Shown one piece after another: positions 1-64,000 of a DNA stretch of 64,000 nt; within the stretch, counting starts at the first letter, position 1; each line of letters begins with the position of its first letter. The notes under the pieces were generated by a model, which worked only from the letters and a program-made list of their open reading frames with translations, made no database searches and was not told the origin of the DNA. Where the stretch lies: the NCBI RefSeq assembly GCF_003258365.1, contig NZ_QHKM01000001.1, positions 1,116,001 to 1,180,000 of the forward strand, read 5' to 3'. The position numbers and the translations under genes were made by a program. The stretch comes from Hymenobacter edaphi. GTDB lineage: Bacteria; Bacteroidota; Bacteroidia; Cytophagales; Hymenobacteraceae.

Positions 1-273
1 ACCCAGGCCACGGCCGAAAGCGACATGGCGGCGGCCGACCTGATGCAGCTGCTGAGCGAGCTGCCGGCCGGCTACCGCACGGTGTTCAACCTGTACGCCA
101 TCGAAGGCTACACCCACCCCGAAATCGGCGAGATGCTGGGCATTTCGGAGGGCACCAGCAAGTCCCAGCTCAGCAAGGCCCGCGCCATGCTGCAGCGCCG
201 CCTCGAAGCCGCCTCGGCTTCGGCTATTCCATCCACCTCAACCTCGACGCACCATGCAACCGGAAGATATTGA
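1..273 (+). CDS. RNA polymerase ECF sigma factor, C-terminal part (5' truncated by window edge)
   Basis: The frame is open from the first base, so only the last 90 residues are present. They hold sigma-70 region 4: an LPAGYRTVFNLY helix followed by a helix-turn-helix (HPEIGEMLGISEGTSKSQLSKAR), the part that reads the -35 promoter element. The spacing and the KSQLSKAR recognition helix are typical of ECF (SigE/RpoE-like) factors of Bacteroidota. The 3' end overlaps the next gene by 20 bp in another frame, and that gene encodes a membrane protein of anti-sigma type, so the two are probably a translationally coupled sigma/anti-sigma pair. The tail after the HTH is Ser/Thr/Ala-rich and may not matter. 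Region 2 lies outside the window. Confidence 0.9.
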   Translation, partial: TQATAESDMAAADLMQLLSELPAGYRTVFNLYAIEGYTHPEIGEMLGISEGTSKSQLSKARAMLQRRLEAASASAIPSTSTSTHHATGRY

Positions 274-1180
274 TAAGCTGTTTCGCGCCAAGCTCGAGCA
301 GCACGCCACCCCGCCCCCACCCTCCTTGTGGTACGACCTGCAGGAGCAGCTGGAGCCCGAAGAGAAAAAACGCCGCGGCGGCTTCTGGATGGCCATAGCC
401 GCGGCCATCACCCTGCTGCTGGTAGCCGGTGGCAGCTGGCTGGTGTGGCAGCATCAGCCGCTGGGCCCCGGCAACGCGGGCCCGCTGGCTTCGGGCACCA
501 CCACCGGCGGCCCCGGCCAGCCGCGCCCCGCCGAAGCCCCCGCCACCACGACCCCGACGGCCCCGAGCACGCCCGCTGACGCTGATTTTGGCGTCGACAG
601 CACGGTGCGGATGCCCCTCGACCCGGCCACCATTGCCGCCCGCCCCGCTGCGGCCCCGACGGCTGAGGAAGCCGCGAAAAATTCTGCGAATCCGGCCGCA
701 ACTCAGGCAACGGTGACTCCCCGCCCCGCATCTACCCATCAACAGCAGCAACTACTGGCCCGCACCGAGCGCGCTGCAGCGCCCCGGACGTCGGACCGGC
801 CGGAAAAACCGGTTTTCCAGCCCACCGACGAGCATTCAGTAGCTGATGTACGCCAAGCCGTAGCCGCGCAGCCGGCCCCCGCGCAAACCACCGCTTCCTT
901 GACGCCAGCCGCCCCAGCCGGGGCCCCGAGCTTGCCGGCCGGCGCCATCGAAGTGGAAGTGCGCCAGCACCCGGAACAAGCCGTGGCCCTGGCCCCGGCC
1001 GCCGCCGCCGAAGCCCCGGGCCGGACGCGGCCCAGCGTGCGGGGCGTGCTGCGCCAGATGCGGCGCGTGGCCCAGGGCGAAAAGCCCAACCTGGCTGAAG
1101 TCGGGCTGCCCACCAACCCCGCCCTTACCCTGCAGGCCCGCGTGGCCGGCCACACCCTCACCAAGACTATTTCGCTCTAA
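254..1180 (+). CDS. putative membrane anti-sigma factor
   Basis: The 308-residue protein has a short acidic/basic N-terminal cytoplasmic segment (about 1-42, starting MQPEDIDKLFRAKLEQHATP), one transmembrane helix (about 45-65, FWMAIAAAITLLLVAGGSWLVW) and a long Ala/Pro/Thr-rich low-complexity periplasmic part. The N-terminal phrase FRxKLExHxxPPPxxLWxxL is common in Bacteroidota proteins encoded right after ECF sigma genes. The start lies inside the sigma gene, which fits translational coupling. The role, holding the sigma factor at the membrane until an envelope signal arrives, is inferred from topology and position. No zinc-binding HxxxCxxC motif is visible, so it is not a classical ZAS protein. 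The Pro-rich C-terminal half matches no domain I recognise. Confidence 0.75.
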   Translation: MQPEDIDKLFRAKLEQHATPPPPSLWYDLQEQLEPEEKKRRGGFWMAIAAAITLLLVAGGSWLVWQHQPLGPGNAGPLASGTTTGGPGQPRPAEAPATTTPTAPSTPADADFGVDSTVRMPLDPATIAARPAAAPTAEEAAKNSANPAATQATVTPRPASTHQQQQLLARTERAAAPRTSDRPEKPVFQPTDEHSVADVRQAVAAQPAPAQTTASLTPAAPAGAPSLPAGAIEVEVRQHPEQAVALAPAAAAEAPGRTRPSVRGVLRQMRRVAQGEKPNLAEVGLPTNPALTLQARVAGHTLTKTISL

Positions 1181-1243
1181 TTGCCCGCGCCGCCCCGGCG
1201 CCCCGCTTCTTCCCTCTCCCCTGACTTTCTGCTTCCTCCTACT

Positions 1244-2389
1244 ATGAAACCTGCTTCCTTCTTCGCTGCACTTTCCGGCCTGCTGCTTTCCAGCTCCTTC
1301 GCCTCGGCCGGCAGCCTGGCCCGCGTGCCCGGCAACGACGACACCATCATGGTGAAACTGCCCAACCAGGTGTCGATGACCATTGTGGCCCGCAACAAGC
1401 AGCAGCTGCGCGAGCTGAAAAACTACAAGCTCGACTCGCTGATGACCCTGCTCGACGCCTACATCAGCCAGGCCGAAGCGGCCGGGCGCAAGGGCAGCAA
1501 CGGGCAGGTGACGATGGAGTTCTACCCCGCCAAGGACAAGCCCGGCAGCACCGCCGCCCCCGAGCAGGTGCGCGTGACGGTGCGCGGCTCCAAGCCCAAC
1601 GCCGACCGCGTGGAGGTGTTCATGAACAAGAAGCTGGGCGTGACGGTGGAAAACAGCGAAGACGCCAACGGCGGCGACAACGTGAAAGTGAGCATCAACA
1701 GCGACGCCAAGTCCGACTCGGTGAAGCACGCCAAGCGTGAGGCCCGGCGCAACAAGCTCACCGGCACCGACTTCGGCGTGGACCTGGGCCTGAACGCGCT
1801 GGTCAACAAGAAAGCCTATGCCCCCGGCGGCACCGAGCAGCCCTACGACCTGCGCACCTGGGGCTCCCGCTACGTGGCGCTGAACTGGAAATTCTGGGCC
1901 CGCACCGGCCGCAACAGCCCGCTGTACTTCCACCTCGGCCCGGAAGTGGCCTTCAACAACTACATGCTGGAGGGCAACCGCTACTTCGCCGCCAACACCA
2001 CGGCGGGCCGCACCGACATCCTGAAGGACGACGCGCGGAACCTGCAGAAGAGCAAGCTGGCCGTGACCACGCTGAACCTGCCGGTGGGCTTCACCCTCAA
2101 GTTCCGCGACAAGGACCACGACGAAATCTTCCGCCTCGGCGCGGGCGGCTTCGTGGGCTACCGCATCGGCGCGCACACCAAGATCAAGTACGAGCAGGAA
2201 GGCCGCACCCACAAGGACAAGGACCGCGGCAGCTACAACCTGGAGGACTTCCAGTACGGCCTCTCCGGCAACATCGGCGTGAAAGGCTTCGACCTCTTCG
2301 CCAAGTACAATCTGAACGACGTGTTCAAGGCCGACCGCGGCCCCAAGGCCCAGACCGTCAGCTTCGGCATCACCTTTAGCGACATTTAG
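1244..2389 (+). CDS. outer-membrane beta-barrel protein (PorT/OmpA-barrel type)
   Basis: The start is placed at ATG 1244 because it opens a good signal peptide (MKPASFFAALSGLLLSSSFASA); the frame is open upstream but has no signal-like sequence. The mature protein (about 360 residues) has an N-terminal region with charged, Lys/Asp-rich stretches and, from about residue 185, alternating hydrophobic/aromatic strands (DFGVDLGLNALVN, YVALNWKFWART, LYFHLGPEVAFNNY, FRLGAGGFVGYRIG) ending in SFGITFSDI. That is the pattern of a small outer-membrane barrel of the PorT/porin-family type. It is third in a probable operon with the sigma and anti-sigma genes, so it may be a target or sensor in the envelope response. 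The exact ligand is unknown. Confidence 0.72.
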   Translation: MKPASFFAALSGLLLSSSFASAGSLARVPGNDDTIMVKLPNQVSMTIVARNKQQLRELKNYKLDSLMTLLDAYISQAEAAGRKGSNGQVTMEFYPAKDKPGSTAAPEQVRVTVRGSKPNADRVEVFMNKKLGVTVENSEDANGGDNVKVSINSDAKSDSVKHAKREARRNKLTGTDFGVDLGLNALVNKKAYAPGGTEQPYDLRTWGSRYVALNWKFWARTGRNSPLYFHLGPEVAFNNYMLEGNRYFAANTTAGRTDILKDDARNLQKSKLAVTTLNLPVGFTLKFRDKDHDEIFRLGAGGFVGYRIGAHTKIKYEQEGRTHKDKDRGSYNLEDFQYGLSGNIGVKGFDLFAKYNLNDVFKADRGPKAQTVSFGITFSDI

Positions 2390-2412
2390 GCCGCTACGCC
2401 ACCTGAGGAGCT

Positions 2413-2483
2413 GGGAGTCAGGAGCCAGGAGTTAGAGTTGGATGACCTCCAACATTCTAGCTTCTGGCTCCTGACTCCTTTTT
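2413..2483. terminator. bidirectional hairpin terminator made of degenerate 7-mers
   Basis: The two arms read ggagtca/ggagcca/ggagtta/gagttgg and its near-perfect reverse complement ending ctcctgactcc, followed by TTTTTT. The hairpin sits between two convergent genes and can serve both. The arms are built of 7-bp steps, like other junctions in this window. Confidence 0.75.
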
Positions 2484-3230
2484 TCAGCTATTCCGAAAGA
2501 AGTTATCCAGCAATATCGCCGCCGATATGGCCACGTTCAGGCTTTCGGCCTGGCCGCGGCCGGGAATGTGCAGGCGCTGGGTGAGGCAGGCTTCCACCGG
2601 CGGGGTGAGGCCGTGCGACTCGCTGCCCATGACCAGCACGCCGGCGGGGCGCAGCTGCAGGCGGTGCACGTTGTCGCCGTGCAGGTCGGCGCCGTAGACG
2701 GGCAGCTCCGCGGGCAGCTCCTGCAGCCAGGTGGGCAGGTCGCGCTGCCACACGGGCACGCGGGTGAACGAGCCCATGGTGGCCGCCACGGTTTTGGGGT
2801 TCCAGGCGTCGGCGCAGGTATCAGACAACACCACGCCCGCGAGGCCGTACCAATCGGCCAGGCGAATGAGCGTGCCCACGTTGCCGGGGTCGCGCACCTG
2901 GTCGAGGGCCAGCAGCAGCTGGCCGGGCTGCGGATGCAGGGGCCGCTCGGCGGGGGTGCGTACTACGGCGAGGCCCGCGTCGTTGGTTTGCAGCGTGCCC
3001 AGGCGCGTGAGCTCCTCGCCCGACACCACGTCGACGGGCACGCCCGGGGGCAGGCGCAGGCCGGGCTGGGCGGCAAATTCGGCCGTGAGCAGCAGCCGTT
3101 CGGGCTGCAGTTCGGAACTTAGCAGCTCGCGCAGGCTTTTGGCGCCTTCCACCAGGAAGGCGCCGAGGCGCTGGCGGTATTTTTTCTGGTGCAATTGCTG
3201 CACGTACTTGACAACGGCTTTCGAAACCAT
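2484..3230 (-). CDS. TrmH/SpoU-family RNA 2'-O-methyltransferase
   Basis: The 248-residue protein has an N-terminal substrate-binding domain (about 1-95; KYVQQLHQKKYRQRLGAFLVEGAKS) and a C-terminal SPOUT knot. The three SpoU motifs are visible: motif 1 DQVRDPGNVGTLIRLADWYG, motif 2 VLVMGSESHGL and motif 3 IPGRGQAESLNVAISAAIL, which together bind AdoMet and supply the catalytic Arg and Asn. It should methylate the 2'-OH of an rRNA or tRNA ribose; the target nucleotide cannot be told. It begins only 6 bp from the proposed start of the divergent tamL gene. An RNA methyltransferase beside a BamA/TamL gene is a recurring arrangement in Bacteroidota. Confidence 0.9.
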   Translation of the reverse strand: MVSKAVVKYVQQLHQKKYRQRLGAFLVEGAKSLRELLSSELQPERLLLTAEFAAQPGLRLPPGVPVDVVSGEELTRLGTLQTNDAGLAVVRTPAERPLHPQPGQLLLALDQVRDPGNVGTLIRLADWYGLAGVVLSDTCADAWNPKTVAATMGSFTRVPVWQRDLPTWLQELPAELPVYGADLHGDNVHRLQLRPAGVLVMGSESHGLTPPVEACLTQRLHIPGRGQAESLNVAISAAILLDNFFRNS

Positions 3231-3236
3231 TTTTCA

Positions 3237-5822
3237 GTGATACGACCTTTCGGCTGGGCGCCGCGGCGCGGAGTTACTTGGGTGGCAGGAATGGCGGTGG
3301 CGGCTCAGCTGGCCGCGGGCTGCTCGCCCTTGCACCTGCTGGGCCCGAAGCAGCGCCTGCTCAGCACCGTGCGCATTGAGGGCGTGCGGCAGCTGGAAAA
3401 AGAGCAGCTCGACGCCTTGCTGCGCCAGCGCCCCAACCGGCGCTTTCCGGTTCCGCAGCTCGCAATTTACAACCTCGGCTACACCTTCTACCATCCGGAG
3501 CGGCTGCGGGCCAAGCTGGACACCACCCAGCACGAGTACGCGGCGCGCATTGCCGCCGCCGGTACCGACTCGGTGGCGGTGGGCAAGCTGCTGCAGAAGC
3601 GCGAGCGGCGCATCCAGCGCCTGCAGCGCAAGCTCGACAAGGGCAACGCCATCATGCGCATCGGCGAGCCGCCGGTGATTTACGACTCGACCCTGACGGC
3701 CCTGACCACCGAGCAGATGGGCATCTACCTGCGCAGCAAGGGCTTTTTCCGCACCCGCGTGGCGTATACCGACAATCCGCCGGAGCCGCTGGGCTACTTC
3801 TCGCGCTTGTTCGGCCGGGCCGACTCGGTGAAAGCCCCGGCGCCGGGCACGCCGCGCAGCCGCCGCGTGACGGTGGAGTACCAGGTGCACGAGGGGCCGC
3901 GCTTCCTCGTCAAGCAGCTGCGCTACGACATTCCCGACACGGCCGTGGCCCGGCTCGTTCGCGGCGACACCACCCAGCAGCTGCTGCACGTGGGCCAGCC
4001 CTACGACGAGGCCCTCATCGGGCAGGAGCGCGCCCGGCTGGAAGCCCTGCTCAAAAACCACGGCTACTACGACTTCCAGGCCCGCTACATTACCCTGGAG
4101 GCCGACACGAGCTTTGCACCCACCACCGTGCGCCTGCTGGTGCAGGTGGCCAACCCGGACGGCGCCGCCCGCCACCAGGTGTACCGGGTGCGCCGGGTGA
4201 GCTTCGTGGCCGATGCGGGCGTGAACCGCTTCGGGCTGCAGCGCGACACGGTGCGGCGCAACGGCATCGACTACCTGGCCTACAACCACCGCTTCAGCAC
4301 CCGCATCCTGGACCGCAAGCTGCTGGTGCGCCCCGGCGAGCAGTACAGCCTGACCAACACCATCCAGACCCAGCGCCAGCTGGCTTCCCTCGACGTGTTT
4401 CGCTACGCGTCCATCAACTACCAGAAGCCGCCGCTGACCGATTCGCTGCAGGGCGTGCTCGACGCGACGGTGAGCACCACCCCGCAGAAACGGGCGCAGT
4501 ACTCTTCGGAAATCGGCGGTACCTACGTGGCAACCCTGCCCGGGCCGTTCGGCAACTTCCGGGTGCGCGTCCGCAATGTGTTCGGCGGGGCCGAGGTGCT
4601 CGACCTGGGCCTGCGCGCGGGCCTGGAAGGGCAGTTTCCGCTGGCCGGCACCACCAGCAGCCGGCCCGATCAGCCCCAGCTCACCACCCAGCTCGGGGCC
4701 AACGTCAACCTGATTCTGCCGCAGTTTCTGGTGCCCTGGCGCTCCAACCGCTACTTCACCACTTACAGCCCGCGCACGCGCCTGACGGCCAGCGCCACCT
4801 ACGTCGGCCGCCCGGAATACAAGCGCACCAACCTGGAGGCGTCGTACGACTACATCTGGGAGCGAAACGCCTACCACCAGTTTATTTTCACGCCGCTCGA
4901 CGTGAGCCTGGTGTTTACCAAGCGCTTCGACGACGGGTTTCGCGCGAAACTCGACTCGCTGCCCAACGGCGCGGCGCTGCTGCGCTCGTTTCAGTCGGTG
5001 CTGGTGCCGAGCATCAACGCCACCTCGCTCTACAACGACAACGACTTCACCCAGACGCGCGACGCGCGCTACCTGCGCCTGTTTGCCGAACTGGGTGGCC
5101 CGTTCCGCGGCCTCTACACCGTCGACGGCGACTCCACCGACCACGACGTGGGCAAGAGCAACATCGCGGTCTACGATTTCATCCGCCTCAGTGCCGATTA
5201 CCGCCGCTACCACAAGCTTAGTGCCCACCAGTTCTTGGTATGGCGCCTCAACGGCGGCTTGGCCACGGCCCTGACCAATACCCGGCTGAACGGGCGCGCC
5301 GGTCAGCCGTCGGCGTTTATCATTCCCTACGACCGGTACGTGTTTGCCGGCGGCGGCTCCAGCGTGCGGGCCTGGTACCCGCGGCGCCTGGGCACCGGCG
5401 GCTACATCCCGCGCGACAAGGACGGCAACCCCACCGACGCGGAAACCTTCGAGCAGCCCGGCGAAGTGCTGCTGGAAGGCAGCGTGGAGTACCGCTTTCC
5501 GCTCTACGACTTCATCAACGGGGCCGTCTTCACCGATTTTGGCAACGTGTGGGCCTTGCGCGGCGGCGCCGGGCGCCCGGGCTCCACCTTCGAGCTCAAC
5601 CGCTTCTACCGCGAATTCGCCGTCGGCTCGGGCCTGGGCCTGCGCTTCGACTTCACGTTCCTGATCGTGCGCCTCGACTTCGCCGCCAAGGCCTACAACC
5701 CCGTGGTGGCGCAGGGCAGCAAGTTTGTGCTGCCCAACGTGAGCGTATTCAACCTCAACAAGCGCACCGGCTCCGACGCCAACCCGGTGCGCCTGAACAT
5801 CGGCATCGGGTACCCGTTTTGA
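3237..5822 (+). CDS. tamL: TamL: BamA/TamA-family outer-membrane lipoprotein
   Basis: Omp85-family protein of 861 residues. With GTG 3237 as the start it opens with an Arg-containing n-region, a hydrophobic stretch and a lipobox (AQLAAGC), as expected for the lipidated TamL form of Bacteroidota; the later ATG at 3291 would leave too short a signal. POTRA-like regions follow (VRIEGVRQLEKEQLDALLRQRPN; VTVEYQVHEGPRFLVKQLRYD; YRVRRVSFVADAGVNRFG), then a 16-strand-type barrel from about residue 420 that ends in a C-terminal aromatic (RLNIGIGYPF). The segment FAGGGSSVRAWYPRRLG resembles the conserved (V/I)RG(F/Y) loop-6 motif of Omp85 proteins. TamL is thought to work with TamB in outer-membrane protein or lipid traffic; no tamB is adjacent here. 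A BamA paralogue with the same fold is the alternative. Confidence 0.85.
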   Translation: MIRPFGWAPRRGVTWVAGMAVAAQLAAGCSPLHLLGPKQRLLSTVRIEGVRQLEKEQLDALLRQRPNRRFPVPQLAIYNLGYTFYHPERLRAKLDTTQHEYAARIAAAGTDSVAVGKLLQKRERRIQRLQRKLDKGNAIMRIGEPPVIYDSTLTALTTEQMGIYLRSKGFFRTRVAYTDNPPEPLGYFSRLFGRADSVKAPAPGTPRSRRVTVEYQVHEGPRFLVKQLRYDIPDTAVARLVRGDTTQQLLHVGQPYDEALIGQERARLEALLKNHGYYDFQARYITLEADTSFAPTTVRLLVQVANPDGAARHQVYRVRRVSFVADAGVNRFGLQRDTVRRNGIDYLAYNHRFSTRILDRKLLVRPGEQYSLTNTIQTQRQLASLDVFRYASINYQKPPLTDSLQGVLDATVSTTPQKRAQYSSEIGGTYVATLPGPFGNFRVRVRNVFGGAEVLDLGLRAGLEGQFPLAGTTSSRPDQPQLTTQLGANVNLILPQFLVPWRSNRYFTTYSPRTRLTASATYVGRPEYKRTNLEASYDYIWERNAYHQFIFTPLDVSLVFTKRFDDGFRAKLDSLPNGAALLRSFQSVLVPSINATSLYNDNDFTQTRDARYLRLFAELGGPFRGLYTVDGDSTDHDVGKSNIAVYDFIRLSADYRRYHKLSAHQFLVWRLNGGLATALTNTRLNGRAGQPSAFIIPYDRYVFAGGGSSVRAWYPRRLGTGGYIPRDKDGNPTDAETFEQPGEVLLEGSVEYRFPLYDFINGAVFTDFGNVWALRGGAGRPGSTFELNRFYREFAVGSGLGLRFDFTFLIVRLDFAAKAYNPVVAQGSKFVLPNVSVFNLNKRTGSDANPVRLNIGIGYPF

Positions 5823-5986
5823 GTAGTGAAATGGCGAGATGGAGAACTGGTGAGTTCAGGCTCACGCGGCATTCAGGCCAAACCCAGGCAAACAAACGGC
5901 CCCGGCAACTGGTGTTGCCGGGGCCGTTTGTGCGTTTCCTACGGTCAGAATGCCAAACTCACCATTTCACTATGTCACCACCTCAC
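5823..5986. repeat. inverted arms of degenerate 8-mers enclosing a terminator
   Basis: After the tamL stop runs an array of 8-mers (atggcgag, atggagaa, ctggtgag). Before the stop of the convergent E1 gene runs its inverse (ctcaccat, ttcactat, gtcaccac, ctcaccta). Between them lies a perfect 16-bp stem (5894-5909 with 5914-5929, loop TGGT) that is a strong bidirectional terminator. No gene is present. Confidence 0.75.
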
Positions 5987-8098
5987 CTAATACCCCAGCA
6001 GCTCCTGCAGGGCGGCGAGGGTTTTGTCGGCGTTGGGGAGCATCTGCTTTTCCAGCTCCACGTTCAGGGCAATGGCGGGCAGGTTGGCGGCGCCGAGGGT
6101 GAAGACGGGCGCGTCGAGCTGCTGGAAGCAGTGGCGCTGAATGCGGCCGGCCAGGCTTTCGGCGAAGCTGTTCATCAGGGGCTCCTCCGTGAGCACCAGC
6201 ACCTTGCCGTGGCGCAGCGTGGCGGCCTGCACGGCTTCCCAGTCGAGCGGGTTCAGGGTGCGCAAATCCAGGATTTCCACCTGCCCGGGCAGCTGCCGGC
6301 TGGCGGCTTTGGCCCAGTACACGCCCATGCCGTAGGTGACGACCACGCAGGTGTCGCCCTGGGCCAGCTTCTCGGCCGCGGCCTGCTGCACCACGTTGGC
6401 TTTGCCCAGCGGAATAACGTAGCCGGCGGCGGGCTCCACGGTTTTGGCGTCCTCGGTGCCGGGCACCTTGCTCCAGTACAGGCCCTTGTGCTCCAGCATC
6501 ACCACCGGGTTCGGGTCGAGGAAGGCGGCGCGCATCAGGCCCTTCATGTCGGCCGCATTGGAGGGGTACACCACCTTGATGCCGCGGATGGTGAGCAGGG
6601 TGCTTTCGATGGAGCCGGAGTGATAGGGCCCGCCCCCGCCGTAGGCCCCGATGGGCACCCGGATCAGGCTCTGCACCGGAAACTTGCCCATCGAGAGGTA
6701 GCAGGATTTCGACAGCTCCTCCACCAGCTGGTTGAGGGCCGGCCAGATGTAGTCGGCAAACTGAATTTCCACAATCGGCTTGGCCCCCACGGCCGACATG
6801 CCGGCCGTCGAGCCCACGATGTAGGCTTCCTGAATGGGCGTGTTGAACACGCGGGCGTCGCTGTACTTCTTGGCCAGCAGGGCCGCCTCGCGGAACACGC
6901 CGCCCAGCTCCCCGCCCACGTCCTGGCCGTAGAACAGGGCCTCCGGAAACTCGCGCAGGATGTCGTCGACCGCGTGCAGGGCCGCGTCCACCATGATGGC
7001 CTTGTCGGCCCCGGCGGGGCTTCGCTCGCCGGCTTCTTCCGTCACCGCGGGCGGGGCGAATTCGTGGTCGGCGAAGGTGGCCGGGTCGGGGTTGGGCGCA
7101 GCCAGGGCGCGCTGGTAATCTTCCTGCACGGTGGCCTGGGCGGCGGCGGCGGCGTAGCCCAGCTCGCCCTCCGAGAAGCCCTCGGTGAGCAGCTGCTGGT
7201 GAAAGCGCGGCAGCGGGTCGTTCTGCTGGTGCTCCGAGAGGTTGTCGCCGCGGTACCACTCGCGGCGCACGCCGCTGGTGTGGTGGCCCAGCAAGGGGCA
7301 TTTGGCGTGCACCAGCACCGGCCCGCGGCGCTGCCGCACGTATTCGGTGGCGGCCTGCATGGTGGCGTAGCTGTCGACGAAGTCGGCCCCGTCGCACTGC
7401 AGGCGGTGCAGGCCCTTGAAGCCGGCGGCAAACTCGTAGGCGTTCATGGAGCGCATTTCGCGGCCAGTGGCCGAAATGCCCCACTCGTTGTCCTGCACCA
7501 GGTAAATCATCGGCAGCTGGTGCAGCGCGGCCATCTGCAGGGCCTCGGCCACCTCGCCCTCGGTCATGGCCCCGTCGCCGATGGAACAAAGCACGACAGG
7601 CTGCTCGGCCGCGGTCGGCAGTTGCTGCTGGCTTTCCAAATACTTCACCGCGTGGGCCATGCCCGTCGCCGGAATGGCCTGCATGCCGGTGGCCGAGCTT
7701 TGGTGCGGAATGACCGGGATGCCCGGGCGGCGCAGCGAGGGGTGCGAGTAGTAGGTGCGCCCGCCCGAAAACGGGTCGTCGCGCTTGGCCATCAGCTGCA
7801 GCATCAGCTCGTAGGGCTGCAGGCCCAGGCCGAGCATGAACGCGTCGTCGCGGTAGTAGAGGGCGCAGTAGTCGGTTTCGCGCAGCTGAAAGGCCGCCGC
7901 CAGCTGAATGGCCTCGTGGCCACGGGCCGTGGCGTGCACGTACTTGGCCGTCACGGCTTTGTGTTCTTCGTAAAGGCGGGCCATTTCGGCCGAGGTCTGC
8001 ATCAGGCGGTAGGCCCGCAGCAGGGTGGCGCGGTCGGGGTGCGCGGCGCCGGCGGCAACGTCGGTTTCGGGAGCGTCCAGGGCGGAGGTGGTTTGCAT
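5987..8098 (-). CDS. 2-oxo acid dehydrogenase E1, fused alpha and beta subunits
   Basis: The protein (703 residues from ATG 8098) joins in one chain the E1 alpha part (about 1-340) and the E1 beta part (about 355-703), which are separate in most bacteria. The alpha part has the thiamine diphosphate motif GDGAMTEGE...QDNEWGIS. The beta part has FYGQDVGGELGGVF, AYIVGSTAGMSAVGAKPIVE and the C-terminal transketolase-like domain with TYGMGVYW and LDLRTLNPLDWE. It should decarboxylate a branched-chain 2-oxo acid or pyruvate and pass the acyl group to an E2 lipoamide transferase; no E2 or E3 is nearby. Fused E1 chains are known in Bacteroidota. The substrate cannot be told from sequence; branched-chain is the more usual annotation. 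A TTG at 8110 could add four residues. Confidence 0.88.
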   Translation of the reverse strand: MQTTSALDAPETDVAAGAAHPDRATLLRAYRLMQTSAEMARLYEEHKAVTAKYVHATARGHEAIQLAAAFQLRETDYCALYYRDDAFMLGLGLQPYELMLQLMAKRDDPFSGGRTYYSHPSLRRPGIPVIPHQSSATGMQAIPATGMAHAVKYLESQQQLPTAAEQPVVLCSIGDGAMTEGEVAEALQMAALHQLPMIYLVQDNEWGISATGREMRSMNAYEFAAGFKGLHRLQCDGADFVDSYATMQAATEYVRQRRGPVLVHAKCPLLGHHTSGVRREWYRGDNLSEHQQNDPLPRFHQQLLTEGFSEGELGYAAAAAQATVQEDYQRALAAPNPDPATFADHEFAPPAVTEEAGERSPAGADKAIMVDAALHAVDDILREFPEALFYGQDVGGELGGVFREAALLAKKYSDARVFNTPIQEAYIVGSTAGMSAVGAKPIVEIQFADYIWPALNQLVEELSKSCYLSMGKFPVQSLIRVPIGAYGGGGPYHSGSIESTLLTIRGIKVVYPSNAADMKGLMRAAFLDPNPVVMLEHKGLYWSKVPGTEDAKTVEPAAGYVIPLGKANVVQQAAAEKLAQGDTCVVVTYGMGVYWAKAASRQLPGQVEILDLRTLNPLDWEAVQAATLRHGKVLVLTEEPLMNSFAESLAGRIQRHCFQQLDAPVFTLGAANLPAIALNVELEKQMLPNADKTLAALQELLGY

Positions 8099-8125
8099 GC
8101 TGGAAAACAAGCGGTGGCGAAGGCC

Positions 8126-8133
8126 CGAAATTA
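8126..8133 (-). promoter_or_regulatory. probable -7 element (TAATTTCG) of the E1 gene
   Basis: On the minus strand the sequence reads TAATTTCGGGC, one base off the Bacteroidota -7 consensus TAnnTTTG, about 27 nt before the ATG at 8098. The same string recurs before the M1 aminopeptidase gene. Confidence 0.45.
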
Positions 8134-8272
8134 CGGTATCGAACGCAGATGCGCGGGGCCGGGACCAAACACCTGTTAGTTTTTTCCGCCCCCGGGCCGC
8201 AGACGCCGTTTTTGGCCCGCCGGGCGGGGCGCCGCCGGTCCCGCCTGCGGCTGCGCTACCGCATTGCCGGAT

Positions 8273-8569
8273 ATGTTCGACCTCACGGCCTGCGCCCGCG
8301 TCATTGCCGATTTCGTCAACTGCTACCCCACGGTCAGATGCTGGCGCTGGCGTTATTATGACCGGGGTGACGCTGGTGGCCGCGGCCGTTCACCAGGACC
8401 TTCCGAAGGGCTACGTGTACTTCGCCAGAGGGCCTTTTCGCGGCTGGTAGAGCTGCTGCACAGGCGCCTGCGCAAGCGGGCCGCCCCGGTGCTGCCGCGC
8501 GACCTGCACCGGCGCGACCAGGCCCGCCCCGACGCGCCAACGCCGAAAATCTGCCACCTTTGCGGCTGA
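8273..8569 (+). pseudogene. possible frameshifted gene remnant
   Basis: This 567-bp gap between the E1 gene and hemF has no intact gene, but its coding-like signal changes frame twice. From ATG 8273 the frame gives natural-looking protein with GC-rich third positions (MFDLTACARVIADFVNCYPT). Near 8358 the good signal moves to another frame (MTGVTLVAAAVHQDLPKGYVYFARGPF, to a stop at 8450). From about 8440 it returns to the first frame (LVELLHRRLRKRAAPVLPRDL). This fits a small gene broken by two compensating indels, or chance in GC-rich DNA. I recognise no family. Confidence 0.25.
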
Positions 8570-8665
8570 CAACAAACACCCGGCGGGGCTGATTTTCGTC
8601 AGTCCGGCGCGCGGCGGCGGCCCGTTGCTTTGCGGCGTCATCCTCCCCAAACATCCCGCCGACGC

Positions 8666-9649
8666 ATGAACGCCCCGCTGTTTTCCTCCGCCTTAGCTCC
8701 CCTCATGACGACCGATACCGCCCCGACGCTGACGCCCTTCCGCCACACCGTGGAGCAGTGGATGCGCCACTTCCAACAGTGGCTCTCCACCGAGCTGGAA
8801 ACCACCGACGGCGCGGCTACCTTCCAGCCCGACGTGTGGCAGCACCACTCGGGCGGCGGCGGCGAGTCGCGCGTGATTCAAAACGGCCGCATTCTGGAGA
8901 AAGGCGGCGTGAACTTCTCGGCCGTGCAGGGCCAGATGAGCGAGCAGGCCGCCCGCGTGCTGCTCATGCCCGACCCGAACTACTTCGCCACCGGCGTGTC
9001 GGTGGTGCAGCACCCGCGCAGCCCCCTGGTGCCCATCTCGCACATGAACGTGCGCTACTTCGAGGCCGGCAACGGCGAGGCCTGGTTTGGCGGCGGGCTG
9101 GACCTGACCCCGATTTACGTCGACGTGCGGCAGGCGCGCTGGTTTCACGAGCAGATTCACGCCGTGTGCGCGCAGCACGACGCCAGCTACTACGAGCGGT
9201 TCAAAACCTGGGCCGACGACTACTTCTACCTGCCCCACCGCCAGGAAACCCGCGGCGTGGGCGGCATTTTCTTTGACCGCCTCACCGTGGGCAAGGACGG
9301 CGACCGGGACCAGCTCTTCGCCTTCGTCCAGGCCGTGGGCGAGGTGTACGGCCGCAGCTACTGCGAGCTGATGCGCCGCAACGCCGACCGGCCCTACGGT
9401 GCCCAGGAAGTGCAGTGGCAGATGCTGCGCCGGGCCCGCTACGCCGAATTCAACCTGGCCTTCGACCGCGGCACGCGCTTCGGGCTGGAAACCGGCGGGC
9501 GCACCGAAAGCATCCTGATGAGCTTGCCCCCGCGCTGCGAGTGGCACTACAACCAGCAGCCCGAGCCGGGCTCCCGGGAGGACGAAACCCAACAGTGGCT
9601 GAAAAAGGGCGTAAATTGGCTGGCCCATTCGCCCACTTCGCTTGATTGA
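8666..9649 (+). CDS. hemF: aerobic coproporphyrinogen III oxidase
   Basis: HemF uses O2 to decarboxylate coproporphyrinogen III to protoporphyrinogen IX in haem synthesis, in the cytosol. The 327-residue protein shows family hallmarks: GGGESRVIQNGRILEKGGVNFS near the N-terminus, SHMNVRYFEAG, WFGGGLDLTP, the dimer/active-site stretch with FKTWADDYFYLPHRQETRGVGGIFFD, then EFNLAFDRGTRFGLETGGRTESILMSLPP. Length and motif order match the family. ATG 8666 is the first sensible start; ATG 8705 would also keep the whole domain. The stop overlaps the proposed TTG start of the next gene. A TTGCTTTG string about 40 nt upstream is a weak -7 candidate. Confidence 0.95.
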   Translation: MNAPLFSSALAPLMTTDTAPTLTPFRHTVEQWMRHFQQWLSTELETTDGAATFQPDVWQHHSGGGGESRVIQNGRILEKGGVNFSAVQGQMSEQAARVLLMPDPNYFATGVSVVQHPRSPLVPISHMNVRYFEAGNGEAWFGGGLDLTPIYVDVRQARWFHEQIHAVCAQHDASYYERFKTWADDYFYLPHRQETRGVGGIFFDRLTVGKDGDRDQLFAFVQAVGEVYGRSYCELMRRNADRPYGAQEVQWQMLRRARYAEFNLAFDRGTRFGLETGGRTESILMSLPPRCEWHYNQQPEPGSREDETQQWLKKGVNWLAHSPTSLD

Positions 9650-10223
9650 CCACCTGCAGGCACTGGACCGCTGGCTGCTGGTGTCGGCCAATAACGCCGC
9701 CACCCCCGGCCTCGACCGGCTCATGATTTTCTTTTCCGACCGCCTCGTGTGGTTTCCGGCATACTTTGTCATCGTCGTGGCCCTGTGCTACTACGTTGGC
9801 CGGCGCGCCACCCTGCTGCTGCCCCTGCTGGGCCTGAGCGTGGCCCTGGCCGACAGCATCAGCAGCCGCTTTTTCAAGCCCTACTTCGCCCGCCTGCGCC
9901 CCTGCCACGACCCGGACCTCTCGGCCACGCTGAACCTGGCCAACGGCTGCGGCGGGCAGTTTGGCTTCATTTCCTCGCACGCGGCCAACGCCTTCGCCCT
10001 GGCCGTGTTCCTGTGCCTGGCCCTGCCGCCACGCTTTCGCGCCGCCAAAGCCCTGCTGCTCGCCTGGGCCGCGCTGGTCAGCTTCAGCCGCATCTACCTG
10101 GCCGCCCACTACCCCTCCGACGTGCTGGCCGGCGCCACGCTGGGCAGCCTGCTGGCCTGGGGCTGCCACCGGCTGTACCGCAAAGGCACCCAGCGCTGGT
10201 ACCCCGCCCCACCGACGGCGTGA
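9642..10223 (+). CDS. PAP2-family phosphatase (lipid phosphatase)
   Basis: The 193-residue integral membrane protein carries the three PAP2 signature motifs: KPYFARLRP (KX6RP), ISSHAANAF (PSGH-like, with the catalytic His) and SRIYLAAHYPSDV (SRX5HX3D, nucleophile His). Four or five hydrophobic helices lie between them. Such enzymes dephosphorylate phosphatidate, undecaprenyl diphosphate or similar membrane lipids. The N-terminus LDRWLLVSANNAATPGLDRLM is typical of the bacterial undecaprenyl-diphosphate phosphatase/PgpB-like group. The start is TTG 9642, inside the hemF stop region, which implies translational coupling. The exact lipid substrate is not decidable. Confidence 0.9.
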   Translation: MIDHLQALDRWLLVSANNAATPGLDRLMIFFSDRLVWFPAYFVIVVALCYYVGRRATLLLPLLGLSVALADSISSRFFKPYFARLRPCHDPDLSATLNLANGCGGQFGFISSHAANAFALAVFLCLALPPRFRAAKALLLAWAALVSFSRIYLAAHYPSDVLAGATLGSLLAWGCHRLYRKGTQRWYPAPPTA

Positions 10224-10292
10224 GTTGGCAGTTGGCAGTTGGCAGTTGGCAGTTGGCAGTTGGCAGTTGGCAGTTGGCAGTTGGCAGTTGGC
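10224..10292. repeat. tandem array of the 7-mer GTTGGCA (about 9.9 copies)
   Basis: Nine perfect copies and a partial tenth of GTTGGCA begin on the base after the PAP2 stop codon. Unlike the other 7-mer junctions in the window it has a single arm and is perfect rather than degenerate, so it is either recent or prone to slippage. Confidence 0.95.
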
Positions 10293-10300
10293 GTACACGA

Positions 10301-10332
10301 AAAAGCCCTTCGGCGTTGGCTGAAGGGCTTTT
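10301..10332. terminator. bidirectional terminator between the PAP2 gene and the 10350 gene
   Basis: The stem AAAAGCCCTTC/GAAGGGCTTTT has A and T tracts on both sides and serves the convergent flanking genes. Confidence 0.85.
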
Positions 10333-10349
10333 CTTATGAAAGGCGGGGC

Positions 10350-10550
10350 TTAGCGAGCGGGTTTGCGGTTGCCGGTGTGGCCGTCGCCCCGGTCGCCCTG
10401 GCCGGGGCGGCTGGTGATGCGGGAGTTGTGTCGGTCGTCCTGCGAGAGGGAACGGTGAATATCCACCTCACTGGTAAACTGACCTTTATCGTTGCGGCGC
10501 ACGTAGCGCTTGTCGCCGGGCGTAGGCTCGATTAATTCGCGTTTCGACAT
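10350..10550 (-). CDS. small conserved hypothetical protein (66 aa)
   Basis: This is a very hydrophilic cytosolic protein with no signal peptide or membrane segment. It starts MSKRELIEPTPGDKRYVRR, continues with NDKGQFTSEVDIHRSLSQDDR and ends in a Gly/Asp/Arg-rich tail (RPGQGDRGDGHTGN). I remember this kind of small protein (MSKRELIEP..GDKRYVRRD.KGQF) as widespread in Bacteroidota and other bacteria without an assigned role, but I cannot verify that here. The coding frame has the usual GC-rich third positions, and a terminator lies directly downstream. It is probably monocistronic. Confidence 0.75.
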   Translation of the reverse strand: MSKRELIEPTPGDKRYVRRNDKGQFTSEVDIHRSLSQDDRHNSRITSRPGQGDRGDGHTGNRKPAR

Positions 10551-10617
10551 GACGGTGAAGGAGTTGGTACTCCGTCCCTCCTACGCAGCCGGTCGCGAAA
10601 AGTGCCAACGGCGGAGC

Positions 10618-11343
10618 TTAGCGGGCCGGCTCCGTCACGCCGATGATGACGCCGAAGTCCCCGTCCGTCTGCCGCCAGCCCTGCGCCGGCAGGTACGTGC
10701 GCGACACGAAGCCGTCGAGGTACAAGGCCTGGCGGCAGCCCAGGTGCTGGAAGTAGCGGGCGAAGTCGTAGAAGCTGATGGGCTGCTTCGACATGGCAAA
10801 CACGACGCGGCCGTCGGGCAACACGCCCACGCCGTTGCGCACGTTCAGGTTTGTCGAGCCGGCCCGAAACGCCGGGTGCAATTGCCCGTCGATGACCAGC
10901 ATGGGCCCCGACTGCGTGGCGTAGCGGATGCGGCCGGCGGCGCGGAAGTCCTGCGTGCGACAGATGGCGGCCCGGCCGGCGGCGGTCAGGTAGAACACGC
11001 CGTTGGGCCGCAGGTAGAAGTTACCGGTGCCCGCGGCCGTGTCCAACGGCACAAGGGTTTTACCGGCCTGAATGAAAAGGCCCACCGGCACGTTGCCGGC
11101 GCGGTACATGCCGCCGTTGGTGGCAAATACGAGCTTCTGCCCCTGCCCGGCCAGCCAGCCGTTCAAGCGCCCCAGGCTGCGCAGGGGCTGCTGGTGCTCG
11201 TCGCGCCAGTACAGGGCCAGCGGCTGGCGGCGCGGGTCCACGCGGTACGTGACGAAGGGAGCTTCATGCGCCGCCGGCGCTTGCCGCGGCGGCTCTGACT
11301 GGCAGGCTACGGCTGCCCAGCATAAAAGTAACCAGCTGACCAT
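10618..11343 (-). CDS. phosphodiester glycosidase-like (NAGPA-domain) lipoprotein
   Basis: The start is placed at ATG 11343, which gives a lipoprotein signal (MVSWLLLCWAAVACQSEP, Cys about residue 14); the frame is open upstream but has only basic residues there. The 241-residue protein carries a phosphodiester glycosidase (DUF2233/NAGPA) domain: LVFATNGGMYRAGNVPVGLFIQ, NFYLRPNGVFYLT, ATQSGPMLVIDGQ, RNGVGVLPDGRVVFAMSK and ALYLDGFVSRTYLP. The NGGMY and SGPMLVIDG blocks are the conserved core. It should sit in the periplasm or at the outer membrane and act on a sugar-phosphate or cell-wall glycan; the true substrate is unknown. It lies downstream of another lipoprotein gene on the same strand. 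Confidence 0.85.
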   Translation of the reverse strand: MVSWLLLCWAAVACQSEPPRQAPAAHEAPFVTYRVDPRRQPLALYWRDEHQQPLRSLGRLNGWLAGQGQKLVFATNGGMYRAGNVPVGLFIQAGKTLVPLDTAAGTGNFYLRPNGVFYLTAAGRAAICRTQDFRAAGRIRYATQSGPMLVIDGQLHPAFRAGSTNLNVRNGVGVLPDGRVVFAMSKQPISFYDFARYFQHLGCRQALYLDGFVSRTYLPAQGWRQTDGDFGVIIGVTEPAR

Positions 11344-11412
11344 CGGGCAGGTAGGTCTCCGCAGTTGCTTCGGGTCTGACACTATCGTTTTGCGCAAGCG
11401 CCGCATTGGGGG

Positions 11413-12045
11413 TCATTGCTTTATCCACACTACGCCGCGCCGCCGAAAGGCCAGTAGGCCCTGGCCTTTTTTCACCCACACGGCTTCCACCCCGGCTGTT
11501 GCCGTGTCCAGCACCGTCAGCTCCAGCACATCGGCGACGGGGGTCGTCAGCAGCATCACCGTAGCCCGGCGACGCACGGTAAACCGCTGGGGCAAATAGT
11601 CGCTCACGTATCCCTCCAGGGTGGAGTCGCGGCTACCAAACGAGCTGTAGCCGCGTTCAGTGGAGGCTAGCCGGTTTACGCCGTAGTACACGCTGCCGCC
11701 GTTTTCATCGGGCCCAGCCAACCCTTCGTAATCCACATTGCACTGAAAAAGAGTATTCAGCGCCGCGCAGGTATAATCGGTTTGCAGTTCGGTGTAGCAG
11801 GCGCACATGTGGCACCAACGCTTTTCAGCAGCGGCCCGGTCGTACTCGGTTCGCACGAGCTGCACGCTCCCGCCCTGGGCGTTAACGTAGGTGTAACCGG
11901 GCTGCAGATCGGCAAACCAGTGCCAGCCCATCAGCGGGTGGTCGAGCTGGAACTCCGCGCACTCGATGCGCTGACAACCTGCCATAAGGCTGGCCACGCT
12001 TACCACAAGCACCCCCAGGCGACTCGTTGAAAACCTCAAGCTCAT
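11413..12045 (-). CDS. hypothetical Cys-containing lipoprotein
   Basis: The 210-residue protein has a clear lipoprotein signal (MSLRFSTSRLGVLVVSVASLMAGC; lipidated Cys about residue 24). The mature part contains several cysteines (QRIECAEF, WCHMCACY, DYTCAALNTLFQC) that could form disulphides, then beta-rich sequence ending RRRGVVWIKQ. I recognise no domain. It may share a transcript with the downstream glycosidase-like gene: 69 bp separate the two and no terminator is obvious. Confidence 0.7.
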   Translation of the reverse strand: MSLRFSTSRLGVLVVSVASLMAGCQRIECAEFQLDHPLMGWHWFADLQPGYTYVNAQGGSVQLVRTEYDRAAAEKRWCHMCACYTELQTDYTCAALNTLFQCNVDYEGLAGPDENGGSVYYGVNRLASTERGYSSFGSRDSTLEGYVSDYLPQRFTVRRRATVMLLTTPVADVLELTVLDTATAGVEAVWVKKGQGLLAFRRRGVVWIKQ

Positions 12046-12139
12046 CGGATCATCGTTGCTCCACTTTTACATGAGCAACGCCCTCCCTCCGTAGTTGCAC
12101 CGCGGCGGCGTTCATTTGCCCACAGTGGAGCCGGGCGCC

Positions 12140-12730
12140 TTACCGCCTCAGCAGCTTGGCCACGTACTTGCCCACGATGTCAAACTCCAGGTTCACCCGG
12201 TCGCCGGGCTGCAGGTGCCGGAAGGTGGTGTGCTCGTGGGTGTACGGGATGATGGCCACCGAGAAGCCGTCGTCGGTGCTGTTGAAGCAGGTCAAACTCA
12301 CGCCGTTGACGCAGATGGACCCTTTCTCCACCGTCACGCGGCCGGGGCCGGTGGCGTGGCGGAAGCGGTACAGCCAGGAGCCGTTCTGGTCCTGCACCGA
12401 CTCGCACTCGGCCGTCAGATCCACGTGGCCCTGCACGATGTGACCGTCGAAGCGGCCGCCTGCGGCCAGGCAGCGCTCCAGGTTCACCTGCCGGCCCTCG
12501 GCCCAGCTGCCGAGGTTGGTTTTCTGCAGCGTCTCATCAATAGCCGTGACGGTGTGCGTGCCGGCCGCCGCGTCCAGCGCCACCACGGTCAGGCACACCC
12601 CGTCGTGGGCCACGCTCTGGTCGATCTGCAGCTCACTGAAAAAGGGCGAAGCGACGGTAAAATGGCGGTTGCTGCCTTCGGTGCGCACCGCGGTGATGGT
12701 GCCGAGTGCTTCGATGATGCCGGTGAACAT
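12140..12730 (-). CDS. ribE: riboflavin synthase, alpha subunit
   Basis: The enzyme dismutates two 6,7-dimethyl-8-ribityllumazines to riboflavin and works as a trimer in the cytosol. The 196-residue protein has the expected two homologous lumazine-binding halves: MFTGIIEALGTI opens the first, with SVAHDGVCLTVV, and GHIVQGHVDLTAECESV opens the second, with SICVNGVSLTCFNS. The paired DGVCLTV/NGVSLT motifs and the length match the family. ATG 12730 is the start because MFTGIIE is the conserved N-terminus. No other riboflavin gene is nearby and no FMN riboswitch is recognisable upstream. Its leader overlaps the AT-rich inverted array that precedes it. Confidence 0.95.
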   Translation of the reverse strand: MFTGIIEALGTITAVRTEGSNRHFTVASPFFSELQIDQSVAHDGVCLTVVALDAAAGTHTVTAIDETLQKTNLGSWAEGRQVNLERCLAAGGRFDGHIVQGHVDLTAECESVQDQNGSWLYRFRHATGPGRVTVEKGSICVNGVSLTCFNSTDDGFSVAIIPYTHEHTTFRHLQPGDRVNLEFDIVGKYVAKLLRR

Positions 12731-12742
12731 GGTGCTTTGCAC

Positions 12743-12845
12743 AATTAGTAATTAAGAATTAGTAATTAACAATTGGCCGTTTGGCGCTGTTCGCCCCAGT
12801 GGTCAATCATCCAATTTTTAATTCTTAATTATTCATTATTAATTA
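12743..12845. repeat. AT-rich inverted arms of degenerate 7-mers
   Basis: The left arm is aattagt/aattaag/aattagt/aattaac/aattgg. The right arm is its inverse (ccaattt/ttaattc/ttaatta/ttcatta/ttaatta) and includes the stop codon of the glycosylphosphotransferase gene. The composition is far from the surrounding GC-rich DNA. The flanking genes lie in tandem, not convergent. Confidence 0.8.
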
Positions 12846-14261
12846 CTTGCCCCTGCCTTCCACGATGATTTTCAGCGTGTAGAGCATCACCCGGAAGTCC
12901 ATGGCCAGCGACATGTTTTCGATGTAGAGGATGTCGTACTTCAGACGCTGCACCATCTGTTCCACGGTTTCGGCGTAGCCGTACTTCACCTGGCCCAGCG
13001 AGGTAATGCCCGGGCGCACGCGGTGCAGGTGGCGGTAGTGGGGCGCGACTTTGGTAATCTGGTCGATGAAGAACTGCCGCTCGGGACGCGGCCCCACCAG
13101 GCTCATGTCGCCCTTGATGACGTTCCAGAACTGCGGCAGCTCGTCGAGGCGCACCTTGCGCATGAAGCGGCCCCAGGGCGTAATGCGCGGGTCGTTCTTG
13201 CTCGACAGCGCCGGCCCCAGCCGCTCCGCATCCACGTACATCGAGCGGAACTTGTAGATTTTGAAGGGCTTGCCGTGAATGCCGATGCGCTCCTGGGCGA
13301 AGAAAATCGGGCCCTGCGACGAGAGGCGCACCATCACGGCGGTGAAGGCGTACACCGGCCAGGCCAGCAGCAGAAACAGGGCCGAGCCGGCCACGTCGAT
13401 GATGCGCTTGACCACCTCCTGCCACACCGGCAGCAAATCGTGCTTGATTTCGATGAGCGGGGTGCCGAACAGGTGGTTGACCTTCACCGAGCCCAGCAGA
13501 ATCTGGTACACGTCGGGCAGCACGCTCACGCGGGCGGGCGTGCCTTCCAGCTGGGCCAGCACCTGCTGAATCATGCGGTGCTCGGAGGGCTCCAGCGCCA
13601 CCACCACCTGCTCGATGTGCAGGGCCCGGATCAGGGCCGGCAGCCGCTCGTAGCTGCCGCGGCGGGGCAGTTCGAGGGCCAGCTGCGGGTCGACGGCGTC
13701 GCCCACCGGCACGAAACCGATGATGTTCAGGCCCAGGTGGGAGTTGGAGCGGTCCAGCTCGCGGAAGGTTTCCAGCGCCAGCGGGCTGGAGCCCACCAGC
13801 AGGGAGTTGAAGGAAATGACGCGGCGGCGCACCAGGCGCTGAATGCTGGTAATGGCCCAGGTGCGCAGCACGGCCGTGATGCTGAAGTGCAGCAGGAAGT
13901 AGGCCGATATCGTCTTGTAGTAGAGGCGGTAGTTGCTCACGCCCTGGTCGTCGAGCAGCAGGGCGAAGAAGATGACCACCGCGCCCAGAAACGAGATGCG
14001 CGCCAGTCGGATAATCTCGCCCACCCGGGACTTGCGAAAAATATCGCGGTACTCGCCGATGAGCGCGTACAGGGCCACCCAGAAGGCGGCAATCATCAGG
14101 GCCGAGCCCGTGAGGGTGAATAGCTGGTCGCCGGTAAAGCGGTAGCCGGCGTTGATTTCGCTCAGCAGGTACTTGCGCAGCAGGTAAAAGCAACCCCAGG
14201 CCAGCAGACCCGCTCCAAAATCGGCGGCCAGCAGCTTAAATTTTTGCAGGGAGCGAATCAA
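12843..14261 (-). CDS. exopolysaccharide polyprenyl glycosylphosphotransferase
   Basis: This is a WbaP/WcaJ-type initiating sugar transferase that moves a sugar-1-phosphate from a nucleotide sugar to undecaprenyl phosphate and so starts an exopolysaccharide or O-antigen unit at the inner membrane. It has four N-terminal membrane helices (about 1-145), a Rossmann-like CoA-binding/NAD-like central domain (about 150-270, ISFNSLLVGSSPLALETFREL) and a further helix before the bacterial sugar transferase domain (about 285-472). That domain shows FKIYKFRSM, RKVRLDELPQFWNVIKGDMS and LVGPRPE. The proposed start is TTG 14261 (IRSLQKFKLLAADF); the frame is open about 100 bp further but without a hydrophobic or charged pattern of use. 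No other polysaccharide genes are adjacent. Confidence 0.88.
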   Translation of the reverse strand: MIRSLQKFKLLAADFGAGLLAWGCFYLLRKYLLSEINAGYRFTGDQLFTLTGSALMIAAFWVALYALIGEYRDIFRKSRVGEIIRLARISFLGAVVIFFALLLDDQGVSNYRLYYKTISAYFLLHFSITAVLRTWAITSIQRLVRRRVISFNSLLVGSSPLALETFRELDRSNSHLGLNIIGFVPVGDAVDPQLALELPRRGSYERLPALIRALHIEQVVVALEPSEHRMIQQVLAQLEGTPARVSVLPDVYQILLGSVKVNHLFGTPLIEIKHDLLPVWQEVVKRIIDVAGSALFLLLAWPVYAFTAVMVRLSSQGPIFFAQERIGIHGKPFKIYKFRSMYVDAERLGPALSSKNDPRITPWGRFMRKVRLDELPQFWNVIKGDMSLVGPRPERQFFIDQITKVAPHYRHLHRVRPGITSLGQVKYGYAETVEQMVQRLKYDILYIENMSLAMDFRVMLYTLKIIVEGRGK

Positions 14262-14325
14262 CGCGGCAGAAATGAAAATCGTAGGGAACCGAACCTCGAC
14301 CGGCGGCACCAATAGCGCGCCGCCG

Positions 14326-14333
14326 TAGCTTTG
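14326..14333 (+). promoter_or_regulatory. -7 element TAGCTTTG of pcm
   Basis: An exact match to the Bacteroidota TAnnTTTG element lies about 60 nt before the pcm ATG, in the gap to the divergent glycosyltransferase gene. Confidence 0.6.
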
Positions 14334-14392
14334 CGGGAGGAAACCACCGCCCGCCGCGCGCAAAGGTAGGGCGGTTTTGTCCGCCGTACGCC

Positions 14393-15079
14393 ATGCCCGC
14401 CTTCCCCGCTTTCCCCGCCGACGCCGCTCCCGACTCCTACCGCCACCGCGGCCAGCGCCGCGCCCTGGTGACGGAGCTGAGCCGCAAGGGCATCCGCGAC
14501 GAGCGGGTGCTCGGGGCCATCGGGCAGGTGCCGCGCCACCTGTTCTTCAACCCGGCCTTCGAGTCGCACGCCTACCACGACAAGGCCTTTCCCATCGGCG
14601 AGGGCCAGACGATTTCGCAGCCCTACACGGTGGCCTACCAGACCGAGCTGCTGCAGGTGCAGCCGGGGCAGCGCGTATTGGAAGTGGGCACCGGCTCGGG
14701 CTACCAGTGCGCGGTGCTCCTCACGCTCGGGGCCGAAGTGTATACCATCGAGTACAACCGGGTGCTGTTTGAGCGCACCCGGCAGCGGCTGGGGCAGCTG
14801 GGCTACCGCGGCGCCCACCTGTTCTGCGGCGACGGCTCGGTGGGCCTGCCCGCCCACGCCCCCTTCGACCGCATTCTGGTGACGGCCGCCGCCCCGGCCC
14901 TGCCCCGCCCCCTGCTCGAGCAGCTGCGGGTGGGCGGCCTGCTGGTGGTGCCCGTGGGCTCGGAGCAGACGCAGCGCATGGTGCGCGTCGCGCGCGAATC
15001 GGCCGCGGGCTTTGCCCGCGAGGACTTCGCGGAGTTTCGGTTTGTGCCGCTGCTGGGGGCGGCGGGCTGGGGCAGCTAA
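14393..15079 (+). CDS. pcm: protein-L-isoaspartate O-methyltransferase
   Basis: PCMT methylates the abnormal isoaspartyl carboxyl group in aged proteins, using AdoMet, as a repair step. The 228-residue protein shows the family motifs: IPRHLF-like VPRHLFFNPAF, the DKAFPIGEGQTISQPYTVAYQTELL block that lines the active site (family: GxGxTISxPxxxA), then the AdoMet motif VLEVGTGSGYQCAVL, and FDRILVTAAAPALP with LLEQLRVGGLLVVPVG. Length and motif order are normal. It is probably monocistronic from the -7 element upstream. Confidence 0.93.
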   Translation: MPAFPAFPADAAPDSYRHRGQRRALVTELSRKGIRDERVLGAIGQVPRHLFFNPAFESHAYHDKAFPIGEGQTISQPYTVAYQTELLQVQPGQRVLEVGTGSGYQCAVLLTLGAEVYTIEYNRVLFERTRQRLGQLGYRGAHLFCGDGSVGLPAHAPFDRILVTAAAPALPRPLLEQLRVGGLLVVPVGSEQTQRMVRVARESAAGFAREDFAEFRFVPLLGAAGWGS

Positions 15080-15208
15080 GGGGCCCCGACGGGTCCGAAT
15101 CCGCTCATTTGTGCTTATCTTGGGCAACCCTTCGGTCCCTCACCCGGTCTGTGGGGCGGCGGGCTTGACTGGCGCGTCTACCACCCTTTCTTCACCCTAA
15201 TTTCCTTC

Positions 15209-17353
15209 ATGTTACGCAAAGCTTTACCCGCCCTGTGGCTGGCTGCTGCGGCCGTGTTTGGCACGGCCTCCGAGGCTGTGGCCCAGCGCCGCGAGCATCC
15301 GGAACACACCTACGGCTTCCGCTGCGCCCACGACAGCGTGCGGCAGGCCGAGTTTCAGCGCCTCCCCGGCATGGAACAGGACTACAAGAACTTCCTGCGC
15401 CGCGTGGCCTCGATGACGCCGGCCGAGCAGGCCCGCATCAACGCCGCCCCCGACGTGGTGATACCGGTGGTGTTTCACGTGGTGCACAACGGCGGGGCCA
15501 GCAACATCTCCGACGCCCAGGTGCTGGACGCGCTGCGCATCATCAACCGCGACTTCAACAAGGAAAACCCCGACACGATTAGCATCGACCCGCGCTTCGT
15601 GGGACTGGCCTCGCGCCCGGGCTTCCAGTTTCGCCTGGCCCAGAAAGACCCCAACGGCAACTGCACCACCGGCATCACGCACACCTACTCCACGGAAACG
15701 CTGGTGGGTGACGCCAACCTGAAGAACGTCATCCGCTGGGACGTGAGCCGCTACCTGAACATCTGGGTATCGGAGCGCGCCAACGGCGCCGGCGGCTACG
15801 CCATCCTGCCCTGCGGCGGCGGCTCCACCCTCGACGGCATCGTGATTACCAACACGCAGTTCGGCAGCATCGGCCGCTCCTGCCGCACCAATTTCTGCGT
15901 CCGCTCGCTCACCCACGAGCTGGGCCACTACTTCGGCCTGCCCCACACCTGGGGCGGCTCGAACACGCCGGGCCTGCCCTCCAACTGCGGCATCGACGAC
16001 GGCATTGCCGACACGCCGAACACGGTGGGCGCCAACCAGGACTGCAACCTGAACCAGGCTACCTGCGGCCCGGTGGCCAACACCGAAAACTACATGGACT
16101 ATGCCACCTGCGCCAAGATGTTCACCATCGGGCAGCGGGCGGTGATGCGCGCCTCGCTGCAGCTGGCCTGCCGCGCCTCGCTGATTACGCCCGCCAACCT
16201 GGTGGCCACCGGCACCAACGACGGCTACCAGGCCCCGGCCTGCCCGCCGGTCGCCGCCTTTGGCGTCGACAACACCGTTATCTGCCCCGGCGGCCGCGTC
16301 GAGTTCGTCGACGGCTCGTACGGCAACCTGGGCACGGTGAGCTACGCCTGGAGCTTCCCCGGCGGCACGCCCAGCAGCTCCACCGTTCAGAACCCGACCG
16401 TGACCTACGCCGCGCCCGGCACCTACTCGGCCACGCTGACCATCACCGGCCCGAACGGCACGAGCACCGTGACCCAGCAGAGCGTGCGCGTGCTCGGCAC
16501 CAACGCGGCTTTCCCCGCACCCTACGCCCAGACTTTCGAGGACAACACCTGGCTGGTGAACCCCACCGACGCCGACCGCAACTGGCGCAACGAAGGCGGT
16601 GCGGAGCGCTGGACGCGCGTAACGCCGGCCAACGGCCCGAGCCTGCCCGGCTCCTCGGCCCTGCGCCTGCGCCCGGTCAACATCAACCCCGGCACCAGCA
16701 CCACCCTCTACTCGCCCCTCTTCAACCTGACGGCCGTGGGCGGCGTGAACGACTACCAGGTAGCGTTTGACTACGCCTACGCCCGCCTGACTGCGAATTC
16801 CAACGACGTGCTGCGGGTGGCCTTCAGCGCCGACTGCGGCGTGTCGTGGACCAGCAACCTGACCATTTCCACCAACCAGCTGGTGAGCAACACCGGCGCC
16901 CAGCCGGTAACGGGCACCTTCGTACCCACGGCATCGGAATGGCGCACGCGGACTATTTCCGTCCCGGCGGCGCTGCAGGGCGCGTCGCGCCTGCTGGTGC
17001 GCATCGAGCAGGTAGCCGGGGGCGGCAACAGCCTCTTCCTGGACAACTTCCGCGTTGCCTCGCCGACGGCCACGCACACCCGCGACATGAACACCCGCAG
17101 CTTCAGCGTGATGCCCAACCCGCTCACCCACGAAACGGCCGTGCAGTTCACCCTGGATCAGCCCGAAACGGCCCAGGTGCAGGTGCAGGACTTGCTGGGC
17201 CGCACCGTGCTGAGCCTGCCGGCCCAACGCTTCGGCGCCGGCCAGCAGCAGATTGCGCTGGGCACCGAGGGCAAGCGCCTGAGCCCGGGCGTGTACCTGG
17301 TGCAGCTGACCGTGGGCCAGCAGCGCCTGACCTCGCGCGTGCTGGTGCAATAG
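15209..17353 (+). CDS. secreted M43 (pappalysin-type) zinc metalloprotease with PKD domain and T9SS sorting tail
   Basis: The protein has 714 residues. A signal peptide (MLRKALPALWLAAAAVFGTASEAVAQ) is followed by an M43 catalytic domain with HELGHYFGLPH at about residues 236-246, i.e. HExxHxxGxxH, and a Met-turn in NYMDYATC. Then comes a PKD domain (about 345-430; VSYAWSFPGGTPSS, NPTVTYAAPGTYSATLTI), a jelly-roll-like segment (about 440-630), and a type IX sorting domain (last ~80 residues, FSVMPNPL...SPGVYLVQLTVG...SRVLVQ). It should be exported by Sec, then moved through the T9SS to the cell surface or medium, and degrade protein there. The peptidase is complete, with no missing catalytic residue. 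It stands alone, with no neighbour suggesting its substrate. Confidence 0.93.
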   Translation: MLRKALPALWLAAAAVFGTASEAVAQRREHPEHTYGFRCAHDSVRQAEFQRLPGMEQDYKNFLRRVASMTPAEQARINAAPDVVIPVVFHVVHNGGASNISDAQVLDALRIINRDFNKENPDTISIDPRFVGLASRPGFQFRLAQKDPNGNCTTGITHTYSTETLVGDANLKNVIRWDVSRYLNIWVSERANGAGGYAILPCGGGSTLDGIVITNTQFGSIGRSCRTNFCVRSLTHELGHYFGLPHTWGGSNTPGLPSNCGIDDGIADTPNTVGANQDCNLNQATCGPVANTENYMDYATCAKMFTIGQRAVMRASLQLACRASLITPANLVATGTNDGYQAPACPPVAAFGVDNTVICPGGRVEFVDGSYGNLGTVSYAWSFPGGTPSSSTVQNPTVTYAAPGTYSATLTITGPNGTSTVTQQSVRVLGTNAAFPAPYAQTFEDNTWLVNPTDADRNWRNEGGAERWTRVTPANGPSLPGSSALRLRPVNINPGTSTTLYSPLFNLTAVGGVNDYQVAFDYAYARLTANSNDVLRVAFSADCGVSWTSNLTISTNQLVSNTGAQPVTGTFVPTASEWRTRTISVPAALQGASRLLVRIEQVAGGGNSLFLDNFRVASPTATHTRDMNTRSFSVMPNPLTHETAVQFTLDQPETAQVQVQDLLGRTVLSLPAQRFGAGQQQIALGTEGKRLSPGVYLVQLTVGQQRLTSRVLVQ

Positions 17354-17452
17354 CCCCGCGCCCCGCGCCCGAACCCCGCAACCGCCCCCGTGCCGAAAGG
17401 TGCGGGGGCGGTTCATTTTGGGGCCGGGGCGGCGACGGGGCGGCCGGGGCGC

Positions 17453-17460
17453 TATCTTTG
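17453..17460 (+). promoter_or_regulatory. -7 element TATCTTTG of the acyl-CoA thioesterase gene
   Basis: An exact TAnnTTTG match ends 26 nt before the ATG at 17487, which supports that ATG over the longer open frame upstream. Confidence 0.7.
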
Positions 17461-17486
17461 CGGCCGAATTTTCCGTTTTTCCTGCT

Positions 17487-18005
17487 ATGCGCAAACAGAA
17501 GCCCGTCAGCGAGTCCTTCGTGCGAATGACCGAATTGGTGCTGCCCAACGATACCAACACGCTCAACAACCTGATGGGCGGCCGGATGATGCACCTGATG
17601 GACGTGGCCGCCGCCATTTCGGCCCAGCGCCACTCCAACCGCATCGTCGTCACGGCCTCCGTCGACAACGTTTCCTTCCGCGAGGGCATCAAGCTCGGCA
17701 GCGTGGTCACGCTCGAAGCCAAGGTCACGCGCGCGTTCAGCTCATCGATGGAAGTGCACATCGACGTGTGGGCCGAAGACATTCCGTCGGGCACCAAGAT
17801 CAAGTCCAACGAAGCCTTCTTCACCTTCGTGGCCGTCGACCAGTCGGGCCGCCCCATCGACGTGCCCGAGGCCGTGCCCGAAACGCCCGAGGAAGTAACC
17901 CACTACGACGGGGCCCTGCGCCGCCGGCAGTTGCGCCTGGTGCTGGCCGGCCGCCTCAAGCCCCAGGACGCGACCGAGCTGAAAGCCCTCTTCGAGCTGG
18001 AATAG
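17487..18005 (+). CDS. acyl-CoA thioesterase (hotdog fold, YciA/cytosolic ACOT type)
   Basis: The 172-residue single-hotdog protein should hydrolyse acyl-CoA to free acid and CoA. The visible core includes TELVLPNDTNTLNNLMGGRMMHLMDVAAAISAQRHS (the catalytic Asn/Asp helix of this group), the central VTASVDNVSFREGIKLGSVVTLEAKV, MEVHIDVWAEDI and SNEAFFTFVAVDQSGRP. This matches the hexameric YciA/BACH-like family; acyl length preference cannot be told. ATG 17487 follows an exact -7 box. The gene downstream has no convincing promoter and begins 75 bp later, so the pair may be co-transcribed. Confidence 0.9.
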   Translation: MRKQKPVSESFVRMTELVLPNDTNTLNNLMGGRMMHLMDVAAAISAQRHSNRIVVTASVDNVSFREGIKLGSVVTLEAKVTRAFSSSMEVHIDVWAEDIPSGTKIKSNEAFFTFVAVDQSGRPIDVPEAVPETPEEVTHYDGALRRRQLRLVLAGRLKPQDATELKALFELE

Positions 18006-18080
18006 CCCGCGGATTCCTGCCCGCCGTTGGGTATCTTCGGTGGCCGACGCCATCCAGTCTCGCCTAGCCCCCTTTCGCCC

Positions 18081-18866
18081 GTGGACGACGCCACCCTCGC
18101 CTTTTACCAGCAGCTCTACGCGGGCACGCCGCTTTACGTGGTGCCCGAGCCCGGGGCCGCCCTTCCCGCCGCGCCGGCCGCCCCGGCGGCGGCTCCTGCA
18201 GCAACTTCTGTGACAGCGGCCGCCCCTACGCCGCCGGTTGCTGCCCCTGGCCCCGTAGCAGCGCCCAGGCTGCCGGCCGCGGCCGCCCCGCCAGCGCCCG
18301 AAGCGGCCCCGGCCGCCCCCGGCCGTTTGCCTTCGTTGGCGGATTTGCGCGCCGCCCGGCTGGCGGTGGCTCCGCCGCCCCCGGGACCTGCTCCGGCTCC
18401 GCTCCCGCCGCCCGTGGCCGCCCCCATGCCCGTGCCGGCTGCACCGCCCGCGGCCCCCGTGCGCCAGCCCACCCCGTTCGATACGCTGGGCAGCAACGCC
18501 AACGGCCTGGTGCTGCTGGTGCGCCTCGATGACCCGGAACGGCTGCCGCGCATTCAGCGCAACGTGTTTCTGAACAACATGCTCAAAGCCATTCAGCGGG
18601 TGATGGAGGAGTGCGTCGTGGTGAACGTCCGCTCCCCCTACCCGGTGAGCCTGGAGGACCTGCGGGCCCGCGGCCTGGCGGTGCGCGAGGTTATCGGCTT
18701 CGGCAAAAACCTGCTCGACGTGGCCACCAAGCGCACCGAGCCCTACGAGCCGGTGCGCATCGGCGACGTGGCCTACCTGCCCGCCGCCGAAGTGGAAATC
18801 ATCGAGTACGACAACGGCCGCAAGAAACAGCTCTGGCAGGCCTTGCAGCGGATGTTCCTGGGGTAG
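18081..18866 (+). CDS. hypothetical protein: Ala/Pro-rich linker plus conserved C-terminal domain
   Basis: The 261-residue protein reads from GTG 18081 (VDDATLAFYQQLYAGTPLYVV). After a short N-terminal head come about 115 residues of Ala/Pro-rich low complexity. A compact C-terminal domain (about 150-261) contains NANGLVLLVRLDDPERLPR, NVFLNNMLKAIQRVMEECVVVNV, REVIGFGKNLLD and VEIIEYDNGRKKQLWQALQRMF. A head and a globular C-terminal domain joined by a flexible linker suggests an adaptor between two partners. I do not recognise the family. A TATCTTCG string at 18032 could be its own -7 box. Confidence 0.65.
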   Translation: MDDATLAFYQQLYAGTPLYVVPEPGAALPAAPAAPAAAPAATSVTAAAPTPPVAAPGPVAAPRLPAAAAPPAPEAAPAAPGRLPSLADLRAARLAVAPPPPGPAPAPLPPPVAAPMPVPAAPPAAPVRQPTPFDTLGSNANGLVLLVRLDDPERLPRIQRNVFLNNMLKAIQRVMEECVVVNVRSPYPVSLEDLRARGLAVREVIGFGKNLLDVATKRTEPYEPVRIGDVAYLPAAEVEIIEYDNGRKKQLWQALQRMFLG

Positions 18867-19016
18867 TTGTCAGTTGTCAGTTGTCAGTTGTCAGTTGTCA
18901 GTTGTCAGTATGTACTGGGCGGCGGCTTGGGAGTTACGAAAAAGGCCTACGGCTTGCGCCGCGGGCCTTTTTTGGTGGGCGTCGGTCTGACAACCGACAA
19001 CTACCAACTGACAACT
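18865..19016. repeat. inverted arms of the 7-mer AGTTGTC enclosing a terminator
   Basis: Six perfect AGTTGTC copies (18865-18906) begin inside the TAG stop of the upstream gene. The right arm (tgacaac, cgacaac, taccaac, tgacaac) ends in the TAA stop of the convergent TlpA gene. Between them AAAAAGGCC...GGCCTTTTTT (18939-18973) forms a terminator. Confidence 0.9.
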
Positions 19017-20173
19017 TACTTCAGCACCGTGGCCAGCTTGGCCGACAGGGCTTCGCCGCGCAGGTTTTTGGCGATGATGCGGCCCTGCGGATCGAGCAGG
19101 AAGTTCATCGGGATGGACTGCACGCCGTAGGCCTGTCCGGCGGCCGACTGCCAGCCCTTCAGGTCCGAAACGTGGGTCCAGGTGAGGCCATCGGCCTGAA
19201 TGGCCTTTTCCCACTTGCCCTTGTCCTGGTCGAGCGACACGCCGTAGACGGTGAATTTCTTGTTCTTGTACTGCTCGTAGGTCTTGACCACGTTGGGGTT
19301 TTCCTGGCGGCAGGGGCCGCACCACGAAGCCCAGAAGTCGAGCAGCACGTACTGGCCGCGCAACGAACTGAGCGACACTACCTTGCCCGCGGGGTTGGTC
19401 AGCTGTATATCGGGCGCCACGGTGCCGATGGCGGTTTTGCGCAGCGGCTCCAGCGTCTGCACCAGGGCCTTGGTGTAGCGCGAGTCGGGCTGGGCCTTCC
19501 TGAGCTGGGTAGCCACCGAGTCGGCGAACGTGAAGTTCTCGTCGGCGTTGAAAATCTGCGGCGTGCCCAGGGCAAAGGCCGATACGACCGAGGTCGGGTT
19601 GCGGCGGATCAGGCTCTTGAGCGCGCCGGTGTTTCGGGCCTGGGTGGTCATAAAGCGGGCTTCCAGCACCTTCATCGAGTCCTGGCGGCCGGCCTGAGCA
19701 TTGGCCTGGTACCGCTCCATGATGCCCTGCAGCTGCCCGCTGCTGCGCTGCATCTGGCGGGTGAGCTGCTGCATCAGCTCCGAGTCCTTGGAGCCCTTCA
19801 CCGAGTAGTCGGCGGCCAGCTTTTGGGCATCGCCGCTGAGCTGCAGCTTGGTTTTGTTGTCGAGCACCAACCACACTTCCTGCTTGGCGCCTTCCAGCTT
19901 CAGCTGGTAGAGGGCGGGCTCCGAGGCGGTGCCCTTCAGCGTGAAGCGGCCCTGCGCGTCGGTGGTGGTCGATTCGCGGGCCACGAACTGGTTGTCGGTC
20001 AGCTCGGCCAAGGACACCTTGGTGCCGGCCGTGGCGTTGCGCAGTTGCCCGCTGATTTCGTAGCCGGCCTGGGCAGCGGCGGCGGTGGTCGACGACGAGG
20101 CGTCGGAGCAGGCGGTGGAGGAAAGGCTCAGCAGCGAGGCCACCAGAAGCAGGCTGGTCATAGGGTATTTCAT
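19016..20173 (-). CDS. DUF4369/TlpA-family thiol-disulphide oxidoreductase, lipoprotein
   Basis: The protein (385 residues from ATG 20173) has a lipoprotein signal (MKYPMTSLLLVASLLSLSSTAC) and an N-terminal DUF4369 beta domain (about 40-140; YEISGQLRNATAGTKVSLAEL, RFTLKGTASEPALYQL). A helical spacer rich in Gln follows (about 145-250). The C-terminal thioredoxin fold of TlpA/AhpC-TSA type (about 255-385) has the redox centre WASWCGPCRQENPN and the cis-Pro region SIPMNFLLDPQG. It should reduce or shuttle disulphides in the periplasm. It is last in a tandem of three related genes on the minus strand (22735 to 19016), separated by 75-150 bp; such tandems come from duplication. Confidence 0.9.
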   Translation of the reverse strand: MKYPMTSLLLVASLLSLSSTACSDASSSTTAAAAQAGYEISGQLRNATAGTKVSLAELTDNQFVARESTTTDAQGRFTLKGTASEPALYQLKLEGAKQEVWLVLDNKTKLQLSGDAQKLAADYSVKGSKDSELMQQLTRQMQRSSGQLQGIMERYQANAQAGRQDSMKVLEARFMTTQARNTGALKSLIRRNPTSVVSAFALGTPQIFNADENFTFADSVATQLRKAQPDSRYTKALVQTLEPLRKTAIGTVAPDIQLTNPAGKVVSLSSLRGQYVLLDFWASWCGPCRQENPNVVKTYEQYKNKKFTVYGVSLDQDKGKWEKAIQADGLTWTHVSDLKGWQSAAGQAYGVQSIPMNFLLDPQGRIIAKNLRGEALSAKLATVLK

Positions 20174-20321
20174 GAAATCAGAAGTCGACGGCGGCGCGCC
20201 GGCAGACGCACCGAAGGCAGAACGACGCAAGTTGCCGATTTATGGTGATTTGTGCACCAAGGCCCGTCGCTCCAGCTCGGCTACAGCGGTGGGGCGGCGT
20301 TTGGTTCCCGGCCGCGGGGGC

Positions 20322-21446
20322 TCAGTTCAGCAGCGCGGCCACTTTCTTTTCCAGCTCCCGGCCGCGCAGGTTTTTGGCGATGATGCGGCCCTCGGGGTCG
20401 ATGAGCACGGCCGCCGGAATAGCCCGCACCCCGTAGAGCTGCCCGGCGGCCGACTGCCAGCCCTTCAGGTCCGACACCTGCGGCCAACTCAGCCCGTCGG
20501 CCTGAATGGCCTTCACCCACTTGTCGCGCTCCTGGTCGAGGGAGACGCCGTAGATTTCGAAGCCCTTGGCCTTGTAGGCGTTGTAGAGCCGCACCACGTT
20601 GGGGTTTTCCTGGCGGCAGGGGCCGCACCACGAGGCCCAGAAGTCAATCATCACGTACTTGCCGCGCAGGCTGCTCAGGCTCACCACCTTGCCGTCGACG
20701 CCGGCCAGCTGAATGTCGGGCGCCGGGGCGCCCACGGCGGTGGCGCGCAGGCGGGCCTGGTTGGCCAGCAGGGCCTTGGTGTAGCGCGACACCGGCTCCA
20801 GCTTCTGGTACACGGCCGTCACGGAATCGAGAAATTCGGCCTGGGCTTCTTCGCCGATCAGCTGCAGGGCGGCAAACGGCGCCAGGTAAGTGGGCCGGCG
20901 GGCCAGCCCCCGGGCCGCCGCCGCCTGAGCCGCTTCCAGCTCCCGGCGCTCCTGGTTGAGCGCCGTGCGGGTGGCCGCGTCCCGGGTGGCGTTGTAGCGC
21001 TGCATCAGCGCCTGCATTTTCTGCACGTTGGCCAGCCGGGCCTGCTCGTAGGTCATCAGGGCCTCGGCCTCGGGGGTGCCGCCCACCCGGCCGGTGCTGG
21101 CCAGCCGCTCGGCGTCGCCGCTAACCTCCACGCGGGCGCCCGGGGCCAGCGGCACGGCCAGCAGCTCGCGCTTCTCCGGCACGGCCACGTAGTACACGGC
21201 CGCCTCGCTCACTTTGCCGCGCACCGTGAAGCGCCCCTTGCCATCGACGCTGCCCGAGCCGAGCACGGCCGCCGGCTCGGCCTGGGTATCGACGATAAAC
21301 ACCCGGCTGCCGGTCGGCAGGCCCTGCAGCGTGCCGCTCACCTCGAAGCGCGGGTCGGCTTTCGCGGGCTTTTCGGGTTTCTGGGCCAGCGCGGGCGCGG
21401 TCAGCAGGGCAGTCAGGACCAGCAGCGGGTACACGGGCTTGTTCAT
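20322..21446 (-). CDS. DUF4369/TlpA-family thiol-disulphide oxidoreductase
   Basis: The 374-residue paralogue of the gene downstream has the same domain order: signal peptide (MNKPVYPLLVLTALLTAPALAQ, ending at a signal peptidase I-type site, with no lipobox), DUF4369 (FEVSGTLQGLPTGSRVFIVD), a helical spacer (EARLANVQKMQALMQRYNATRD-like) and a thioredoxin domain with WASWCGPCRQENPN and AIPAAVLIDPEG. It should be soluble periplasmic, in contrast to its lipoprotein neighbours, so the pair may serve different positions in the envelope. Both redox cysteines are present, so it is probably active. Confidence 0.9.
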   Translation of the reverse strand: MNKPVYPLLVLTALLTAPALAQKPEKPAKADPRFEVSGTLQGLPTGSRVFIVDTQAEPAAVLGSGSVDGKGRFTVRGKVSEAAVYYVAVPEKRELLAVPLAPGARVEVSGDAERLASTGRVGGTPEAEALMTYEQARLANVQKMQALMQRYNATRDAATRTALNQERRELEAAQAAAARGLARRPTYLAPFAALQLIGEEAQAEFLDSVTAVYQKLEPVSRYTKALLANQARLRATAVGAPAPDIQLAGVDGKVVSLSSLRGKYVMIDFWASWCGPCRQENPNVVRLYNAYKAKGFEIYGVSLDQERDKWVKAIQADGLSWPQVSDLKGWQSAAGQLYGVRAIPAAVLIDPEGRIIAKNLRGRELEKKVAALLN

Positions 21447-21520
21447 CGGCTAGCGGTGGTGGATTGAGCCGAAAGATACGCGCCGCGCGTCAGCGTTGCA
21501 CCAGGGCCGGGCGGGGCCGC

Positions 21521-22735
21521 TTAGTCGAGGGGAATGTACTCCGCTATTTTCTGGCCCAGGGCCCAGCCCTGCAGGCCTCGGGCCAGGATGCGGCCGTCGG
21601 GGCCGATGAGCACGAGCACCGGCTGCTCTTGGAGCCGGGCGTAGTTCACGTAGCTGCGGTAGATTTCGCTTTGCCCGCCGGGCTGGGCGTCGAGCAGGCT
21701 CAGCCCGGGCAGGGCGGCCTGCCGCAGGGTCCACAGCCACTCGGGCCGGGTGCCGCCTTCGGCAATGTTGACGCAGCGCAGCCCCCGGCTGCCAAACTGC
21801 GCGTGCAGGGTCCGGATCTGCGCAAACGCCCCGTTGTCGGGCCGTTCGTAGTCGGGCTGCCACAGCGCCAGCAGCACGTACTGACCGCGCCAGTCGGCCA
21901 GGCGGTGCAGCCGGCCGGCCGAATCGGGCAGCACCACCGCCGGGGCCGGCTGGCCCACGGCGGTGCGCCGCACGGGCTGCAGCCACAAGCGCAGCTGCCG
22001 GGTGGCGCGGGCGGCGGGCAGGTACTGGTCGGCCAGCCGGCCCACCGAGTCGGCCAGCGGGTGCCACTGCGGTTCGGGCAGCACCAGGGTAGCCAGCTGC
22101 GCGGCCACGAACGAGAAGCGCCCGGGGCCCTGGCGGGCGGGGCCGGCTTGGCGCGGCAGGCGCGGCCGCTGCGCCTGCGGGGCGGCAAACCACGCCAGGT
22201 AGCGGCGCAGGGCCAGCGCGGCGCAGCGGGGAGTGGCCCGTTCCCCCGCGTCCCATACAGTTACCTCCCCGTACGAATTGTTGACTTCCGCGAACTGGTA
22301 GCACCCCACGAACAGCTGCCACCAGTACGCGTCCGGGGAGCCGGTTACTTCGGTCACCGTCTGGCCGGTCTGCTGCAGCGCCGCGCTGTTGCGCAGCCGC
22401 AGCTGCTGGCCGTTGGCCAACGGAACACTGGCAATGGGCTCGGGCAGCTGGTCGGCGGCGTCGGCCATGGTGCCCTCCAGCGCGTAAAAATCCGGCTGCG
22501 GCAGCTGCCCGCGCAGCGTAAAGCGACCGGACGGCCGCAGCCGGGCCGAGTCGAGCTGCACCTCGCCCCGCACCGAATCGTAGGCACTGAGGTACACCTG
22601 GCTGCCCGGCCGAAAGCCGCTCAGCTGCCCGCGCAGCTGGTAGCCAGCGCGAGCCGGGTGCCCGGGCCAGCGGCCACAGGCCGGCAGCAACAGGCCCAGC
22701 AGGCCCAATACGGCCAGGTGTTTCGCGGTTCGCAT
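21521..22735 (-). CDS. DUF4369/TlpA-like protein lacking redox cysteines, lipoprotein
   Basis: The third member of the tandem (404 residues) has a lipoprotein signal (MRTAKHLAVLGLLGLLLPACG), DUF4369-like beta domain (YQLRGQLSGFRPGSQVYLSAY) and spacer. The C-terminal thioredoxin-like fold keeps the scaffold (APAVVLPDSAGRLHRLADWRGQYVLLALW and QPVLVLIGPDGRILARGLQG), but where its paralogues have WASWCGPCRQENPN it reads LWQPDYERPDNGAF: both cysteines are gone. It cannot do thiol chemistry at that site, so it is probably a binding or regulatory paralogue. The frame is intact with normal codon bias, so it is not a pseudogene. Confidence 0.85.
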   Translation of the reverse strand: MRTAKHLAVLGLLGLLLPACGRWPGHPARAGYQLRGQLSGFRPGSQVYLSAYDSVRGEVQLDSARLRPSGRFTLRGQLPQPDFYALEGTMADAADQLPEPIASVPLANGQQLRLRNSAALQQTGQTVTEVTGSPDAYWWQLFVGCYQFAEVNNSYGEVTVWDAGERATPRCAALALRRYLAWFAAPQAQRPRLPRQAGPARQGPGRFSFVAAQLATLVLPEPQWHPLADSVGRLADQYLPAARATRQLRLWLQPVRRTAVGQPAPAVVLPDSAGRLHRLADWRGQYVLLALWQPDYERPDNGAFAQIRTLHAQFGSRGLRCVNIAEGGTRPEWLWTLRQAALPGLSLLDAQPGGQSEIYRSYVNYARLQEQPVLVLIGPDGRILARGLQGWALGQKIAEYIPLD

Positions 22736-22863
22736 GGTGCTTCCAACGCCCGAAGGCGGGGCTTGGTATGGGTGGGTGGGGCTCGTTGCGCCGGCGGCGC
22801 CAAACCAAAAGCCCCGGCTGCGCGCGGCAGCCGGGGCTTTTTCTCTGTTCCGAAGGCTCGGTG

Positions 22864-24324
22864 TTAGGCCTGCTCCAGCTTGTCGCGCAGCAGCTGGTTG
22901 GAGAGCTTGGGGTCGGCCTTGCCCTTGGTGAGCTTCATCAGGTCGCCCATGAACATGCCCAGCAGGTTTTTCTTGCCGGCGCGGTACTCGGCCACCTTGG
23001 CCGGGTTGGCGTCGATGACCTGCTGCACCAGGGCCTCCAGCTCGCCGGAATCGGCCTGCTGCAGCAGCCCCAGCTGGTCGGCCGCTTCCGCCGCCGACTG
23101 CCCCGGGTGCTCCAGCAGGTGCGGGTACAGCTGCTTGGAGGCTACCGAGTGGTTGAGGTGGCCCGCGTCGATGAGGCCGATGATGTCGGCCAGGTGCTGA
23201 GCCGTGAGCGGGAATTCGGCGATGGTGAGGGCGCGCTCGTTCAAAAACGACTTCACCGGGCCCGACATCCAGTTGGCGGCGGCCTTGGCGTTCGGGGTCC
23301 GGCGCGTCAGCTCGTCGAAGAACAGGGCAATTTCCTTCTCGGCCGTGAGCACGTTCGCGTCGTAGTCGGAGAGGCCCAGCTCGCCGGTGAAGCGGGCGTA
23401 GAGCTGCTGCGGCAGGGCCGGCAGCTCGCTCTGCACCCGGTGCAGCCAGGCGTCGTCGACGATGACCGGGGGCAGGTCCGGCTCCGGGAAGTACCGGTAG
23501 TCGTTCATCGTTTCCTTGGTGCGCTGGGCCTGGGTGGTGCCGGTGGTGGCGTCGAAGCCGCGGGTCTGGCTGATGACTTCCTCCCCGGCTTCCAGCAGGG
23601 CAATCTGCCGCTCGATTTCGTGCTCGATGGCGCGCTGCACGTTGCGGAAGGAGTTCATGTTCTTCACCTCCACCTTGGTGCCGAACTTTGCGGCCCCGCG
23701 CAGCATCACCGAAATGTTGGCGTCGCAGCGCAGCGAGCCTTCCTCCATATTGCCGTCGCAGATGTCGAGGTACTGCACCAGCTTCTTGATTTCCGAGAGG
23801 TAGGCGTAGGCTTCGTCGGCGTCGCGGATGTCAGGCTCCGACACGATTTCAATGAGCGGCACCCCGGCGCGGTTCAAATCGACCAGCGTCTCGGTTTCCC
23901 CGGCCAGGTGCATCGACTTGCCCGCGTCCTCCTCCATGTGGATGCGGGTGATGCCCACGGGCTTCACCGTGCCGTCGGCCAGGCGAATGTCGACGTGGCC
24001 CTTGGTGCAGAGCGGGGTTTTGTCCTGGGTTATCTGGTAGCCCTTGGGCAGGTCGGGGTAGAAGTAGTTTTTGCGCGCAAACAGGTTGTCGCGCGTAATC
24101 TGGCAGTTGGTGGCCAGGCCCATCTTGATGGCGTACTCCACGGCCGTGCGGTTCACGCGCGGCAAAGTGCCGGGGTGTCCCAGGGTGATGACGGAAAGGT
24201 TGGAGTTGGGCAGGGCGCCGTACTCATTTTCATCCGCGGAGTACATTTTGCTGCGCGTGAGCAGCTGCGCGTGCACTTCCAGCCCGATGACGGGCTGGTA
24301 TTTGGCTTTGATCGTGTCGTCCAT
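22864..24324 (-). CDS. gatB: Asp-tRNA(Asn)/Glu-tRNA(Gln) amidotransferase subunit B
   Basis: GatB binds the mischarged tRNA and, with GatA and GatC, converts Glu-tRNA(Gln) or Asp-tRNA(Asn) to the amide form. The 486-residue protein has the catalytic kinase-like cradle (about 1-290: YQPVIGLEVHAQLLTRSKMYSADEN, NRTAVEYAIKMGLATN, FARKNYFYPDLPKGYQITQ, EEGSLRCDANIS, VEVKNMNSFRNVQRAIEHEI) and the C-terminal GatB/Yqey tRNA-binding domain (about 345-486, ANWMSGPVKSFLNER, KNLLGMFMGDLMKLTKGKADP). Length is standard. gatA and gatC are not adjacent, which is common. Confidence 0.97.
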   Translation of the reverse strand: MDDTIKAKYQPVIGLEVHAQLLTRSKMYSADENEYGALPNSNLSVITLGHPGTLPRVNRTAVEYAIKMGLATNCQITRDNLFARKNYFYPDLPKGYQITQDKTPLCTKGHVDIRLADGTVKPVGITRIHMEEDAGKSMHLAGETETLVDLNRAGVPLIEIVSEPDIRDADEAYAYLSEIKKLVQYLDICDGNMEEGSLRCDANISVMLRGAAKFGTKVEVKNMNSFRNVQRAIEHEIERQIALLEAGEEVISQTRGFDATTGTTQAQRTKETMNDYRYFPEPDLPPVIVDDAWLHRVQSELPALPQQLYARFTGELGLSDYDANVLTAEKEIALFFDELTRRTPNAKAAANWMSGPVKSFLNERALTIAEFPLTAQHLADIIGLIDAGHLNHSVASKQLYPHLLEHPGQSAAEAADQLGLLQQADSGELEALVQQVIDANPAKVAEYRAGKKNLLGMFMGDLMKLTKGKADPKLSNQLLRDKLEQA

Positions 24325-24422
24325 AAGGGGAATAAGCGACGGGCACCGCAGCGGCGCGGCCGTCGAAGCTGCAAGTTAGAAACCCCCGCGCTTTTTTTAC
24401 GCGCGCCGGGCCGGTTTGGGCC

Positions 24423-24499
24423 CGGCGGGGCGTAGCCGGGAAGTAGCGCGAACCGCAGATCGACGTAGTCAAGCGCTGCTTCCCGGCTATGCCCCGGCG
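24423..24499. repeat. inverted repeat upstream of gatB
   Basis: Arms of about 22 bp (ccggcggggcgtagccgggaag and a near-perfect inverse) surround a 34-bp middle. The element lies between the upstream TonB-like gene and gatB, both on the minus strand. It could be a terminator without a T tract or a REP-like element. Confidence 0.6.
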
Positions 24500-24512
24500 G
24501 TGTGCCACTTGC

Positions 24513-25361
24513 CTATTCGTCTTTGGCTGCCGTGCGCCGCGCGGGGTAGTAGAAAAAGTCCCCCTCCAGCACGCTGCTCACCGGCTGGTCTTCGGCGGTG
24601 GCCGGGGCCAGGCGCGGCAGCTTGCGCACGGCCTCCAGTGCAGCCGCGTTCAGCTGCTCGTCGTCGGAGGCCAGCACGCGCGCGTCCTGCACGTAGCCCA
24701 GGCTGTCGACCTGAAACGCGACGTGGACCACGGCGTCGGTGGCGCGGGCGTAGGATTTGGGCACGAACTGCGCAAACTGCTTCTGCAGGCTCTGAAACAC
24801 CGCGGCCTGCCCGGCACCCTTGCCGGCCAGCTTGGCGCTGCTGCGGTAGCCGGGGCACACGTCCAGCGCCTGCCCATCGGGCCCGAAACACTCGCTCCTG
24901 ACCACCGCGCCGGCCCGGTTTTGCTGGTCGCGGCGCAGCTTGCCCGAGGGGTAGTAGGTTTTCATGGGGCCGTCGGGCTTGCCGAGGCGGTAGCTCACGT
25001 CCTCGCGCAGCTGCCCGCCGGGGTACCACTCGCGCACCCGGGCGTGGGGCACCTGGCCGGGCAGCTCGCCCGCGTAGCCCGCATCGAGCAGCTGCTGGTG
25101 GCCCTGCACGGTAAAGCGGCGCACGCGCCAGCGCACCCCGAGGCTGTCGGCCCGGCGCAGGATGTCGTAGGCGTAGGCGCCCGCGGCCGAGGGCAGCGGC
25201 ACCAGGTTGCGGTCGAGGTAGCGCAGGGCCACGCGCTGGCCCTCGAGCTGGTCGAGGCGGGTCACCACTTTCACCTGCGCGGTGGCCGCGCTGCTCAGCC
25301 CGAGGGCCAGCCCGGCCGCGCCGGCCAGGGCGGCGCGGCGTTGAACTTGTAGAGTAGCCAT
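24513..25361 (-). CDS. exported MORN/TonB C-terminal domain protein (copy 1)
   Basis: The 282-residue protein has a signal-like N-terminus (MATLQVQRRAALAGAAGLALGLSSAATAQ). Its middle carries MORN-like/YwqK antitoxin-type repeats (about 120-165; REWYPGGQLREDVSYRLGKPDGPMKTYYPSGKLRRDQ). The C-terminal TonB_C-type domain (about 190-275) reads FVPKSYARATDAVVHVAFQVDSLGYVQDARVLASDDEQLNAAALEAVRKLPRL. There is no long Pro-rich stalk and no retained membrane anchor, so it does not look like a true TonB energy transducer; more likely a periplasmic protein using the fold to bind a partner. It is one of three such paralogues between 24.5 and 28.2 kb on this strand. Confidence 0.8.
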   Translation of the reverse strand: MATLQVQRRAALAGAAGLALGLSSAATAQVKVVTRLDQLEGQRVALRYLDRNLVPLPSAAGAYAYDILRRADSLGVRWRVRRFTVQGHQQLLDAGYAGELPGQVPHARVREWYPGGQLREDVSYRLGKPDGPMKTYYPSGKLRRDQQNRAGAVVRSECFGPDGQALDVCPGYRSSAKLAGKGAGQAAVFQSLQKQFAQFVPKSYARATDAVVHVAFQVDSLGYVQDARVLASDDEQLNAAALEAVRKLPRLAPATAEDQPVSSVLEGDFFYYPARRTAAKDE

Positions 25362-25411
25362 GCGGGCAAGATACACAGGCCGCCCGCTACCACCAGACGA
25401 CGCTTGTTCGC

Positions 25412-26251
25412 TCAGGGCTTGCGGCGCTTGGCCACGGCGGGGCTGTAGAGCACGAAGCCCTCAATCGGATCGGGCGCGAGGCGGCCTTCCAGGCGGGCCG
25501 GCTCGAAGCGCGGCAGGTGCCGAATGGCCTCCAGCACGGCCGCGTTCAGCGCCTCGTCGTCGCCGCGCAGGATGCGCGGGGCGGTGGCCCGGCCCAGCGT
25601 GTCGACGTAAAACGCGAAGTACACGATGCCCTTGCCCGGCCGGGCGTAGTCGGCGGGCAGGTACTGCGGGTAGTCCTGGCTGAGCTGCTGCTGCACGTCG
25701 GGGCTGCCGCTGGTGGGCTGGGCGAAGGTGTGGTAGGGCGGGCACTCGGCCGCGTCGCCGGTGGCGGTATAGCACTCGGCCCGCACCGCTTTCTGCTTGT
25801 AGTAGTCGACGAGGCGGCGCGTCTCGCCGTTGGGGTAATAAGTCTGCAGGCGGCCCTCGGCCATGCCCTTGCGGTAGCTGGCCTGCTCGCGCAGCTGCCC
25901 CGAGGGGTACCACTGCCGGCTCGGGCCCTCGGGCACGCCCCAGGGCAGCGCCCCGCCGAAGCCCAACGCCAGCAGCGGCCGGCGCGAGGCCATGTCGTAG
26001 CGGCGCACGCGCCAGCTGATGCCGGCGCTGTCGAGGCGTTGCAGCACTTCGTAGCTGGCGGCGCCCGCGGCCGCGGGCAGCGGGGCGCCGGCCGCGTCGT
26101 AGTAGCGCAGGCCGGCGCGCTGGTCCTGCAGCTCGTCGAGCACGGCCACGACCGGCAGGTCGGGCACGGGGGCGGTTTGGGCGCGGGCGGCCAGCGGCAG
26201 GGCGGCCAGGCAGGTCAGAAGCGGCAGGCGGAGAGTCGAGCGTAGGGCCAT
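25412..26251 (-). CDS. exported MORN/TonB C-terminal domain protein (copy 2)
   Basis: The 279-residue paralogue of the downstream gene starts 50 bp from its start and probably shares a transcript. It has a signal peptide (MALRSTLRLPLLTCLAALPLAARAQ), MORN-like repeats at about 115-160 (GPSRQWYPSGQLREQASYRKG, LQTYYPNGETRRLVDYY) and a TonB_C-type domain at about 190-270 (YARPGKGIVYFAFYVDTLGRATAPRILRGDDEALNAAVLEAIRHLPRFEPA). The pattern 'alpha-beta-beta with ALEAIRxLPxFxPA' is the TonB C-terminal signature. Its partner is not known. Confidence 0.8.
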   Translation of the reverse strand: MALRSTLRLPLLTCLAALPLAARAQTAPVPDLPVVAVLDELQDQRAGLRYYDAAGAPLPAAAGAASYEVLQRLDSAGISWRVRRYDMASRRPLLALGFGGALPWGVPEGPSRQWYPSGQLREQASYRKGMAEGRLQTYYPNGETRRLVDYYKQKAVRAECYTATGDAAECPPYHTFAQPTSGSPDVQQQLSQDYPQYLPADYARPGKGIVYFAFYVDTLGRATAPRILRGDDEALNAAVLEAIRHLPRFEPARLEGRLAPDPIEGFVLYSPAVAKRRKP

Positions 26252-26356
26252 AGGCGGATGGGGCGGCGGGTGGGCACCCCCATTAAACGCAGCGCCCGCG
26301 CTTCCGTTGGGCGGAAGCGCGGGCGCGGGCAGTCGGGCCGGCCGTTGGCGGCCGGT

Positions 26357-27307
26357 TCAGGAGCGGCGAACCGGCGGCGAACCGCCGGGCCCGCCGGCGG
26401 CGGGCAGCTGCTGCATGGCCATCAGCTGCTGAATGCTTTTCTGCATGCCCTCATTGGAGCCGTCGAGGAAAATCACGTTGCCCTTGCCCTGTTCGGCGAA
26501 GTGCTTGATGGCCTCGGTCCACATCGAAAAGTACACCAGCGAGGGGTCCAGGTTGTTTTCCGTCAGCTCCTGCACGGCGTGGGCCATACCCTTGGTGACT
26601 TCCTCCCGGAACAGGGCCACGCCCTGACCGCGCAGCTGGGCGGCCACTTTCTCGGCTTCGGCCGCAATCTTGATGGCGTTGCCCTCGGCCTCGGCGGCCT
26701 TGGTTTTGGTGATGAGCAGGGCCTGGCCCTCGTTTTCGGCGGCGGCACGCAGGTTGCTGGAGGCCACCACCTTGGCCATGGAGCGGATAATTTCCTCGTC
26801 GAAGGTGATGTCGTTGAGCTGCAGATCGATCAGGTGGTAGCCCCACGATTCCAGCGTCGCGTCGAGCTGCTCCTTTACGTGGGCCACGATTTCGCCGCGC
26901 AAGCTGAGCACGGCCGCCTGGCGCTGGGTGGCCACGAAGGTGCGGATGCTGCCCTCCACGGTGCGCACCAGCGCCTGCATCAGACTCATCTCGTCCACGA
27001 ACTTAAAGGCCACGTTCTTGATGGCCTCTTCCTCGTGGTTGAGCACCGCGTACACCAGCATGGCCTTGAAGTTCACGTTGGCCTGGTCGGAGGTAATGGC
27101 CTGGAACTGCAGCTCCAGGGAGCGGTTCTGAATGCTGATGCGCTTGTAGACGAACTCGATGAAGGGAATCTTGAAGTTCAGCCCCGGCCGCATGATGCGC
27201 TGGTACTTGCCGAAAATGGTGATGACCGCCACGGTGCCCTGCTGCACCACGACAAAGGAGAGAAAAAGCAGCAAGGCGAGCAGGAGCAGCGGAATCAGCA
27301 GATACAT
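26357..27307 (-). CDS. SPFH/band 7 (stomatin-like) membrane protein
   Basis: The 316-residue protein has an N-terminal membrane helix (MYLLIPLLLLALLLFLSFVVV) and a band-7 domain (about 25-240): VAVITIFGKYQRIMRPGLNFKIPF, RSLELQFQAITSDQANVNFKAMLVY, ESWGYHLIDLQLNDITFDEEIIRSMAKVVASS. An Ala/Glu-rich coiled coil follows (about 190-250). Such proteins build large ring or cage oligomers in the inner membrane that organise lipids and proteases. No HflK/HflC partner and no NfeD gene is adjacent. It is flanked on both sides by TonB-C/MORN paralogues, which may be chance. Confidence 0.9.
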   Translation of the reverse strand: MYLLIPLLLLALLLFLSFVVVQQGTVAVITIFGKYQRIMRPGLNFKIPFIEFVYKRISIQNRSLELQFQAITSDQANVNFKAMLVYAVLNHEEEAIKNVAFKFVDEMSLMQALVRTVEGSIRTFVATQRQAAVLSLRGEIVAHVKEQLDATLESWGYHLIDLQLNDITFDEEIIRSMAKVVASSNLRAAAENEGQALLITKTKAAEAEGNAIKIAAEAEKVAAQLRGQGVALFREEVTKGMAHAVQELTENNLDPSLVYFSMWTEAIKHFAEQGKGNVIFLDGSNEGMQKSIQQLMAMQQLPAAGGPGGSPPVRRS

Positions 27308-27366
27308 GCAGCGGGCGGAATTGGGAGTACGGCCGGAAAGTACGCGGAATTAAACCAATCGGCCCG

Positions 27367-28152
27367 CTACAGCCCCAGCTGGCGCAGGGCCTTGATGACG
27401 CCGGGCGCCTTGAAGGTGATGGGCACCAGCATGGCCATGGGCACCCGCTCCCCGTCGACGCGGCCGGGCTCGAAGGCGGGCAGGGTGCGCACGGCGGCCA
27501 GGGCGGCCGCGTCCAGCTCGGGGCTGATGCCGGATTGCACGCGCACGTCCGTCACGTCGCCGCGGGCCGTCACGGTGAAGCCCACCAGCACCTGCCCGTC
27601 GCCCACGTCGGTCAGGGACGTGGGGTACGTGAGGTGGGCCTGCAGGTAGGCGACCAAAGCCGGATTGCCGCCCGGAAACGCCGGCTCCTGCCGAAACGCC
27701 ACGTGGGGCTCCACCAGCTGGCCCTCGGGCGTGAAGTACTGGCCCTTGATCAGCCGGCCGTGGTCGTAGAGGTCGTTGCGCTTCAGCTGGCCGTCGGGGT
27801 AGTAGGTGCGCAGGTAGCCGTCGATTTTCCCGTCGTCGGAGCGGTACTCCAGCCGGGGCTGCCCGTCGGGGTACCAGGTGCGCACCGGGCCCTGCACCAC
27901 GCGCCGGTCGGGGCTGCGGTAGCTGACTTCGGAGTACAGGCGGCCGTCGGGAAAGAATATCTGCGTCAGCGCGGACGCCCCGGCCCGGGCGGGCAGTTTC
28001 ACCTGGGTGTAGTAGGCATTGGCCGGCTTCGCTTCCAGCAGATCGGTGTCGTAGAAGCTCACGAGGGAATCTTTGATGCAGCCTTGGGGTGCCTGGGCCC
28101 AGGCCGGCGCCGCGCCCACCAGCCCACCGGCAACGAGTAATGCTATTTTCAT
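27367..28152 (-). CDS. exported MORN/TonB C-terminal domain protein (copy 3)
   Basis: The 261-residue third paralogue has a signal peptide MKIALLVAGGLVGAAPAWAQ and MORN-like repeats (about 95-150: VRTWYPDGQPRLEYRSDDGKIDG, LRTYYPDGQLKRNDLYDHG). Its TonB_C-type domain (about 170-250, YLQAHLTYPTSLTDVGDGQVLVGFTVTARGDVTDVRVQSGISPELDAAALAAVRTLPAFEPG) is the best match of the three to the canonical fold, with P..L TDVGDGQVLVGFTV. A TATTTTTA string about 18 nt before the ATG on the minus strand is a -7 candidate. Confidence 0.82.
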   Translation of the reverse strand: MKIALLVAGGLVGAAPAWAQAPQGCIKDSLVSFYDTDLLEAKPANAYYTQVKLPARAGASALTQIFFPDGRLYSEVSYRSPDRRVVQGPVRTWYPDGQPRLEYRSDDGKIDGYLRTYYPDGQLKRNDLYDHGRLIKGQYFTPEGQLVEPHVAFRQEPAFPGGNPALVAYLQAHLTYPTSLTDVGDGQVLVGFTVTARGDVTDVRVQSGISPELDAAALAAVRTLPAFEPGRVDGERVPMAMLVPITFKAPGVIKALRQLGL

Positions 28153-28223
28153 CTACGGAATCGTTTGAGTAAAAATAGCACACCACAACCAACTTTAGCC
28201 CGACTTGGCGGCCAGAAACAAAG

Positions 28224-28257
28224 AACGGCGGCCCCGGAATTGCCCGGAGCCGCCGTT
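28224..28257. terminator. hairpin downstream of alaS
   Basis: AACGGCGGC...GCCGCCGTT forms a GC-rich stem with a TCCGGGC-type inner pairing. It lies in the gap between alaS and the downstream exported-protein gene, both on the minus strand. Confidence 0.6.
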
Positions 28258-28285
28258 GCGCTTGAATTGACTTTCAGCCCGATAC

Positions 28286-30970
28286 TTACCCCAGCAGCCC
28301 GCTCACCAGCCCTTCGGCCTTGCCGATGGCGGCATCGAGCCCAGCGGCGTTCTTGCCGCCGGCCGTGGCGAAGAACGGCTGCCCGCCGCCGCCGCCCTGG
28401 ATTTCCTTGGCCAGCTCGCGCACCAGCTGCGAGGCATTGAGCTTGCCGCCTTTGGCCAGCTCGTCGTCGAGCATTACCGCCAGCTGGGGCTTGCCGTCGA
28501 CGTCGGCGCCGAGCACCAGCACCAGGTTTTCCGTCACCTGCCGCAGCCCGAAAGCCAGCGTTTTGAGCGCGTCGGCCGAGCGGGCAGGTACTTTGGCAGC
28601 CAGGAAGTTCACGCCCCCGAGCGGCTTCACCTGGGCGGCCAGCTGGTCCTTGAGCTGCCCGAGCTGCTGCTGCTCGGCCTGCTCCAGCTGCTTGCGCAGG
28701 GCGGCGGTTTCCTCCGAGAGCTTCTGGATGGTGGTGGTCAGGTGCTGGGGGTTGCCCAGCAGCTCGCGCACCTGGGCCAGCAGGTCCATCTGCTCGTCCA
28801 CGTACTGCTCGGCCAGCTCGGCCGTCACGGCTTCGATGCGGCGCACCCCAGCGCCCACGGCCGACTCGCTCACAATCCGGAAAAAGCCGATTTCGCCGGT
28901 GTTGGGGGCGTGAATGCCGCCGCACAGCTCCACCGAGTAGTCGGCATCGAAGGTGATGACGCGCACCACGTCGGCGTACTTCTCGCCGAACAAAGCCGTA
29001 GCGCCGCGCTCCTTGGCCACCTGCAGCGGCACGCTGCGCTCCTCGCCCAGCGGAATCTGCTGGCGGATGCGCTGGTTGACAATCTGCTCCACCTCGCGCA
29101 GCTGGGCCTCGGTCACCTTGCTGAAGTGCGAGAAGTCGAAGCGCAGCAGCTTTTCGTTCACGAGGGAGCCGCGCTGGGCGACGTGCGTACCGAGCACCTG
29201 GCGCAGGGCCGCGTGCATGAGGTGGGTAGCCGAGTGGTTTTTGCGAATCTGCTGGCGCCGGGCCTCGTCCACCTGGGCCGTCACCGGGGCGTCGATGTCC
29301 TGGGGCAAATCCAGCGTGGTATGCACGATCAGGTCGTTTTCCTTGCGGGTGTCGATGACGCGCACCTTGGCCAGCGGCGTGAGCAGGTAGCCCGTGTCGC
29401 CCACCTGCCCGCCCGACTCGGCGTAGAACGGCGTCTGGTCGAGCACGACGTGGTACTCGGTTTTGCCCTTCTGCGTCACGGCGCGGTAGCGCAGGATGCG
29501 CGCCTCGGCCGTGGTGGCGTCGTAGCCCACGAAGCGCGGCTGCTCCTGCGAGGGCTCCACGATGGTCCAGTCGCTCTGCTCCTGTTCGGAGGCGTTGCGC
29601 GAGCGGGCCTTCTGCTGCTCCAGCTCCTTTTTAAACTCCTCCTCGCTCACCGTCAGCCCCTTTTCGCGGGCCAGCAGGGCCGTCAGGTCGAAGGGAAAGC
29701 CGAAGGTGTCCGACAGCTCAAACGCCGACTTGCCGTCGACGTGGCCGCCGTGCTGGCGGAAGCCTTCTTCCAGGGCATCGAAGCGGCGCAGGCCGTTTTC
29801 GAGGGTGCGCAGGAAGGCAATTTCCTCCTCCTCGATGACGCGCGTCACGAACTTCTCCTGGGCTTTCAGCTCGGGGAAGATGCTCTTCATGTGGTCGGCC
29901 AGCACGGGCACGATCTTGTAGAGGAAGGGCTGCTTCTGATTCAAAGACGAGAAGGCGTAGCGCACGGCCCGGCGCAGGATGCGGCGGATGACGTAGCCGG
30001 CCTTTACATTGGAGGGCAGCTGCCCGTCGGCAATGGTGAAGGCGATGGTGCGGATGTGGTCGGCAATGACGCGCACCGCAATGTCGGTTTTCTCGTTTTC
30101 GGTGGCCGGCGGGGTGTTCACCGTGGCCGGGGCCGTGCCGTGGTACTGCACGCCGGCTTCCCGGGCAATGAACTGAATCAGCGGCTGGAACACGTCGGTG
30201 TCGTAGTTGGACTTCACGCCCGACACGGCCATCATCAGGCGCTCGAAGCCCATGCCGGTGTCCACGTTCTGCTGCGGCAGCTTGATGAGCGACTTGTCGG
30301 CGCGGCGCTCAAACTCCATGAACACGTTGTTCCAGATTTCCACCACCTGCGGGTGGTCGGCATTCACCAGCTCGGCGCCGGGCTTCTGGGCCCGCTCCTC
30401 CTCGCTGCGCAAATCCACGTGGATTTCGGTGCAGGGGCCGCAGGGACCGGTGTCGCCCATTTCCCAGAAGTTGTCCTTCTTGTTGCCGGGCAGAATGCGG
30501 TCATCCGAGGTGTACTGCCGCCACAGCTGCTGGGTCTCGGTGTCGGCGGCGGTGCCGTCGGCCTGGTCGCCCTCAAAGTAGGTCACGTACAGGCGGTCCT
30601 TGGGCAGCTTGAACACGTCGGTCAGCAGCTCCCAGGCCCAGGCAATGGCGTCGGTCTTGAAATAGTCCCCGAACGACCAGTTGCCCAGCATCTCGAACAT
30701 GGTGTGGTGGTAGGTGTCGTAGCCTACCTCCTCCAGGTCGTTGTGCTTGCCCGACACGCGCAGGCACTTCTGCGTGTCGGCAATGCGCTTGTAGGGGGCG
30801 GGCTTGTTGCCCAGAAAGTAGTCCTTGAACGGGGCCATGCCCGAGTTGATGAACATCAGCGTCGGGTCGTCCTTCACCACGATGGGAGCCGAGGGCACGA
30901 TGTGGTGGCCCTTGGAAGCGAAGAAGTCGAGGAACTGCTGGCGGACTTGATTGGCGGATGGGAGCGACAT
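28286..30970 (-). CDS. alaS: alanyl-tRNA synthetase
   Basis: AlaRS charges tRNA(Ala). The 894-residue protein has the class II core (about 1-250: VRQQFLDFFASKGHHIVPSAP, MFEMLGNWSFGDYFK, GDTGPCGPCTEIH, NVFMEFERR), the tRNA-recognition helices, and the editing domain with the zinc/Ser-editing motifs NHSATHLMHAALRQ (HxxxH) and ELCGGIHAPNTGEIG (CxxxH). The C-terminal C-Ala/DHHA1 region ends GKNAAGLDAAIGKAEGLVSG. The start is at ATG 30970 (MSLPSANQVRQQFL); the frame is open upstream to 31201 without family similarity. An exact -7 element lies at 31113-31120. Confidence 0.97.
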   Translation of the reverse strand: MSLPSANQVRQQFLDFFASKGHHIVPSAPIVVKDDPTLMFINSGMAPFKDYFLGNKPAPYKRIADTQKCLRVSGKHNDLEEVGYDTYHHTMFEMLGNWSFGDYFKTDAIAWAWELLTDVFKLPKDRLYVTYFEGDQADGTAADTETQQLWRQYTSDDRILPGNKKDNFWEMGDTGPCGPCTEIHVDLRSEEERAQKPGAELVNADHPQVVEIWNNVFMEFERRADKSLIKLPQQNVDTGMGFERLMMAVSGVKSNYDTDVFQPLIQFIAREAGVQYHGTAPATVNTPPATENEKTDIAVRVIADHIRTIAFTIADGQLPSNVKAGYVIRRILRRAVRYAFSSLNQKQPFLYKIVPVLADHMKSIFPELKAQEKFVTRVIEEEEIAFLRTLENGLRRFDALEEGFRQHGGHVDGKSAFELSDTFGFPFDLTALLAREKGLTVSEEEFKKELEQQKARSRNASEQEQSDWTIVEPSQEQPRFVGYDATTAEARILRYRAVTQKGKTEYHVVLDQTPFYAESGGQVGDTGYLLTPLAKVRVIDTRKENDLIVHTTLDLPQDIDAPVTAQVDEARRQQIRKNHSATHLMHAALRQVLGTHVAQRGSLVNEKLLRFDFSHFSKVTEAQLREVEQIVNQRIRQQIPLGEERSVPLQVAKERGATALFGEKYADVVRVITFDADYSVELCGGIHAPNTGEIGFFRIVSESAVGAGVRRIEAVTAELAEQYVDEQMDLLAQVRELLGNPQHLTTTIQKLSEETAALRKQLEQAEQQQLGQLKDQLAAQVKPLGGVNFLAAKVPARSADALKTLAFGLRQVTENLVLVLGADVDGKPQLAVMLDDELAKGGKLNASQLVRELAKEIQGGGGGQPFFATAGGKNAAGLDAAIGKAEGLVSGLLG

Positions 30971-31112
30971 GAGCGGCGTAGCGCGAAATTTCACTTCGCG
31001 TCTTTCGGTTGGTATCTTTAGAAGGAGCGGCGCGGCTAACTTGGGCGCCGCCGGTTTTTGGCTACTTTTCGGCTTCCGAAGCCGCCGCTGCGGCCCCGGA
31101 AAGCACTTCCGG

Positions 31113-31120
31113 CAAAGGTA
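31113..31120 (-). promoter_or_regulatory. -7 element TACCTTTG of alaS
   Basis: An exact TAnnTTTG on the minus strand gives a leader of about 135 nt to ATG 30970. The first arm of the 7-mer array begins 5 bp upstream of it. Confidence 0.6.
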
Positions 31121-31124
31121 GAAA

Positions 31125-31219
31125 GGTATTAGGTATTGGGTAATAGGTCGTGGGACATTGTTTCGCGCCCCACCACCCAGCCTTTTTATCCTAATACCCA
31201 CTACCCACTACCTACTACC
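31125..31219. repeat. inverted arms of degenerate 7-mers between divergent genes
   Basis: The left arm is ggtatta/ggtattg/ggtaata/ggtcgtg. The right arm is its inverse, taatacc/cactacc/cactacc/tactacc, ending 5 bp before the MerR-family start codon. This array sits between divergent starts, not convergent stops. Confidence 0.85.
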
Positions 31220-31224
31220 AGTCC

Positions 31225-31605
31225 ATGCCCTACAAAGAGCGCGACATCGAGAAGCAGTACTACACCATCGGCGAGGTGGCCGCGCAGTTCGACGTGGCCC
31301 CGTCGCTGATCCGCTTCTGGGAAACCGAGTTCGACGACCTGAAGCCGCGCAAGAGCAAGAAGGGCAACCGCCTCTACTCCCCGCAGGACATCGAGACGTT
31401 CCGCACCATCTACCACCTGGTAAAGGAGCGCGGCTACACCATCCCCGGCGCCCGCGACCTGATGAAGCAACGTGGTCCCCAGCTCAAGGAGAAAGTCGAC
31501 GTAATTCACTCGCTGGAAAAGGTGCGCAACTTCCTGGTGCAGCTGCGCAAGGAGCTGGACGTGGCCGGCAAGCAGGCCAGCGCCGGTTCCGCGAACGAGC
31601 AGTAA
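31225..31605 (+). CDS. MerR-family transcriptional regulator
   Basis: The 126-residue protein has an N-terminal winged HTH (about 12-80): YYTIGEVAAQFDVAPSLIRFWETEFDDLKPRKSKKGNRLYSPQDIETFRTIYHLVKERGYTIPGAR, the standard MerR recognition pattern IGEVA...IRFWE...R.Y. A coiled-coil stretch follows (EKVDVIHSLEKVRNFLVQLRKELD) that should dimerise. There are no cysteines for metal sensing and no ligand domain, so the signal is unknown. Similar short MerR proteins are common single-copy regulators in Bacteroidota. The start lies right after the inverted 7-mer array. Confidence 0.9.
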   Translation: MPYKERDIEKQYYTIGEVAAQFDVAPSLIRFWETEFDDLKPRKSKKGNRLYSPQDIETFRTIYHLVKERGYTIPGARDLMKQRGPQLKEKVDVIHSLEKVRNFLVQLRKELDVAGKQASAGSANEQ

Positions 31606-31661
31606 CCCCTACCGCCTGGCGGCAGTACCGGCTATAATAAAACGTACTCCAACTTGAGGCT

Positions 31662-32414
31662 ATGAGGGCGTGGCTGATACCCGTAGCGCTGAACATGTTG
31701 CTGGTCACCGGGGCTTTCCCGCACGAGCAATCGGTGGTGGCCGCGCGCCAGCGTACTGTAATGGCAGGAGCGGCGCGGCCACCGGGAACATTTGGCCGCT
31801 GGGTAAACCGGCGTACCAAACCTATTGGGCGGACGCTGGAGAAAGTGCTGCCCTTCCGGCTGGTTAAGCAGCGCCTCGTTCACGGGTGCGGCCGCTGCTT
31901 CCCGGCCGATACCCGCATCAGCCTGCCCGGCGGCGCCACCTGCCCCATCAGCGAGCTGCGCGTGGGCCAGAGCGTGCTGGGCTGGAACCCGGCCACCGCC
32001 ACCCTCGACACCGCGCAGGTAGCAGCCCTGGCCACCGTCGTGCACGACTCGCTGCGGCTGCTCGCGTTTGCCGATGGCCGCACCGTGACGGCCACGGCCG
32101 ACCACCCGTTCTGGGTGCAGCACGCGGGCTGGGCGTCGCTGGCGCCCGCCCTGACCACCGCCCGCTACGCCACCGGCCCCACCCGCCTGCTGCGCCCCGG
32201 CGACAGTTGCCTGGTCTTCAGCGGGGCGGCCCGGCTCGCGCCCACCCGCCTGCGCCACGTCACCGCCCTGACGGCCTGCGGCGTTACTACCTACACCATC
32301 ACCCGGCTGAGCCACGGCAGCGTGTTCTTCGCCAACGGCTTGGCCGTGGGCGTCGAAGGCAACCCGCGCCGCAACGGCCGGCCGCCCAACCATTCCCTGG
32401 CGCGGCGTTTCTAG
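31662..32414 (+). CDS. orphan Hint (hedgehog/intein) domain protein, exported
   Basis: The 250-residue protein has a probable signal peptide (MRAWLIPVALNMLLVTGAFP), a basic linker, then a Hint domain from Cys79: GCGRCFPADTRISLPGG (intein block A), GQSVLGWNPAT, VTATADHPFWVQHAGW (block B with His), and at the C-terminus TYTITRLSHGSVFFANGLAV (block F-like). The canonical C-terminal His-Asn plus nucleophile is replaced by FFAN-Gly, so full splicing looks impossible; cleavage at Cys79 remains possible. There is no obvious N-terminal extein domain. It is free-standing between the MerR gene and dprA and may be processed after secretion. Confidence 0.8.
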   Translation: MRAWLIPVALNMLLVTGAFPHEQSVVAARQRTVMAGAARPPGTFGRWVNRRTKPIGRTLEKVLPFRLVKQRLVHGCGRCFPADTRISLPGGATCPISELRVGQSVLGWNPATATLDTAQVAALATVVHDSLRLLAFADGRTVTATADHPFWVQHAGWASLAPALTTARYATGPTRLLRPGDSCLVFSGAARLAPTRLRHVTALTACGVTTYTITRLSHGSVFFANGLAVGVEGNPRRNGRPPNHSLARRF

Positions 32415-32515
32415 CTTCCGGCCCTTGCCCGGGCAAAGCCGAACCTGTTTCTATATTTACCACCTATCGACTCCCGCCCTTTTCCGACTTTTAGGACAAT
32501 TAACCACGCATTCCC

Positions 32516-33673
32516 GTGCCGTTATTCTCATCTGCCGCTGACGCGCAGCCGGCCCCCGCATCCGACACTACCACTTCCCTCCTCTCGGAAGTTGCCCTCA
32601 CGCTGCTGCCCGGCATCGGCCCGCTGGTCACGCGTCAGCTGATCGGTTACCTGGGCTCGGCCCAGAACGTGCTCAACGCCGGCCCCAACCAGCTGCTGAA
32701 AGTGCCCGGCGTGGGCCCCGCGCTGGCGCAGGTGCTGCGCAGCGCCACGCCCGCCCTGCGCCAGGCCGAGCAGGTGCTGCGCCGGGCCGAGAAAGACGGC
32801 GCCCGCCTGCTCTACTACACCCGCCCCGACTACCCCGCCCGCCTGCGCCCCGTGCCCGACGCGCCGGTGCTGCTCTACTACCAGGGCACGGCCGAGCTGA
32901 ACAACCCGCGCACCCTGGCCGTGGTGGGCACGCGCCAGGCCACCGACTACGGCCGCGAGCAGACGGAAAAGCTCGTCAAAGGCGTGGCGCCCTACCAGCC
33001 GCTCATCGTCAGCGGGCTGGCCTACGGCATCGACATCGTGGCGCACCGGGCGGCCCTGCAGGAAAACCTGCCCACGGTGGGCGTCATGGCCACCGGATTG
33101 GACTCGATTTACCCCCACGCCCACCGCCGCACGGCCGAAAAGATGCTGGAGCAGGGCGGCGGTTTGCTCACCGAATTCACCTTCGGCACCCCGCCCGACA
33201 AGTACAACTTCCCGGCGCGCAACCGCATCATTGCCGGCCTGACCGACGCCACGGTGGTGGTGGAAGCCGCTAAAAAAGGCGGAGCGCTCATCACCGCCGA
33301 GCTGGCCCAGGACTATAACCGCGAGGTGCTGGCCGTGCCCGGCCGACTCGATCAGCCCGCGTCTGAGGGCTGCAACCACCTGATTCGCACCCAGCGCGCC
33401 GCCATCTACACCGGCCCGCAGGACGTGGAGCAGCTGCTCAACTGGGACGGCGCCCTGCAGCCCGCCGCCGTGCCCGCGGGCCTCAGCCCGGCCGACTTCA
33501 CGCCCGAGGAGTTCCGCCTGCTGGAAATCCTGCTGGCCCACAAGGAAAAGCAGATCGACGAGCTGAGCTGGCAGGCCCAGCTGCCCATCAACCAGGTCTC
33601 GACGCTGCTGCTGGGGCTGGAGTTCCGGGGCGTGGTGCGGGCCCTGCCCGGCAAGAAATTTGCGCTGCTCTAA
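32516..33673 (+). CDS. dprA: DNA-processing protein DprA
   Basis: DprA loads RecA on incoming single strands during natural transformation. The 385-residue protein (GTG 32516) has an N-terminal helix-hairpin-helix/SAM-like part (about 20-85; LTLLPGIGPLVTRQLIGYLGSAQ and LLKVPGVGPALAQVL). A Rossmann-like domain (about 100-300) holds VVGTRQATDYGREQT, VSGLAYGIDIVAHRAAL, VMATGLDSIYPHAHR, LLTEFTFGTPPDKYNFPARNRIIAGL, VVVEAAKKGGALITAELA and PGRLDQPASEGCNHLI. The C-terminal winged helix (about 320-385) reads EEFRLLEILLAHKEKQIDELSWQA. It is complete; competence genes are not next to it. Confidence 0.96.
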   Translation: MPLFSSAADAQPAPASDTTTSLLSEVALTLLPGIGPLVTRQLIGYLGSAQNVLNAGPNQLLKVPGVGPALAQVLRSATPALRQAEQVLRRAEKDGARLLYYTRPDYPARLRPVPDAPVLLYYQGTAELNNPRTLAVVGTRQATDYGREQTEKLVKGVAPYQPLIVSGLAYGIDIVAHRAALQENLPTVGVMATGLDSIYPHAHRRTAEKMLEQGGGLLTEFTFGTPPDKYNFPARNRIIAGLTDATVVVEAAKKGGALITAELAQDYNREVLAVPGRLDQPASEGCNHLIRTQRAAIYTGPQDVEQLLNWDGALQPAAVPAGLSPADFTPEEFRLLEILLAHKEKQIDELSWQAQLPINQVSTLLLGLEFRGVVRALPGKKFALL

Positions 33674-33880
33674 GCTGGGGACGGGGCCTGCCCGCCACCG
33701 CGTGGCCGCCGCGGCGGCATTACACTGATAATAAGCACGCTCCGCTTATCCGACCACTGGCTCTACCGGTGCGCGCTGCCCCGCAGCCCGGCCGAGCTGT
33801 GGCTCCGGTATACCAACGTGTATTTCGACGGCGTTGACGCCTTGCATTTTTCCCTTTTCATTCCTCCTTTTTTATCGTCC

Positions 33881-36367
33881 ATGAAAACAGTTCGACTATT
33901 TACCGCCGTCCTGAGCCTGGCCGTGCTGGCCGCCCGGCCCGCCGCGGCGCAGGGCTTCGACCCGTCCTTCGCCGCGCCCAGCGTGTACGCCCCCGGTACG
34001 ACCACGGCGACCCTGGAGCAGCCCGACGGGAAACGGGTGGTGGCGGGCTCGTTCGTGCGCATCGACGGCACGCCGGTTTCCTCCCGGGTGGTGCGCTTCA
34101 ACCCCGACGGCACGCTCGACACGCCGTTTCTGCAAAACGTGGGCCCGTCGACCCTCATGCAGCGCATGCACCTGCTCAGCAACGGGCAAATCCTGCTCAT
34201 CGGCCTCGGCGGGGCCACCACGGCCGGCGGCATCACGCGCCAGGACCTGGTGCGCCTGAACGCCGACGGCACGGCCGATGCCAGCTTCGATGCCGGCACC
34301 GGGCCGGAGGAGCAGGGCACGCACATGTACCTCGACGATGCCGTGTCGTTGCCCAACGGCAAGGTGGTGGCGGTGGGCCCGTTCGACCACTTCGACGGCG
34401 CGGTGGCCAACTACATCGTGGGCCTGACCAGCACCGGCGCCCTCGACCCGACGTTCAACCCCGGCACCGGCGCCAACGCCGTCGTGCGCACGGTGGTGGC
34501 GCTGCCTTCGGGCAAGCTGCTCATCGGCGGCTTTTTCACCAGCTACAACGGCAACCCCTGCCAGGGCCTGGCCCGCCTGAACGCCGACGGCAGCTTCGAT
34601 GCCACGTTTTCCCGGTCCGTCACGGCCCTGGAAGTCATCAACATCGTGGTGCAGCCCGACGGCAAAATCCTCATCAGCGGCACGCTCCAAGCCAACGCGG
34701 GTTTGATGCGCCTGAACGCCGACGGCTCCATCGACAACAGCTTCACCATTCCGACGCAGCTCTACCCGAACACCATTTACGGGGACGGCATGCAGGTGCA
34801 GCCCGACGGCAAGATCCTGGTCATCAACTCCGGCCCCACCCGCGCGCCCGTGGTGCGCCTGAACGCCGACGGCACCGTGGACGCCAGCTACCAGTCGGGC
34901 ACCAACCCCATCGGGTTTATCAACTCCATTACCCTGCTGGCCAGCGGCAAGAGCCTGGTCATGGGCTCGTTCACCGAATTCAACGGCACGACGGACCGCA
35001 CCCTGGTGCAGCTCACCAGCACGGGCGCCGTCGACGCGAGCTTCCTGCCCAAAATCCAGACCAACGGCGGCGTCAACGCCCTGGCCCGGCAGGCCGACGG
35101 CAAGTACGTGGTGGGTGGCACCTTCTCCGAAATCAACGGGCAGGTGGCGCGCCGCCTCGCCCGCTTCAACGCCGACGGCTCGCTCGACGCCGCCTTCAGC
35201 ACCAACACCGGCGGCCTGGGCGTCGTGGTGAACGACCTGGCCCTGCAGCCCGACGGCAAGGTGCTGGCCGCGGCCGGCGCGCAGGTGCGCCGCTTCCTGG
35301 CCAGCGGCAGCCCCGACAACGGCTTCACCGCGGGCACCTTCGTGGGCACTCCGAACCGCCTGCTGCTCCAGCCCGACGGCAAGGTGCTGGTGGGCGGCAC
35401 TCACCTGAGCTACAACGGCCAGTCGGCCCCCTACCTGCTGCGCCTCACCGCGGCCGGCACCCACGACAACACCTTCGTGCCGGCCACTACCGGCGCCAAC
35501 TCCATCAGTCAGTTTCACTCGATGGCCCTGCAGCCCGACGGCAAGCTGCTGGTGGCGGCGTACGTGCGCCCGGCCAGCGGCAGCGCCGTGTCGCGGGTGC
35601 TGCGCCTGAGCGCCACCGGCGCCGTCGACGCCACCTACACCTCGCTGCCCATTACCAGCGCCGGCAACGTCAATTCGTCGACCTTCCGGGCCACCAACCT
35701 GGTGCTGCAGCCCGACGGCAAATTGCTGCTGGCCGGCGCGTTCGGCGCGGTGGGCGGCGCGGCCCGCGGCAACGTGGCGCGCCTGAACGCCGACGGCACG
35801 CTGGACGCCGGCTTCGTCCCGGCAACGTTCAACGGGGCCGTTTCGGCCCTGGCGTTGCAGCCCAACAACCGGGTGCTGCTCGGCGGCTCGTTTAGCGCCC
35901 CCAACCTGTCGGCGAACCTGACGCGGCTGAACGCCGACGGCACGGCCGATGCCAGCTACCTCGCCACGGCCGTGCCCAACAGCATCGTGCGCACCCTGCT
36001 GGTGCAGGCCGATGGCGGCATCATGGCCGGCGGTTTCTTCACCGGCCTGAGCGGCCAGCCGGCCATGGCCCTGGCCCGCATATCGGCCCCGAACGTGCTG
36101 CACGCCGCCCTGCCCCAGGCCGTGGCCGACCGCACCCAGGCCTGGCCCGTGCCCGCCCGCACCACCCTGCACGTGCGCCTCGACCCGGGCGCCCGCGCCC
36201 AGACGCTGGAGCTGCTCGACGTGCTCGGGCGCCCGGTGCGCCAGCAGGCGCTGGGCAGCGCGGCCGACGACGCCACGGTGGCCGTCGACGGGCTGCCGAC
36301 CGGCCAGTACCTGCTGCGCGTGCATTACGCCCAGGGCGCGGTGACGCGCCGCGTCAGCGTGCAGTAA
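33881..36367 (+). CDS. secreted Delta-60 repeat protein with T9SS sorting tail
   Basis: The protein (828 residues from ATG 33881) has a signal peptide (MKTVRLFTAVLSLAVLAARPAAAQ). It then carries about a dozen Delta-60 repeats (LQPDGKVLVGGTF...LARLNADGSLDATF; e.g. VQPDGKILISG, LQPDGKLLLAGAFG), which form a beta-propeller-like solenoid. A type IX C-terminal sorting domain follows (about 750-828; AWPVPARTTLHVRLDPG, LELLDVLGRPVRQQAL, GLPTGQYLLRVHYAQGAVTRRVSV). It should be surface-exposed or secreted, with a binding or adhesion role inferred only from the fold. The last 12 codons plus the stop are exactly duplicated just downstream. The 207-bp stretch before the start holds no clear gene. Confidence 0.9.
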   Translation: MKTVRLFTAVLSLAVLAARPAAAQGFDPSFAAPSVYAPGTTTATLEQPDGKRVVAGSFVRIDGTPVSSRVVRFNPDGTLDTPFLQNVGPSTLMQRMHLLSNGQILLIGLGGATTAGGITRQDLVRLNADGTADASFDAGTGPEEQGTHMYLDDAVSLPNGKVVAVGPFDHFDGAVANYIVGLTSTGALDPTFNPGTGANAVVRTVVALPSGKLLIGGFFTSYNGNPCQGLARLNADGSFDATFSRSVTALEVINIVVQPDGKILISGTLQANAGLMRLNADGSIDNSFTIPTQLYPNTIYGDGMQVQPDGKILVINSGPTRAPVVRLNADGTVDASYQSGTNPIGFINSITLLASGKSLVMGSFTEFNGTTDRTLVQLTSTGAVDASFLPKIQTNGGVNALARQADGKYVVGGTFSEINGQVARRLARFNADGSLDAAFSTNTGGLGVVVNDLALQPDGKVLAAAGAQVRRFLASGSPDNGFTAGTFVGTPNRLLLQPDGKVLVGGTHLSYNGQSAPYLLRLTAAGTHDNTFVPATTGANSISQFHSMALQPDGKLLVAAYVRPASGSAVSRVLRLSATGAVDATYTSLPITSAGNVNSSTFRATNLVLQPDGKLLLAGAFGAVGGAARGNVARLNADGTLDAGFVPATFNGAVSALALQPNNRVLLGGSFSAPNLSANLTRLNADGTADASYLATAVPNSIVRTLLVQADGGIMAGGFFTGLSGQPAMALARISAPNVLHAALPQAVADRTQAWPVPARTTLHVRLDPGARAQTLELLDVLGRPVRQQALGSAADDATVAVDGLPTGQYLLRVHYAQGAVTRRVSVQ

Positions 36368-36406
36368 GCCCAGGGCGCGGTGACGCGCCGCGTCAGCGTG
36401 CAGTAA
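36329..36406. repeat. exact 39-bp tandem duplication across the stop codon
   Basis: Bases 36329-36367 (last 12 codons plus TAA of the Delta-60 gene) are repeated without change at 36368-36406. The second copy stays in frame but lies after the stop. Confidence 0.97.
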
Positions 36407-36430
36407 GCGCCCCGCCGGGCCGCTTCCCGC

Positions 36431-36461
36431 AAAAGGATGAGCCCCCGGCTCATCCTTTTTT
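36431..36461. terminator. terminator of the Delta-60 gene
   Basis: AAAAGGATGAGCC/GGCTCATCCTTTT forms a stem with a T tract just after the duplicated tail. Confidence 0.85.
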
Positions 36462-36484
36462 CGTGGCTTGTGGGCCGGGCGGAC

Positions 36485-36491
36485 TATTTTG
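36485..36491 (+). promoter_or_regulatory. near-consensus -7 element (TATTTTG) of the aminotransferase gene
   Basis: TATTTTG has one base fewer than TAnnTTTG and ends 7 nt before ATG 36499, which would give an almost leaderless mRNA. Confidence 0.4.
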
Positions 36492-36498
36492 CCGGTCT

Positions 36499-37323
36499 AT
36501 GTCCCTGGTTTTGCTCGACGGCGCGCTGCTTCCGGCCGCCGACCTCGCCCTGCCGCTGCCCAACCGCGGCCTGCAGTTCAACGACGGCTTTTTTGAAACG
36601 CTGGTGCTCATCAACGGCCAGCTGCGCTACGCCGCCGACCACGCGGCCCGCATGCGCTGGGCGGCTACCACCCTGCACCTGCACCTGCCCGCGGCCCTGA
36701 GCACGCCCGCGGGCCTGGAGCAGGCACTGCGGCACCTAGCCGAAGCCAGCGGCCTGGCCGCTGCGTGCCGCCTGCGGCTGCAGCTCTGGCGCGGCGGCGG
36801 CGGTCTGTATACCCCCGGCACGGCGGCCGCGCACTGGCTGGCCGTGGCGGCTCCGTTCGAGGCCGGGCCCGCCACGGCGGCCCGCGCGGCTTTTGCCGGC
36901 AGCATCCGCACCCACTTTTCGCCGGTGTCGTTCTGCAAGGGGCCGTACGCGCTGCATTACGTGCTGGCCGCGCAGGAGCGCGCCGCCCGCGGCTTCGATG
37001 AGTTGCTGCTGCTCGACGGGCAGGGCCACGTGGCCGAGGCGGTGGCGGCGGCGGTGTTCTGGCTGCAGGACGGGGCACTGTATACGCCCGCGCTGGAAAG
37101 CGGGTGCGTGGCCGGGGTGCGGCGGGCCCACCTGCTGCGGGTGGCGCAGCAGCGTAGCCTGCCCTGTCACGTGGGGTTGTTTCCGGCCGAGGCGGTGCTG
37201 GCGGCCGAAGCGGTTTTTACGGCCAACGTCGCCGGGATTCGGCCCCTGGCCAGCATTGGCGAAACGCCGCTGGCCGCGGCTCATCCGCTGCTGGAGGCGC
37301 TGCGGCGCTGGGAAGCCGCTTAG
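36499..37323 (+). CDS. class IV aminotransferase (aminodeoxychorismate lyase/BCAT-like)
   Basis: The 274-residue PLP enzyme starts at ATG 36499 because MSLVLLDGALLPAADLALPLPNRGLQFNDGFFETL is the family N-terminus (normally ...D.gl.yGdg.FET). The PLP lysine is Lys147 in SFCKGPYALHYVLAAQER. The following ELLLLDGQGHVAEAVAAAVFW and ALESGCVAGVRRAHLL are the usual cofactor-phosphate and specificity segments. It could be 4-amino-4-deoxychorismate lyase (folate) or an amino-acid aminotransferase; sequence alone does not decide. thyA is the next well-known gene but lies on the other strand and is not evidence. It ends by overlapping the convergent small gene by 4 bp. Confidence 0.87.
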   Translation: MSLVLLDGALLPAADLALPLPNRGLQFNDGFFETLVLINGQLRYAADHAARMRWAATTLHLHLPAALSTPAGLEQALRHLAEASGLAAACRLRLQLWRGGGGLYTPGTAAAHWLAVAAPFEAGPATAARAAFAGSIRTHFSPVSFCKGPYALHYVLAAQERAARGFDELLLLDGQGHVAEAVAAAVFWLQDGALYTPALESGCVAGVRRAHLLRVAQQRSLPCHVGLFPAEAVLAAEAVFTANVAGIRPLASIGETPLAAAHPLLEALRRWEAA

Positions 37324-37622
37324 GCAGCCGAGGCGCGCCGCCGCCGGCGAATGCGCAGCCAGTCGGCCTGGAATTCCGCCAGGTCGGCTTCGGTCACGTC
37401 GTTGGCGGTCAGGATTTCGGCGCGGGACTGGCGGCCCAGCTCCAGCGCGTACAAAGCAATAAGCACCCGGTGACGGCGGGGCAGCGGAACGGGGTCAGAA
37501 AACAGGTGTGGCGTAGTGAGGTTCACGGCGTTGGCGGAGTCTGCGCCGATTGATTGTATTCTGGCGGACAGGTTTAATTTCCCCGGTGCAAAGATCGAGC
37601 CTTTTTCTGGAGTCGCCATCAT
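37320..37622 (-). CDS. hypothetical protein (100 aa)
   Basis: This small protein has no signal peptide. Residues 1-45 look disordered (MMATPEKGSIFAPGKLNLSARIQ), then a helical stretch PLPRRHRVLIALYALELGRQSRAEILTANDVTEADLAEFQADWLRIRRRRRAS follows. The C-terminal half, with ITAND-like and acidic-helix segments, looks like a conserved domain, but I cannot name it. Its 3' end overlaps the end of the aminotransferase gene by 4 bp in convergent orientation. The 5' region (37623-37917) is AT-rich compared with the surroundings. Confidence 0.55.
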   Translation of the reverse strand: MMATPEKGSIFAPGKLNLSARIQSIGADSANAVNLTTPHLFSDPVPLPRRHRVLIALYALELGRQSRAEILTANDVTEADLAEFQADWLRIRRRRRASAA

Positions 37623-37845
37623 ACCAGCCGCGTTTATGTTCCAAAATTTATCCTACAACGGCACAAGCCACCCAAATGATGCAGTCATCAGATAAAAATA
37701 TGATTCTAGCTCCCGCAAACAGGCATCAGCAAGCCTGAAAAGCCATTCTAGCAGGAATAGTTGTTTGCTTTTTTCCAATCCTTCACATTAGCTCTCCCAC
37801 CAGAACAGAATTAACTTTATTAACAAAGTACCAATCATCAACAGG
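37623..37845. other. AT-rich gap, no gene seen
   Basis: This gap between the 100-aa gene and the thyA terminator is much richer in A and T than its surroundings and holds no convincing reading frame. It may carry promoter DNA for the leftward gene (AAATTTTG-like string near 37643) or be a foreign scrap. Confidence 0.4.
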
Positions 37846-37886
37846 CGAGCCCCCGACAGCGGCTAAAAGCGCTGGCCGGGGGCTCG
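37846..37886 (-). terminator. terminator of thyA
   Basis: A CGAGCCCCCG/CGGGGGCTCG stem, with an inner AGCGGCTAAAAGCGCT-type pairing, lies 30 bp after the thyA stop. Confidence 0.75.
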
Positions 37887-37917
37887 TCTGGTACAAAAGC
37901 CCGCTGGCTCGGGCGGC

Positions 37918-38712
37918 TTACACGGCTACCGGAGCCTTGATGGCCGGCCACGGGTCGTAGTTTTCCAGCTTGAAATCATCGTACTGGAAGCCGAACAGGT
38001 CGGTGACGGCCGGGTTCAGGCGCATCTGCGGCAGCGGGCGCGGGGCGCGGCTGAGCTGCTCCCGCGCCTGCTCCAGGTGGTTGGAGTACAGGTGGGTGTC
38101 GCCGCCGGTCCAGATGAATTCACCGGGCTGCAGGCCCGTTACCTGGGCCACCATCAGCGTAAGCAGGGCGTAGCTGGCAATGTTGAAGGGCACGCCGAGA
38201 AACACGTCGGCGCTGCGCTGGTACAGCTGGCAGGAGAGCTTGCCGTCGGCCACGTAGAACTGAAACAGGGCGTGGCAGGCGGGCAGCTTCATGGCTGGCA
38301 AGTCGGCCACATTCCAGGCCGACACCACCATGCGGCGCGAATCCGGCTGATTTTTCAGCTGCTGCAGAATCTGGCTGATCTGGTCGATGTGGCCGCCGTG
38401 GCCGTCGGGCCAGCTGCGCCACTGGTAACCGTAAACGGGGCCCAGGTCGCCGTTTTCGTCGGCCCACTCGTTCCAGATTTTTACGCCGTTCTGCTGCAGG
38501 TAAGCCACGTTGGTATCCCCTTTCAGAAACCAGAGCAGCTCGTGAATGATGCTCTTCAGGTGCGCCTTCTTGGTGGTAACCAACGGGAAACCCTGACTCA
38601 GATCAAACCGCATCTGGTAGCCGAAAACCGACACGGTACAGGTGCCGGTGCGGTCGGTCTTGAGTGTTCCGGTATCGAGTATGTGCTTTACAAGGTCGAG
38701 ATACTGCTTCAT
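37918..38712 (-). CDS. thyA: thymidylate synthase
   Basis: ThyA methylates dUMP to dTMP with methylenetetrahydrofolate. The protein is 264 residues, the same length as the E. coli enzyme, with the nucleophile Cys146 in [12 protein letters not shown]. Other conserved parts are [92 protein letters not shown] and [12 protein letters not shown]. The start at ATG 38712 is supported by an exact -7 element 27 nt upstream. No dihydrofolate reductase gene follows. The last residues are KAPVAV, as in ThyA. Confidence 0.97.
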
Positions 38713-38738
38713 GCGGCGGGTCAAGTTGGGGTGGTCGG

Positions 38739-38746
38739 CAAAAATA
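38739..38746 (-). promoter_or_regulatory. -7 element TATTTTTG of thyA
   Basis: An exact TAnnTTTG lies 27 nt upstream of the thyA ATG. A GC-rich hairpin begins 3 bp further upstream. Confidence 0.7.
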
Positions 38747-38749
38747 GGA

Positions 38750-38776
38750 AAAGCCGCCCGGGCTGCGGGCGGCTTT
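38750..38776. other. hairpin between divergent thyA and the amidase gene
   Basis: AAAGCCGCCC/GGGCGGCTTT forms a 10-bp stem directly upstream of the thyA -7 box. It has terminator form but no convergent or tandem gene to terminate; it may insulate the divergent promoters. Confidence 0.5.
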
Positions 38777-38829
38777 CGGTGTGAAGCCCGATTTGTGGCC
38801 TTTATTCTTCCCGCGGCAACTCCCGTCGC

Positions 38830-38837
38830 TACTTTTG
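38830..38837 (+). promoter_or_regulatory. -7 element TACTTTTG upstream of the amidase gene
   Basis: An exact TAnnTTTG lies about 120 nt before TTG 38957. Confidence 0.5.
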
Positions 38838-38956
38838 CGGTACTTGCCTTACCTCCGGTGCAATTTCTCCCCGGCTGCCCCGGCCTTACCCCTGGTTTTT
38901 CCGCTACTTAGCTTTACCAGCCCGGCCCTTCTTCCAAACCCGACTCTCCCGCCGCT

Positions 38957-40021
38957 TTGCGAATACTTCTGCTCCTTCTCCTGCTTGTTCCGGTTGCAGC
39001 CTTTAGCCAGCATTTTCGCAAGGTGGTTCCCAAACGCGGCGACGTGATTTCGACGCTGCTGGTGCGCCACGGGCTGAATCCGCGCTACTACGAGCGGGAG
39101 TTTGTGGCGCTGAACAAGCCGCTGCTGGGGCCGCGCAACAGCCTGCGGGCCGGCAAATCGTACCGCCTGCCGCCGCGCAAGACGGCGGCCCAGCTGGCGG
39201 CCAGAAAGCCCGCCGCGGCCAAAGCGGTGGCGGCCCGGGCCGAAAAGGTAAAGGCCGTGAAGGGCCGCAGCGGGAGCACCGCCGTGCTCTTTGGCAAGTA
39301 CGGCCGGCCCTCGGCCAGCGACCAGGCCCTCGGCGGGGCGGTGTTCTACCTCATGTCGGGCCACGGCGGGCCCGACCCGGGCGCGGTGGGCCAGTACGGC
39401 AACGCCAAGCTGGCCGAGGACGAGTACGCCTACGACGTGACCATCCGGCTGGCCCGGGTGCTGATGGAGCACGGCGCCACCGTCCACATGATCGTGCAGG
39501 ACCCCGACGACGGCATCCGCGACGAGGGCGTGCTCAAGATGGACGCGGACGAGCTGACCTACCCCAACCTGACCATTCCGCTGGGCCACGTGGCGCGCCT
39601 GCGCCAGTACACCAACGCCATCAACCGCCTGCACGGGCGCTACGGCCGGAAAACCTACCAGCGCATGATTACCATCCACGTCGACAGCCGCTCGGCGGGC
39701 CTGAACACCGACGTGTTTTTCTACCACCACGAGCGCAGCGCCGTGGGGCTGCGCCTGGCCAAGAACATCCACCAGGTGTTCCGGCGCCGCTACGCCCGCT
39801 ACCAGCCCAACCGGCCGTACGTGGGCACCGTCACGCCGCGCACCAGCCTCTACGTGGTGCGCAACAGCTACGCGCCCACCGTGTTTATCGAGCTGGGCAA
39901 CATCCGCAACAGCAAGGACCAGCGCCGCTTCGTGCTGGCCCAGAACCGGCAGGCGCTGGCCAACTGGATCTGCGAGGGTGTCATCAACGACTACCAGCGC
40001 AAAACGCTGGAAGGGCAGTAG
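38957..40021 (+). CDS. exported N-acetylmuramoyl-L-alanine amidase (Amidase_3), with LysM-like N-domain
   Basis: The 354-residue protein starts at TTG 38957 with a signal peptide (RILLLLLLLVPVAAFSQ). It has an N-terminal LysM-like segment (about 20-75; VVPKRGDVISTLLVRHGLNPRYYEREFVALN) and a basic linker. The zinc amidase domain (about 115-345) has YLMSGHGGPDPGAVG (His), LAEDEYAYDVTIRLA (Glu), ITIHVDSRSAG (His) and VFIELGNIRNSKDQ (Glu), the set expected for amidase_3. It should cut the lactyl-amide bond between peptide and glycan in peptidoglycan during cell separation or recycling. The start codon is uncertain; no better ATG opens the signal peptide. Confidence 0.87.
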   Translation: MRILLLLLLLVPVAAFSQHFRKVVPKRGDVISTLLVRHGLNPRYYEREFVALNKPLLGPRNSLRAGKSYRLPPRKTAAQLAARKPAAAKAVAARAEKVKAVKGRSGSTAVLFGKYGRPSASDQALGGAVFYLMSGHGGPDPGAVGQYGNAKLAEDEYAYDVTIRLARVLMEHGATVHMIVQDPDDGIRDEGVLKMDADELTYPNLTIPLGHVARLRQYTNAINRLHGRYGRKTYQRMITIHVDSRSAGLNTDVFFYHHERSAVGLRLAKNIHQVFRRRYARYQPNRPYVGTVTPRTSLYVVRNSYAPTVFIELGNIRNSKDQRRFVLAQNRQALANWICEGVINDYQRKTLEGQ

Positions 40022-40057
40022 CTCGCCACGCTACGCGCGGCGTAGCGCGCTGCACGC

Positions 40058-40093
40058 AAACGGCCCCGCATCCTGCTGGATACGGGGCCGTTT
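40058..40093. terminator. bidirectional terminator
   Basis: AAACGGCCCCG/CGGGGCCGTTT with an inner ATCC/GGAT stem lies between the amidase gene and the convergent small secreted protein. Confidence 0.9.
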
Positions 40094-40114
40094 TACTGAC
40101 TGGCCGTCGGGAGC

Positions 40115-40360
40115 TTACAGCGACTTCACCGCCGGGGCGGCACTCGGGGCGGCGGCCGGAGTGGTTACGGCGGCCGAAGCGCCCTTTTTCATGCAGCACG
40201 ACGGGGTGCCGGCGCTGGCACCTTTCGAAGCGCAACCGGCTTTCATCTCGGCCGAGCAGTTTTCTTTCTTCGCGCCTTTCTTGTCTTTGTCTTTGCCGTC
40301 GGTGGCGGAGGCGGTACCGACGAAGGCGAACAGGGCCAGGGCGAGCAGGGCGTTTTTCAT
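40115..40360 (-). CDS. small exported Lys/Cys-rich protein (81 aa)
   Basis: A signal peptide (MKNALLALALFAFVGTASA) is followed by a charged Lys/Asp stretch (TDGKDKDKKGAKK), four cysteines (ENCSAEMKAGCASKG...PSCCMKK, spacing C-x7-C-x10-CC) and an Ala/Pro tail. The cysteine pattern could hold disulphides or bind a metal such as copper or zinc. No family is recognised. Start ATG 40360 is chosen because the signal begins there. Confidence 0.75.
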   Translation of the reverse strand: MKNALLALALFAFVGTASATDGKDKDKKGAKKENCSAEMKAGCASKGASAGTPSCCMKKGASAAVTTPAAAPSAAPAVKSL

Positions 40361-40492
40361 GGGGCGAAAATGGAGAAGTGGAAAAGGAAACAAAAGCCAG
40401 AAACGGGTGGTTGGCTCAGCGCCGGCCCTAATCTACGCAACGACTTCGATACCGCCGCCGGCCCCGCTTAGTTCCCCCGCCTCCGCTCCTCC

Positions 40493-42802
40493 GTGCTCCA
40501 ACCCCGCTCCCTCAGCCTGCTCACCCTGGCCGCCCTGGCCCTGCTGGGCCTGCTGGCCCTCACCGGCCTGCTGCGCCTGCGCTTCAACTACAATTTCAAC
40601 GACTTCTACCCCACCGGCGACCCGGACCTGGCCTACTACCAGGACTACGCCCGGCGCTTCGGCAACGACAACGACTACGTGCTGGTGGGCCTGGAGGCCC
40701 CGGCCGGCCGCACCGTGTTCGACGCCGATTTTGCCCGCCGCGTCGACGCGTTTACACGCTTTGCCCAGCGGCAGCGCAACGTGCGCCAGGTGGTGTCGCC
40801 CACCACGGCCAGCAACCCCATCGTGGAGGGCCTGGGCGTGTTCAACGTGCCCTACCTGCACCTCGACCAGCTCGGCCGCGACCCGGCCAGCCGCGCCCGG
40901 GACTCGGCCCTGATCTACCGCACGCCCGGGCTGGTGGGCAACCTCTTCGCGCCCGACGCGCGGGCCGTGGCGGTGGTACTGCAAACCACGCCCGACCTCA
41001 AGAAGCCGCCCGGCGACACGCTGCTGGCCGCGCTGCGCGGGGAGCTGCGGCGCCTGGGCGTCGGGGACGAGCAGATTCACTTCGGGGGCAAGATGGTGGC
41101 GCAGTCGGTGTTTGTGGACCGGCTGCGGGTGGAAATGGCGGTGTTCGTGTCGCTTTCGGTGCTGCTGGTGATGGGGCTGCTCTGGCTCACGTTCCGGGCC
41201 TGGTGGGGCGTGGTGCTGCCCCTGTCGGTGGTGGCCGGGGCCACGGTGGGCGGGCTGGCGCTGGTGGGGTGGTCGGGGGCGGGTATCGATCTGATGACCG
41301 CCCTGCTGCCGGTGATGATGTGCGTGGTGGGCATTGCCGACTCGGTGCACCTGCTCACGCGCTACGTGACGGAGACGGGGGAAGGCACCCCCACGGTGCC
41401 GGCCCTGCGCATCAGCATGCGGGAGTCGATGTTCGGCTCGGGGCTGTCGGCGCTGACCACGTCGCTGGGCTTTTTCACGCTCACGGCCAGCCACATCCGG
41501 CCCATTCACAACTTCGGGCTGTACACAGGGCTGGCGGTGCTCATTGCCTACGCCCTGTCGTTCACGCTGCTGCCGGCCCTGCTGGTGCTGCTGCCGCGGC
41601 CGCAGCAGAAGTTCGGGGCCGGGCGCAGCTGGGACGGGCCGCTGATGCGCCTGCTGGCCTGGGTGCTGCGGCGGCGGGCCCTCATCGTGGGGGCGGCAGC
41701 GGTGCTGGTGGTGGGCGCCCTCGCGGCCGCGTCGCAGGTGCGCATTGAGTCGCGGCTGCTGGATGACCTGGCCGACGACGACCCGGTACAATTGGACTTC
41801 CGCTTTTTCGAGCGGGCGTTTGCCGGCGTGCGCCCCTTCGAGCTGCACCTGCTTCCGCAGGGCGGGCGCACCGTCTACAGCCTCGACGTGCTGCGCGAAA
41901 CCGAGGAAATCGAAGCGTACCTGCAAAGCCGGTACGGCCTGCGCTTCGTGGCCTCGCCGGTGACGGTGGTCAAGTCCCTGCGCAAGGCCCTGAACGGCGG
42001 GGCGCTGGCGGAATACCGTCTGCCCGACTCCGAGGCCGAGCTGCAGCGCCTGCTGCGGCGGCTGCGCCCGTTTCGGAAGAAGCCCGAGTTTCGGGCCCTG
42101 GCCCTCGACGACGCCCGGCAGGGCCGCCTGACCGGCCGCATGCCCGACCCGGGCAGCACCACGGTGGCCCGCCTGAACCGGGGCCTGCAGCAATTCCTGC
42201 GCACCCACACCGACCCGGGCGTGCTGCGCACCCGCCAGACCGGCTCGGCCCTGCTCATCGACAAGAACAACCAGAACCTCACCCGCGACATGCTGCTGGG
42301 CATCGGGATGGACGTGGTGATGGTCACGGTTATCGTGCTGGCGCTGTTCCGCTCCTTCCGCATGGTGCCGGTGGTGCTCATTCCCAACCTGCTCCCCATC
42401 GTGGTGGTGGGCGGGGTGATGGGCCTGTGCGGGGTGCCCATGAAAGTCAGCACCAGCATCATCTTCACCATTGCCTTCGGCATTGCCGTCGACGACACCA
42501 TTCACTTCATTACCAAGCTGCGCCTGATGCTGGGCAAGGAGCCCACGGTGGAAGCGGCCGTGCGCCACACCTACCGGCTGGCCGGCAAGGCCGTCATCGT
42601 CACCTCCCTCATCCTGGTCGGCGGCTTCAGCACCCTGCTTTTCTCCTCCTTCGACGGCACGTTCTACGTGGGCCTGCTCATCGGCCTGACGCTGCTCTTC
42701 GGCGTGGTGGCCGAGCTGACGCTGCTGCCCATCCTCATCCTGCATTTCTACAAGAAGCCCCGCGTGGGCCGGGCCCGGCGGCTGACGGCCTCAGAAAAGT
42801 GA
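40493..42802 (+). CDS. MMPL/RND-family transporter
   Basis: The 769-residue protein has 12 predicted membrane helices in two halves: one N-terminal helix, a large periplasmic loop (about 30-215), five helices (about 220-370), one helix near 395-420, a second loop (about 425-590) and five helices (about 600-755). The helices show VMMCVVGIADSVHLL and ALLPVMM in the first half and FTIAFGIAVDDTIHFITKLRL in the second, the MMPL-type proton relay with Asp residues. Such proteins export lipids, sterol-like lipids or other hydrophobic compounds. It reads from GTG 40493. It stands alone: no adaptor or outer-membrane channel is adjacent. Immediately after its stop begins the phased palindrome array. 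Confidence 0.9.
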   Translation: MLQPRSLSLLTLAALALLGLLALTGLLRLRFNYNFNDFYPTGDPDLAYYQDYARRFGNDNDYVLVGLEAPAGRTVFDADFARRVDAFTRFAQRQRNVRQVVSPTTASNPIVEGLGVFNVPYLHLDQLGRDPASRARDSALIYRTPGLVGNLFAPDARAVAVVLQTTPDLKKPPGDTLLAALRGELRRLGVGDEQIHFGGKMVAQSVFVDRLRVEMAVFVSLSVLLVMGLLWLTFRAWWGVVLPLSVVAGATVGGLALVGWSGAGIDLMTALLPVMMCVVGIADSVHLLTRYVTETGEGTPTVPALRISMRESMFGSGLSALTTSLGFFTLTASHIRPIHNFGLYTGLAVLIAYALSFTLLPALLVLLPRPQQKFGAGRSWDGPLMRLLAWVLRRRALIVGAAAVLVVGALAAASQVRIESRLLDDLADDDPVQLDFRFFERAFAGVRPFELHLLPQGGRTVYSLDVLRETEEIEAYLQSRYGLRFVASPVTVVKSLRKALNGGALAEYRLPDSEAELQRLLRRLRPFRKKPEFRALALDDARQGRLTGRMPDPGSTTVARLNRGLQQFLRTHTDPGVLRTRQTGSALLIDKNNQNLTRDMLLGIGMDVVMVTVIVLALFRSFRMVPVVLIPNLLPIVVVGGVMGLCGVPMKVSTSIIFTIAFGIAVDDTIHFITKLRLMLGKEPTVEAAVRHTYRLAGKAVIVTSLILVGGFSTLLFSSFDGTFYVGLLIGLTLLFGVVAELTLLPILILHFYKKPRVGRARRLTASEK

Positions 42803-42821
42803 GCAATAGCTAGACCCTGTT

Positions 42822-43089
42822 TCCGAATGATTCGGATGCAGCGGAGAAGCATTATCCCCCTATGTCGAAATTTTCGACAGCATATCCGGCGCCTTCTACC
42901 CCTATGTCGAAATTTTCGACAGTGTGTCCGGCGCCTTCTCCCCTCATGTCGAAATTTTCGACAGTGTATCTGACACGTCCGACCCTGTTTCCGAATAATT
43001 CGGATGCAGGGTCGGACGTGTCGGGAAGGTGTCCGAATCATTCGGATGCCAGGTCGGAGGCGTCGACTACGTCGCCGGATTTTTCGACC
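42822..43089. repeat. array of six palindromes with exact 42-bp spacing, plus a hybrid seventh
   Basis: Six palindromic cores are centred at 42829, 42871, 42913, 42955, 42997 and 43039, each 42 bp apart. Three are TGTCGAAA-T-TTTCGACA (at 42863, 42905, 42947) and three are TCCGAAT-N-ATTCGGA (at 42822, 42990, 43032), in order B-A-A-A-B-B. All fit CGAAWNWTTCG. A seventh unit at centre 43081 has a B-like left half (GCCGGAT) and an A-type right half (TTTCGAC). This fills most of the 494-bp gap between the MMPL gene and the next gene; no credible protein is encoded. Confidence 0.92.
42972..43022. repeat. 51-bp near-perfect palindrome inside the array
   Basis: GACACGTCCGACCCTG (42972-42987) and CAGGGTCGGACGTGTC (43007-43022) are perfect 16-bp inverted arms that enclose the core at 42990, so the fifth unit forms a 51-bp hairpin. 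Confidence 0.9.
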
Positions 43090-43281
43090 TGACTTGGGTA
43101 GAGCTGCCGGCCAGGCGGGTAGGCGGGGGACGGGTAGCCGGGGACGAAGTTGGTGGCCGGGTCGGGCGCCGGGGAGCGGTGGCGCTTCGTGGGGGGCATC
43201 TGAGCGGCGGTGGGCAGGGCTGGCGGGGCAGCAGAAGCCCCTGATTTTGGCGCGGCACCCAACCAGCGCGGCCGGGCTGCG

Positions 43282-43289
43282 TACTTTTG
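43282..43289 (+). promoter_or_regulatory. -7 element TACTTTTG, giving a near-leaderless mRNA
   Basis: An exact TAnnTTTG lies only 7 nt before ATG 43297, so transcription should start at or within a few nt of the start codon. Confidence 0.6.
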
Positions 43290-43296
43290 CCCAGCT

Positions 43297-43881
43297 ATGA
43301 AATACCCCGTTTGCCTGCTGCTGGCCGCCACGCTGGCCTTTCCGTCCGTTGCCCAAACGCTCGCGCCGCCCGACGACGCGGTGCCCGGCCTGATCCGGGA
43401 GCGGGAGCAGCTCATCAAAGAATACGAGGCCGCCAGCGCCCAGCGCAACGCCTTTCTGGCCAACAAGCCTTCCAAGAAAGACCTGGAGGAAGTCATCGGC
43501 GCGCTGAAGGGCATCATCCGCAAGGATTCCGAAATCGTGCAGGCGCTGAAGGCCGGGGAGCTGCGCCGCCAGGCCAGCATCGTGGCCGAAAAGCAGCAGG
43601 CCGTGCAGCAGGCCACCGTGGCCCAGACCGACCAGACCTCCACCAAGGAGCGGTTCTACGACCTGGAAAACCAGATTGCCAACCTGGAGCTGCGCGACAA
43701 GCAGCGCGAGAAAAAACTCCGCGAGGCCGAAGCCGCCGCCCACGAGGCCCAATCGGGCCGCACCACGCCCCAGCTGCTGGCCGTGGGCCTGGCCCTGCTC
43801 AGCCTGGGCCTGCTGGGCTACGTGGCCAAGCTGCGCGGCCAGCTGAACGGCGCCCCCCGCCGCAGCGCCAAGCGCCGCTAG
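43297..43881 (+). CDS. hypothetical exported coiled-coil protein with C-terminal membrane helix
   Basis: The protein (194 residues from ATG 43297) has a signal peptide (MKYPVCLLLAATLAFPSVAQ) and a long helical, charged, Gln/Glu-rich region that should be coiled coil (about 30-150; LIREREQLIKEYEAASAQRNAF, DLENQIANLELRDKQREKKLREAEAAAHEAQ). One membrane helix follows (LLAVGLALLSLGLLGYVA) and a short basic tail (RGQLNGAPRRSAKRR). The topology is a periplasmic coiled coil anchored in the inner membrane. I recognise no family. It is the first gene after the phased array and starts from a -7 box that lies 7 nt from the ATG. Confidence 0.75.
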   Translation: MKYPVCLLLAATLAFPSVAQTLAPPDDAVPGLIREREQLIKEYEAASAQRNAFLANKPSKKDLEEVIGALKGIIRKDSEIVQALKAGELRRQASIVAEKQQAVQQATVAQTDQTSTKERFYDLENQIANLELRDKQREKKLREAEAAAHEAQSGRTTPQLLAVGLALLSLGLLGYVAKLRGQLNGAPRRSAKRR

Positions 43882-43961
43882 GGCCGGCGCCGGGGCCGGG
43901 CGGGTATCCAGCCCGTCATCCTGAGCGCAGCAAAGCACCTGATAGCAGTTCCATGAACGTC

Positions 43962-44036
43962 GTAGAGACGCGTATTCGCGTTTTGTCGTCCGCACCGCGT
44001 GCCGTTCAACGATGAGACGCGAATACGCGTCTCTAC
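43962..44036. repeat. inverted repeat with 20-bp perfect arms
   Basis: GTAGAGACGCGTATTCGCGT (43962-43981) and its exact inverse (44017-44036) flank a 35-bp middle. Just upstream is a CGTCATCCTGAGCGCAGCAAAG string that I know as a widespread dispersed repeat in GC-rich Bacteroidota. The element fills the gap between two genes and may be mobile. Confidence 0.85.
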
Positions 44037-44083
44037 GGGTCGGCCGCTTTGTTCTTCAGGTACCAGCCCGCCCCATCGGCGCC

Positions 44084-44091
44084 TACCTTTG
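44084..44091 (+). promoter_or_regulatory. -7 element TACCTTTG, giving a near-leaderless mRNA
   Basis: An exact TAnnTTTG ends 5 nt before ATG 44097. Confidence 0.65.
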
Positions 44092-44096
44092 CGCTC

Positions 44097-44456
44097 ATGC
44101 TCGTGGTAGCCGCCGAATACCTGACGTACGCCGAGGCCGTAGGCCTCTACCACCGCCTGCACGACGAGGCCGCCATCGTGAGCCTGGTGAAAAACTACGG
44201 CCCGGCCACCCTGCCCTTCGGCGACGGGCTGTACTTCCGCCTGCTCATCGAAGAAGCTGACGTGGCGGCGGCCCAGGCCATCGTGGAGGAGTTTGAGCAG
44301 CGCCGCACCGAGCGGGCTGCCGTACGCTGCCCGCGCTGCGGCTCCTACCACGTATGGCCTGCCCCGGCCGGGGCCCGGCCCTGGTACAAGCGCCTGTTCT
44401 ACGCCGGCACCACCCTCTACCACTGCCAGCACTGCGGCTACGACTTTTCGGCCTGA
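44097..44456 (+). CDS. hypothetical protein with C-terminal zinc ribbon
   Basis: The 119-residue cytosolic protein has an N-terminal alpha/beta part (about 1-75; YLTYAEAVGLYHRLHDEAAIVSLVKNYGP, FRLLIEEADVAAAQAIVEEFEQRR) of the kind seen in DUF2007-type proteins (putative signal-transducing domain, binding partner unknown). A zinc ribbon follows with two CxxC pairs (VRCPRCGSYH and YHCQHCGYDF). Its ATG directly follows an exact -7 element. Whether it belongs to the SWIM/MoxR cluster that starts 85 bp later is unclear; a GC-rich hairpin (44457-44480) separates them. Confidence 0.7.
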   Translation: MLVVAAEYLTYAEAVGLYHRLHDEAAIVSLVKNYGPATLPFGDGLYFRLLIEEADVAAAQAIVEEFEQRRTERAAVRCPRCGSYHVWPAPAGARPWYKRLFYAGTTLYHCQHCGYDFSA

Positions 44457-44480
44457 GCCGCCCCCGCCGCCGGGGGCGGC
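44457..44480. terminator. GC-rich hairpin between zinc-ribbon gene and SWIM gene
   Basis: GCCGCCCCC/GGGGGCGGC with a 6-nt loop follows right after the stop of the zinc-ribbon gene. There is no T tract, so it may only attenuate. Confidence 0.45.
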
Positions 44481-44540
44481 GTGGCCGGCCGCTGCTATCT
44501 TGCCGCCGCCTACGGCCGTAGCCATTCTATCTATTCCTTG

Positions 44541-45908
44541 ATGCTGATGTGGACCGAAGACCAGGCCCGCGCCCTCGTACCCGACGCCGGCACGCTCAAG
44601 CGCGGGCTGGAGCTGGCCACGCCGCCCAAGTGGCAGAACCTGGGTCAGACCGCCGCCGCCGCCTGGGGGGAGTGCCAGGGCAGCGGCGCCAAGCCCTACC
44701 AGACCGGCATCGACCTGACGGAGCCGGCGTTTAAGTGCTCCTGCCCCAGCCGGGTGTTTCCGTGCAAGCACGGCGCGGCCCTGCTGCTGCTGCTGGCCCG
44801 CCAGCCCCAGCTGTTCGGGCCCGCCACCCCGCCGCCCTGGCTGCAGGAGTGGCTGGACAAGCGCCAGCACGCCCCGGCCAGAAAAGCCGCGCCCGCCGCC
44901 GCCCCGGCGGCTCCGGCCGCAGCACCCGCGCCGGATGCGGCAACGGCGTCGGCGCCGGGGGTGGCCGTGAGTGCGGCCCGGCTGGAGCGCATGCAGCGCG
45001 GGGCGGCCGAGCTGCTGCACTGGCTGCACGACTTGATTGGGGCGGGGCTGGCCCAGGCGGAGCAGCGCCCCGCCGGCTTCTGGGAAAACCAGGCCGCCCG
45101 CCTCGTGGATGACCAGCTGCCGGGGCTGGCCGCCGCCCTGCGCGAGCTGCCCGACCTGCGCCAGCAGGGCCCCGACTGGCCCGCCCGCCAGCTGGCCCGC
45201 CTCGGCGAGCTGTACCTGCTGGCCGCCGCCTTCGGGCGCCTGAACGAGCTGCCCGGGGCCCTTCGCGCCGACGTGCTGCAGCTGGTGGGCGTGAGCGTGA
45301 AGAAGGAAGACGTGCTCGGCCGTCAGCCCGCCGTGGCCGACAGCTGGCAGGTGCTGGGCCAGGTGACCAGCGAAGAAGAGCGGCTGCTGGCCCGCCGCAG
45401 CTGGCTGTGGGGGCAGCGCACCGGCCGCTACGCCCTGGTGCTCGAATACGCCTTCGGCGGGCAGGCCTTCGGCACCGCGCTGGTGCCCGGGGGGCAGTAC
45501 CGCGGCGAGCTGGCCTTTTACCCCGGCGCCCGGGCCCTGCGCGCCGTGGTGGGCCCCGCCTGGACGTTCGAGGGCCTGCACGACGACATCCTGGACCCCG
45601 GCCTGACGCCCGCCGCCCTGCTCGACGCCTACGCCACCGCCCTGGGCCAGCTGCCCTGGCTGCGCGAGTGGCCCGCTACCCTGGCCGGCGTAGTGCCCCG
45701 GCCCGGCCCCGACGGCACGGTGCAGCTCTGCCACCCCGGCAGCGGCCAGCAGCTGCCCCTGCACCCCGCCAGCGAGCTGGGCTGGGAGCTGCTGGCCGTC
45801 AGCGGCGGCTACCCCATCACCGTATTTGGCGAATGGGACGGCCGGGCGCTTTTGCCCATCACCTACACCGGCGCCGCCGCGCCCCCCACCCCTGCCGCCG
45901 CGCTATGA
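44541..45908 (+). CDS. SWIM zinc-finger protein of MoxR/VWA cluster
   Basis: The 455-residue protein has a SWIM zinc finger at about residues 66-77 (FKCSCPSRVFPCKHG, spacing C-x-C-x6-C-x-H), which binds DNA or protein. The N-terminal part (about 1-60) reads TEDQARALVPDAGTLKRGLELATPPKWQNLG, the usual opening of this family. A long Ala/Pro linker (about 115-145) leads to a large C-terminal helical domain of unknown fold. It overlaps the next gene by ATGA, so the two are translationally coupled. In bacteria the order SWIM - DUF5691 - MoxR ATPase - DUF5682 - VWA recurs. It may be the adaptor that brings the ATPase complex to its target. ATG 44541 and ATG 44547 are both possible. Confidence 0.85.
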   Translation: MLMWTEDQARALVPDAGTLKRGLELATPPKWQNLGQTAAAAWGECQGSGAKPYQTGIDLTEPAFKCSCPSRVFPCKHGAALLLLLARQPQLFGPATPPPWLQEWLDKRQHAPARKAAPAAAPAAPAAAPAPDAATASAPGVAVSAARLERMQRGAAELLHWLHDLIGAGLAQAEQRPAGFWENQAARLVDDQLPGLAAALRELPDLRQQGPDWPARQLARLGELYLLAAAFGRLNELPGALRADVLQLVGVSVKKEDVLGRQPAVADSWQVLGQVTSEEERLLARRSWLWGQRTGRYALVLEYAFGGQAFGTALVPGGQYRGELAFYPGARALRAVVGPAWTFEGLHDDILDPGLTPAALLDAYATALGQLPWLREWPATLAGVVPRPGPDGTVQLCHPGSGQQLPLHPASELGWELLAVSGGYPITVFGEWDGRALLPITYTGAAAPPTPAAAL

Positions 45909-47467
45909 ACCCCTCCGCTGACTGGCAACAGCTGCTGCAGCTGGCGCTGCTGGGCACCCGCCACGGCGGCGGGGCCCCGGTGCCCACGCTGCCCGAGCTG
46001 CCCGCCCCGCCCGACGCCTCCCGCGAAGCCCAGGTGCTGCGCAGCGCCGGGGCGCTGGGCTTGTTGCAGCGGGCCGGCTACCAGGCCGCGGCTGCCGCCG
46101 AAGCCCCGCCCGCCCCGGCCGGCCCCGAAACCCAGCCTACCCTCGGCCCCCAGGGCCAGGACATGCTGCGCCAGCTGCTCGGCGGCCACCACGCCGAGGT
46201 GCTGCCCGACTACCTGCGCGAGCTGGCCCGCCACGGCCGCCGCGTGCCCCACCGCCTGCTGGTGTCCCTGCTCGACTACGCCCACGGCCGCCCCGAGCTG
46301 CGCGCGGCCACCAGCGCCGTGCTGGGCGTGCGCGGGGCCTGGCTGCTGGGCCTGAACGCCGCCTGGGCCGCGCAGTACGCCGCCACTACCGACGACGATG
46401 CCACCTGGGACACCGGCACGCCCGCCCAGCGCCGCGACTACCTGCTCGGCCTGCTCCCGCGCGACCCGGCCCGCGCCCGGGCGCTGCTGGCCGCCGCCCT
46501 GCCCCAGGAGCCGGCCCGGCAGCAGGCCGTATTGCTCGGCACCCTGGCCGCCCGGCCCGACGGCCTGCTCGCCGCCGACGCTGCCCTGCTGGAGCCCTAC
46601 CTGGCCTCCAAAAGCAGGGACGTGCGCCAGCAAGCCGCCAGCCTGCTGGTGCGCGTGCCCAGCAATGCCCTGGTGGCCCGCCTCTGGCCGCACGCCGCTC
46701 CCCGGCTCACCCTGAAAAAGCCGCTGCTGGGCGCCGCCCGCCTGGAAGTCGGGCTGCCCGAGGCCTGGGTGCCTGCCTGGCAGGCCGACGGCATCGAGCC
46801 GAAAGACGGCCGCTTCAGCGGCGAAAAAGCCGCCTGGCTGGGTCAGCTGCTGGCCCTGCTGCCGCCCGCCCGCTGGGCCGCGCACTTCGGCCAGCTGCCC
46901 ACCCGGCTACTCACCCTGGCTGCCGACGGCGAGTGGGCCGCCCTGCTGCTGACGGCCTGGCGCCACGCCCTGCAGCTGCACCGCGCCGCCGACTGGGCCC
47001 GCGCCTACCTCGTGCTGCAGCTGGAGCGCGACGACGTGCCGCCGCTGCCCGCCGACGCGCTGGCCGAGCTGCTCAGCCCCGCCGAGCTGGCCGAAACGCT
47101 GCTGGCCCAGCTGCCCCGCCAGCCCCGGCTCAGCCAGCCCGAGGCCCGCTGGGAGCCGCTGCTGCTGAATCTGCCCGGCCCCTGGCCCGCGGCCCTCACC
47201 GAGCAGGCCCTGCGCATCATCGATAACACGCTGACGGTGCCCGCCGCGGGGCCGCGCTACACGTTTCACTACCGCCTCACCCAGCTGCTGCGCCACATGC
47301 AGCTAGTGGTGCCGCCCGGGCAGTACGCCCGCTGCGCCGAAGTGCTCAACCCGCTGCGCGAGGCAGAAACTGCCCTCAACAATCCCATCAACCAGCTCCT
47401 CGACACGCTGTACTTCCGCCAGCAGCTGGCCGCCACCCTCACCGAGCCGCCCGGCCCGGACAGCTGA
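45905..47467 (+). CDS. DUF5691-family protein of MoxR/VWA cluster
   Basis: The 520-residue protein starts with ATG inside the stop of the SWIM gene (ATGA overlap). It is soluble, rich in Leu/Ala and almost wholly helical, with HEAT-like pairs of helices (DMLRQLLGGHHAEVLPDYLRELARHG, VLGVRGAWLLGLNAAWAAQY, DARVRQQAASLLVRV-like segments). The N-terminal phrase WQQLLQLALLGTRHGG and the later LLPRDPARARALLAAAL match what I know as DUF5691; its role is unknown. Its conserved place between the SWIM gene and the MoxR gene suggests it is a structural member of the same complex. Confidence 0.75.
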   Translation: MNPSADWQQLLQLALLGTRHGGGAPVPTLPELPAPPDASREAQVLRSAGALGLLQRAGYQAAAAAEAPPAPAGPETQPTLGPQGQDMLRQLLGGHHAEVLPDYLRELARHGRRVPHRLLVSLLDYAHGRPELRAATSAVLGVRGAWLLGLNAAWAAQYAATTDDDATWDTGTPAQRRDYLLGLLPRDPARARALLAAALPQEPARQQAVLLGTLAARPDGLLAADAALLEPYLASKSRDVRQQAASLLVRVPSNALVARLWPHAAPRLTLKKPLLGAARLEVGLPEAWVPAWQADGIEPKDGRFSGEKAAWLGQLLALLPPARWAAHFGQLPTRLLTLAADGEWAALLLTAWRHALQLHRAADWARAYLVLQLERDDVPPLPADALAELLSPAELAETLLAQLPRQPRLSQPEARWEPLLLNLPGPWPAALTEQALRIIDNTLTVPAAGPRYTFHYRLTQLLRHMQLVVPPGQYARCAEVLNPLREAETALNNPINQLLDTLYFRQQLAATLTEPPGPDS

Positions 47468-47605
47468 CGGCCAGGTGACGCGCTGCGTTGCCCTTCCCCG
47501 CACAATCAACCTCCGCCAACCCCAGCCCGGCCAAAGCCCGAAACCGGCCCCACCGGGTGCCTTCCTCGTCCGACCTGCCTTTAGTTACGTTCCACCTACT
47601 TCGCC

Positions 47606-48706
47606 ATGTCCGCCACGCCCAACCCCGATAACATTCTGCGCCCCCACGCCGAGGTGCAGTACGCCGAAGAGCTAGCCGCCCTGCGCGCCGCCGACGACCG
47701 GCCCAAACCGCCCGGCTGGCAGCTCTCCCCCTGGGCCGTGGTCACGTACCTGCTCGGCGGCCAGCTCGATAATGGTTTCGCCATCGAGCCCAAGTACATC
47801 GGGCAGCGGCGGCTGATGGAAATTGCCGTAGCTACGCTGGCCACCGACCGCGCCCTGCTCTTGCTGGGCGTGCCCGGCACGGCCAAAAGCTGGGTATCGG
47901 AGCACCTGACGGCGGCCATCAGCGGGCACTCGAACCTGCTCATCCAGGGCACGGCCGGCACTAGTGAGGACGCCATCCGCTACTCCTGGAACTACGCCCG
48001 CCTGATTGCCGAGGGGCCCTCGGCGGCGGCGCTGGTGCCCTCCCCCCTGCTCAAAGGCATGCAGGACGGGGCGCTGGTGCGTATCGAAGAGCTGACGCGC
48101 ATCCCGGCCGACGTGCAGGACGCCCTGATTACGGTGCTGTCGGAAAAGGTGCTGCCGGTGCCGGAACTGGCCACCGAGGTGCAGGCCACGCGCGGCTTCA
48201 ACGTCATTGCCACCGCCAACGACCGGGACAAGGGCGTGAACGAGCTGAGCAGCGCCCTGCGCCGCCGCTTCAACACGGTGGTGCTGCCCCTGCCCACGTC
48301 GGTGGCCGAGGAAGTGCAGATTGTGCAGAGCCGGGTGGAGAAAACCGGCCGGGCCCTGCAGCTGCCGCCCACCACGGCCGCCCTGGAGCAGATCAGCCGC
48401 CTGGTGACCATCTTCCGCGAGCTGCGCGGCGGCGTGACGGAGAACGGCAAAACCAAGCTCAAAAGCCCCAGCGGCACCCTGAGCACCGGCGAAGCCATTT
48501 CGGTGCTCAACAGCGGGCTGGCCCTGGCCGCCTACTTCGGCGACGGCACCCTGCAGGCCGCCGACCTGGCCGCCGGCCTGACCGGCGCCGTGGTGAAAGA
48601 CCCGGTGCAGGACCGCGTGGTGTGGCTGGAATACCTGGAAACCGTGGTGAAGGAGCGCGACGGGTGGAAGGATTTGTACCGGGCCTGCCGGGAGGTGGTG
48701 GAGTAA
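47606..48706 (+). CDS. MoxR-type AAA+ ATPase
   Basis: The 366-residue AAA+ protein has a Walker A at about residue 88 (LLLLGVPGTAKSWVSEHL), Walker B/DE-like GALVRIEELTRIPADVQDALITVL, sensor 1 FNVIATANDRDKGVNELSSALRRRFN with the arginine finger, and a C-terminal lid (TGEAISVLNSGLALAAYFG). MoxR ATPases act as chaperones that assemble or activate a target, usually with a VWA-domain partner whose MIDAS site binds it. Such a VWA gene lies at 55603, after two inserted genes. Position and family give its job; the substrate is unknown. Confidence 0.9.
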   Translation: MSATPNPDNILRPHAEVQYAEELAALRAADDRPKPPGWQLSPWAVVTYLLGGQLDNGFAIEPKYIGQRRLMEIAVATLATDRALLLLGVPGTAKSWVSEHLTAAISGHSNLLIQGTAGTSEDAIRYSWNYARLIAEGPSAAALVPSPLLKGMQDGALVRIEELTRIPADVQDALITVLSEKVLPVPELATEVQATRGFNVIATANDRDKGVNELSSALRRRFNTVVLPLPTSVAEEVQIVQSRVEKTGRALQLPPTTAALEQISRLVTIFRELRGGVTENGKTKLKSPSGTLSTGEAISVLNSGLALAAYFGDGTLQAADLAAGLTGAVVKDPVQDRVVWLEYLETVVKERDGWKDLYRACREVVE

Positions 48707-48735
48707 GAAATCTACAAACGAATAATAATACAGCA

Positions 48736-50052
48736 ATGCAAGATCAAGACACCCAAAAAACTACTGCCATGGCCTCACCTAACGAGGCAATCAGCATCTA
48801 CAAAGGCCTTTTCCAACTAGCCAATCTTACTGGCACTGCAACTCTAAATGGACAAATATATTTCAAATGGCTTCCTGATGCAATGGTAAGATTCGAAGGA
48901 ATACATCAACATCATGAGCATGACAACCCAGACCACATAGCTTTCTTTAATCATGATGAAAAAACCGACATTATAATTAATGGACTTCTATTTGGGAAGG
49001 GTTTTATCAATCAAGTAAATATCTCTAAAGATACAACAATAAAAGGAATAATACCTGGCCAGGCAGTTATTGGCGAAGGCAATATACCAGTTGACTCGGT
49101 TCATTTCAGCATAGCGAATTTTAGACGACTAGCTACTACAGAATTAATCTTTACTTATGAAGATTGGTCAATATCTATCAAAGAATCTAAAAATTTCAAA
49201 GACAAAGAAGACAACTTAAATGATCAAGGAGGTTATTTTATATTACACAACGGAACAATTACAAATAAAAGAAACCCAGTAAAACTATCCGAAATACAAG
49301 ACTTAGTCCATTCATTCTCCACATATTTAACATTTATAAATGGCCGCAGATGTTCTTTACTTTTTTTGAATGGGGTTTTTAATAACGAGATTATTTGGCA
49401 AGACTTCACACCTAGATTCACAGATCAGTATAAGCCTGTTTTTTCATGGGCACAGAAATTTAATAACGAAGGACTAGTTAAGGCTTGGCAAAACTTTAAT
49501 AAATTATGGAAAAATAAGAGTGACCAGAATTTCCTGAGCGGCGCTATCCACTGGTATATTGAAGCAAATGGACATGCAGCTTTTACTGAAGGATCAATCG
49601 TATTGACACAAACTGCATTAGAACTAATATACAATTGGCTCCTTATTGAGCAAAAAAGAATATTAATTGGTCGTGATGCAGAAAATATTTCAGCCTCGAA
49701 TAAAATAAGACTATTATTAAATCAAATAAATTTACCAGTAAAAATACCCCAAAATTTAAAAGCAATACTCAATAATATTAAACTATTTGAAACAATCAAA
49801 AACGAAGAACCTGATGGGCCTGACGTTTTTGTACAGATCAGAAATATCATTGTCCATTCACAAGAAGAAAAGAGAAGAAAATTAATGGATATACCTTCAA
49901 TGTCTCAGTATGAAGCACTACAAATAGGGCTATGGTATACCGAACTATGTCTTCTTTATATATTAAACTTCAATGAATCATACCGAAATAGATGCTTAAA
50001 AGCTCGTTGGGCTGGTTCAGATGAAGAAATAGTGCCTTGGGCTAAATCCTAA
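48736..50052 (+). CDS. AT-rich foreign gene: putative HEPN-domain protein
   Basis: The 438-residue protein differs sharply from its neighbours: AT-rich, with codons such as AAT, ATA, TTA and AAA, so it was probably gained by transfer. It has an N-terminal beta-rich region (about 1-200; NGQIYFKWLPDAMVRFEGIHQH, SVHFSIANFRRL), a middle segment (WYIEANGHAAFTEGSIVLTQTALELIYNWLL, about 275-310) and a C-terminal helical domain with the HEPN RNase-type motif R369-N-I-I-V-H374 (FVQIRNIIVHSQEEKR). This layout resembles the ApeA/YopA-like proteins linked to phage defence. It sits between the MoxR and DUF5682 genes, 29 bp and 6 bp from them, so it probably shares their transcript. Toxin or immunity function is inference. 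Confidence 0.75.
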   Translation: MQDQDTQKTTAMASPNEAISIYKGLFQLANLTGTATLNGQIYFKWLPDAMVRFEGIHQHHEHDNPDHIAFFNHDEKTDIIINGLLFGKGFINQVNISKDTTIKGIIPGQAVIGEGNIPVDSVHFSIANFRRLATTELIFTYEDWSISIKESKNFKDKEDNLNDQGGYFILHNGTITNKRNPVKLSEIQDLVHSFSTYLTFINGRRCSLLFLNGVFNNEIIWQDFTPRFTDQYKPVFSWAQKFNNEGLVKAWQNFNKLWKNKSDQNFLSGAIHWYIEANGHAAFTEGSIVLTQTALELIYNWLLIEQKRILIGRDAENISASNKIRLLLNQINLPVKIPQNLKAILNNIKLFETIKNEEPDGPDVFVQIRNIIVHSQEEKRRKLMDIPSMSQYEALQIGLWYTELCLLYILNFNESYRNRCLKARWAGSDEEIVPWAKS

Positions 50053-50058
50053 ATTATC

Positions 50059-52377
50059 ATGCCCACCGACCTGCGCCTCTTCGGCATCCGCCACCACGGC
50101 CCCGGCAGCACCGCCTCGCTGCTGCAGGCCCTTGACGCCTACCAGCCCGACATCGTGCTGCTGGAGTGCCCCGCCGACGGCGAAAAGGCCCTGGCCGAAG
50201 TAGCCAACGCGGCCCTGCAGCCGCCGGTGGCCCTGCTCGTCTACAACCCCAGGCAGCACCAGCAGGCCACGTTTCTGCCCTTCGCTTACTTCTCGCCCGA
50301 GTGGCAGGCCGTGCGCTGGTGCCAGCAGCACGGCGCCCACCTGCGCGCCTTCGATTTGCCGATGACCCTGCGCTTCGCCCTGCCCGACTCGGTGGAACAC
50401 CTGCCCGGCGAAACCGCCGCGCCCGCGGACGAAGCCGCCCAGGCCGCCGAAAACGAAGCCGCGCCGTCAGGCTCCTCCTCTCCCTCGGAGAGGGGGCCGG
50501 CCCCGGCGGGGTCCCGTGAGGCGCCCCCGCTGCGCCTCGACCCCATTGCCCACCTGGCCCGCCTCGACGGCTACGCCGACGGGGAGCGGTGGTGGGAAGC
50601 GCGCATTGAGCACTCCGCCGGCCACGCCGACGCCTTCGCGGTGGTGCTGCAGATGATGACGGCGCTGCGCGAGGCGCTGGCCCAGCCCGAATCGGCGGAA
50701 ACGCTGCTGCGCGAGGCCTATATGCGCGAGACGCTGCGCACCACGCTCAAGCAGGGCTACCAGCGCGTGGCGGTGGTGTGCGGGGCCTGGCACGCGCCGG
50801 TGCTGCGCGCCGAGGGGCTGGCGGCCTACGCCAAGGACGACAAAGCCCGGCTGAAAGGCCTGAAGAAGGCGCCCACCGAAGCCACCTGGGTGCCCTGGAC
50901 CTACGAGCGGCTGGCCCGGCAGTCGGGCTACGGGGCGGGCGTTGTGTCGCCGGCGTGGTACGAGCTGCTGTTTGAGCAGCCCCACGCCGCGGTGGTCACG
51001 CACTGGATGGTGCGGGCGGCGCACCTACTGCGGGAGCAACAGATCGATGCCTCGTCGGCCCACGCCATCGAGGGGGTGCGGCTGGCGGAGGCGCTGGCGG
51101 CCGTGCGCGGGCTGGCCCTGCCGGGCATCGAGGAGCTGCAGGAAGCGGCGGTGAGCATCTTCGGGGGCGGCTACGCCGAGGTGCTGAGCCTGGTGCACCA
51201 GCAGCTGGTTATCGGCCAGAAGCTGGGCCAGGTGCCGGAAGAGCTGCCGGCCTCGCCGCTGCAGCAGGATTTGGCGCAGCACCAGAAAGCCCTGCGCCTC
51301 AAGCCCGAAGCCGCCGCGAAAACCCTGGCCCTGGACCTGCGCAAGGACACCGACCTGGGCCGCAGCCACCTGCTGCACCGCCTGCAGCTGCTGGGCATCC
51401 GCTGGGGCCGGCCGCAGCGGGTATCGGGCAAGAGCGGTACCTTCCACGAAGTGTGGGAGCTGCAGTGGAAGCCCGAGCTGGTGCTGGCCGTGCTCGAAGC
51501 CGGCCGCTGGGGCAACACCATCCTCGCGGCCGCCAGCGCCGCCGCCGGCCACCGCGCCAGCGAAGCCCAGGACCTGGCCCAGATCAGCCAGCTGCTGGAA
51601 GAGGCCCTGCGCGCCGACCTCGCCCCGGCCCTGCCGGCCCTGGTGGCCCGGCTCGAAACCATCAGCGCCGGCACCCGCGACGTGGCCCACCTGCTGGCCG
51701 CCCTGCCCCCGCTGGTGCAGGTGCTGCGCTACGGCAACGTGCGCCGCACCGAAGCCGGGCAGGTGGCCCAGGTGGTGCATCACTTGGTGCCGCGCCTCTG
51801 CATCTCGCTGCCCCGGGCCACCACCGGCCTCGACGTGGACGCCGCCCGCGCGCTGCTGGAAAGCCTCGAAGCCGCCCACCAGGCCGTGGCCCTGCTCCCC
51901 GACGCCGCCCAGCAGGCCGACTGGTACGCCGCCCTCGACGCCATTGCGCGGCAGCCGGCCAGCAGCGGCCTGCTGGCCGGGGCCGCCGCCCGCCTGCTCT
52001 TCGACGCCCAGCAGCTGCCCGCCGACGACACCGCCCGCCTGCTGGGCCTGGCCCTGGCCGCCGCCCAGCCCACCGCCTACGCCACCGCCTGGATCGAAGG
52101 CTTTCTGCGCGGTTCGGGCCTGCTGCTGATCCACAACCAAGTGCTCTTCGACCTGCTCGACGCCTGGCTGGCGGGCCTCGCGGAAGACGCCTTCCAGGAA
52201 ACCGTGCCCCTGCTGCGCCGCGCCTTTGCCGAGTTCAGCCCGCCCGAGCGGCAGCAGGTACTGGCCCTGGCCGTCAGCGGCCCCGGCGTCGGCCCCGCCA
52301 CCGAAGCCGTCGACCTCGACCTGGAGCGCGGCCGGCGGGTGCTGCCGGTGCTGCGCGAGCTATTGGGGGTGGCGTAG
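50059..52377 (+). CDS. DUF5682-family protein of MoxR/VWA cluster
   Basis: The 772-residue protein has an N-terminal domain (about 1-290) with conserved RLFGIRHHGPGSTASLLQALDAYQPDIVLLECPAD and YQRVAVVCGAWHAPVL. Its paired His/Glu motifs (HHGPG, LLEC, GAWH) recall the TIKI/TraB/EreA-like fold, which contains metal-dependent hydrolases and esterases; this link is inference. The rest (about 300-772) is helical, Ala/Leu-rich and without a recognised fold. At about residues 137-158 the coding frame carries a foreign-looking hairpin repeat (GSSSPSERGPAPAGSR). It lies 6 bp after the AT-rich gene and is separated from the VWA gene of its cluster by an M1 aminopeptidase gene on the other strand. Confidence 0.8.
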   Translation: MPTDLRLFGIRHHGPGSTASLLQALDAYQPDIVLLECPADGEKALAEVANAALQPPVALLVYNPRQHQQATFLPFAYFSPEWQAVRWCQQHGAHLRAFDLPMTLRFALPDSVEHLPGETAAPADEAAQAAENEAAPSGSSSPSERGPAPAGSREAPPLRLDPIAHLARLDGYADGERWWEARIEHSAGHADAFAVVLQMMTALREALAQPESAETLLREAYMRETLRTTLKQGYQRVAVVCGAWHAPVLRAEGLAAYAKDDKARLKGLKKAPTEATWVPWTYERLARQSGYGAGVVSPAWYELLFEQPHAAVVTHWMVRAAHLLREQQIDASSAHAIEGVRLAEALAAVRGLALPGIEELQEAAVSIFGGGYAEVLSLVHQQLVIGQKLGQVPEELPASPLQQDLAQHQKALRLKPEAAAKTLALDLRKDTDLGRSHLLHRLQLLGIRWGRPQRVSGKSGTFHEVWELQWKPELVLAVLEAGRWGNTILAAASAAAGHRASEAQDLAQISQLLEEALRADLAPALPALVARLETISAGTRDVAHLLAALPPLVQVLRYGNVRRTEAGQVAQVVHHLVPRLCISLPRATTGLDVDAARALLESLEAAHQAVALLPDAAQQADWYAALDAIARQPASSGLLAGAAARLLFDAQQLPADDTARLLGLALAAAQPTAYATAWIEGFLRGSGLLLIHNQVLFDLLDAWLAGLAEDAFQETVPLLRRAFAEFSPPERQQVLALAVSGPGVGPATEAVDLDLERGRRVLPVLRELLGVA
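50471..50520. repeat. hairpin repeat inserted inside the DUF5682 coding frame
   Basis: CCTCTCC-ctc-GGAGAGG (50477-50493) followed by GGGGCCGGCCCCGGCGGGGTCCCGTGAGG resembles a common intergenic repeat of such genomes. Here it is translated in frame as a Ser/Gly/Pro stretch. Confidence 0.55.
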
Positions 52378-52422
52378 GCTTGTTTCGCCGCAATCAGCCC
52401 CGCAGACCCGAGCCCGCGGCCA

Positions 52423-52642
52423 ACGGCAACACCCGGTAGTCATTGCGAGGCGTAGCCAATCCTTCTTCCAGCAGCAACGCCGCCACAATAGCTACAGACT
52501 TAAAACCGCCCCGCCCGAACCTGCACAACGACAGCGTTGGGCGGGGCGGTTGTGGGCAGTGCCGGTTGGGCCGTTGCGCCGCGAGCGAATGGGTTGGCCA
52601 GGCCTTCCTGCGGGTGCTCGGCTACGTATTGCAATGACGGTC
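52423..52642. repeat. degraded inverted-repeat element with internal terminator
   Basis: The 329-bp gap between the convergent DUF5682 and M1 genes holds no gene. The left end (CGGCAACACCCGGTAGTCATTGCGAGGCGTAGCCAATCCTTC) resembles the element at 62572. The right end (GGCTACGTATTGCAATGAC) is its partial inverse. Inside, ACCGCCCCGCCC/GGGCGGGGCGGT (52505-52550) is a strong terminator stem. Confidence 0.7.
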
Positions 52643-52706
52643 AGTAAACCGCAGGCAGGTTGCATCCCTGCTCCAAGGCGCCCCCGGCGCATGATACCTA
52701 CGCCCC

Positions 52707-55406
52707 TTACTGCCCCGTCAGCTGCTCGGCGCGCAGCAGGTCGTCGGCGGCTTGCTGGAGCTTGGCGCGCAGCCGGGGGTTGTACTGCGGATGCGCGGCC
52801 AGGAAGCCGCGGACGGTGCAGGCGGCGGTGGGCGTCTGGTAATAGCCCAGGGTGGCCTGCAGCCAGTTGTGGGGAAAGAAAATGTCGCCGGTCTGCTGAA
52901 TTTCCTCCAGCAAGGCCAGGCTCTGCGGCAGGTACTGCTCGGAGGCGGCCGCGCGCAGCGGGTGGTGCAGGTAGCCCAGGGCCGTTACCACCCAGGCCTC
53001 CTTTTCGCGGTTGTGCGCGTCGGCCAACGAGGCAAAGAAATGGTCGCGGGTGGCCTGTTCGGGGGCCAGGGCCGGCATGAGGAAGCGCAGGCGCTGCTGC
53101 CGGTCGGGGTTCTGGATGCGGGCGAGCTGCCGGGGCAGGATGGGGTCCGGGGCAGGGTAGTCGCGCACGGCCAAGGCCAGGGCCAAGGCGGTGTAGTCGT
53201 CCTCGGTGAGCTTGACGCCGGCGGGCGGCTGCTGCCCATCCCAGATCTGGTACAGCCGCTGCTGGGCCGTGCGGCTCAGCGCCACCGACTGATAGGTTTT
53301 GAACAGCAGCTTCTTTTGGTTCGGCGCGGGGTTCCGCTCCAGCGCATACCACAGCTCCTGTTCCAAGGTGGCGGCCAGGGCCTGGCGCTGCTCCGGCCGC
53401 AGAAACTTCCAGTACAGGTCGCCGAGCTGCGCGGTGAGCAGCTTCAGGTTCAGCTCCTCCGGCTCGTGCAGCAGGCGCTGCCGGTACACGTCGAGCAGGG
53501 TGCGCGGCGTGAGGTAGCGGCGGCTCAGCACGTTCTCGTAGAGGTTCACGTAGCTGGCCGCCCGCGCCACGGGGCTCGGTAGCAGAGCGAAGCGCTGGCC
53601 CAGCACCTGCCCCATTTCCTTGTAGCTGTAGCTGCGCGGCACCCCGAGCTGGTCGTCCACCGGAAACACGCCGTAGCCCAGGCCCGAGGAGTTGAACAGC
53701 ACGAACAGCGGCACCGGCTCCCCGGCGGCGGCGGGCACCGTCACCTCGGGCTGGGTCAGGTTCACCGTCAGTTCCTTGCTGCGGCCGTCCGGGTACACCA
53801 GCTGCACTTCGCAGCGCTGCGGCCAGAGGCGCGTGCTGCCGTCCTCGGCCCGCTGCGTGAGCGTGAGGCTGCTGATGCTGCCGCCGCTGGTGTGCAGCGT
53901 GTAGTCGAACACCGGGCGGCCGGGCTGGTTGACCCACACCTGGTTCCAGGCCTGCAGGTCGGCGGGCGTGCGCGCGTCCAGCATGCGGATAAGGTCGGGC
54001 CAGGTGGCGTTGCCGCGGGCGTAGGTGCGCAGGTACTCGCGCAGCCCTTCGCGGAAGGCGTCTTCGCCCATCAGCCGCTCCAGTTGGCGCATCATGATGG
54101 GCGCCTTGTGGTAGATAATGTTGCCGTAGAGCGAGCCAGCGTCCTGCAGGTTCGCCAGGGGCTGACGGATGGCATTGGCGCCGGCGGTGCGGTCCACGCC
54201 GTAGGCCGCCGGGAAGTGGTCCACCACGAACTTCAGGTCGTAGTTGGCCCCGGGCACGGCCACCTGGGTGATTTTGTCGGCCATGAAGTTGGCAAACACC
54301 TCCTTCATCCACACGTCGTCGAACCAGCGCATGGTCACCAGGTCGCCAAACCACATGTGGGCCGTTTCGTGGCTGACGAGGCTGCTGCGGGCCAGCAGCT
54401 GGTCCTGCGTCGCGCCCGCGTCCAGAAACAGCGTGCTGGCCTTGTAGTCGATGGCCCCGACGTGCTCCATGCCGCCGTACTGAAAATCGGGCAGGGCGGC
54501 GAAATCCAGCTTCTTAAACGGGTACGGAATACCGGTGTACTGCTCCAGGAAGCCCAGCGCGGCGCGGTGAATCTGGAAAATGGCCGGCAAGCTCAGGCGC
54601 AGCTTGTCCGCGTCGGTTTCGCGGTGCAGCAGGTGCAGATTGCGGCCCGCCACCGGCCCGACGGCGGCCGGGCTTTCGGCCGTCTGAAACCGCCCCGCCA
54701 CGAAGCCGAACAGGTAAGTGCTGATGGTATCGGACGGGGCGAAGAAGTAGGTAGTCGAGCCAGGGAGCAGCCCGTCAAGCTTTAGCTGGGTGGAATCCAG
54801 CGGGGCATTTGCCAGGGCCTGCCAGCCGGTGGGCACGTCAAGGGTAAGCTTGAACGAGGCTTTCAGATCGGGCTGGTCGAACACCGGGAAGACCGTGCGG
54901 GCGCGGTCGGGCACCAGCAGGGTGTAGAGAAAGTCGTCGTTGCGGTTCAGCGAGAGGTTGCCAGCCCGAAACTCGAGGCCGATTTCGTTGGCCCCCACCC
55001 GCAGCGCAGCGGCCGGGACGACCAGGTGCTCCGCGCGGTGGTCGATGGCCACGGCCCGGCCGTTGACCGTCAGGCGCCGCAGCCGCTCGGTCTGCTCCTT
55101 GAAGTCGAGCTGCAGCGGCTGGGCCGCCGATTGCAGGCGGAAGCGAATGACTTCAACGGCCTGAATATCGGCCTGCTTGTCGGCGGGCACTGTCAGGGCC
55201 AACGCGTAGCTCAGGCCGCTGAGCTGCTGGCGGCGGTACTCGGCCAGCCGGCGGCTCACGCCCGGCTCCACGGGCACGGCGGATGCCGCAGCTTCGGCTT
55301 CCCTCGGGGCGTCCAGGGGCCGGGCGGGGCGGGTACTGGTGCAGGCGGCAGGGGCCAGCAGCAGCCAAACGCTCCAGCTGCGCAGCGCACGAGGGCATCG
55401 GTTCAT
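52707..55406 (-). CDS. M1-family zinc aminopeptidase, lipoprotein
   Basis: The protein (899 residues from ATG 55406) has a lipoprotein signal (MNRCPRALRSWSVWLLLAPAACTS). Its gluzincin core has the exopeptidase motif GGMEHVGAIDYK (GxMEN variant with His for Asn) and HETAHMWFG...DDVWMKEVFANFMADK near residue 344, i.e. HExxH-x18-E. The N-terminal beta domain and the C-terminal helical domain (about 560-899) have the usual aminopeptidase N order. It should remove N-terminal residues from peptides outside the cytoplasm, anchored in an outer or inner membrane. It lies opposite and inside the MoxR/VWA cluster, so it is probably an unrelated insertion. It has a TAATTTCG -7-like box 22 nt upstream. 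Confidence 0.92.
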   Translation of the reverse strand: MNRCPRALRSWSVWLLLAPAACTSTRPARPLDAPREAEAAASAVPVEPGVSRRLAEYRRQQLSGLSYALALTVPADKQADIQAVEVIRFRLQSAAQPLQLDFKEQTERLRRLTVNGRAVAIDHRAEHLVVPAAALRVGANEIGLEFRAGNLSLNRNDDFLYTLLVPDRARTVFPVFDQPDLKASFKLTLDVPTGWQALANAPLDSTQLKLDGLLPGSTTYFFAPSDTISTYLFGFVAGRFQTAESPAAVGPVAGRNLHLLHRETDADKLRLSLPAIFQIHRAALGFLEQYTGIPYPFKKLDFAALPDFQYGGMEHVGAIDYKASTLFLDAGATQDQLLARSSLVSHETAHMWFGDLVTMRWFDDVWMKEVFANFMADKITQVAVPGANYDLKFVVDHFPAAYGVDRTAGANAIRQPLANLQDAGSLYGNIIYHKAPIMMRQLERLMGEDAFREGLREYLRTYARGNATWPDLIRMLDARTPADLQAWNQVWVNQPGRPVFDYTLHTSGGSISSLTLTQRAEDGSTRLWPQRCEVQLVYPDGRSKELTVNLTQPEVTVPAAAGEPVPLFVLFNSSGLGYGVFPVDDQLGVPRSYSYKEMGQVLGQRFALLPSPVARAASYVNLYENVLSRRYLTPRTLLDVYRQRLLHEPEELNLKLLTAQLGDLYWKFLRPEQRQALAATLEQELWYALERNPAPNQKKLLFKTYQSVALSRTAQQRLYQIWDGQQPPAGVKLTEDDYTALALALAVRDYPAPDPILPRQLARIQNPDRQQRLRFLMPALAPEQATRDHFFASLADAHNREKEAWVVTALGYLHHPLRAAASEQYLPQSLALLEEIQQTGDIFFPHNWLQATLGYYQTPTAACTVRGFLAAHPQYNPRLRAKLQQAADDLLRAEQLTGQ

Positions 55407-55427
55407 ATCGAATAGCGGGCAAAAGCC

Positions 55428-55435
55428 CGAAATTA
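55428..55435 (-). promoter_or_regulatory. probable -7 element (TAATTTCG) of the M1 gene
   Basis: The minus strand reads TAATTTCGGGC about 22 nt before ATG 55406, the same 11-mer as before the E1 gene at 8126. It is one base off TAnnTTTG. Confidence 0.45.
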
Positions 55436-55602
55436 GCCCAAACCCGCCCACTTGGCCCACCTTCGCGGAACGCGCGGCCCGGGCGGGAGTTGCCCGGGCC
55501 GGTTTTGCCTGCGTACTTGCCGCCCGGCCCGCCGGGCGGGGCACTTCCCTCCCATACCCGGGCGGCGCCTCGGCCCGCCCTTCACTTCTTGCTACCTGCC
55601 CT

Positions 55603-56727
55603 ATGCCCGCTGACCACGCCGCCCGCTGGAAGCTCGTCCTCGGCTCGGCCGCCGACGCCGACAACGCGGTGCCCCTCTCGCCCGACTACGGCCGCATGGA
55701 CGAAGTGCTGACCCAGCTCTACGACCAGCAAAACCAGGCGCGCCGTGGCGGGCTGGGCTCCTCCGCGCCCCGCGTGTCGCGCTGGCTGGGCGACATCCGG
55801 CAGTACTTTCCCGCCTCGGTGGTGGCCGTGATGCAGCAGGATGCCATGGAGCGCCTGGGCCTGAACGAGCTGCTGCTGGAGCCCGAAATTCTGCGCTCGG
55901 TGCAGCCCGACGTGCATCTGGTGGGCCTGCTCATGTCCCTGGGCCGGGTGATGCCCGCCAAGGCCCGGCACACGGCCCGCGAGGTGGTGCAGCGCGTGGT
56001 GCAGGAGCTGGAGCGGAAACTGGCCAACCCGCTGCGGCAGGCCGTGCTGGGCGCCCTGAGCCGGGCCGTGCGCAACCCGCGCCCGCGCTACCGCGAAATC
56101 AACTGGCATGCCACCATCCGGGCCAACCTGCGGCACTACCAGCCTGCCCAGCGCACCATCATTCCGGAGCGCCTCGTGGGCTACGGCCGGCGCGGGCAGG
56201 CGCTCAAGGAAATCGTGCTGTGCGTGGACCAGAGCGGCTCGATGGCGGCCTCGGTGGTGTACGCGGGCGTGTTCGGGGCGGTGCTGGCCTCCATCCAGGC
56301 GGTGCGCACCCACATGGTCGTGTTCGATACCGCCGTGGTCAACCTCACCGAGGAGTTGCAGGACCCGGTGGACCTGCTGTTCGGCGTGCAGCTGGGCGGC
56401 GGCACCGATATCAACCTGGCCCTCACCTACTGCCAGCAGCTCATCACCCGCCCCGCCGACACCATCCTGGTGCTCGTCAGCGACCTGTACGAGGGCGGCA
56501 ACCCGGCCGAACTGATCAAGCGCGCCGCCGCCCTCCAAGCCGCGGGCGTGACGCTGGTGGTCCTGCTGGCCCTCAGCGACGAGGGCGCCCCGAGCTTCGA
56601 CCGCGCCGTGGCCGAAAAGCTGGCCGCGCTGGGCATTCCGTCGTTTGCCTGCACCCCGGATAAGTTTCCGGCCCTGATGGCGGCGGCCATTCAGGGCCAG
56701 GACGTGGCGAAGGCGGCGCAACCCTGA
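55603..56727 (+). CDS. VWA-domain protein of MoxR/VWA cluster
   Basis: The 374-residue protein has an N-terminal helical region (about 1-195; RMDEVLTQLYDQQNQARRGGLG, RWLGDIRQYFPASVVAVMQQDAMERLGL) and a C-terminal von Willebrand A domain (about 200-365) with a complete MIDAS site: Asp209-Gln-Ser-Gly-Ser (VDQSGSM), GGGTDI and SDLYEGG. VWA proteins of this kind are partners of MoxR ATPases. Its MoxR gene lies 7 kb upstream beyond the inserted HEPN-like gene, DUF5682 and the M1 gene. Start ATG 55603 is chosen because MPADHAARWKLVLG has family character; the upstream frame is low complexity. Confidence 0.88.
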   Translation: MPADHAARWKLVLGSAADADNAVPLSPDYGRMDEVLTQLYDQQNQARRGGLGSSAPRVSRWLGDIRQYFPASVVAVMQQDAMERLGLNELLLEPEILRSVQPDVHLVGLLMSLGRVMPAKARHTAREVVQRVVQELERKLANPLRQAVLGALSRAVRNPRPRYREINWHATIRANLRHYQPAQRTIIPERLVGYGRRGQALKEIVLCVDQSGSMAASVVYAGVFGAVLASIQAVRTHMVVFDTAVVNLTEELQDPVDLLFGVQLGGGTDINLALTYCQQLITRPADTILVLVSDLYEGGNPAELIKRAAALQAAGVTLVVLLALSDEGAPSFDRAVAEKLAALGIPSFACTPDKFPALMAAAIQGQDVAKAAQP

Positions 56728-56748
56728 CGCGCCCTCTCAGCCCCGCTC

Positions 56749-56817
56749 GCAGGCCCCCAAGCGCCGGACGGCCCCGCTACGAGCAGTAGCGGGGCCGTCC
56801 GGCGCTTGGGGGCCTGC
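56749..56817. terminator. 32-bp perfect hairpin between convergent VWA and lipoprotein genes
   Basis: Arms 56749-56780 and 56786-56817 are perfect reverse complements with a 5-nt loop (GAGCA). It is one of the longest perfect stems in the window, bidirectional, with no T tract. Confidence 0.95.
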
Positions 56818-56823
56818 CGCGAA

Positions 56824-58176
56824 TCAGGGCGCGTGGTAATACACCCCGCTGTCGGTAATCAGCATCAGCGAGCCGTCGGCCTTGACGAAGTAGTTGTAGA
56901 TGCGCGGCGTGAAGCCCGGGGTGGCCAGCGCGTAGCTACCGGGCGTGCCGGCGTACACGCCCGGCGTGAGGTTGCCGAGCACCACGAAGTACAGCCGGTT
57001 GCGGGCCGAGGTGATGTTGTAGATGGAGTGGGACGTGTGCGTCTGGGGCGTGTAGAACGAGCTGACGGTGCCGGTGAGCGAGGCGGGGTTGAGCACGGCC
57101 AGCAGGGCGTCGCCCGAGCCGACGACCAGGTTGCCGGTGTGGTCGACGGCCAGGGCCGTCACCTGGCTGCGCACGTACTGCGCGGCCGGGGTCTGGCGCA
57201 GCCAGTTGCTGCCGTTGTCGGTCGATTTAAACAGGTTGCTCCATTTGTCCACCAAAAACAGTTCGCCGCCGGGCAGGCGGGTCAGCAGGCTGTACTGCTC
57301 CCAGTACTGGCCCGCCACGAGCTGCTTGCGCCAGAAGCCCCCGTTGTTGGTGCTGCGGTACAGCCCGTCGTTGAAGAAGCTCACAAACACGTTGTTGTCC
57401 TCCGCCACCAGGTCGATGGGGTAGCGGTGGTCCAGGATGCCGTTGTTGACGGCCGTCCAGGTGGCGCCCTGGTCGTTGGAAACGTGTACGCCGCTGTTTT
57501 CCATCAGGGCGTACACGGTGCCGCGGGAGTTGCACTTCAGAAAGCGCACGTAGTCGTTGACGGCGGGCAGCGGCAGCAGACGCCAGTTCACGCCCTCGTC
57601 CTGCGACGCGTAGCCCTTGCCGCCCATGACCATGTAGAGCCGGCCCGCGCAGTTGCAGATGCTGCTCTGCAGCCCCCCGCTCATCGGCTCGCCCCCGCAG
57701 GCGCGCACCCAGCCGCTGCCCTGGCGGGCCGTGGCCCGCGCACTCACCGAGTCCAGGGGCGTGCACTGGCCCTGGCTGGGGTCGGCGCAGCTGGCATCGA
57801 ACAGGTAGAAGGTGGTTTTCTGCTGCAGCAGGTCGCAGCCCAGGCTCCAGCGCACCCGGATGCGCCCGCGCGCGTCGGCGCGCAGCAAGCCGCGCGGCAT
57901 GCCCCAGTTGTTGGCGGCTTCCACGTAGCCGTTGCCGGTCAGGCGGTAAGACACGAGGTAGCCGTTGGCCGGGGCATTGCCAGCCGGCTGCACCTGCAGC
58001 ACCACGCTGTCGGGCACGAAGGCGCCGAAGGTGCCGCTCTGGGTGCCGCCGCGCACCAGCGTAAGCCGGGCCGGGACGGGGTCGGTCGGGCGGGGGTCTT
58101 CCTTTTTCTTTGGTTCGCAGCTGCCCAGGGCCAGCAGGGCCGCGCCGGTCAGCAAGCCGGCAAATAACTTGATCAT
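56824..58176 (-). CDS. BNR/YCF48-like exported lipoprotein
   Basis: The 450-residue protein has a lipoprotein signal (MIKLFAGLLTGAALLALGSCEP). An Ig-like N-terminal domain (about 40-155) is followed by a beta-propeller of BNR-like repeats (about 185-450): SQDEGVNWRLLPL, VSNDQGATWTAV, STNNGGFWRKQL, STDNGSNWLRQT, the Asp-x-Gly-x-x-Trp signature. There is no catalytic sialidase motif. It starts 1 bp after the stop of the larger upstream gene of the same kind, so the pair is one operon. The function is probably binding or structural and is unknown. Confidence 0.82.
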   Translation of the reverse strand: MIKLFAGLLTGAALLALGSCEPKKKEDPRPTDPVPARLTLVRGGTQSGTFGAFVPDSVVLQVQPAGNAPANGYLVSYRLTGNGYVEAANNWGMPRGLLRADARGRIRVRWSLGCDLLQQKTTFYLFDASCADPSQGQCTPLDSVSARATARQGSGWVRACGGEPMSGGLQSSICNCAGRLYMVMGGKGYASQDEGVNWRLLPLPAVNDYVRFLKCNSRGTVYALMENSGVHVSNDQGATWTAVNNGILDHRYPIDLVAEDNNVFVSFFNDGLYRSTNNGGFWRKQLVAGQYWEQYSLLTRLPGGELFLVDKWSNLFKSTDNGSNWLRQTPAAQYVRSQVTALAVDHTGNLVVGSGDALLAVLNPASLTGTVSSFYTPQTHTSHSIYNITSARNRLYFVVLGNLTPGVYAGTPGSYALATPGFTPRIYNYFVKADGSLMLITDSGVYYHAP

Positions 58177-58177
58177 C

Positions 58178-60304
58178 TTATTCCTTGATAAAGCGGGTGG
58201 TCAGAATCGTGTGGCGGGCGTCTTCGACGCGCAGCAGGTACATGCCCGCCGGCAGGGTGGCCACGTCGAGCTGCTGCCGGTCGGCGGCGCGGGCGGGCGC
58301 CAGCCGGCGCCGGCAGCGGCCCTGCGCGTCGTACACCCACAGGCTCGTCGGCACGAAGCCGGGCGGGTAGGCCAAGGTCAGGGCCTGCCGGACCGGGTTG
58401 GGGTACAGCCGGAGGCTGCCGGTGCGCGCGGCGGGCGCGGCGGCGGCCAGCGGCGCCCCGCTGCGGTCGGTCAGGTCGCGCTGGTAAAGGGCGGTGCGGC
58501 CCAGGGCCAGCACCGAGTTCACGTCGCGAAAGTGGTACTGGCGCAGGTCCGTCACGCGCTCAGCGGCCGTGGTAATCACGCGCCAGCTGCGGCCGCCGTT
58601 GCTGCTGCGGGCCAGGTCGCCCACCTCGTTGCCCACGTACACCAGCGAGTCGGAGAAGAAGTGCAGGGCAATCAGGTTGCCGGTCAGCCCGCTGGGCACC
58701 ACGGTCCAGTTGGCGCCGCCGTCCACGGTGCGCACGATGCCCCCGAAGGTGCCCACCGCCAGCCCGAAGGCGGGCGAGCGAAACCGCACTTTCAGCAGGT
58801 CGTTGTTGACGGGCGGGTCCACTTCCTGCCAGCTGGCGCCGGCGTCGGTGGTTTTGACCACCTTACCCACCAGGCCGCAGGCGTAGCCCACCGCGGGCGT
58901 CGGGAAGCTCAGCGAGGCCAGTCGGTTCTGAAAAGTCGTCGGGGCGTAGGTCCAGGTGCGCCCGCCGTTGGTGGATTTGGCGATGCGCGCAGGGCTGCCC
59001 ACCGAGCCACCGGTGGAGTAGATAACCCGGCCGCTCACCAGCGCATAGTCGGAGGAGGACTGGTGCCCGATGAAGGCCCCGGAGCGGCCGTTGTTCATGT
59101 CGAAGGTGCGCCCGCCGTCGTAGGTGAAGTACAGCCCGTTGTTGACGGTCTGCACCATGCCCGTATCCGCCCCGGCAAAGTAAAGGCCGTACTCCGAGGT
59201 CTGGCGCAGCGTCTGCTCGTCCACCGACCAGGTGCGGCCCGCGTCGGTGGTGCGCAGCAGGCCGGCGGCCTCCCCGACCACCAGCCCCTCGCCGTTGGGC
59301 CGCACGTGCAGCGCGTAGTTGTCGCGCAGGTTGGTCGAGGCCGGGTTGACCATCTGCCAGCTCTGCCCCCCGTCGCGGGTCAGCACGATGGCCCCGTCGT
59401 TGCCCACGGCACAGCCGAACGCGGGCGTGGGAAAGTGCACGCCCGTCCAGCTGAACGTGTAGCCCGACTGGTACACCTGGGGGCTGGTCTGGCCGCCGTC
59501 CTGGGTGAGGTTGATGTAGGAGTAGTTGGAGAAGAACAGGCCGCGCTGCGCGCTCAGGAAGTACACCAGGGTGGCGCTGTTGCCCACGGGCAGGCGCGTC
59601 CAGCTCAGGCCGCCGTCCTGCGTCTGGTAGGTGCCGTTGAAGGACGTGACGGCGTAGCCTTCCAGGGCGGTGCGGAAGTGCACCGTGCGGAAGCGGCTGG
59701 TTTGCAGGCCCAGGCGCTGCCAGCTGCCGCCCCCGTCGGTGGTCTTGTAGAGGCTGAAATCGACGGCGAGGTAGCCCACCTGGTTGTTCACCATCGAAAG
59801 GGTGCTCGGGTCGCCCTGCACCGTGCCGCCGCTGTTGTGGGGCACGTTCAGGTTGCGCCAGCTGGCGCCGGCGTCGGTGGTTTTGTACACTACCCCGTCG
59901 AAGGTGTTCAGGTAGCCGATGCGGGCGCTGGTGAAGCGCAGCCGGTGCGCGTAGCCCGCGCCGAGCCCGACGCTGGACGCCTGCCAGCTCTGCCCGCCGT
60001 TGGTGGTTTTGAGCAGGGCCACGTCGGTGAGGGCGTAGCCCGTATCGGCCGCCGTGAAGCATACCGACTGCACCCGCGAGGCGTTGCCGGGCAGCGTCAG
60101 GGCCTGCCACGTCCGGCCGCTGTCGGTGGTTCGGAACAGGGCCGCCCGGCTGTTGGCGAAGCTGCCGCCCACGTAGCCCGTCTGGTCCGACACGAAAAAC
60201 ACGTCGTTGGCGTACAGCCCCAGCGGGTAGATGCGCTGCCACTGCGCGTGGGCGCGCGGGGCCAGCAGGCTTAGCAGCAGCCCCAGTAAGTAGAGTTTCT
60301 TCAT
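58178..60304 (-). CDS. secreted YCF48-like beta-propeller protein with T9SS sorting tail
   Basis: The protein (708 residues from ATG 60304) has a signal peptide (MKKLYLLGLLLSLLAPRAHAQ). A long series of YCF48/BNR-like repeats follows (RTTDSGRTWQALTLPG, KTTNGGQSWQASSVG, KTTDAGASWRNLN, TRDGGQSWQMVNPA), forming one or two seven-bladed propellers. The type IX sorting domain covers the last ~80 residues (LRLYPNPVRQALTL, WVYDAQGRCRRRL, LPAGMYLLRVED). It should be secreted or held on the surface. Its photosynthetic namesake assembles photosystem II, which cannot apply here; the repeats are used as a general scaffold. It is transcribed before the lipoprotein gene in the same operon. Confidence 0.88.
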   Translation of the reverse strand: MKKLYLLGLLLSLLAPRAHAQWQRIYPLGLYANDVFFVSDQTGYVGGSFANSRAALFRTTDSGRTWQALTLPGNASRVQSVCFTAADTGYALTDVALLKTTNGGQSWQASSVGLGAGYAHRLRFTSARIGYLNTFDGVVYKTTDAGASWRNLNVPHNSGGTVQGDPSTLSMVNNQVGYLAVDFSLYKTTDGGGSWQRLGLQTSRFRTVHFRTALEGYAVTSFNGTYQTQDGGLSWTRLPVGNSATLVYFLSAQRGLFFSNYSYINLTQDGGQTSPQVYQSGYTFSWTGVHFPTPAFGCAVGNDGAIVLTRDGGQSWQMVNPASTNLRDNYALHVRPNGEGLVVGEAAGLLRTTDAGRTWSVDEQTLRQTSEYGLYFAGADTGMVQTVNNGLYFTYDGGRTFDMNNGRSGAFIGHQSSSDYALVSGRVIYSTGGSVGSPARIAKSTNGGRTWTYAPTTFQNRLASLSFPTPAVGYACGLVGKVVKTTDAGASWQEVDPPVNNDLLKVRFRSPAFGLAVGTFGGIVRTVDGGANWTVVPSGLTGNLIALHFFSDSLVYVGNEVGDLARSSNGGRSWRVITTAAERVTDLRQYHFRDVNSVLALGRTALYQRDLTDRSGAPLAAAAPAARTGSLRLYPNPVRQALTLAYPPGFVPTSLWVYDAQGRCRRRLAPARAADRQQLDVATLPAGMYLLRVEDARHTILTTRFIKE

Positions 60305-60555
60305 TCCGAACGTCGGATAGGTGCGGTAACGACTGCCGCCGCGCAGCTGCGCAGCCGCAAAATCAGGGCAATTTCGCCCGCTGCCGCTGGTTTTCCAGCA
60401 ACCGGCCGAGAAATTTTGCCGGGCCGCCGGCGCCACTTCCCGGCCCGCGGGCCGCGCCGGCCGGCCATTCCACAATTCTGCCCGACCTTCGGCCGCACGT
60501 TTGCCGTTCAACGGTTGTTGTCCCGGTTTACGTTTAGATCAGAAGCCCGAAGAAG

Positions 60556-62550
60556 TTGGCCGACACTGCCCCCCACCTACCCGCTGACTCCGTTTACGAA
60601 GAACTCCGCCGCGTCCAGGCTTTGCTGAAGCTGGAGCAACAGGAGGATTTGGAGCAATACCGCCTGCGCAACGCCAAGAGTACCATCTCGGAGCGCGTGA
60701 GCCGGGGCCTGAGCTGGTACCCCGTCAAGATTACCAAGGAAGACATCGGCTTCGGCGGCAAGCTGGTGCTGGAGCTGGAGCGCCCCGCCGGCCAGAGCCA
60801 GCAGCTGCACCTGTTTCAGGTCGGCAAAAACGCCGCGCTGTTTGGCAACATCCCCGGCCGCGGCGGCTCCGACAAGCCCACGCTGCAGGGCGTGGTGACG
60901 GCGGTGCGCCGCAACAAGATTACGCTGGCCACCAACAAGGAAGACCTGCCCGACTGGATTGACGAGGGCAAGCTGGGCATCGACCTGACCTTCGACGAGG
61001 TCAGCTACCGCGAGATGGAATTTGCGCTGCAGAAGGTGCAGGGCGCTTTCGGCCGCCTGCAGGAGCTGCGCGACACCCTGCTGGGCCACCGCCCGGCCGA
61101 GTTCAAGCCGGTGGCCGAAGCGGAGAAGCTCTACTACCCCAACCCGCTCAACGCCTCGCAGCTGGCGGCTGTGCAGCTGGTTATGGCCGCCAAGGACGTG
61201 GCCATCATCCACGGCCCGCCCGGCACCGGCAAGACCACCACGCTGGTGCAGGCCATCCTGGAAACCATCCGCCGGGAGCGGCGGGTGCTGGTGTGCGCCC
61301 CGAGCAACACGGCCGTGGACTTGCTCACCGAAAAGCTGGCCGAGCGCGGCGTCAACGTCATCCGCATGGGCAACCCCTCGCGGGTATCGGACCTGCTGCT
61401 GGAGCACACGCTCGACGCGCAGATCATGACCCACAAGCACTACCCGGAGCTGAAGTCCTTGCGGCAGACGGCCGAGCAGTACCGCGAGGAAGCGGGCAAG
61501 TTCAAGCGCCATTTCGGCTGGGAAGAGCGGCAGCAGCGCCAGCACCTCAAGGAGCAGGCCCACCAGCTGCTGCAGGAGTCGGATCAGCTGGAAAAGTACA
61601 TCACCGAGGATTTGCTCGACAAGGTGCAGGTCATTACCTGCACGCTGGTGGGGGCGGCCAACCGCGCCATTCGCCACCTGACCTACGAAACGGTGTTTAT
61701 CGACGAGGCCGCCCAGGCCCTGGAGCCGGGCTGCTGGATTCCGATAACGAAGGCCGAGCGCGTGGTGCTGGCCGGCGACCATTGCCAGCTGCCGCCCACC
61801 GTCAAGAGCGAAAAAGCGGCCGCCCAGGGCCTGCGCGAAACCCTGTTCGAGAAGTGCATCACCCGCCAGCCCGCCACGGCGCGCATGCTGGAAGTGCAGT
61901 ACCGCATGCACGAGGACATCATGCGCTTTTCGTCGGACCAGTTCTACGGCGGGCGCCTGGTGGCCGATGAGCGCGTGCGCCGCGCCGATCTGCACGCCTT
62001 CGATTTGCGCTTCCCGCCCGAGCCCGGCGCGGTGGAGTTTATCGACACGGCCGGCTGCGGCTTCTCCGAGCTGGGCATCCTCGACTCGCCCTCGGTGGCC
62101 AACCCCGAGGAAGCCGACCTGCTGCTGCGCCGCCTGGTGGAGCTGCTGCAGGACTACCACCCCACGGACCACGAGCACCAGCCCCTGAGCATCGGCATCA
62201 TCGCCCCGTACCGCGCCCAGATCAACTACCTCAAGGACCGCGTCGACGAAATTCCGGAGCTGCTGGCGCTGCAGAACAAGCGGCAGCTCAGCATCGGCAC
62301 CGTCGACTCGTTTCAGGGCCAGGAGCGCGACATCATTGCCATTACCCTCACCCGCAGCAATTCGGCCTCCGACATCGGCTTCCTGGCCGACATCCGCCGC
62401 ATGAACGTGGGCATGACCCGCGCCCGCCGCAAGCTGCTGCTGACCGGCGACTCGGCCACGCTCAGCTCCAATGCCTTTTACCGCGAGTTCGTGAACTACG
62501 TGGAAGACATCGGCGCCTACCGCACGGCCTGGGAGTTTCAGGATTTGTAG
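60556..62550 (+). CDS. Upf1/IGHMBP2-like superfamily 1 helicase
   Basis: The 664-residue SF1B-type helicase reads from TTG 60556 (ADTAPHLPADSVYEELRRVQ). It has an N-terminal OB-like/stalk domain (about 20-200) and Walker A at Gly220 (IHGPPGTGKTTTL), followed by VCAPSNTAVDLLTEKL (motif Ia), VFIDEAAQALEPGCWIPI (DEAA, motif II), VLAGDHCQLPPTV (motif III), VQYRMHEDIMRF, and GTVDSFQGQERDIIAITLTRSN with NVGMTRARRKLLLTGD (motifs V and VI). It should unwind or translocate on single-stranded DNA or RNA. This family is widely present in Bacteroidota without a fixed role. No nuclease or other partner is adjacent. Confidence 0.93.
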   Translation: MADTAPHLPADSVYEELRRVQALLKLEQQEDLEQYRLRNAKSTISERVSRGLSWYPVKITKEDIGFGGKLVLELERPAGQSQQLHLFQVGKNAALFGNIPGRGGSDKPTLQGVVTAVRRNKITLATNKEDLPDWIDEGKLGIDLTFDEVSYREMEFALQKVQGAFGRLQELRDTLLGHRPAEFKPVAEAEKLYYPNPLNASQLAAVQLVMAAKDVAIIHGPPGTGKTTTLVQAILETIRRERRVLVCAPSNTAVDLLTEKLAERGVNVIRMGNPSRVSDLLLEHTLDAQIMTHKHYPELKSLRQTAEQYREEAGKFKRHFGWEERQQRQHLKEQAHQLLQESDQLEKYITEDLLDKVQVITCTLVGAANRAIRHLTYETVFIDEAAQALEPGCWIPITKAERVVLAGDHCQLPPTVKSEKAAAQGLRETLFEKCITRQPATARMLEVQYRMHEDIMRFSSDQFYGGRLVADERVRRADLHAFDLRFPPEPGAVEFIDTAGCGFSELGILDSPSVANPEEADLLLRRLVELLQDYHPTDHEHQPLSIGIIAPYRAQINYLKDRVDEIPELLALQNKRQLSIGTVDSFQGQERDIIAITLTRSNSASDIGFLADIRRMNVGMTRARRKLLLTGDSATLSSNAFYREFVNYVEDIGAYRTAWEFQDL

Positions 62551-62571
62551 GACGGGAGCGGGCGCCGCAGC

Positions 62572-62810
62572 CTGACGGCAACGCCCCGTAGTCATTGCGA
62601 GCGAAGCGCAGCAACCGCAGGAAGGCGGAGCCAATCCTTCCGCTCGCGGCACGACGGCCCCACTGGTACTGGCCTAAACGGCGCCGCCCGACGTCACAGC
62701 AGCTGGCTTCGGGCGGTCCTATTTTTGGGCAGCAAGTGGCGTAGCGGCGGTGCTCCTGGAGGACGGATGGCCGCGCTTCGCTCGCAGTGACTACGGGGCG
62801 TTGCCGTCAG
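62572..62810. repeat. 239-bp MITE-like element with 38-bp inverted ends
   Basis: The left end (62572-62609, CTGACGGCAACGCCCCGTAG...) and right end (62773-62810) are inverse copies with one mismatch. Inside are GGAAGGCGGAGCCAATCCTTCC and GC-rich segments but no reading frame. The left end shares its first 30 bases with the element at 52423. It occupies the 364-bp gap before the SlyD-like gene. Confidence 0.9.
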
Positions 62811-62914
62811 CCACCGGCACCGTTACAAATCTGCCCTCAGCCCGAACAAAGCGGCGCCCGGCGCGTTATTTTCCCTTACTTGCCATTGTTTTCCTTATTC
62901 CTCCCCCCGAACCC

Positions 62915-63427
62915 ATGCAGATTGCAGATCAAAAGGTCGTGACGCTGACCTACGACCTGAGCGTAACCAACGACGAGCAAGCCAAACAGCTCGTGGAAAA
63001 GGCCGAAGCCGATTCGCCCATGGTGTTTCTGTTCGGCATGAGCGGCCTGCCCGAGGAGTTCGAGCAGCAGCTGCAGGGCAAGCAGCCCGGCGACTCGTTC
63101 AGCTTCACCCTCTCGCCCGAGCAGGGCTACGGCGAATACGACCAGGACGCGCTGGTGGACCTGCCCAAGCAGGTATTCGAGGTCGACGGCCAGACCGACG
63201 CGGAGATGCTGCAGATCGGCAACTACCTGCCCATGTCGGACAACCACGGCAACCACCTGCAGGGCAAGGTGGTGTACGTCGGCAACGACACCGTGAAAAT
63301 GGACTTCAACCACCCGCTGGCCGGCATGACCATGCACTTCGACGGGCAGGTGGTGGACGTGCGCGACGCGACCAAGGAAGAGCTGGACCACGGCCACGTG
63401 CACGGCGAAGGTGGCCACCACCACTAA
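62915..63427 (+). CDS. SlyD-like FKBP-type peptidyl-prolyl isomerase
   Basis: The 170-residue protein starts at ATG 62915 (MQIADQKVVTLTYDLSV). It has the FKBP core interrupted by an insert-in-flap chaperone domain (about 70-125), the SlyD layout: PMVFLFGMSGLPEEFEQQLQGKQPGDSFSFTLSPEQGYGEYD, LVDLPKQVF, VDFNHPLAGMTMHFDGQVVDVRDAT-type strands. A short His-rich tail (DHGHVHGEGGHHH) could bind nickel. It should speed proline isomerisation and act as a chaperone. The upstream 100 bp is mostly repeat DNA. Confidence 0.9.
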   Translation: MQIADQKVVTLTYDLSVTNDEQAKQLVEKAEADSPMVFLFGMSGLPEEFEQQLQGKQPGDSFSFTLSPEQGYGEYDQDALVDLPKQVFEVDGQTDAEMLQIGNYLPMSDNHGNHLQGKVVYVGNDTVKMDFNHPLAGMTMHFDGQVVDVRDATKEELDHGHVHGEGGHHH

Positions 63428-63448
63428 GCTGTATGGCTGGTTAAAACT

Positions 63449-63476
63449 AAAAACGGGGCCTTACAGCCCCGTTTTT
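63449..63476. terminator. terminator after the SlyD-like gene
   Basis: AAAAACGGGGC/GCCCCGTTTTT is followed by a T tract. Confidence 0.9.
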
Positions 63477-63550
63477 TTTATTTTTCGCCGCTGCCCCCCA
63501 GCACCGTGCCCGCCCCTGGCCCAAGGCGCACAACGGGGCCTTGGTGAAGC

Positions 63551-63994
63551 ATGGTGACTTTTAAACTGCGGATGCCTACTAACTACTCAGCCGTCGGAGC
63601 CACAGCCGTGGGCGGAATCGGCTTCGGCCTGTATCAGATTTACCAGTGGTTTCGGGGCCGGGCGCTGCGCCGCCACGGCAAGCCGGTCACCGCAACCATC
63701 CGGCGGGTGGTGCGGCGGCCATTGGCCCGGCCGCCGCAGCTTCGCCTGGAAGTGGCGTACCGTACCGAGCCGGGCACGCGCCACCACGCCGTCCTCAACG
63801 TGCCGGACACCGTGTATTTTCAGTACGCCGAGGGCGAGGAAATAGCGCTCTGGTACCACCCCCGCCGCCCCGAGCAGGTTGAGCCGGAGGCGCGGCTGCT
63901 GGACGCCGATTCAGACTCCCCGTTGTACACGGGCGTGTTGCTGGTCGTCGTCTTCTCCTACTTCCTACACGAAGCGGTTCAGGCGCTGCGCTGA
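63551..63994 (+). CDS. DUF3592-like membrane protein
   Basis: The 147-residue protein has an N-terminal membrane helix (about 12-32, AVGATAVGGIGFGLYQIYQWF), a basic beta-rich middle (about 35-115; GKPVTATIRRVVRRPLARPPQLRLEVAYRTEPG, VYFQYAEGEEIALWYHPRRPEQVE) and a C-terminal membrane helix (YTGVLLVVVFSYFLHEAV). The pattern G-x-x-V-x-A-T-I followed by VPVLYDP-like text with helices at both ends is that of DUF3592. The start may be ATG 63551 or ATG 63572. Role unknown. Confidence 0.7.
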   Translation: MVTFKLRMPTNYSAVGATAVGGIGFGLYQIYQWFRGRALRRHGKPVTATIRRVVRRPLARPPQLRLEVAYRTEPGTRHHAVLNVPDTVYFQYAEGEEIALWYHPRRPEQVEPEARLLDADSDSPLYTGVLLVVVFSYFLHEAVQALR

Positions 63995-64000
63995 GGCCCA

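Follow-up and report, generated by a model that had tools for sequence, protein, structure and literature searches.

Phased palindromes behind an MMPL-family transporter gene of Hymenobacter edaphi belong to a class of intergenic arrays with a step of about two helical turns

Based on dyad chain scans and an intergenic lag scan we found that an array of palindromes in a 64,000-nucleotide stretch of Hymenobacter edaphi DNA (the window; contig C11 of the 6.04-Mb genome, G000) is one of a class of Hymenobacter arrays that have a step of about two helical turns and letters that differ from array to array. At two loci compared with a sister species the place and the step were kept while the letters evolved fast or were replaced, and at a third the letters were related. 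That one spacing recurs in arrays of differing letters suggests an agent that gauges distances along the DNA and not its sequence. In the literature searched we found no description of such arrays.

An earlier reading of the window, made from the letters alone, had placed six palindrome centres at 42-bp steps, and the dyad chain scan confirmed their exact positions and constant step (Table 1). When at least 7 pairs were required in arms of 8, no other chain of three or more equally spaced dyads was present in the 64 kb, and none of ten dinucleotide shuffles gave such a chain; at the looser 6/7 pairs the window has two further three-dyad chains, and 3/10 shuffles have one or two. TRF and a repeat finder both gave a period of 42. 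A hybrid seventh palindrome, also proposed earlier, is present in phase but weak, Watson-Crick pairs being found at 4/10 positions of its arms. Between A-type and B-type dyads a change on one arm is matched by a change on the other (52/70 arm cells Watson-Crick); when the right arms were re-dealt among the units, 42.4 ± 2.7 cells paired and 0/1000 re-deals reached 52, while the extra pair types were not unusual under the same re-deal (869/1000). With permuted columns the dyad test gave a z of 5.8 (0/300). A second possible dyad family, 21 bp on, was not symmetric in this array (19/60 cells; 993/1000 shuffles as high). No Rfam model matched the array above its gathering score, and the sub-threshold matches were to microRNA models; the best, mir-3130 on the 25-bp-arm hairpin (42969-43025; 43.4 bits, gathering score 95), was attributed to chance, this hairpin being nearly perfect.

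Table 1. Features of the array and of its surroundings, in window positions.
Feature	Position	Strand	Remarks
MMPL-family transporter gene	40493..42802	+	stop codon 10 bp before array
Whole phased array (six dyads and one weak, 42-bp steps)	42812..43095		ends set by eye
B-type dyad 1, centre 42829	42822..42836		dyad chain scan
A-type dyad 1, centre 42871	42863..42879		dyad chain scan, repeat finder, core search
A-type dyad 2, centre 42913	42905..42921		dyad chain scan, repeat finder, core search
A-type dyad 3, centre 42955	42947..42963		dyad chain scan, repeat finder, core search
25-bp-arm inverted repeat around B-type dyad 2	42972..43022		92% complementary, 1 nt between arms
B-type dyad 2, centre 42997	42990..43004		dyad chain scan
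B-type dyad 3, centre 43039	43032..43046		dyad chain scan
Weak hybrid dyad, centre 43081	43071..43091		in 3' part common to sister species
-7-like box TACTTTTG	43282..43289	+	kept in array-less relative G006
194-aa gene, family unassigned	43297..43881	+	no Pfam match

The nearest relative is the sister species Hymenobacter jeollabukensis 1-3-3-8 (G002), in which the corresponding site carries an array that likewise advances by 42 bp, but with inner palindromes of a different sequence. Ten dyad positions, some of them not strong, follow each other at this step. The final 133 bp of the array are common to both species at 84%, and the inner units of the sister partly follow the pattern CTGCCGC...GCGGCAG and have a second dyad 21 bp further along (52/90 cells compared with 42.9 ± 3.3; 2/1000 as high). 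The proposal that phase and symmetry outlast sequence is supported, with the 42-bp step retained over replaced inner palindromes. Because the step is preserved in the sister despite its different arms, and recurs in additional arrays of different sequence, the duplication of one unit is insufficient, in agreement with the earlier view that duplication explains only part of the array.

The MMPL gene was present in 8/8 genus genomes searched. In G006, whose MMPL is 94% identical, the spacer is by our count 47 bp and holds no array, and both the -7-like box and the downstream gene are kept. No 42-bp array was seen, reading by eye, in the MMPL spacer of the other five genus genomes. In G001 the MMPL stop codon is followed, at the place of the H. 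edaphi array, by a nearly perfect palindrome of 53 nt that encloses a smaller dyad (L051, 3834-3886).

The exact window cores were confined to the window array, with none elsewhere in its own genome. A blastn search of the array against 120 family genomes, its own included, gave matches at E <= 1 in 56; below 0.001 there were matches only in G000 itself, which had no further strong match beyond the window array, and in the sister, the latter to its array (2e-32) and to a 45-base stretch elsewhere (4e-4) where no array was seen. Pairs of the common core CGAAWNWTTCG at free spacing occurred in 1/8 genus genomes and in 8/204 family genomes. The pair at 42 bp, for which a search of related genomes had been proposed earlier, was found in 1/204, namely H. 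edaphi alone. The other pairs were 44 bp apart and of near-identical sequence in G011, G095, G367 and G419, 49 bp apart in G397 and 38 bp apart in G025 and G056; a backward-read control pattern gave 9/204 family genomes, so that single pairs outside G000 were not above the control. In IMG/VR a 42-bp core pair was found on two contigs carrying one same stretch, with no array by eye, and the phages and plasmids searched gave no match. A scan for TAGAAGC pairs matched 235/291 order genomes, with much background, and was uninformative on phase.

The class became apparent from a scan for self-similarity at lags 15-99 in predicted intergenic regions of at least 150 bp (z of at least 7, simple sequence repeats removed). 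Sixteen of the 21 remaining intergenic matches in Hymenobacter fell at lags 21, 42, 63 or 84, the other five at 41, 43, 54, 72 and 93; only four of the 85 scanned lags are qualifying multiples of 21. Counted as distinct loci, 13/18 had lags that are multiples of 21, three loci having been counted in both species. H. edaphi (1.66 Mb, 570 regions) contributed 14 matches, 12 of them not simple repeats, at lags 21 (three), 42 (four), 63, 84, 41, 93 and 72; by eye, lag 93 is a tRNA-like pair and lag 72 looks like a leucine-rich-repeat coding stretch. The contig of H. jeollabukensis (123 regions) had six matches, at lags 42 (three), 21, 43 and 54, and 70 other Hymenobacter loci (619 regions) had four, of which three were not simple repeats (lags 63, 21 and 42). 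Lags 21 and 42 also led in a scan without gene prediction, in which one dinucleotide shuffle gave one match at the loosest threshold and none at the next two. Coding-looking matches were set aside by codon score (63/82 in G000), which makes 'intergenic' partly a matter of selection. The 42-bp step, exact at the window locus, is not universal; other arrays step by 21, 41 or 43 bp. On 1.66 Mb of contig C11 we found ten arrays that differ in sequence, which makes the suggested partition-type site unlikely.

Outside the genus, 50 loci of other families and of the order (452,249 bases) showed by eye no intergenic array of 21 or 42 bp. One intergenic-looking array with a 28-bp unit and dyads of the form TGGTCA..TGACCA was seen in another family of the order (L264, 7238-7575; 1/300 permutations as high). 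The lag scan of these stretches gave five matches other than simple repeats, at lags 84, 63, 15, 39 and 45, with a gene model that was trained on G000 and does not fit them. In H. jeollabukensis two near-identical palindromes of about 41 nt (GATGTTATACTATTT..AAATAGTATAACATC) lie 54 bp apart (C24, 7794-7901; L275).

Of the 18 arrays that were mapped between genes with our own gene predictor, 14 have tandem neighbours, two have divergent ones and two convergent ones. With ends set by eye, five of the 18 start directly past a stop codon, the window array at 10 bp and the others at 4-25 bp. Ten of 18 listed neighbour proteins of arrays were tested; their NCBIfam matches include dnaN, a pcrA/uvrD-type helicase, an acetate-CoA ligase (acs), carB and a moeA-type protein, two of the ten had no NCBIfam match, and neither a replication initiator nor a cas gene was found among them. 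The identity between units at the best lag was about 45-78% in the seven arrays profiled, and yet these remain in phase.

The arrays are of two kinds, namely head-to-tail arrays of 21 bp and arrays of 41-43 bp with dyad symmetry. The dyad test by column permutation gave 0/300 in the five arrays that do not have 21 among their five best lags (the window array, L156, L212, and p1 and p4 of G002) and also in the 41-bp array and the 43-bp array. Clear palindromy at period 21 was absent from all ten 21-bp arrays tested, for which 17 to 217 of the 300 permutations were as high as the observed value; at period 42 this number was 1 to 89. Compensatory changes between arms were clearest in the 41-bp array, with 6 extra pair types compared with 2.1 ± 1.1 (0/1000). 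In p4, L212 and L156 the arm re-deal left the pairing unchanged or even higher, and their symmetry may come from shared descent of the units. If a 42-bp unit had a dyad at each of its half positions, it would correspond to a 21-bp module in alternating orientation. Some 21-bp arrays have a common consensus, as seen for p2 in both species, for L184 with L174 and for L088 with L101; overall, 10/66 array pairs had at most 10/200 permutations as high, and the p3 arrays of the two species were outside the 25 best consensus pairs. The L174 array holds a break, with lags of 104 and 125.

Four arrays of H. jeollabukensis were traced to H. edaphi. One is that of the window locus, with a common step and differing inner units. 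At p2 a 21-bp array with related letters is present in both species. At p3 both species have arrays between which blastn found no alignment, and the flanks are 91.7 and 90.4% identical. At p4 the array of H. jeollabukensis stands against a 73-bp gap without an array in H. edaphi. When 19 arrays were aligned by wraparound to their own consensus, we counted 1072 mismatches and 13 gap bases at a gap cost of 3, and 1131 mismatches and 5 gap bases at a cost of 5, with 86 mismatches and no gap base in the window array; this low gap count is no clean test of phase because the scan itself favours arrays that are in phase. Between the species, the aligned array stretches had 78 substitutions and 5 indels (one a multiple of 21, four not), where about 9 indels were expected from the 5,590 substitutions and 626 indels of ordinary intergenic DNA (8.9 to one). 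The between-species indels thus show no clear phase constraint and about the ordinary ratio, in a small number.

We tentatively propose, as the best reading but one that may well be wrong, that the arrays are a BIME-like DNA element that tolerates sequence change and is specified by phase. Its modules would measure about two helical turns (21 bp), placed head to tail or as dyads at 41-43 bp, and what is read would be their geometry, the dyads or modules being aligned in phase along one helical face, and not the letters. As with BIMEs, the reader could be a DNA-binding or topology protein that accepts varied sequences, acting at gaps between mostly ordinary genes, some of them directly past a stop codon. 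Whole-module slippage or unequal exchange, perhaps together with template switching at hairpins, would renew the letters and keep the arms symmetric, and selection would remove changes that are out of phase. Of the interpretations offered earlier, the phased structural element is the one that survives; simple phased bending is disfavoured, and gyrase-like wrapping unsupported, because an AT rhythm of 10.5 bp was not general across the arrays (13/300 null values as high in the window array, 1/300 in L156). The coming and going of arrays (p4 is not in H. edaphi and the window array is not in G006) also speaks against the proposed element, as does the 28-bp-unit array in another family. A stronger form, which we consider rather unlikely, is that dozens of intergenic sites on Hymenobacter chromosomes serve as addresses defined by spacing, with phase and dyad symmetry selected and sequence free, and are read by a two-turn protein lattice or a topoisomerase.

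An element whose spacing and symmetry persist through sequence replacement between two sister species would escape searches for sequence conservation altogether, and lag scans at helical steps could expose the same class in other genomes. If true, such an element could naturally serve to test how far chromatin and topology factors of bacteria read DNA geometry, and also whether mutation works with a ruler of two helical turns.

The closest known likeness is to BIMEs and REPs, which are described as extragenic, regularly spaced palindromic units of alternating orientation (PMC2817692, PMC3733652), the alternation of a single module being the presumed counterpart here. Most REPs are located downstream of genes, between neighbours that are in tandem or converge (PMC3733652), and BIME-2 binds gyrase (PMC2817692). 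In contrast to these, we met no high-copy palindrome family spread over the genome, the cores being private to their locus; among the 120 family genomes only the array of the sister matched strongly, and letters were replaced between sister species while the step was kept. We have not filed the window array as a BIME because the shared consensus at high copy is absent. One Y1_Tnp (RAYT-type) match was found in the genome, on another contig (C41). Plasmid iterons are direct repeats of about two helical turns whose sequence is private to each replicon, a likeness to the present arrays; these, however, are at many chromosomal loci and have a palindromic variant, and their tested neighbours include no replication initiator, with an MMPL gene adjoining the window array. 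CRISPR arrays likewise have partly palindromic repeats at even steps, but here the spacer part itself repeats, the arms vary between units, and no cas gene was found among the neighbours or among six window proteins tested, so the earlier exclusion of a CRISPR holds.

The main rival, a serious possibility that we nevertheless doubt, is a functionless class of minisatellites maintained by mutation alone, with a two-turn ruler, whole-unit slippage and template switching at hairpins. Like minisatellites or VNTRs, the arrays consist of tandem units of one length, are gained and lost between close relatives, and have homogenised inner units beside a common 3' end. In addition, template switching at quasipalindromes is described for E. 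coli (PMC7202029), and the between-species array indels are not clearly fewer than elsewhere. On the other hand, this rival alone leaves unexplained why arrays of different sequence have a common step of 21 or 42 bp, and why few gap bases accompany more than 1,000 within-array mismatches (a count that carries the bias of the scan noted above). The dominance of 21 and 42 and the dyads above null in the 42-bp kind speak against an ordinary minisatellite of free unit length and no kept symmetry, which had been named earlier as a refuting outcome.

It is improbable that the arrays are transcribed in 3' regions into a series of RNA hairpins (as a terminator, mRNA stabiliser or processing site). The starts shortly past stop codons would fit this, as would the strong folding of the window array (z -9.6 and -9.4 on its two strands) and its sense-strand G-T mismatches, which exceed A-C by 12 to 6. 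However, over six arrays together there was no wobble strand bias (62 vs 55), the change between A and B arms extends to the base beside the centre, where an RNA loop would be expected, 2/18 arrays lie between divergent genes, and RNA does not need a fixed step.

Very improbable is an operator array of a cooperative dimeric regulator, whether for the gene at 43297, as had been suggested, or for the MMPL gene. Perfect dyads on one helix face would suit it, and two CGAAWNWTTCG dyads 38 bp apart lie directly upstream of a gene in two genus-g6 genomes (L299 and L300, both at 1501-1549), a gene that looks BlaI/MecI-like by eye, so that such dyads can be operators. Operators would have a conserved recognition sequence with a regulated gene, which is not seen here: the cores are private to this locus and are replaced in the sister. 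TACTTTTG, which we take to be a -7-like box before the ATG at 43297, lies about 190 bp beyond the array, whose end is about 200 bp ahead of the 194-aa gene. A sequence-specific operator is unlikely because G006 has the promoter and the gene without the array.

A repetitive protein-coding frame of 7- or 14-residue repeats is hardly credible, for although the window array has one open frame, both 21 and 42 can be divided by 3, 3/15 arrays have three or more open frames and 11/63 of the coding-like matches set aside in G000 also fall at lags 21, 42 or 63, the coding scores were negative in ten G000 and four G002 arrays (noncoding being a score below 0.05, with the scores nearest zero, -0.06 and -0.13, overlapping the lowest 1-5% of coding chunks), 4/15 arrays have stops in all six frames, and the 41-bp array cannot keep a frame.

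Elsewhere in the window, an inverted repeat at 43962-44036 (GTAGAGACGCGTATTCGCG ... CGCGAATACGCGTCTCTAC) resembles a hairpin that adjoins the p2 array of H. edaphi (C11, 1281868-1281945) and may be a member of an interspersed palindromic repeat family. Additionally, the window holds perfect heptanucleotide repeats, AGTTGGC x10 and AGTTGTC x6.4, at 10223-10292 and 18865-18909, which are possible phase-variable tracts.
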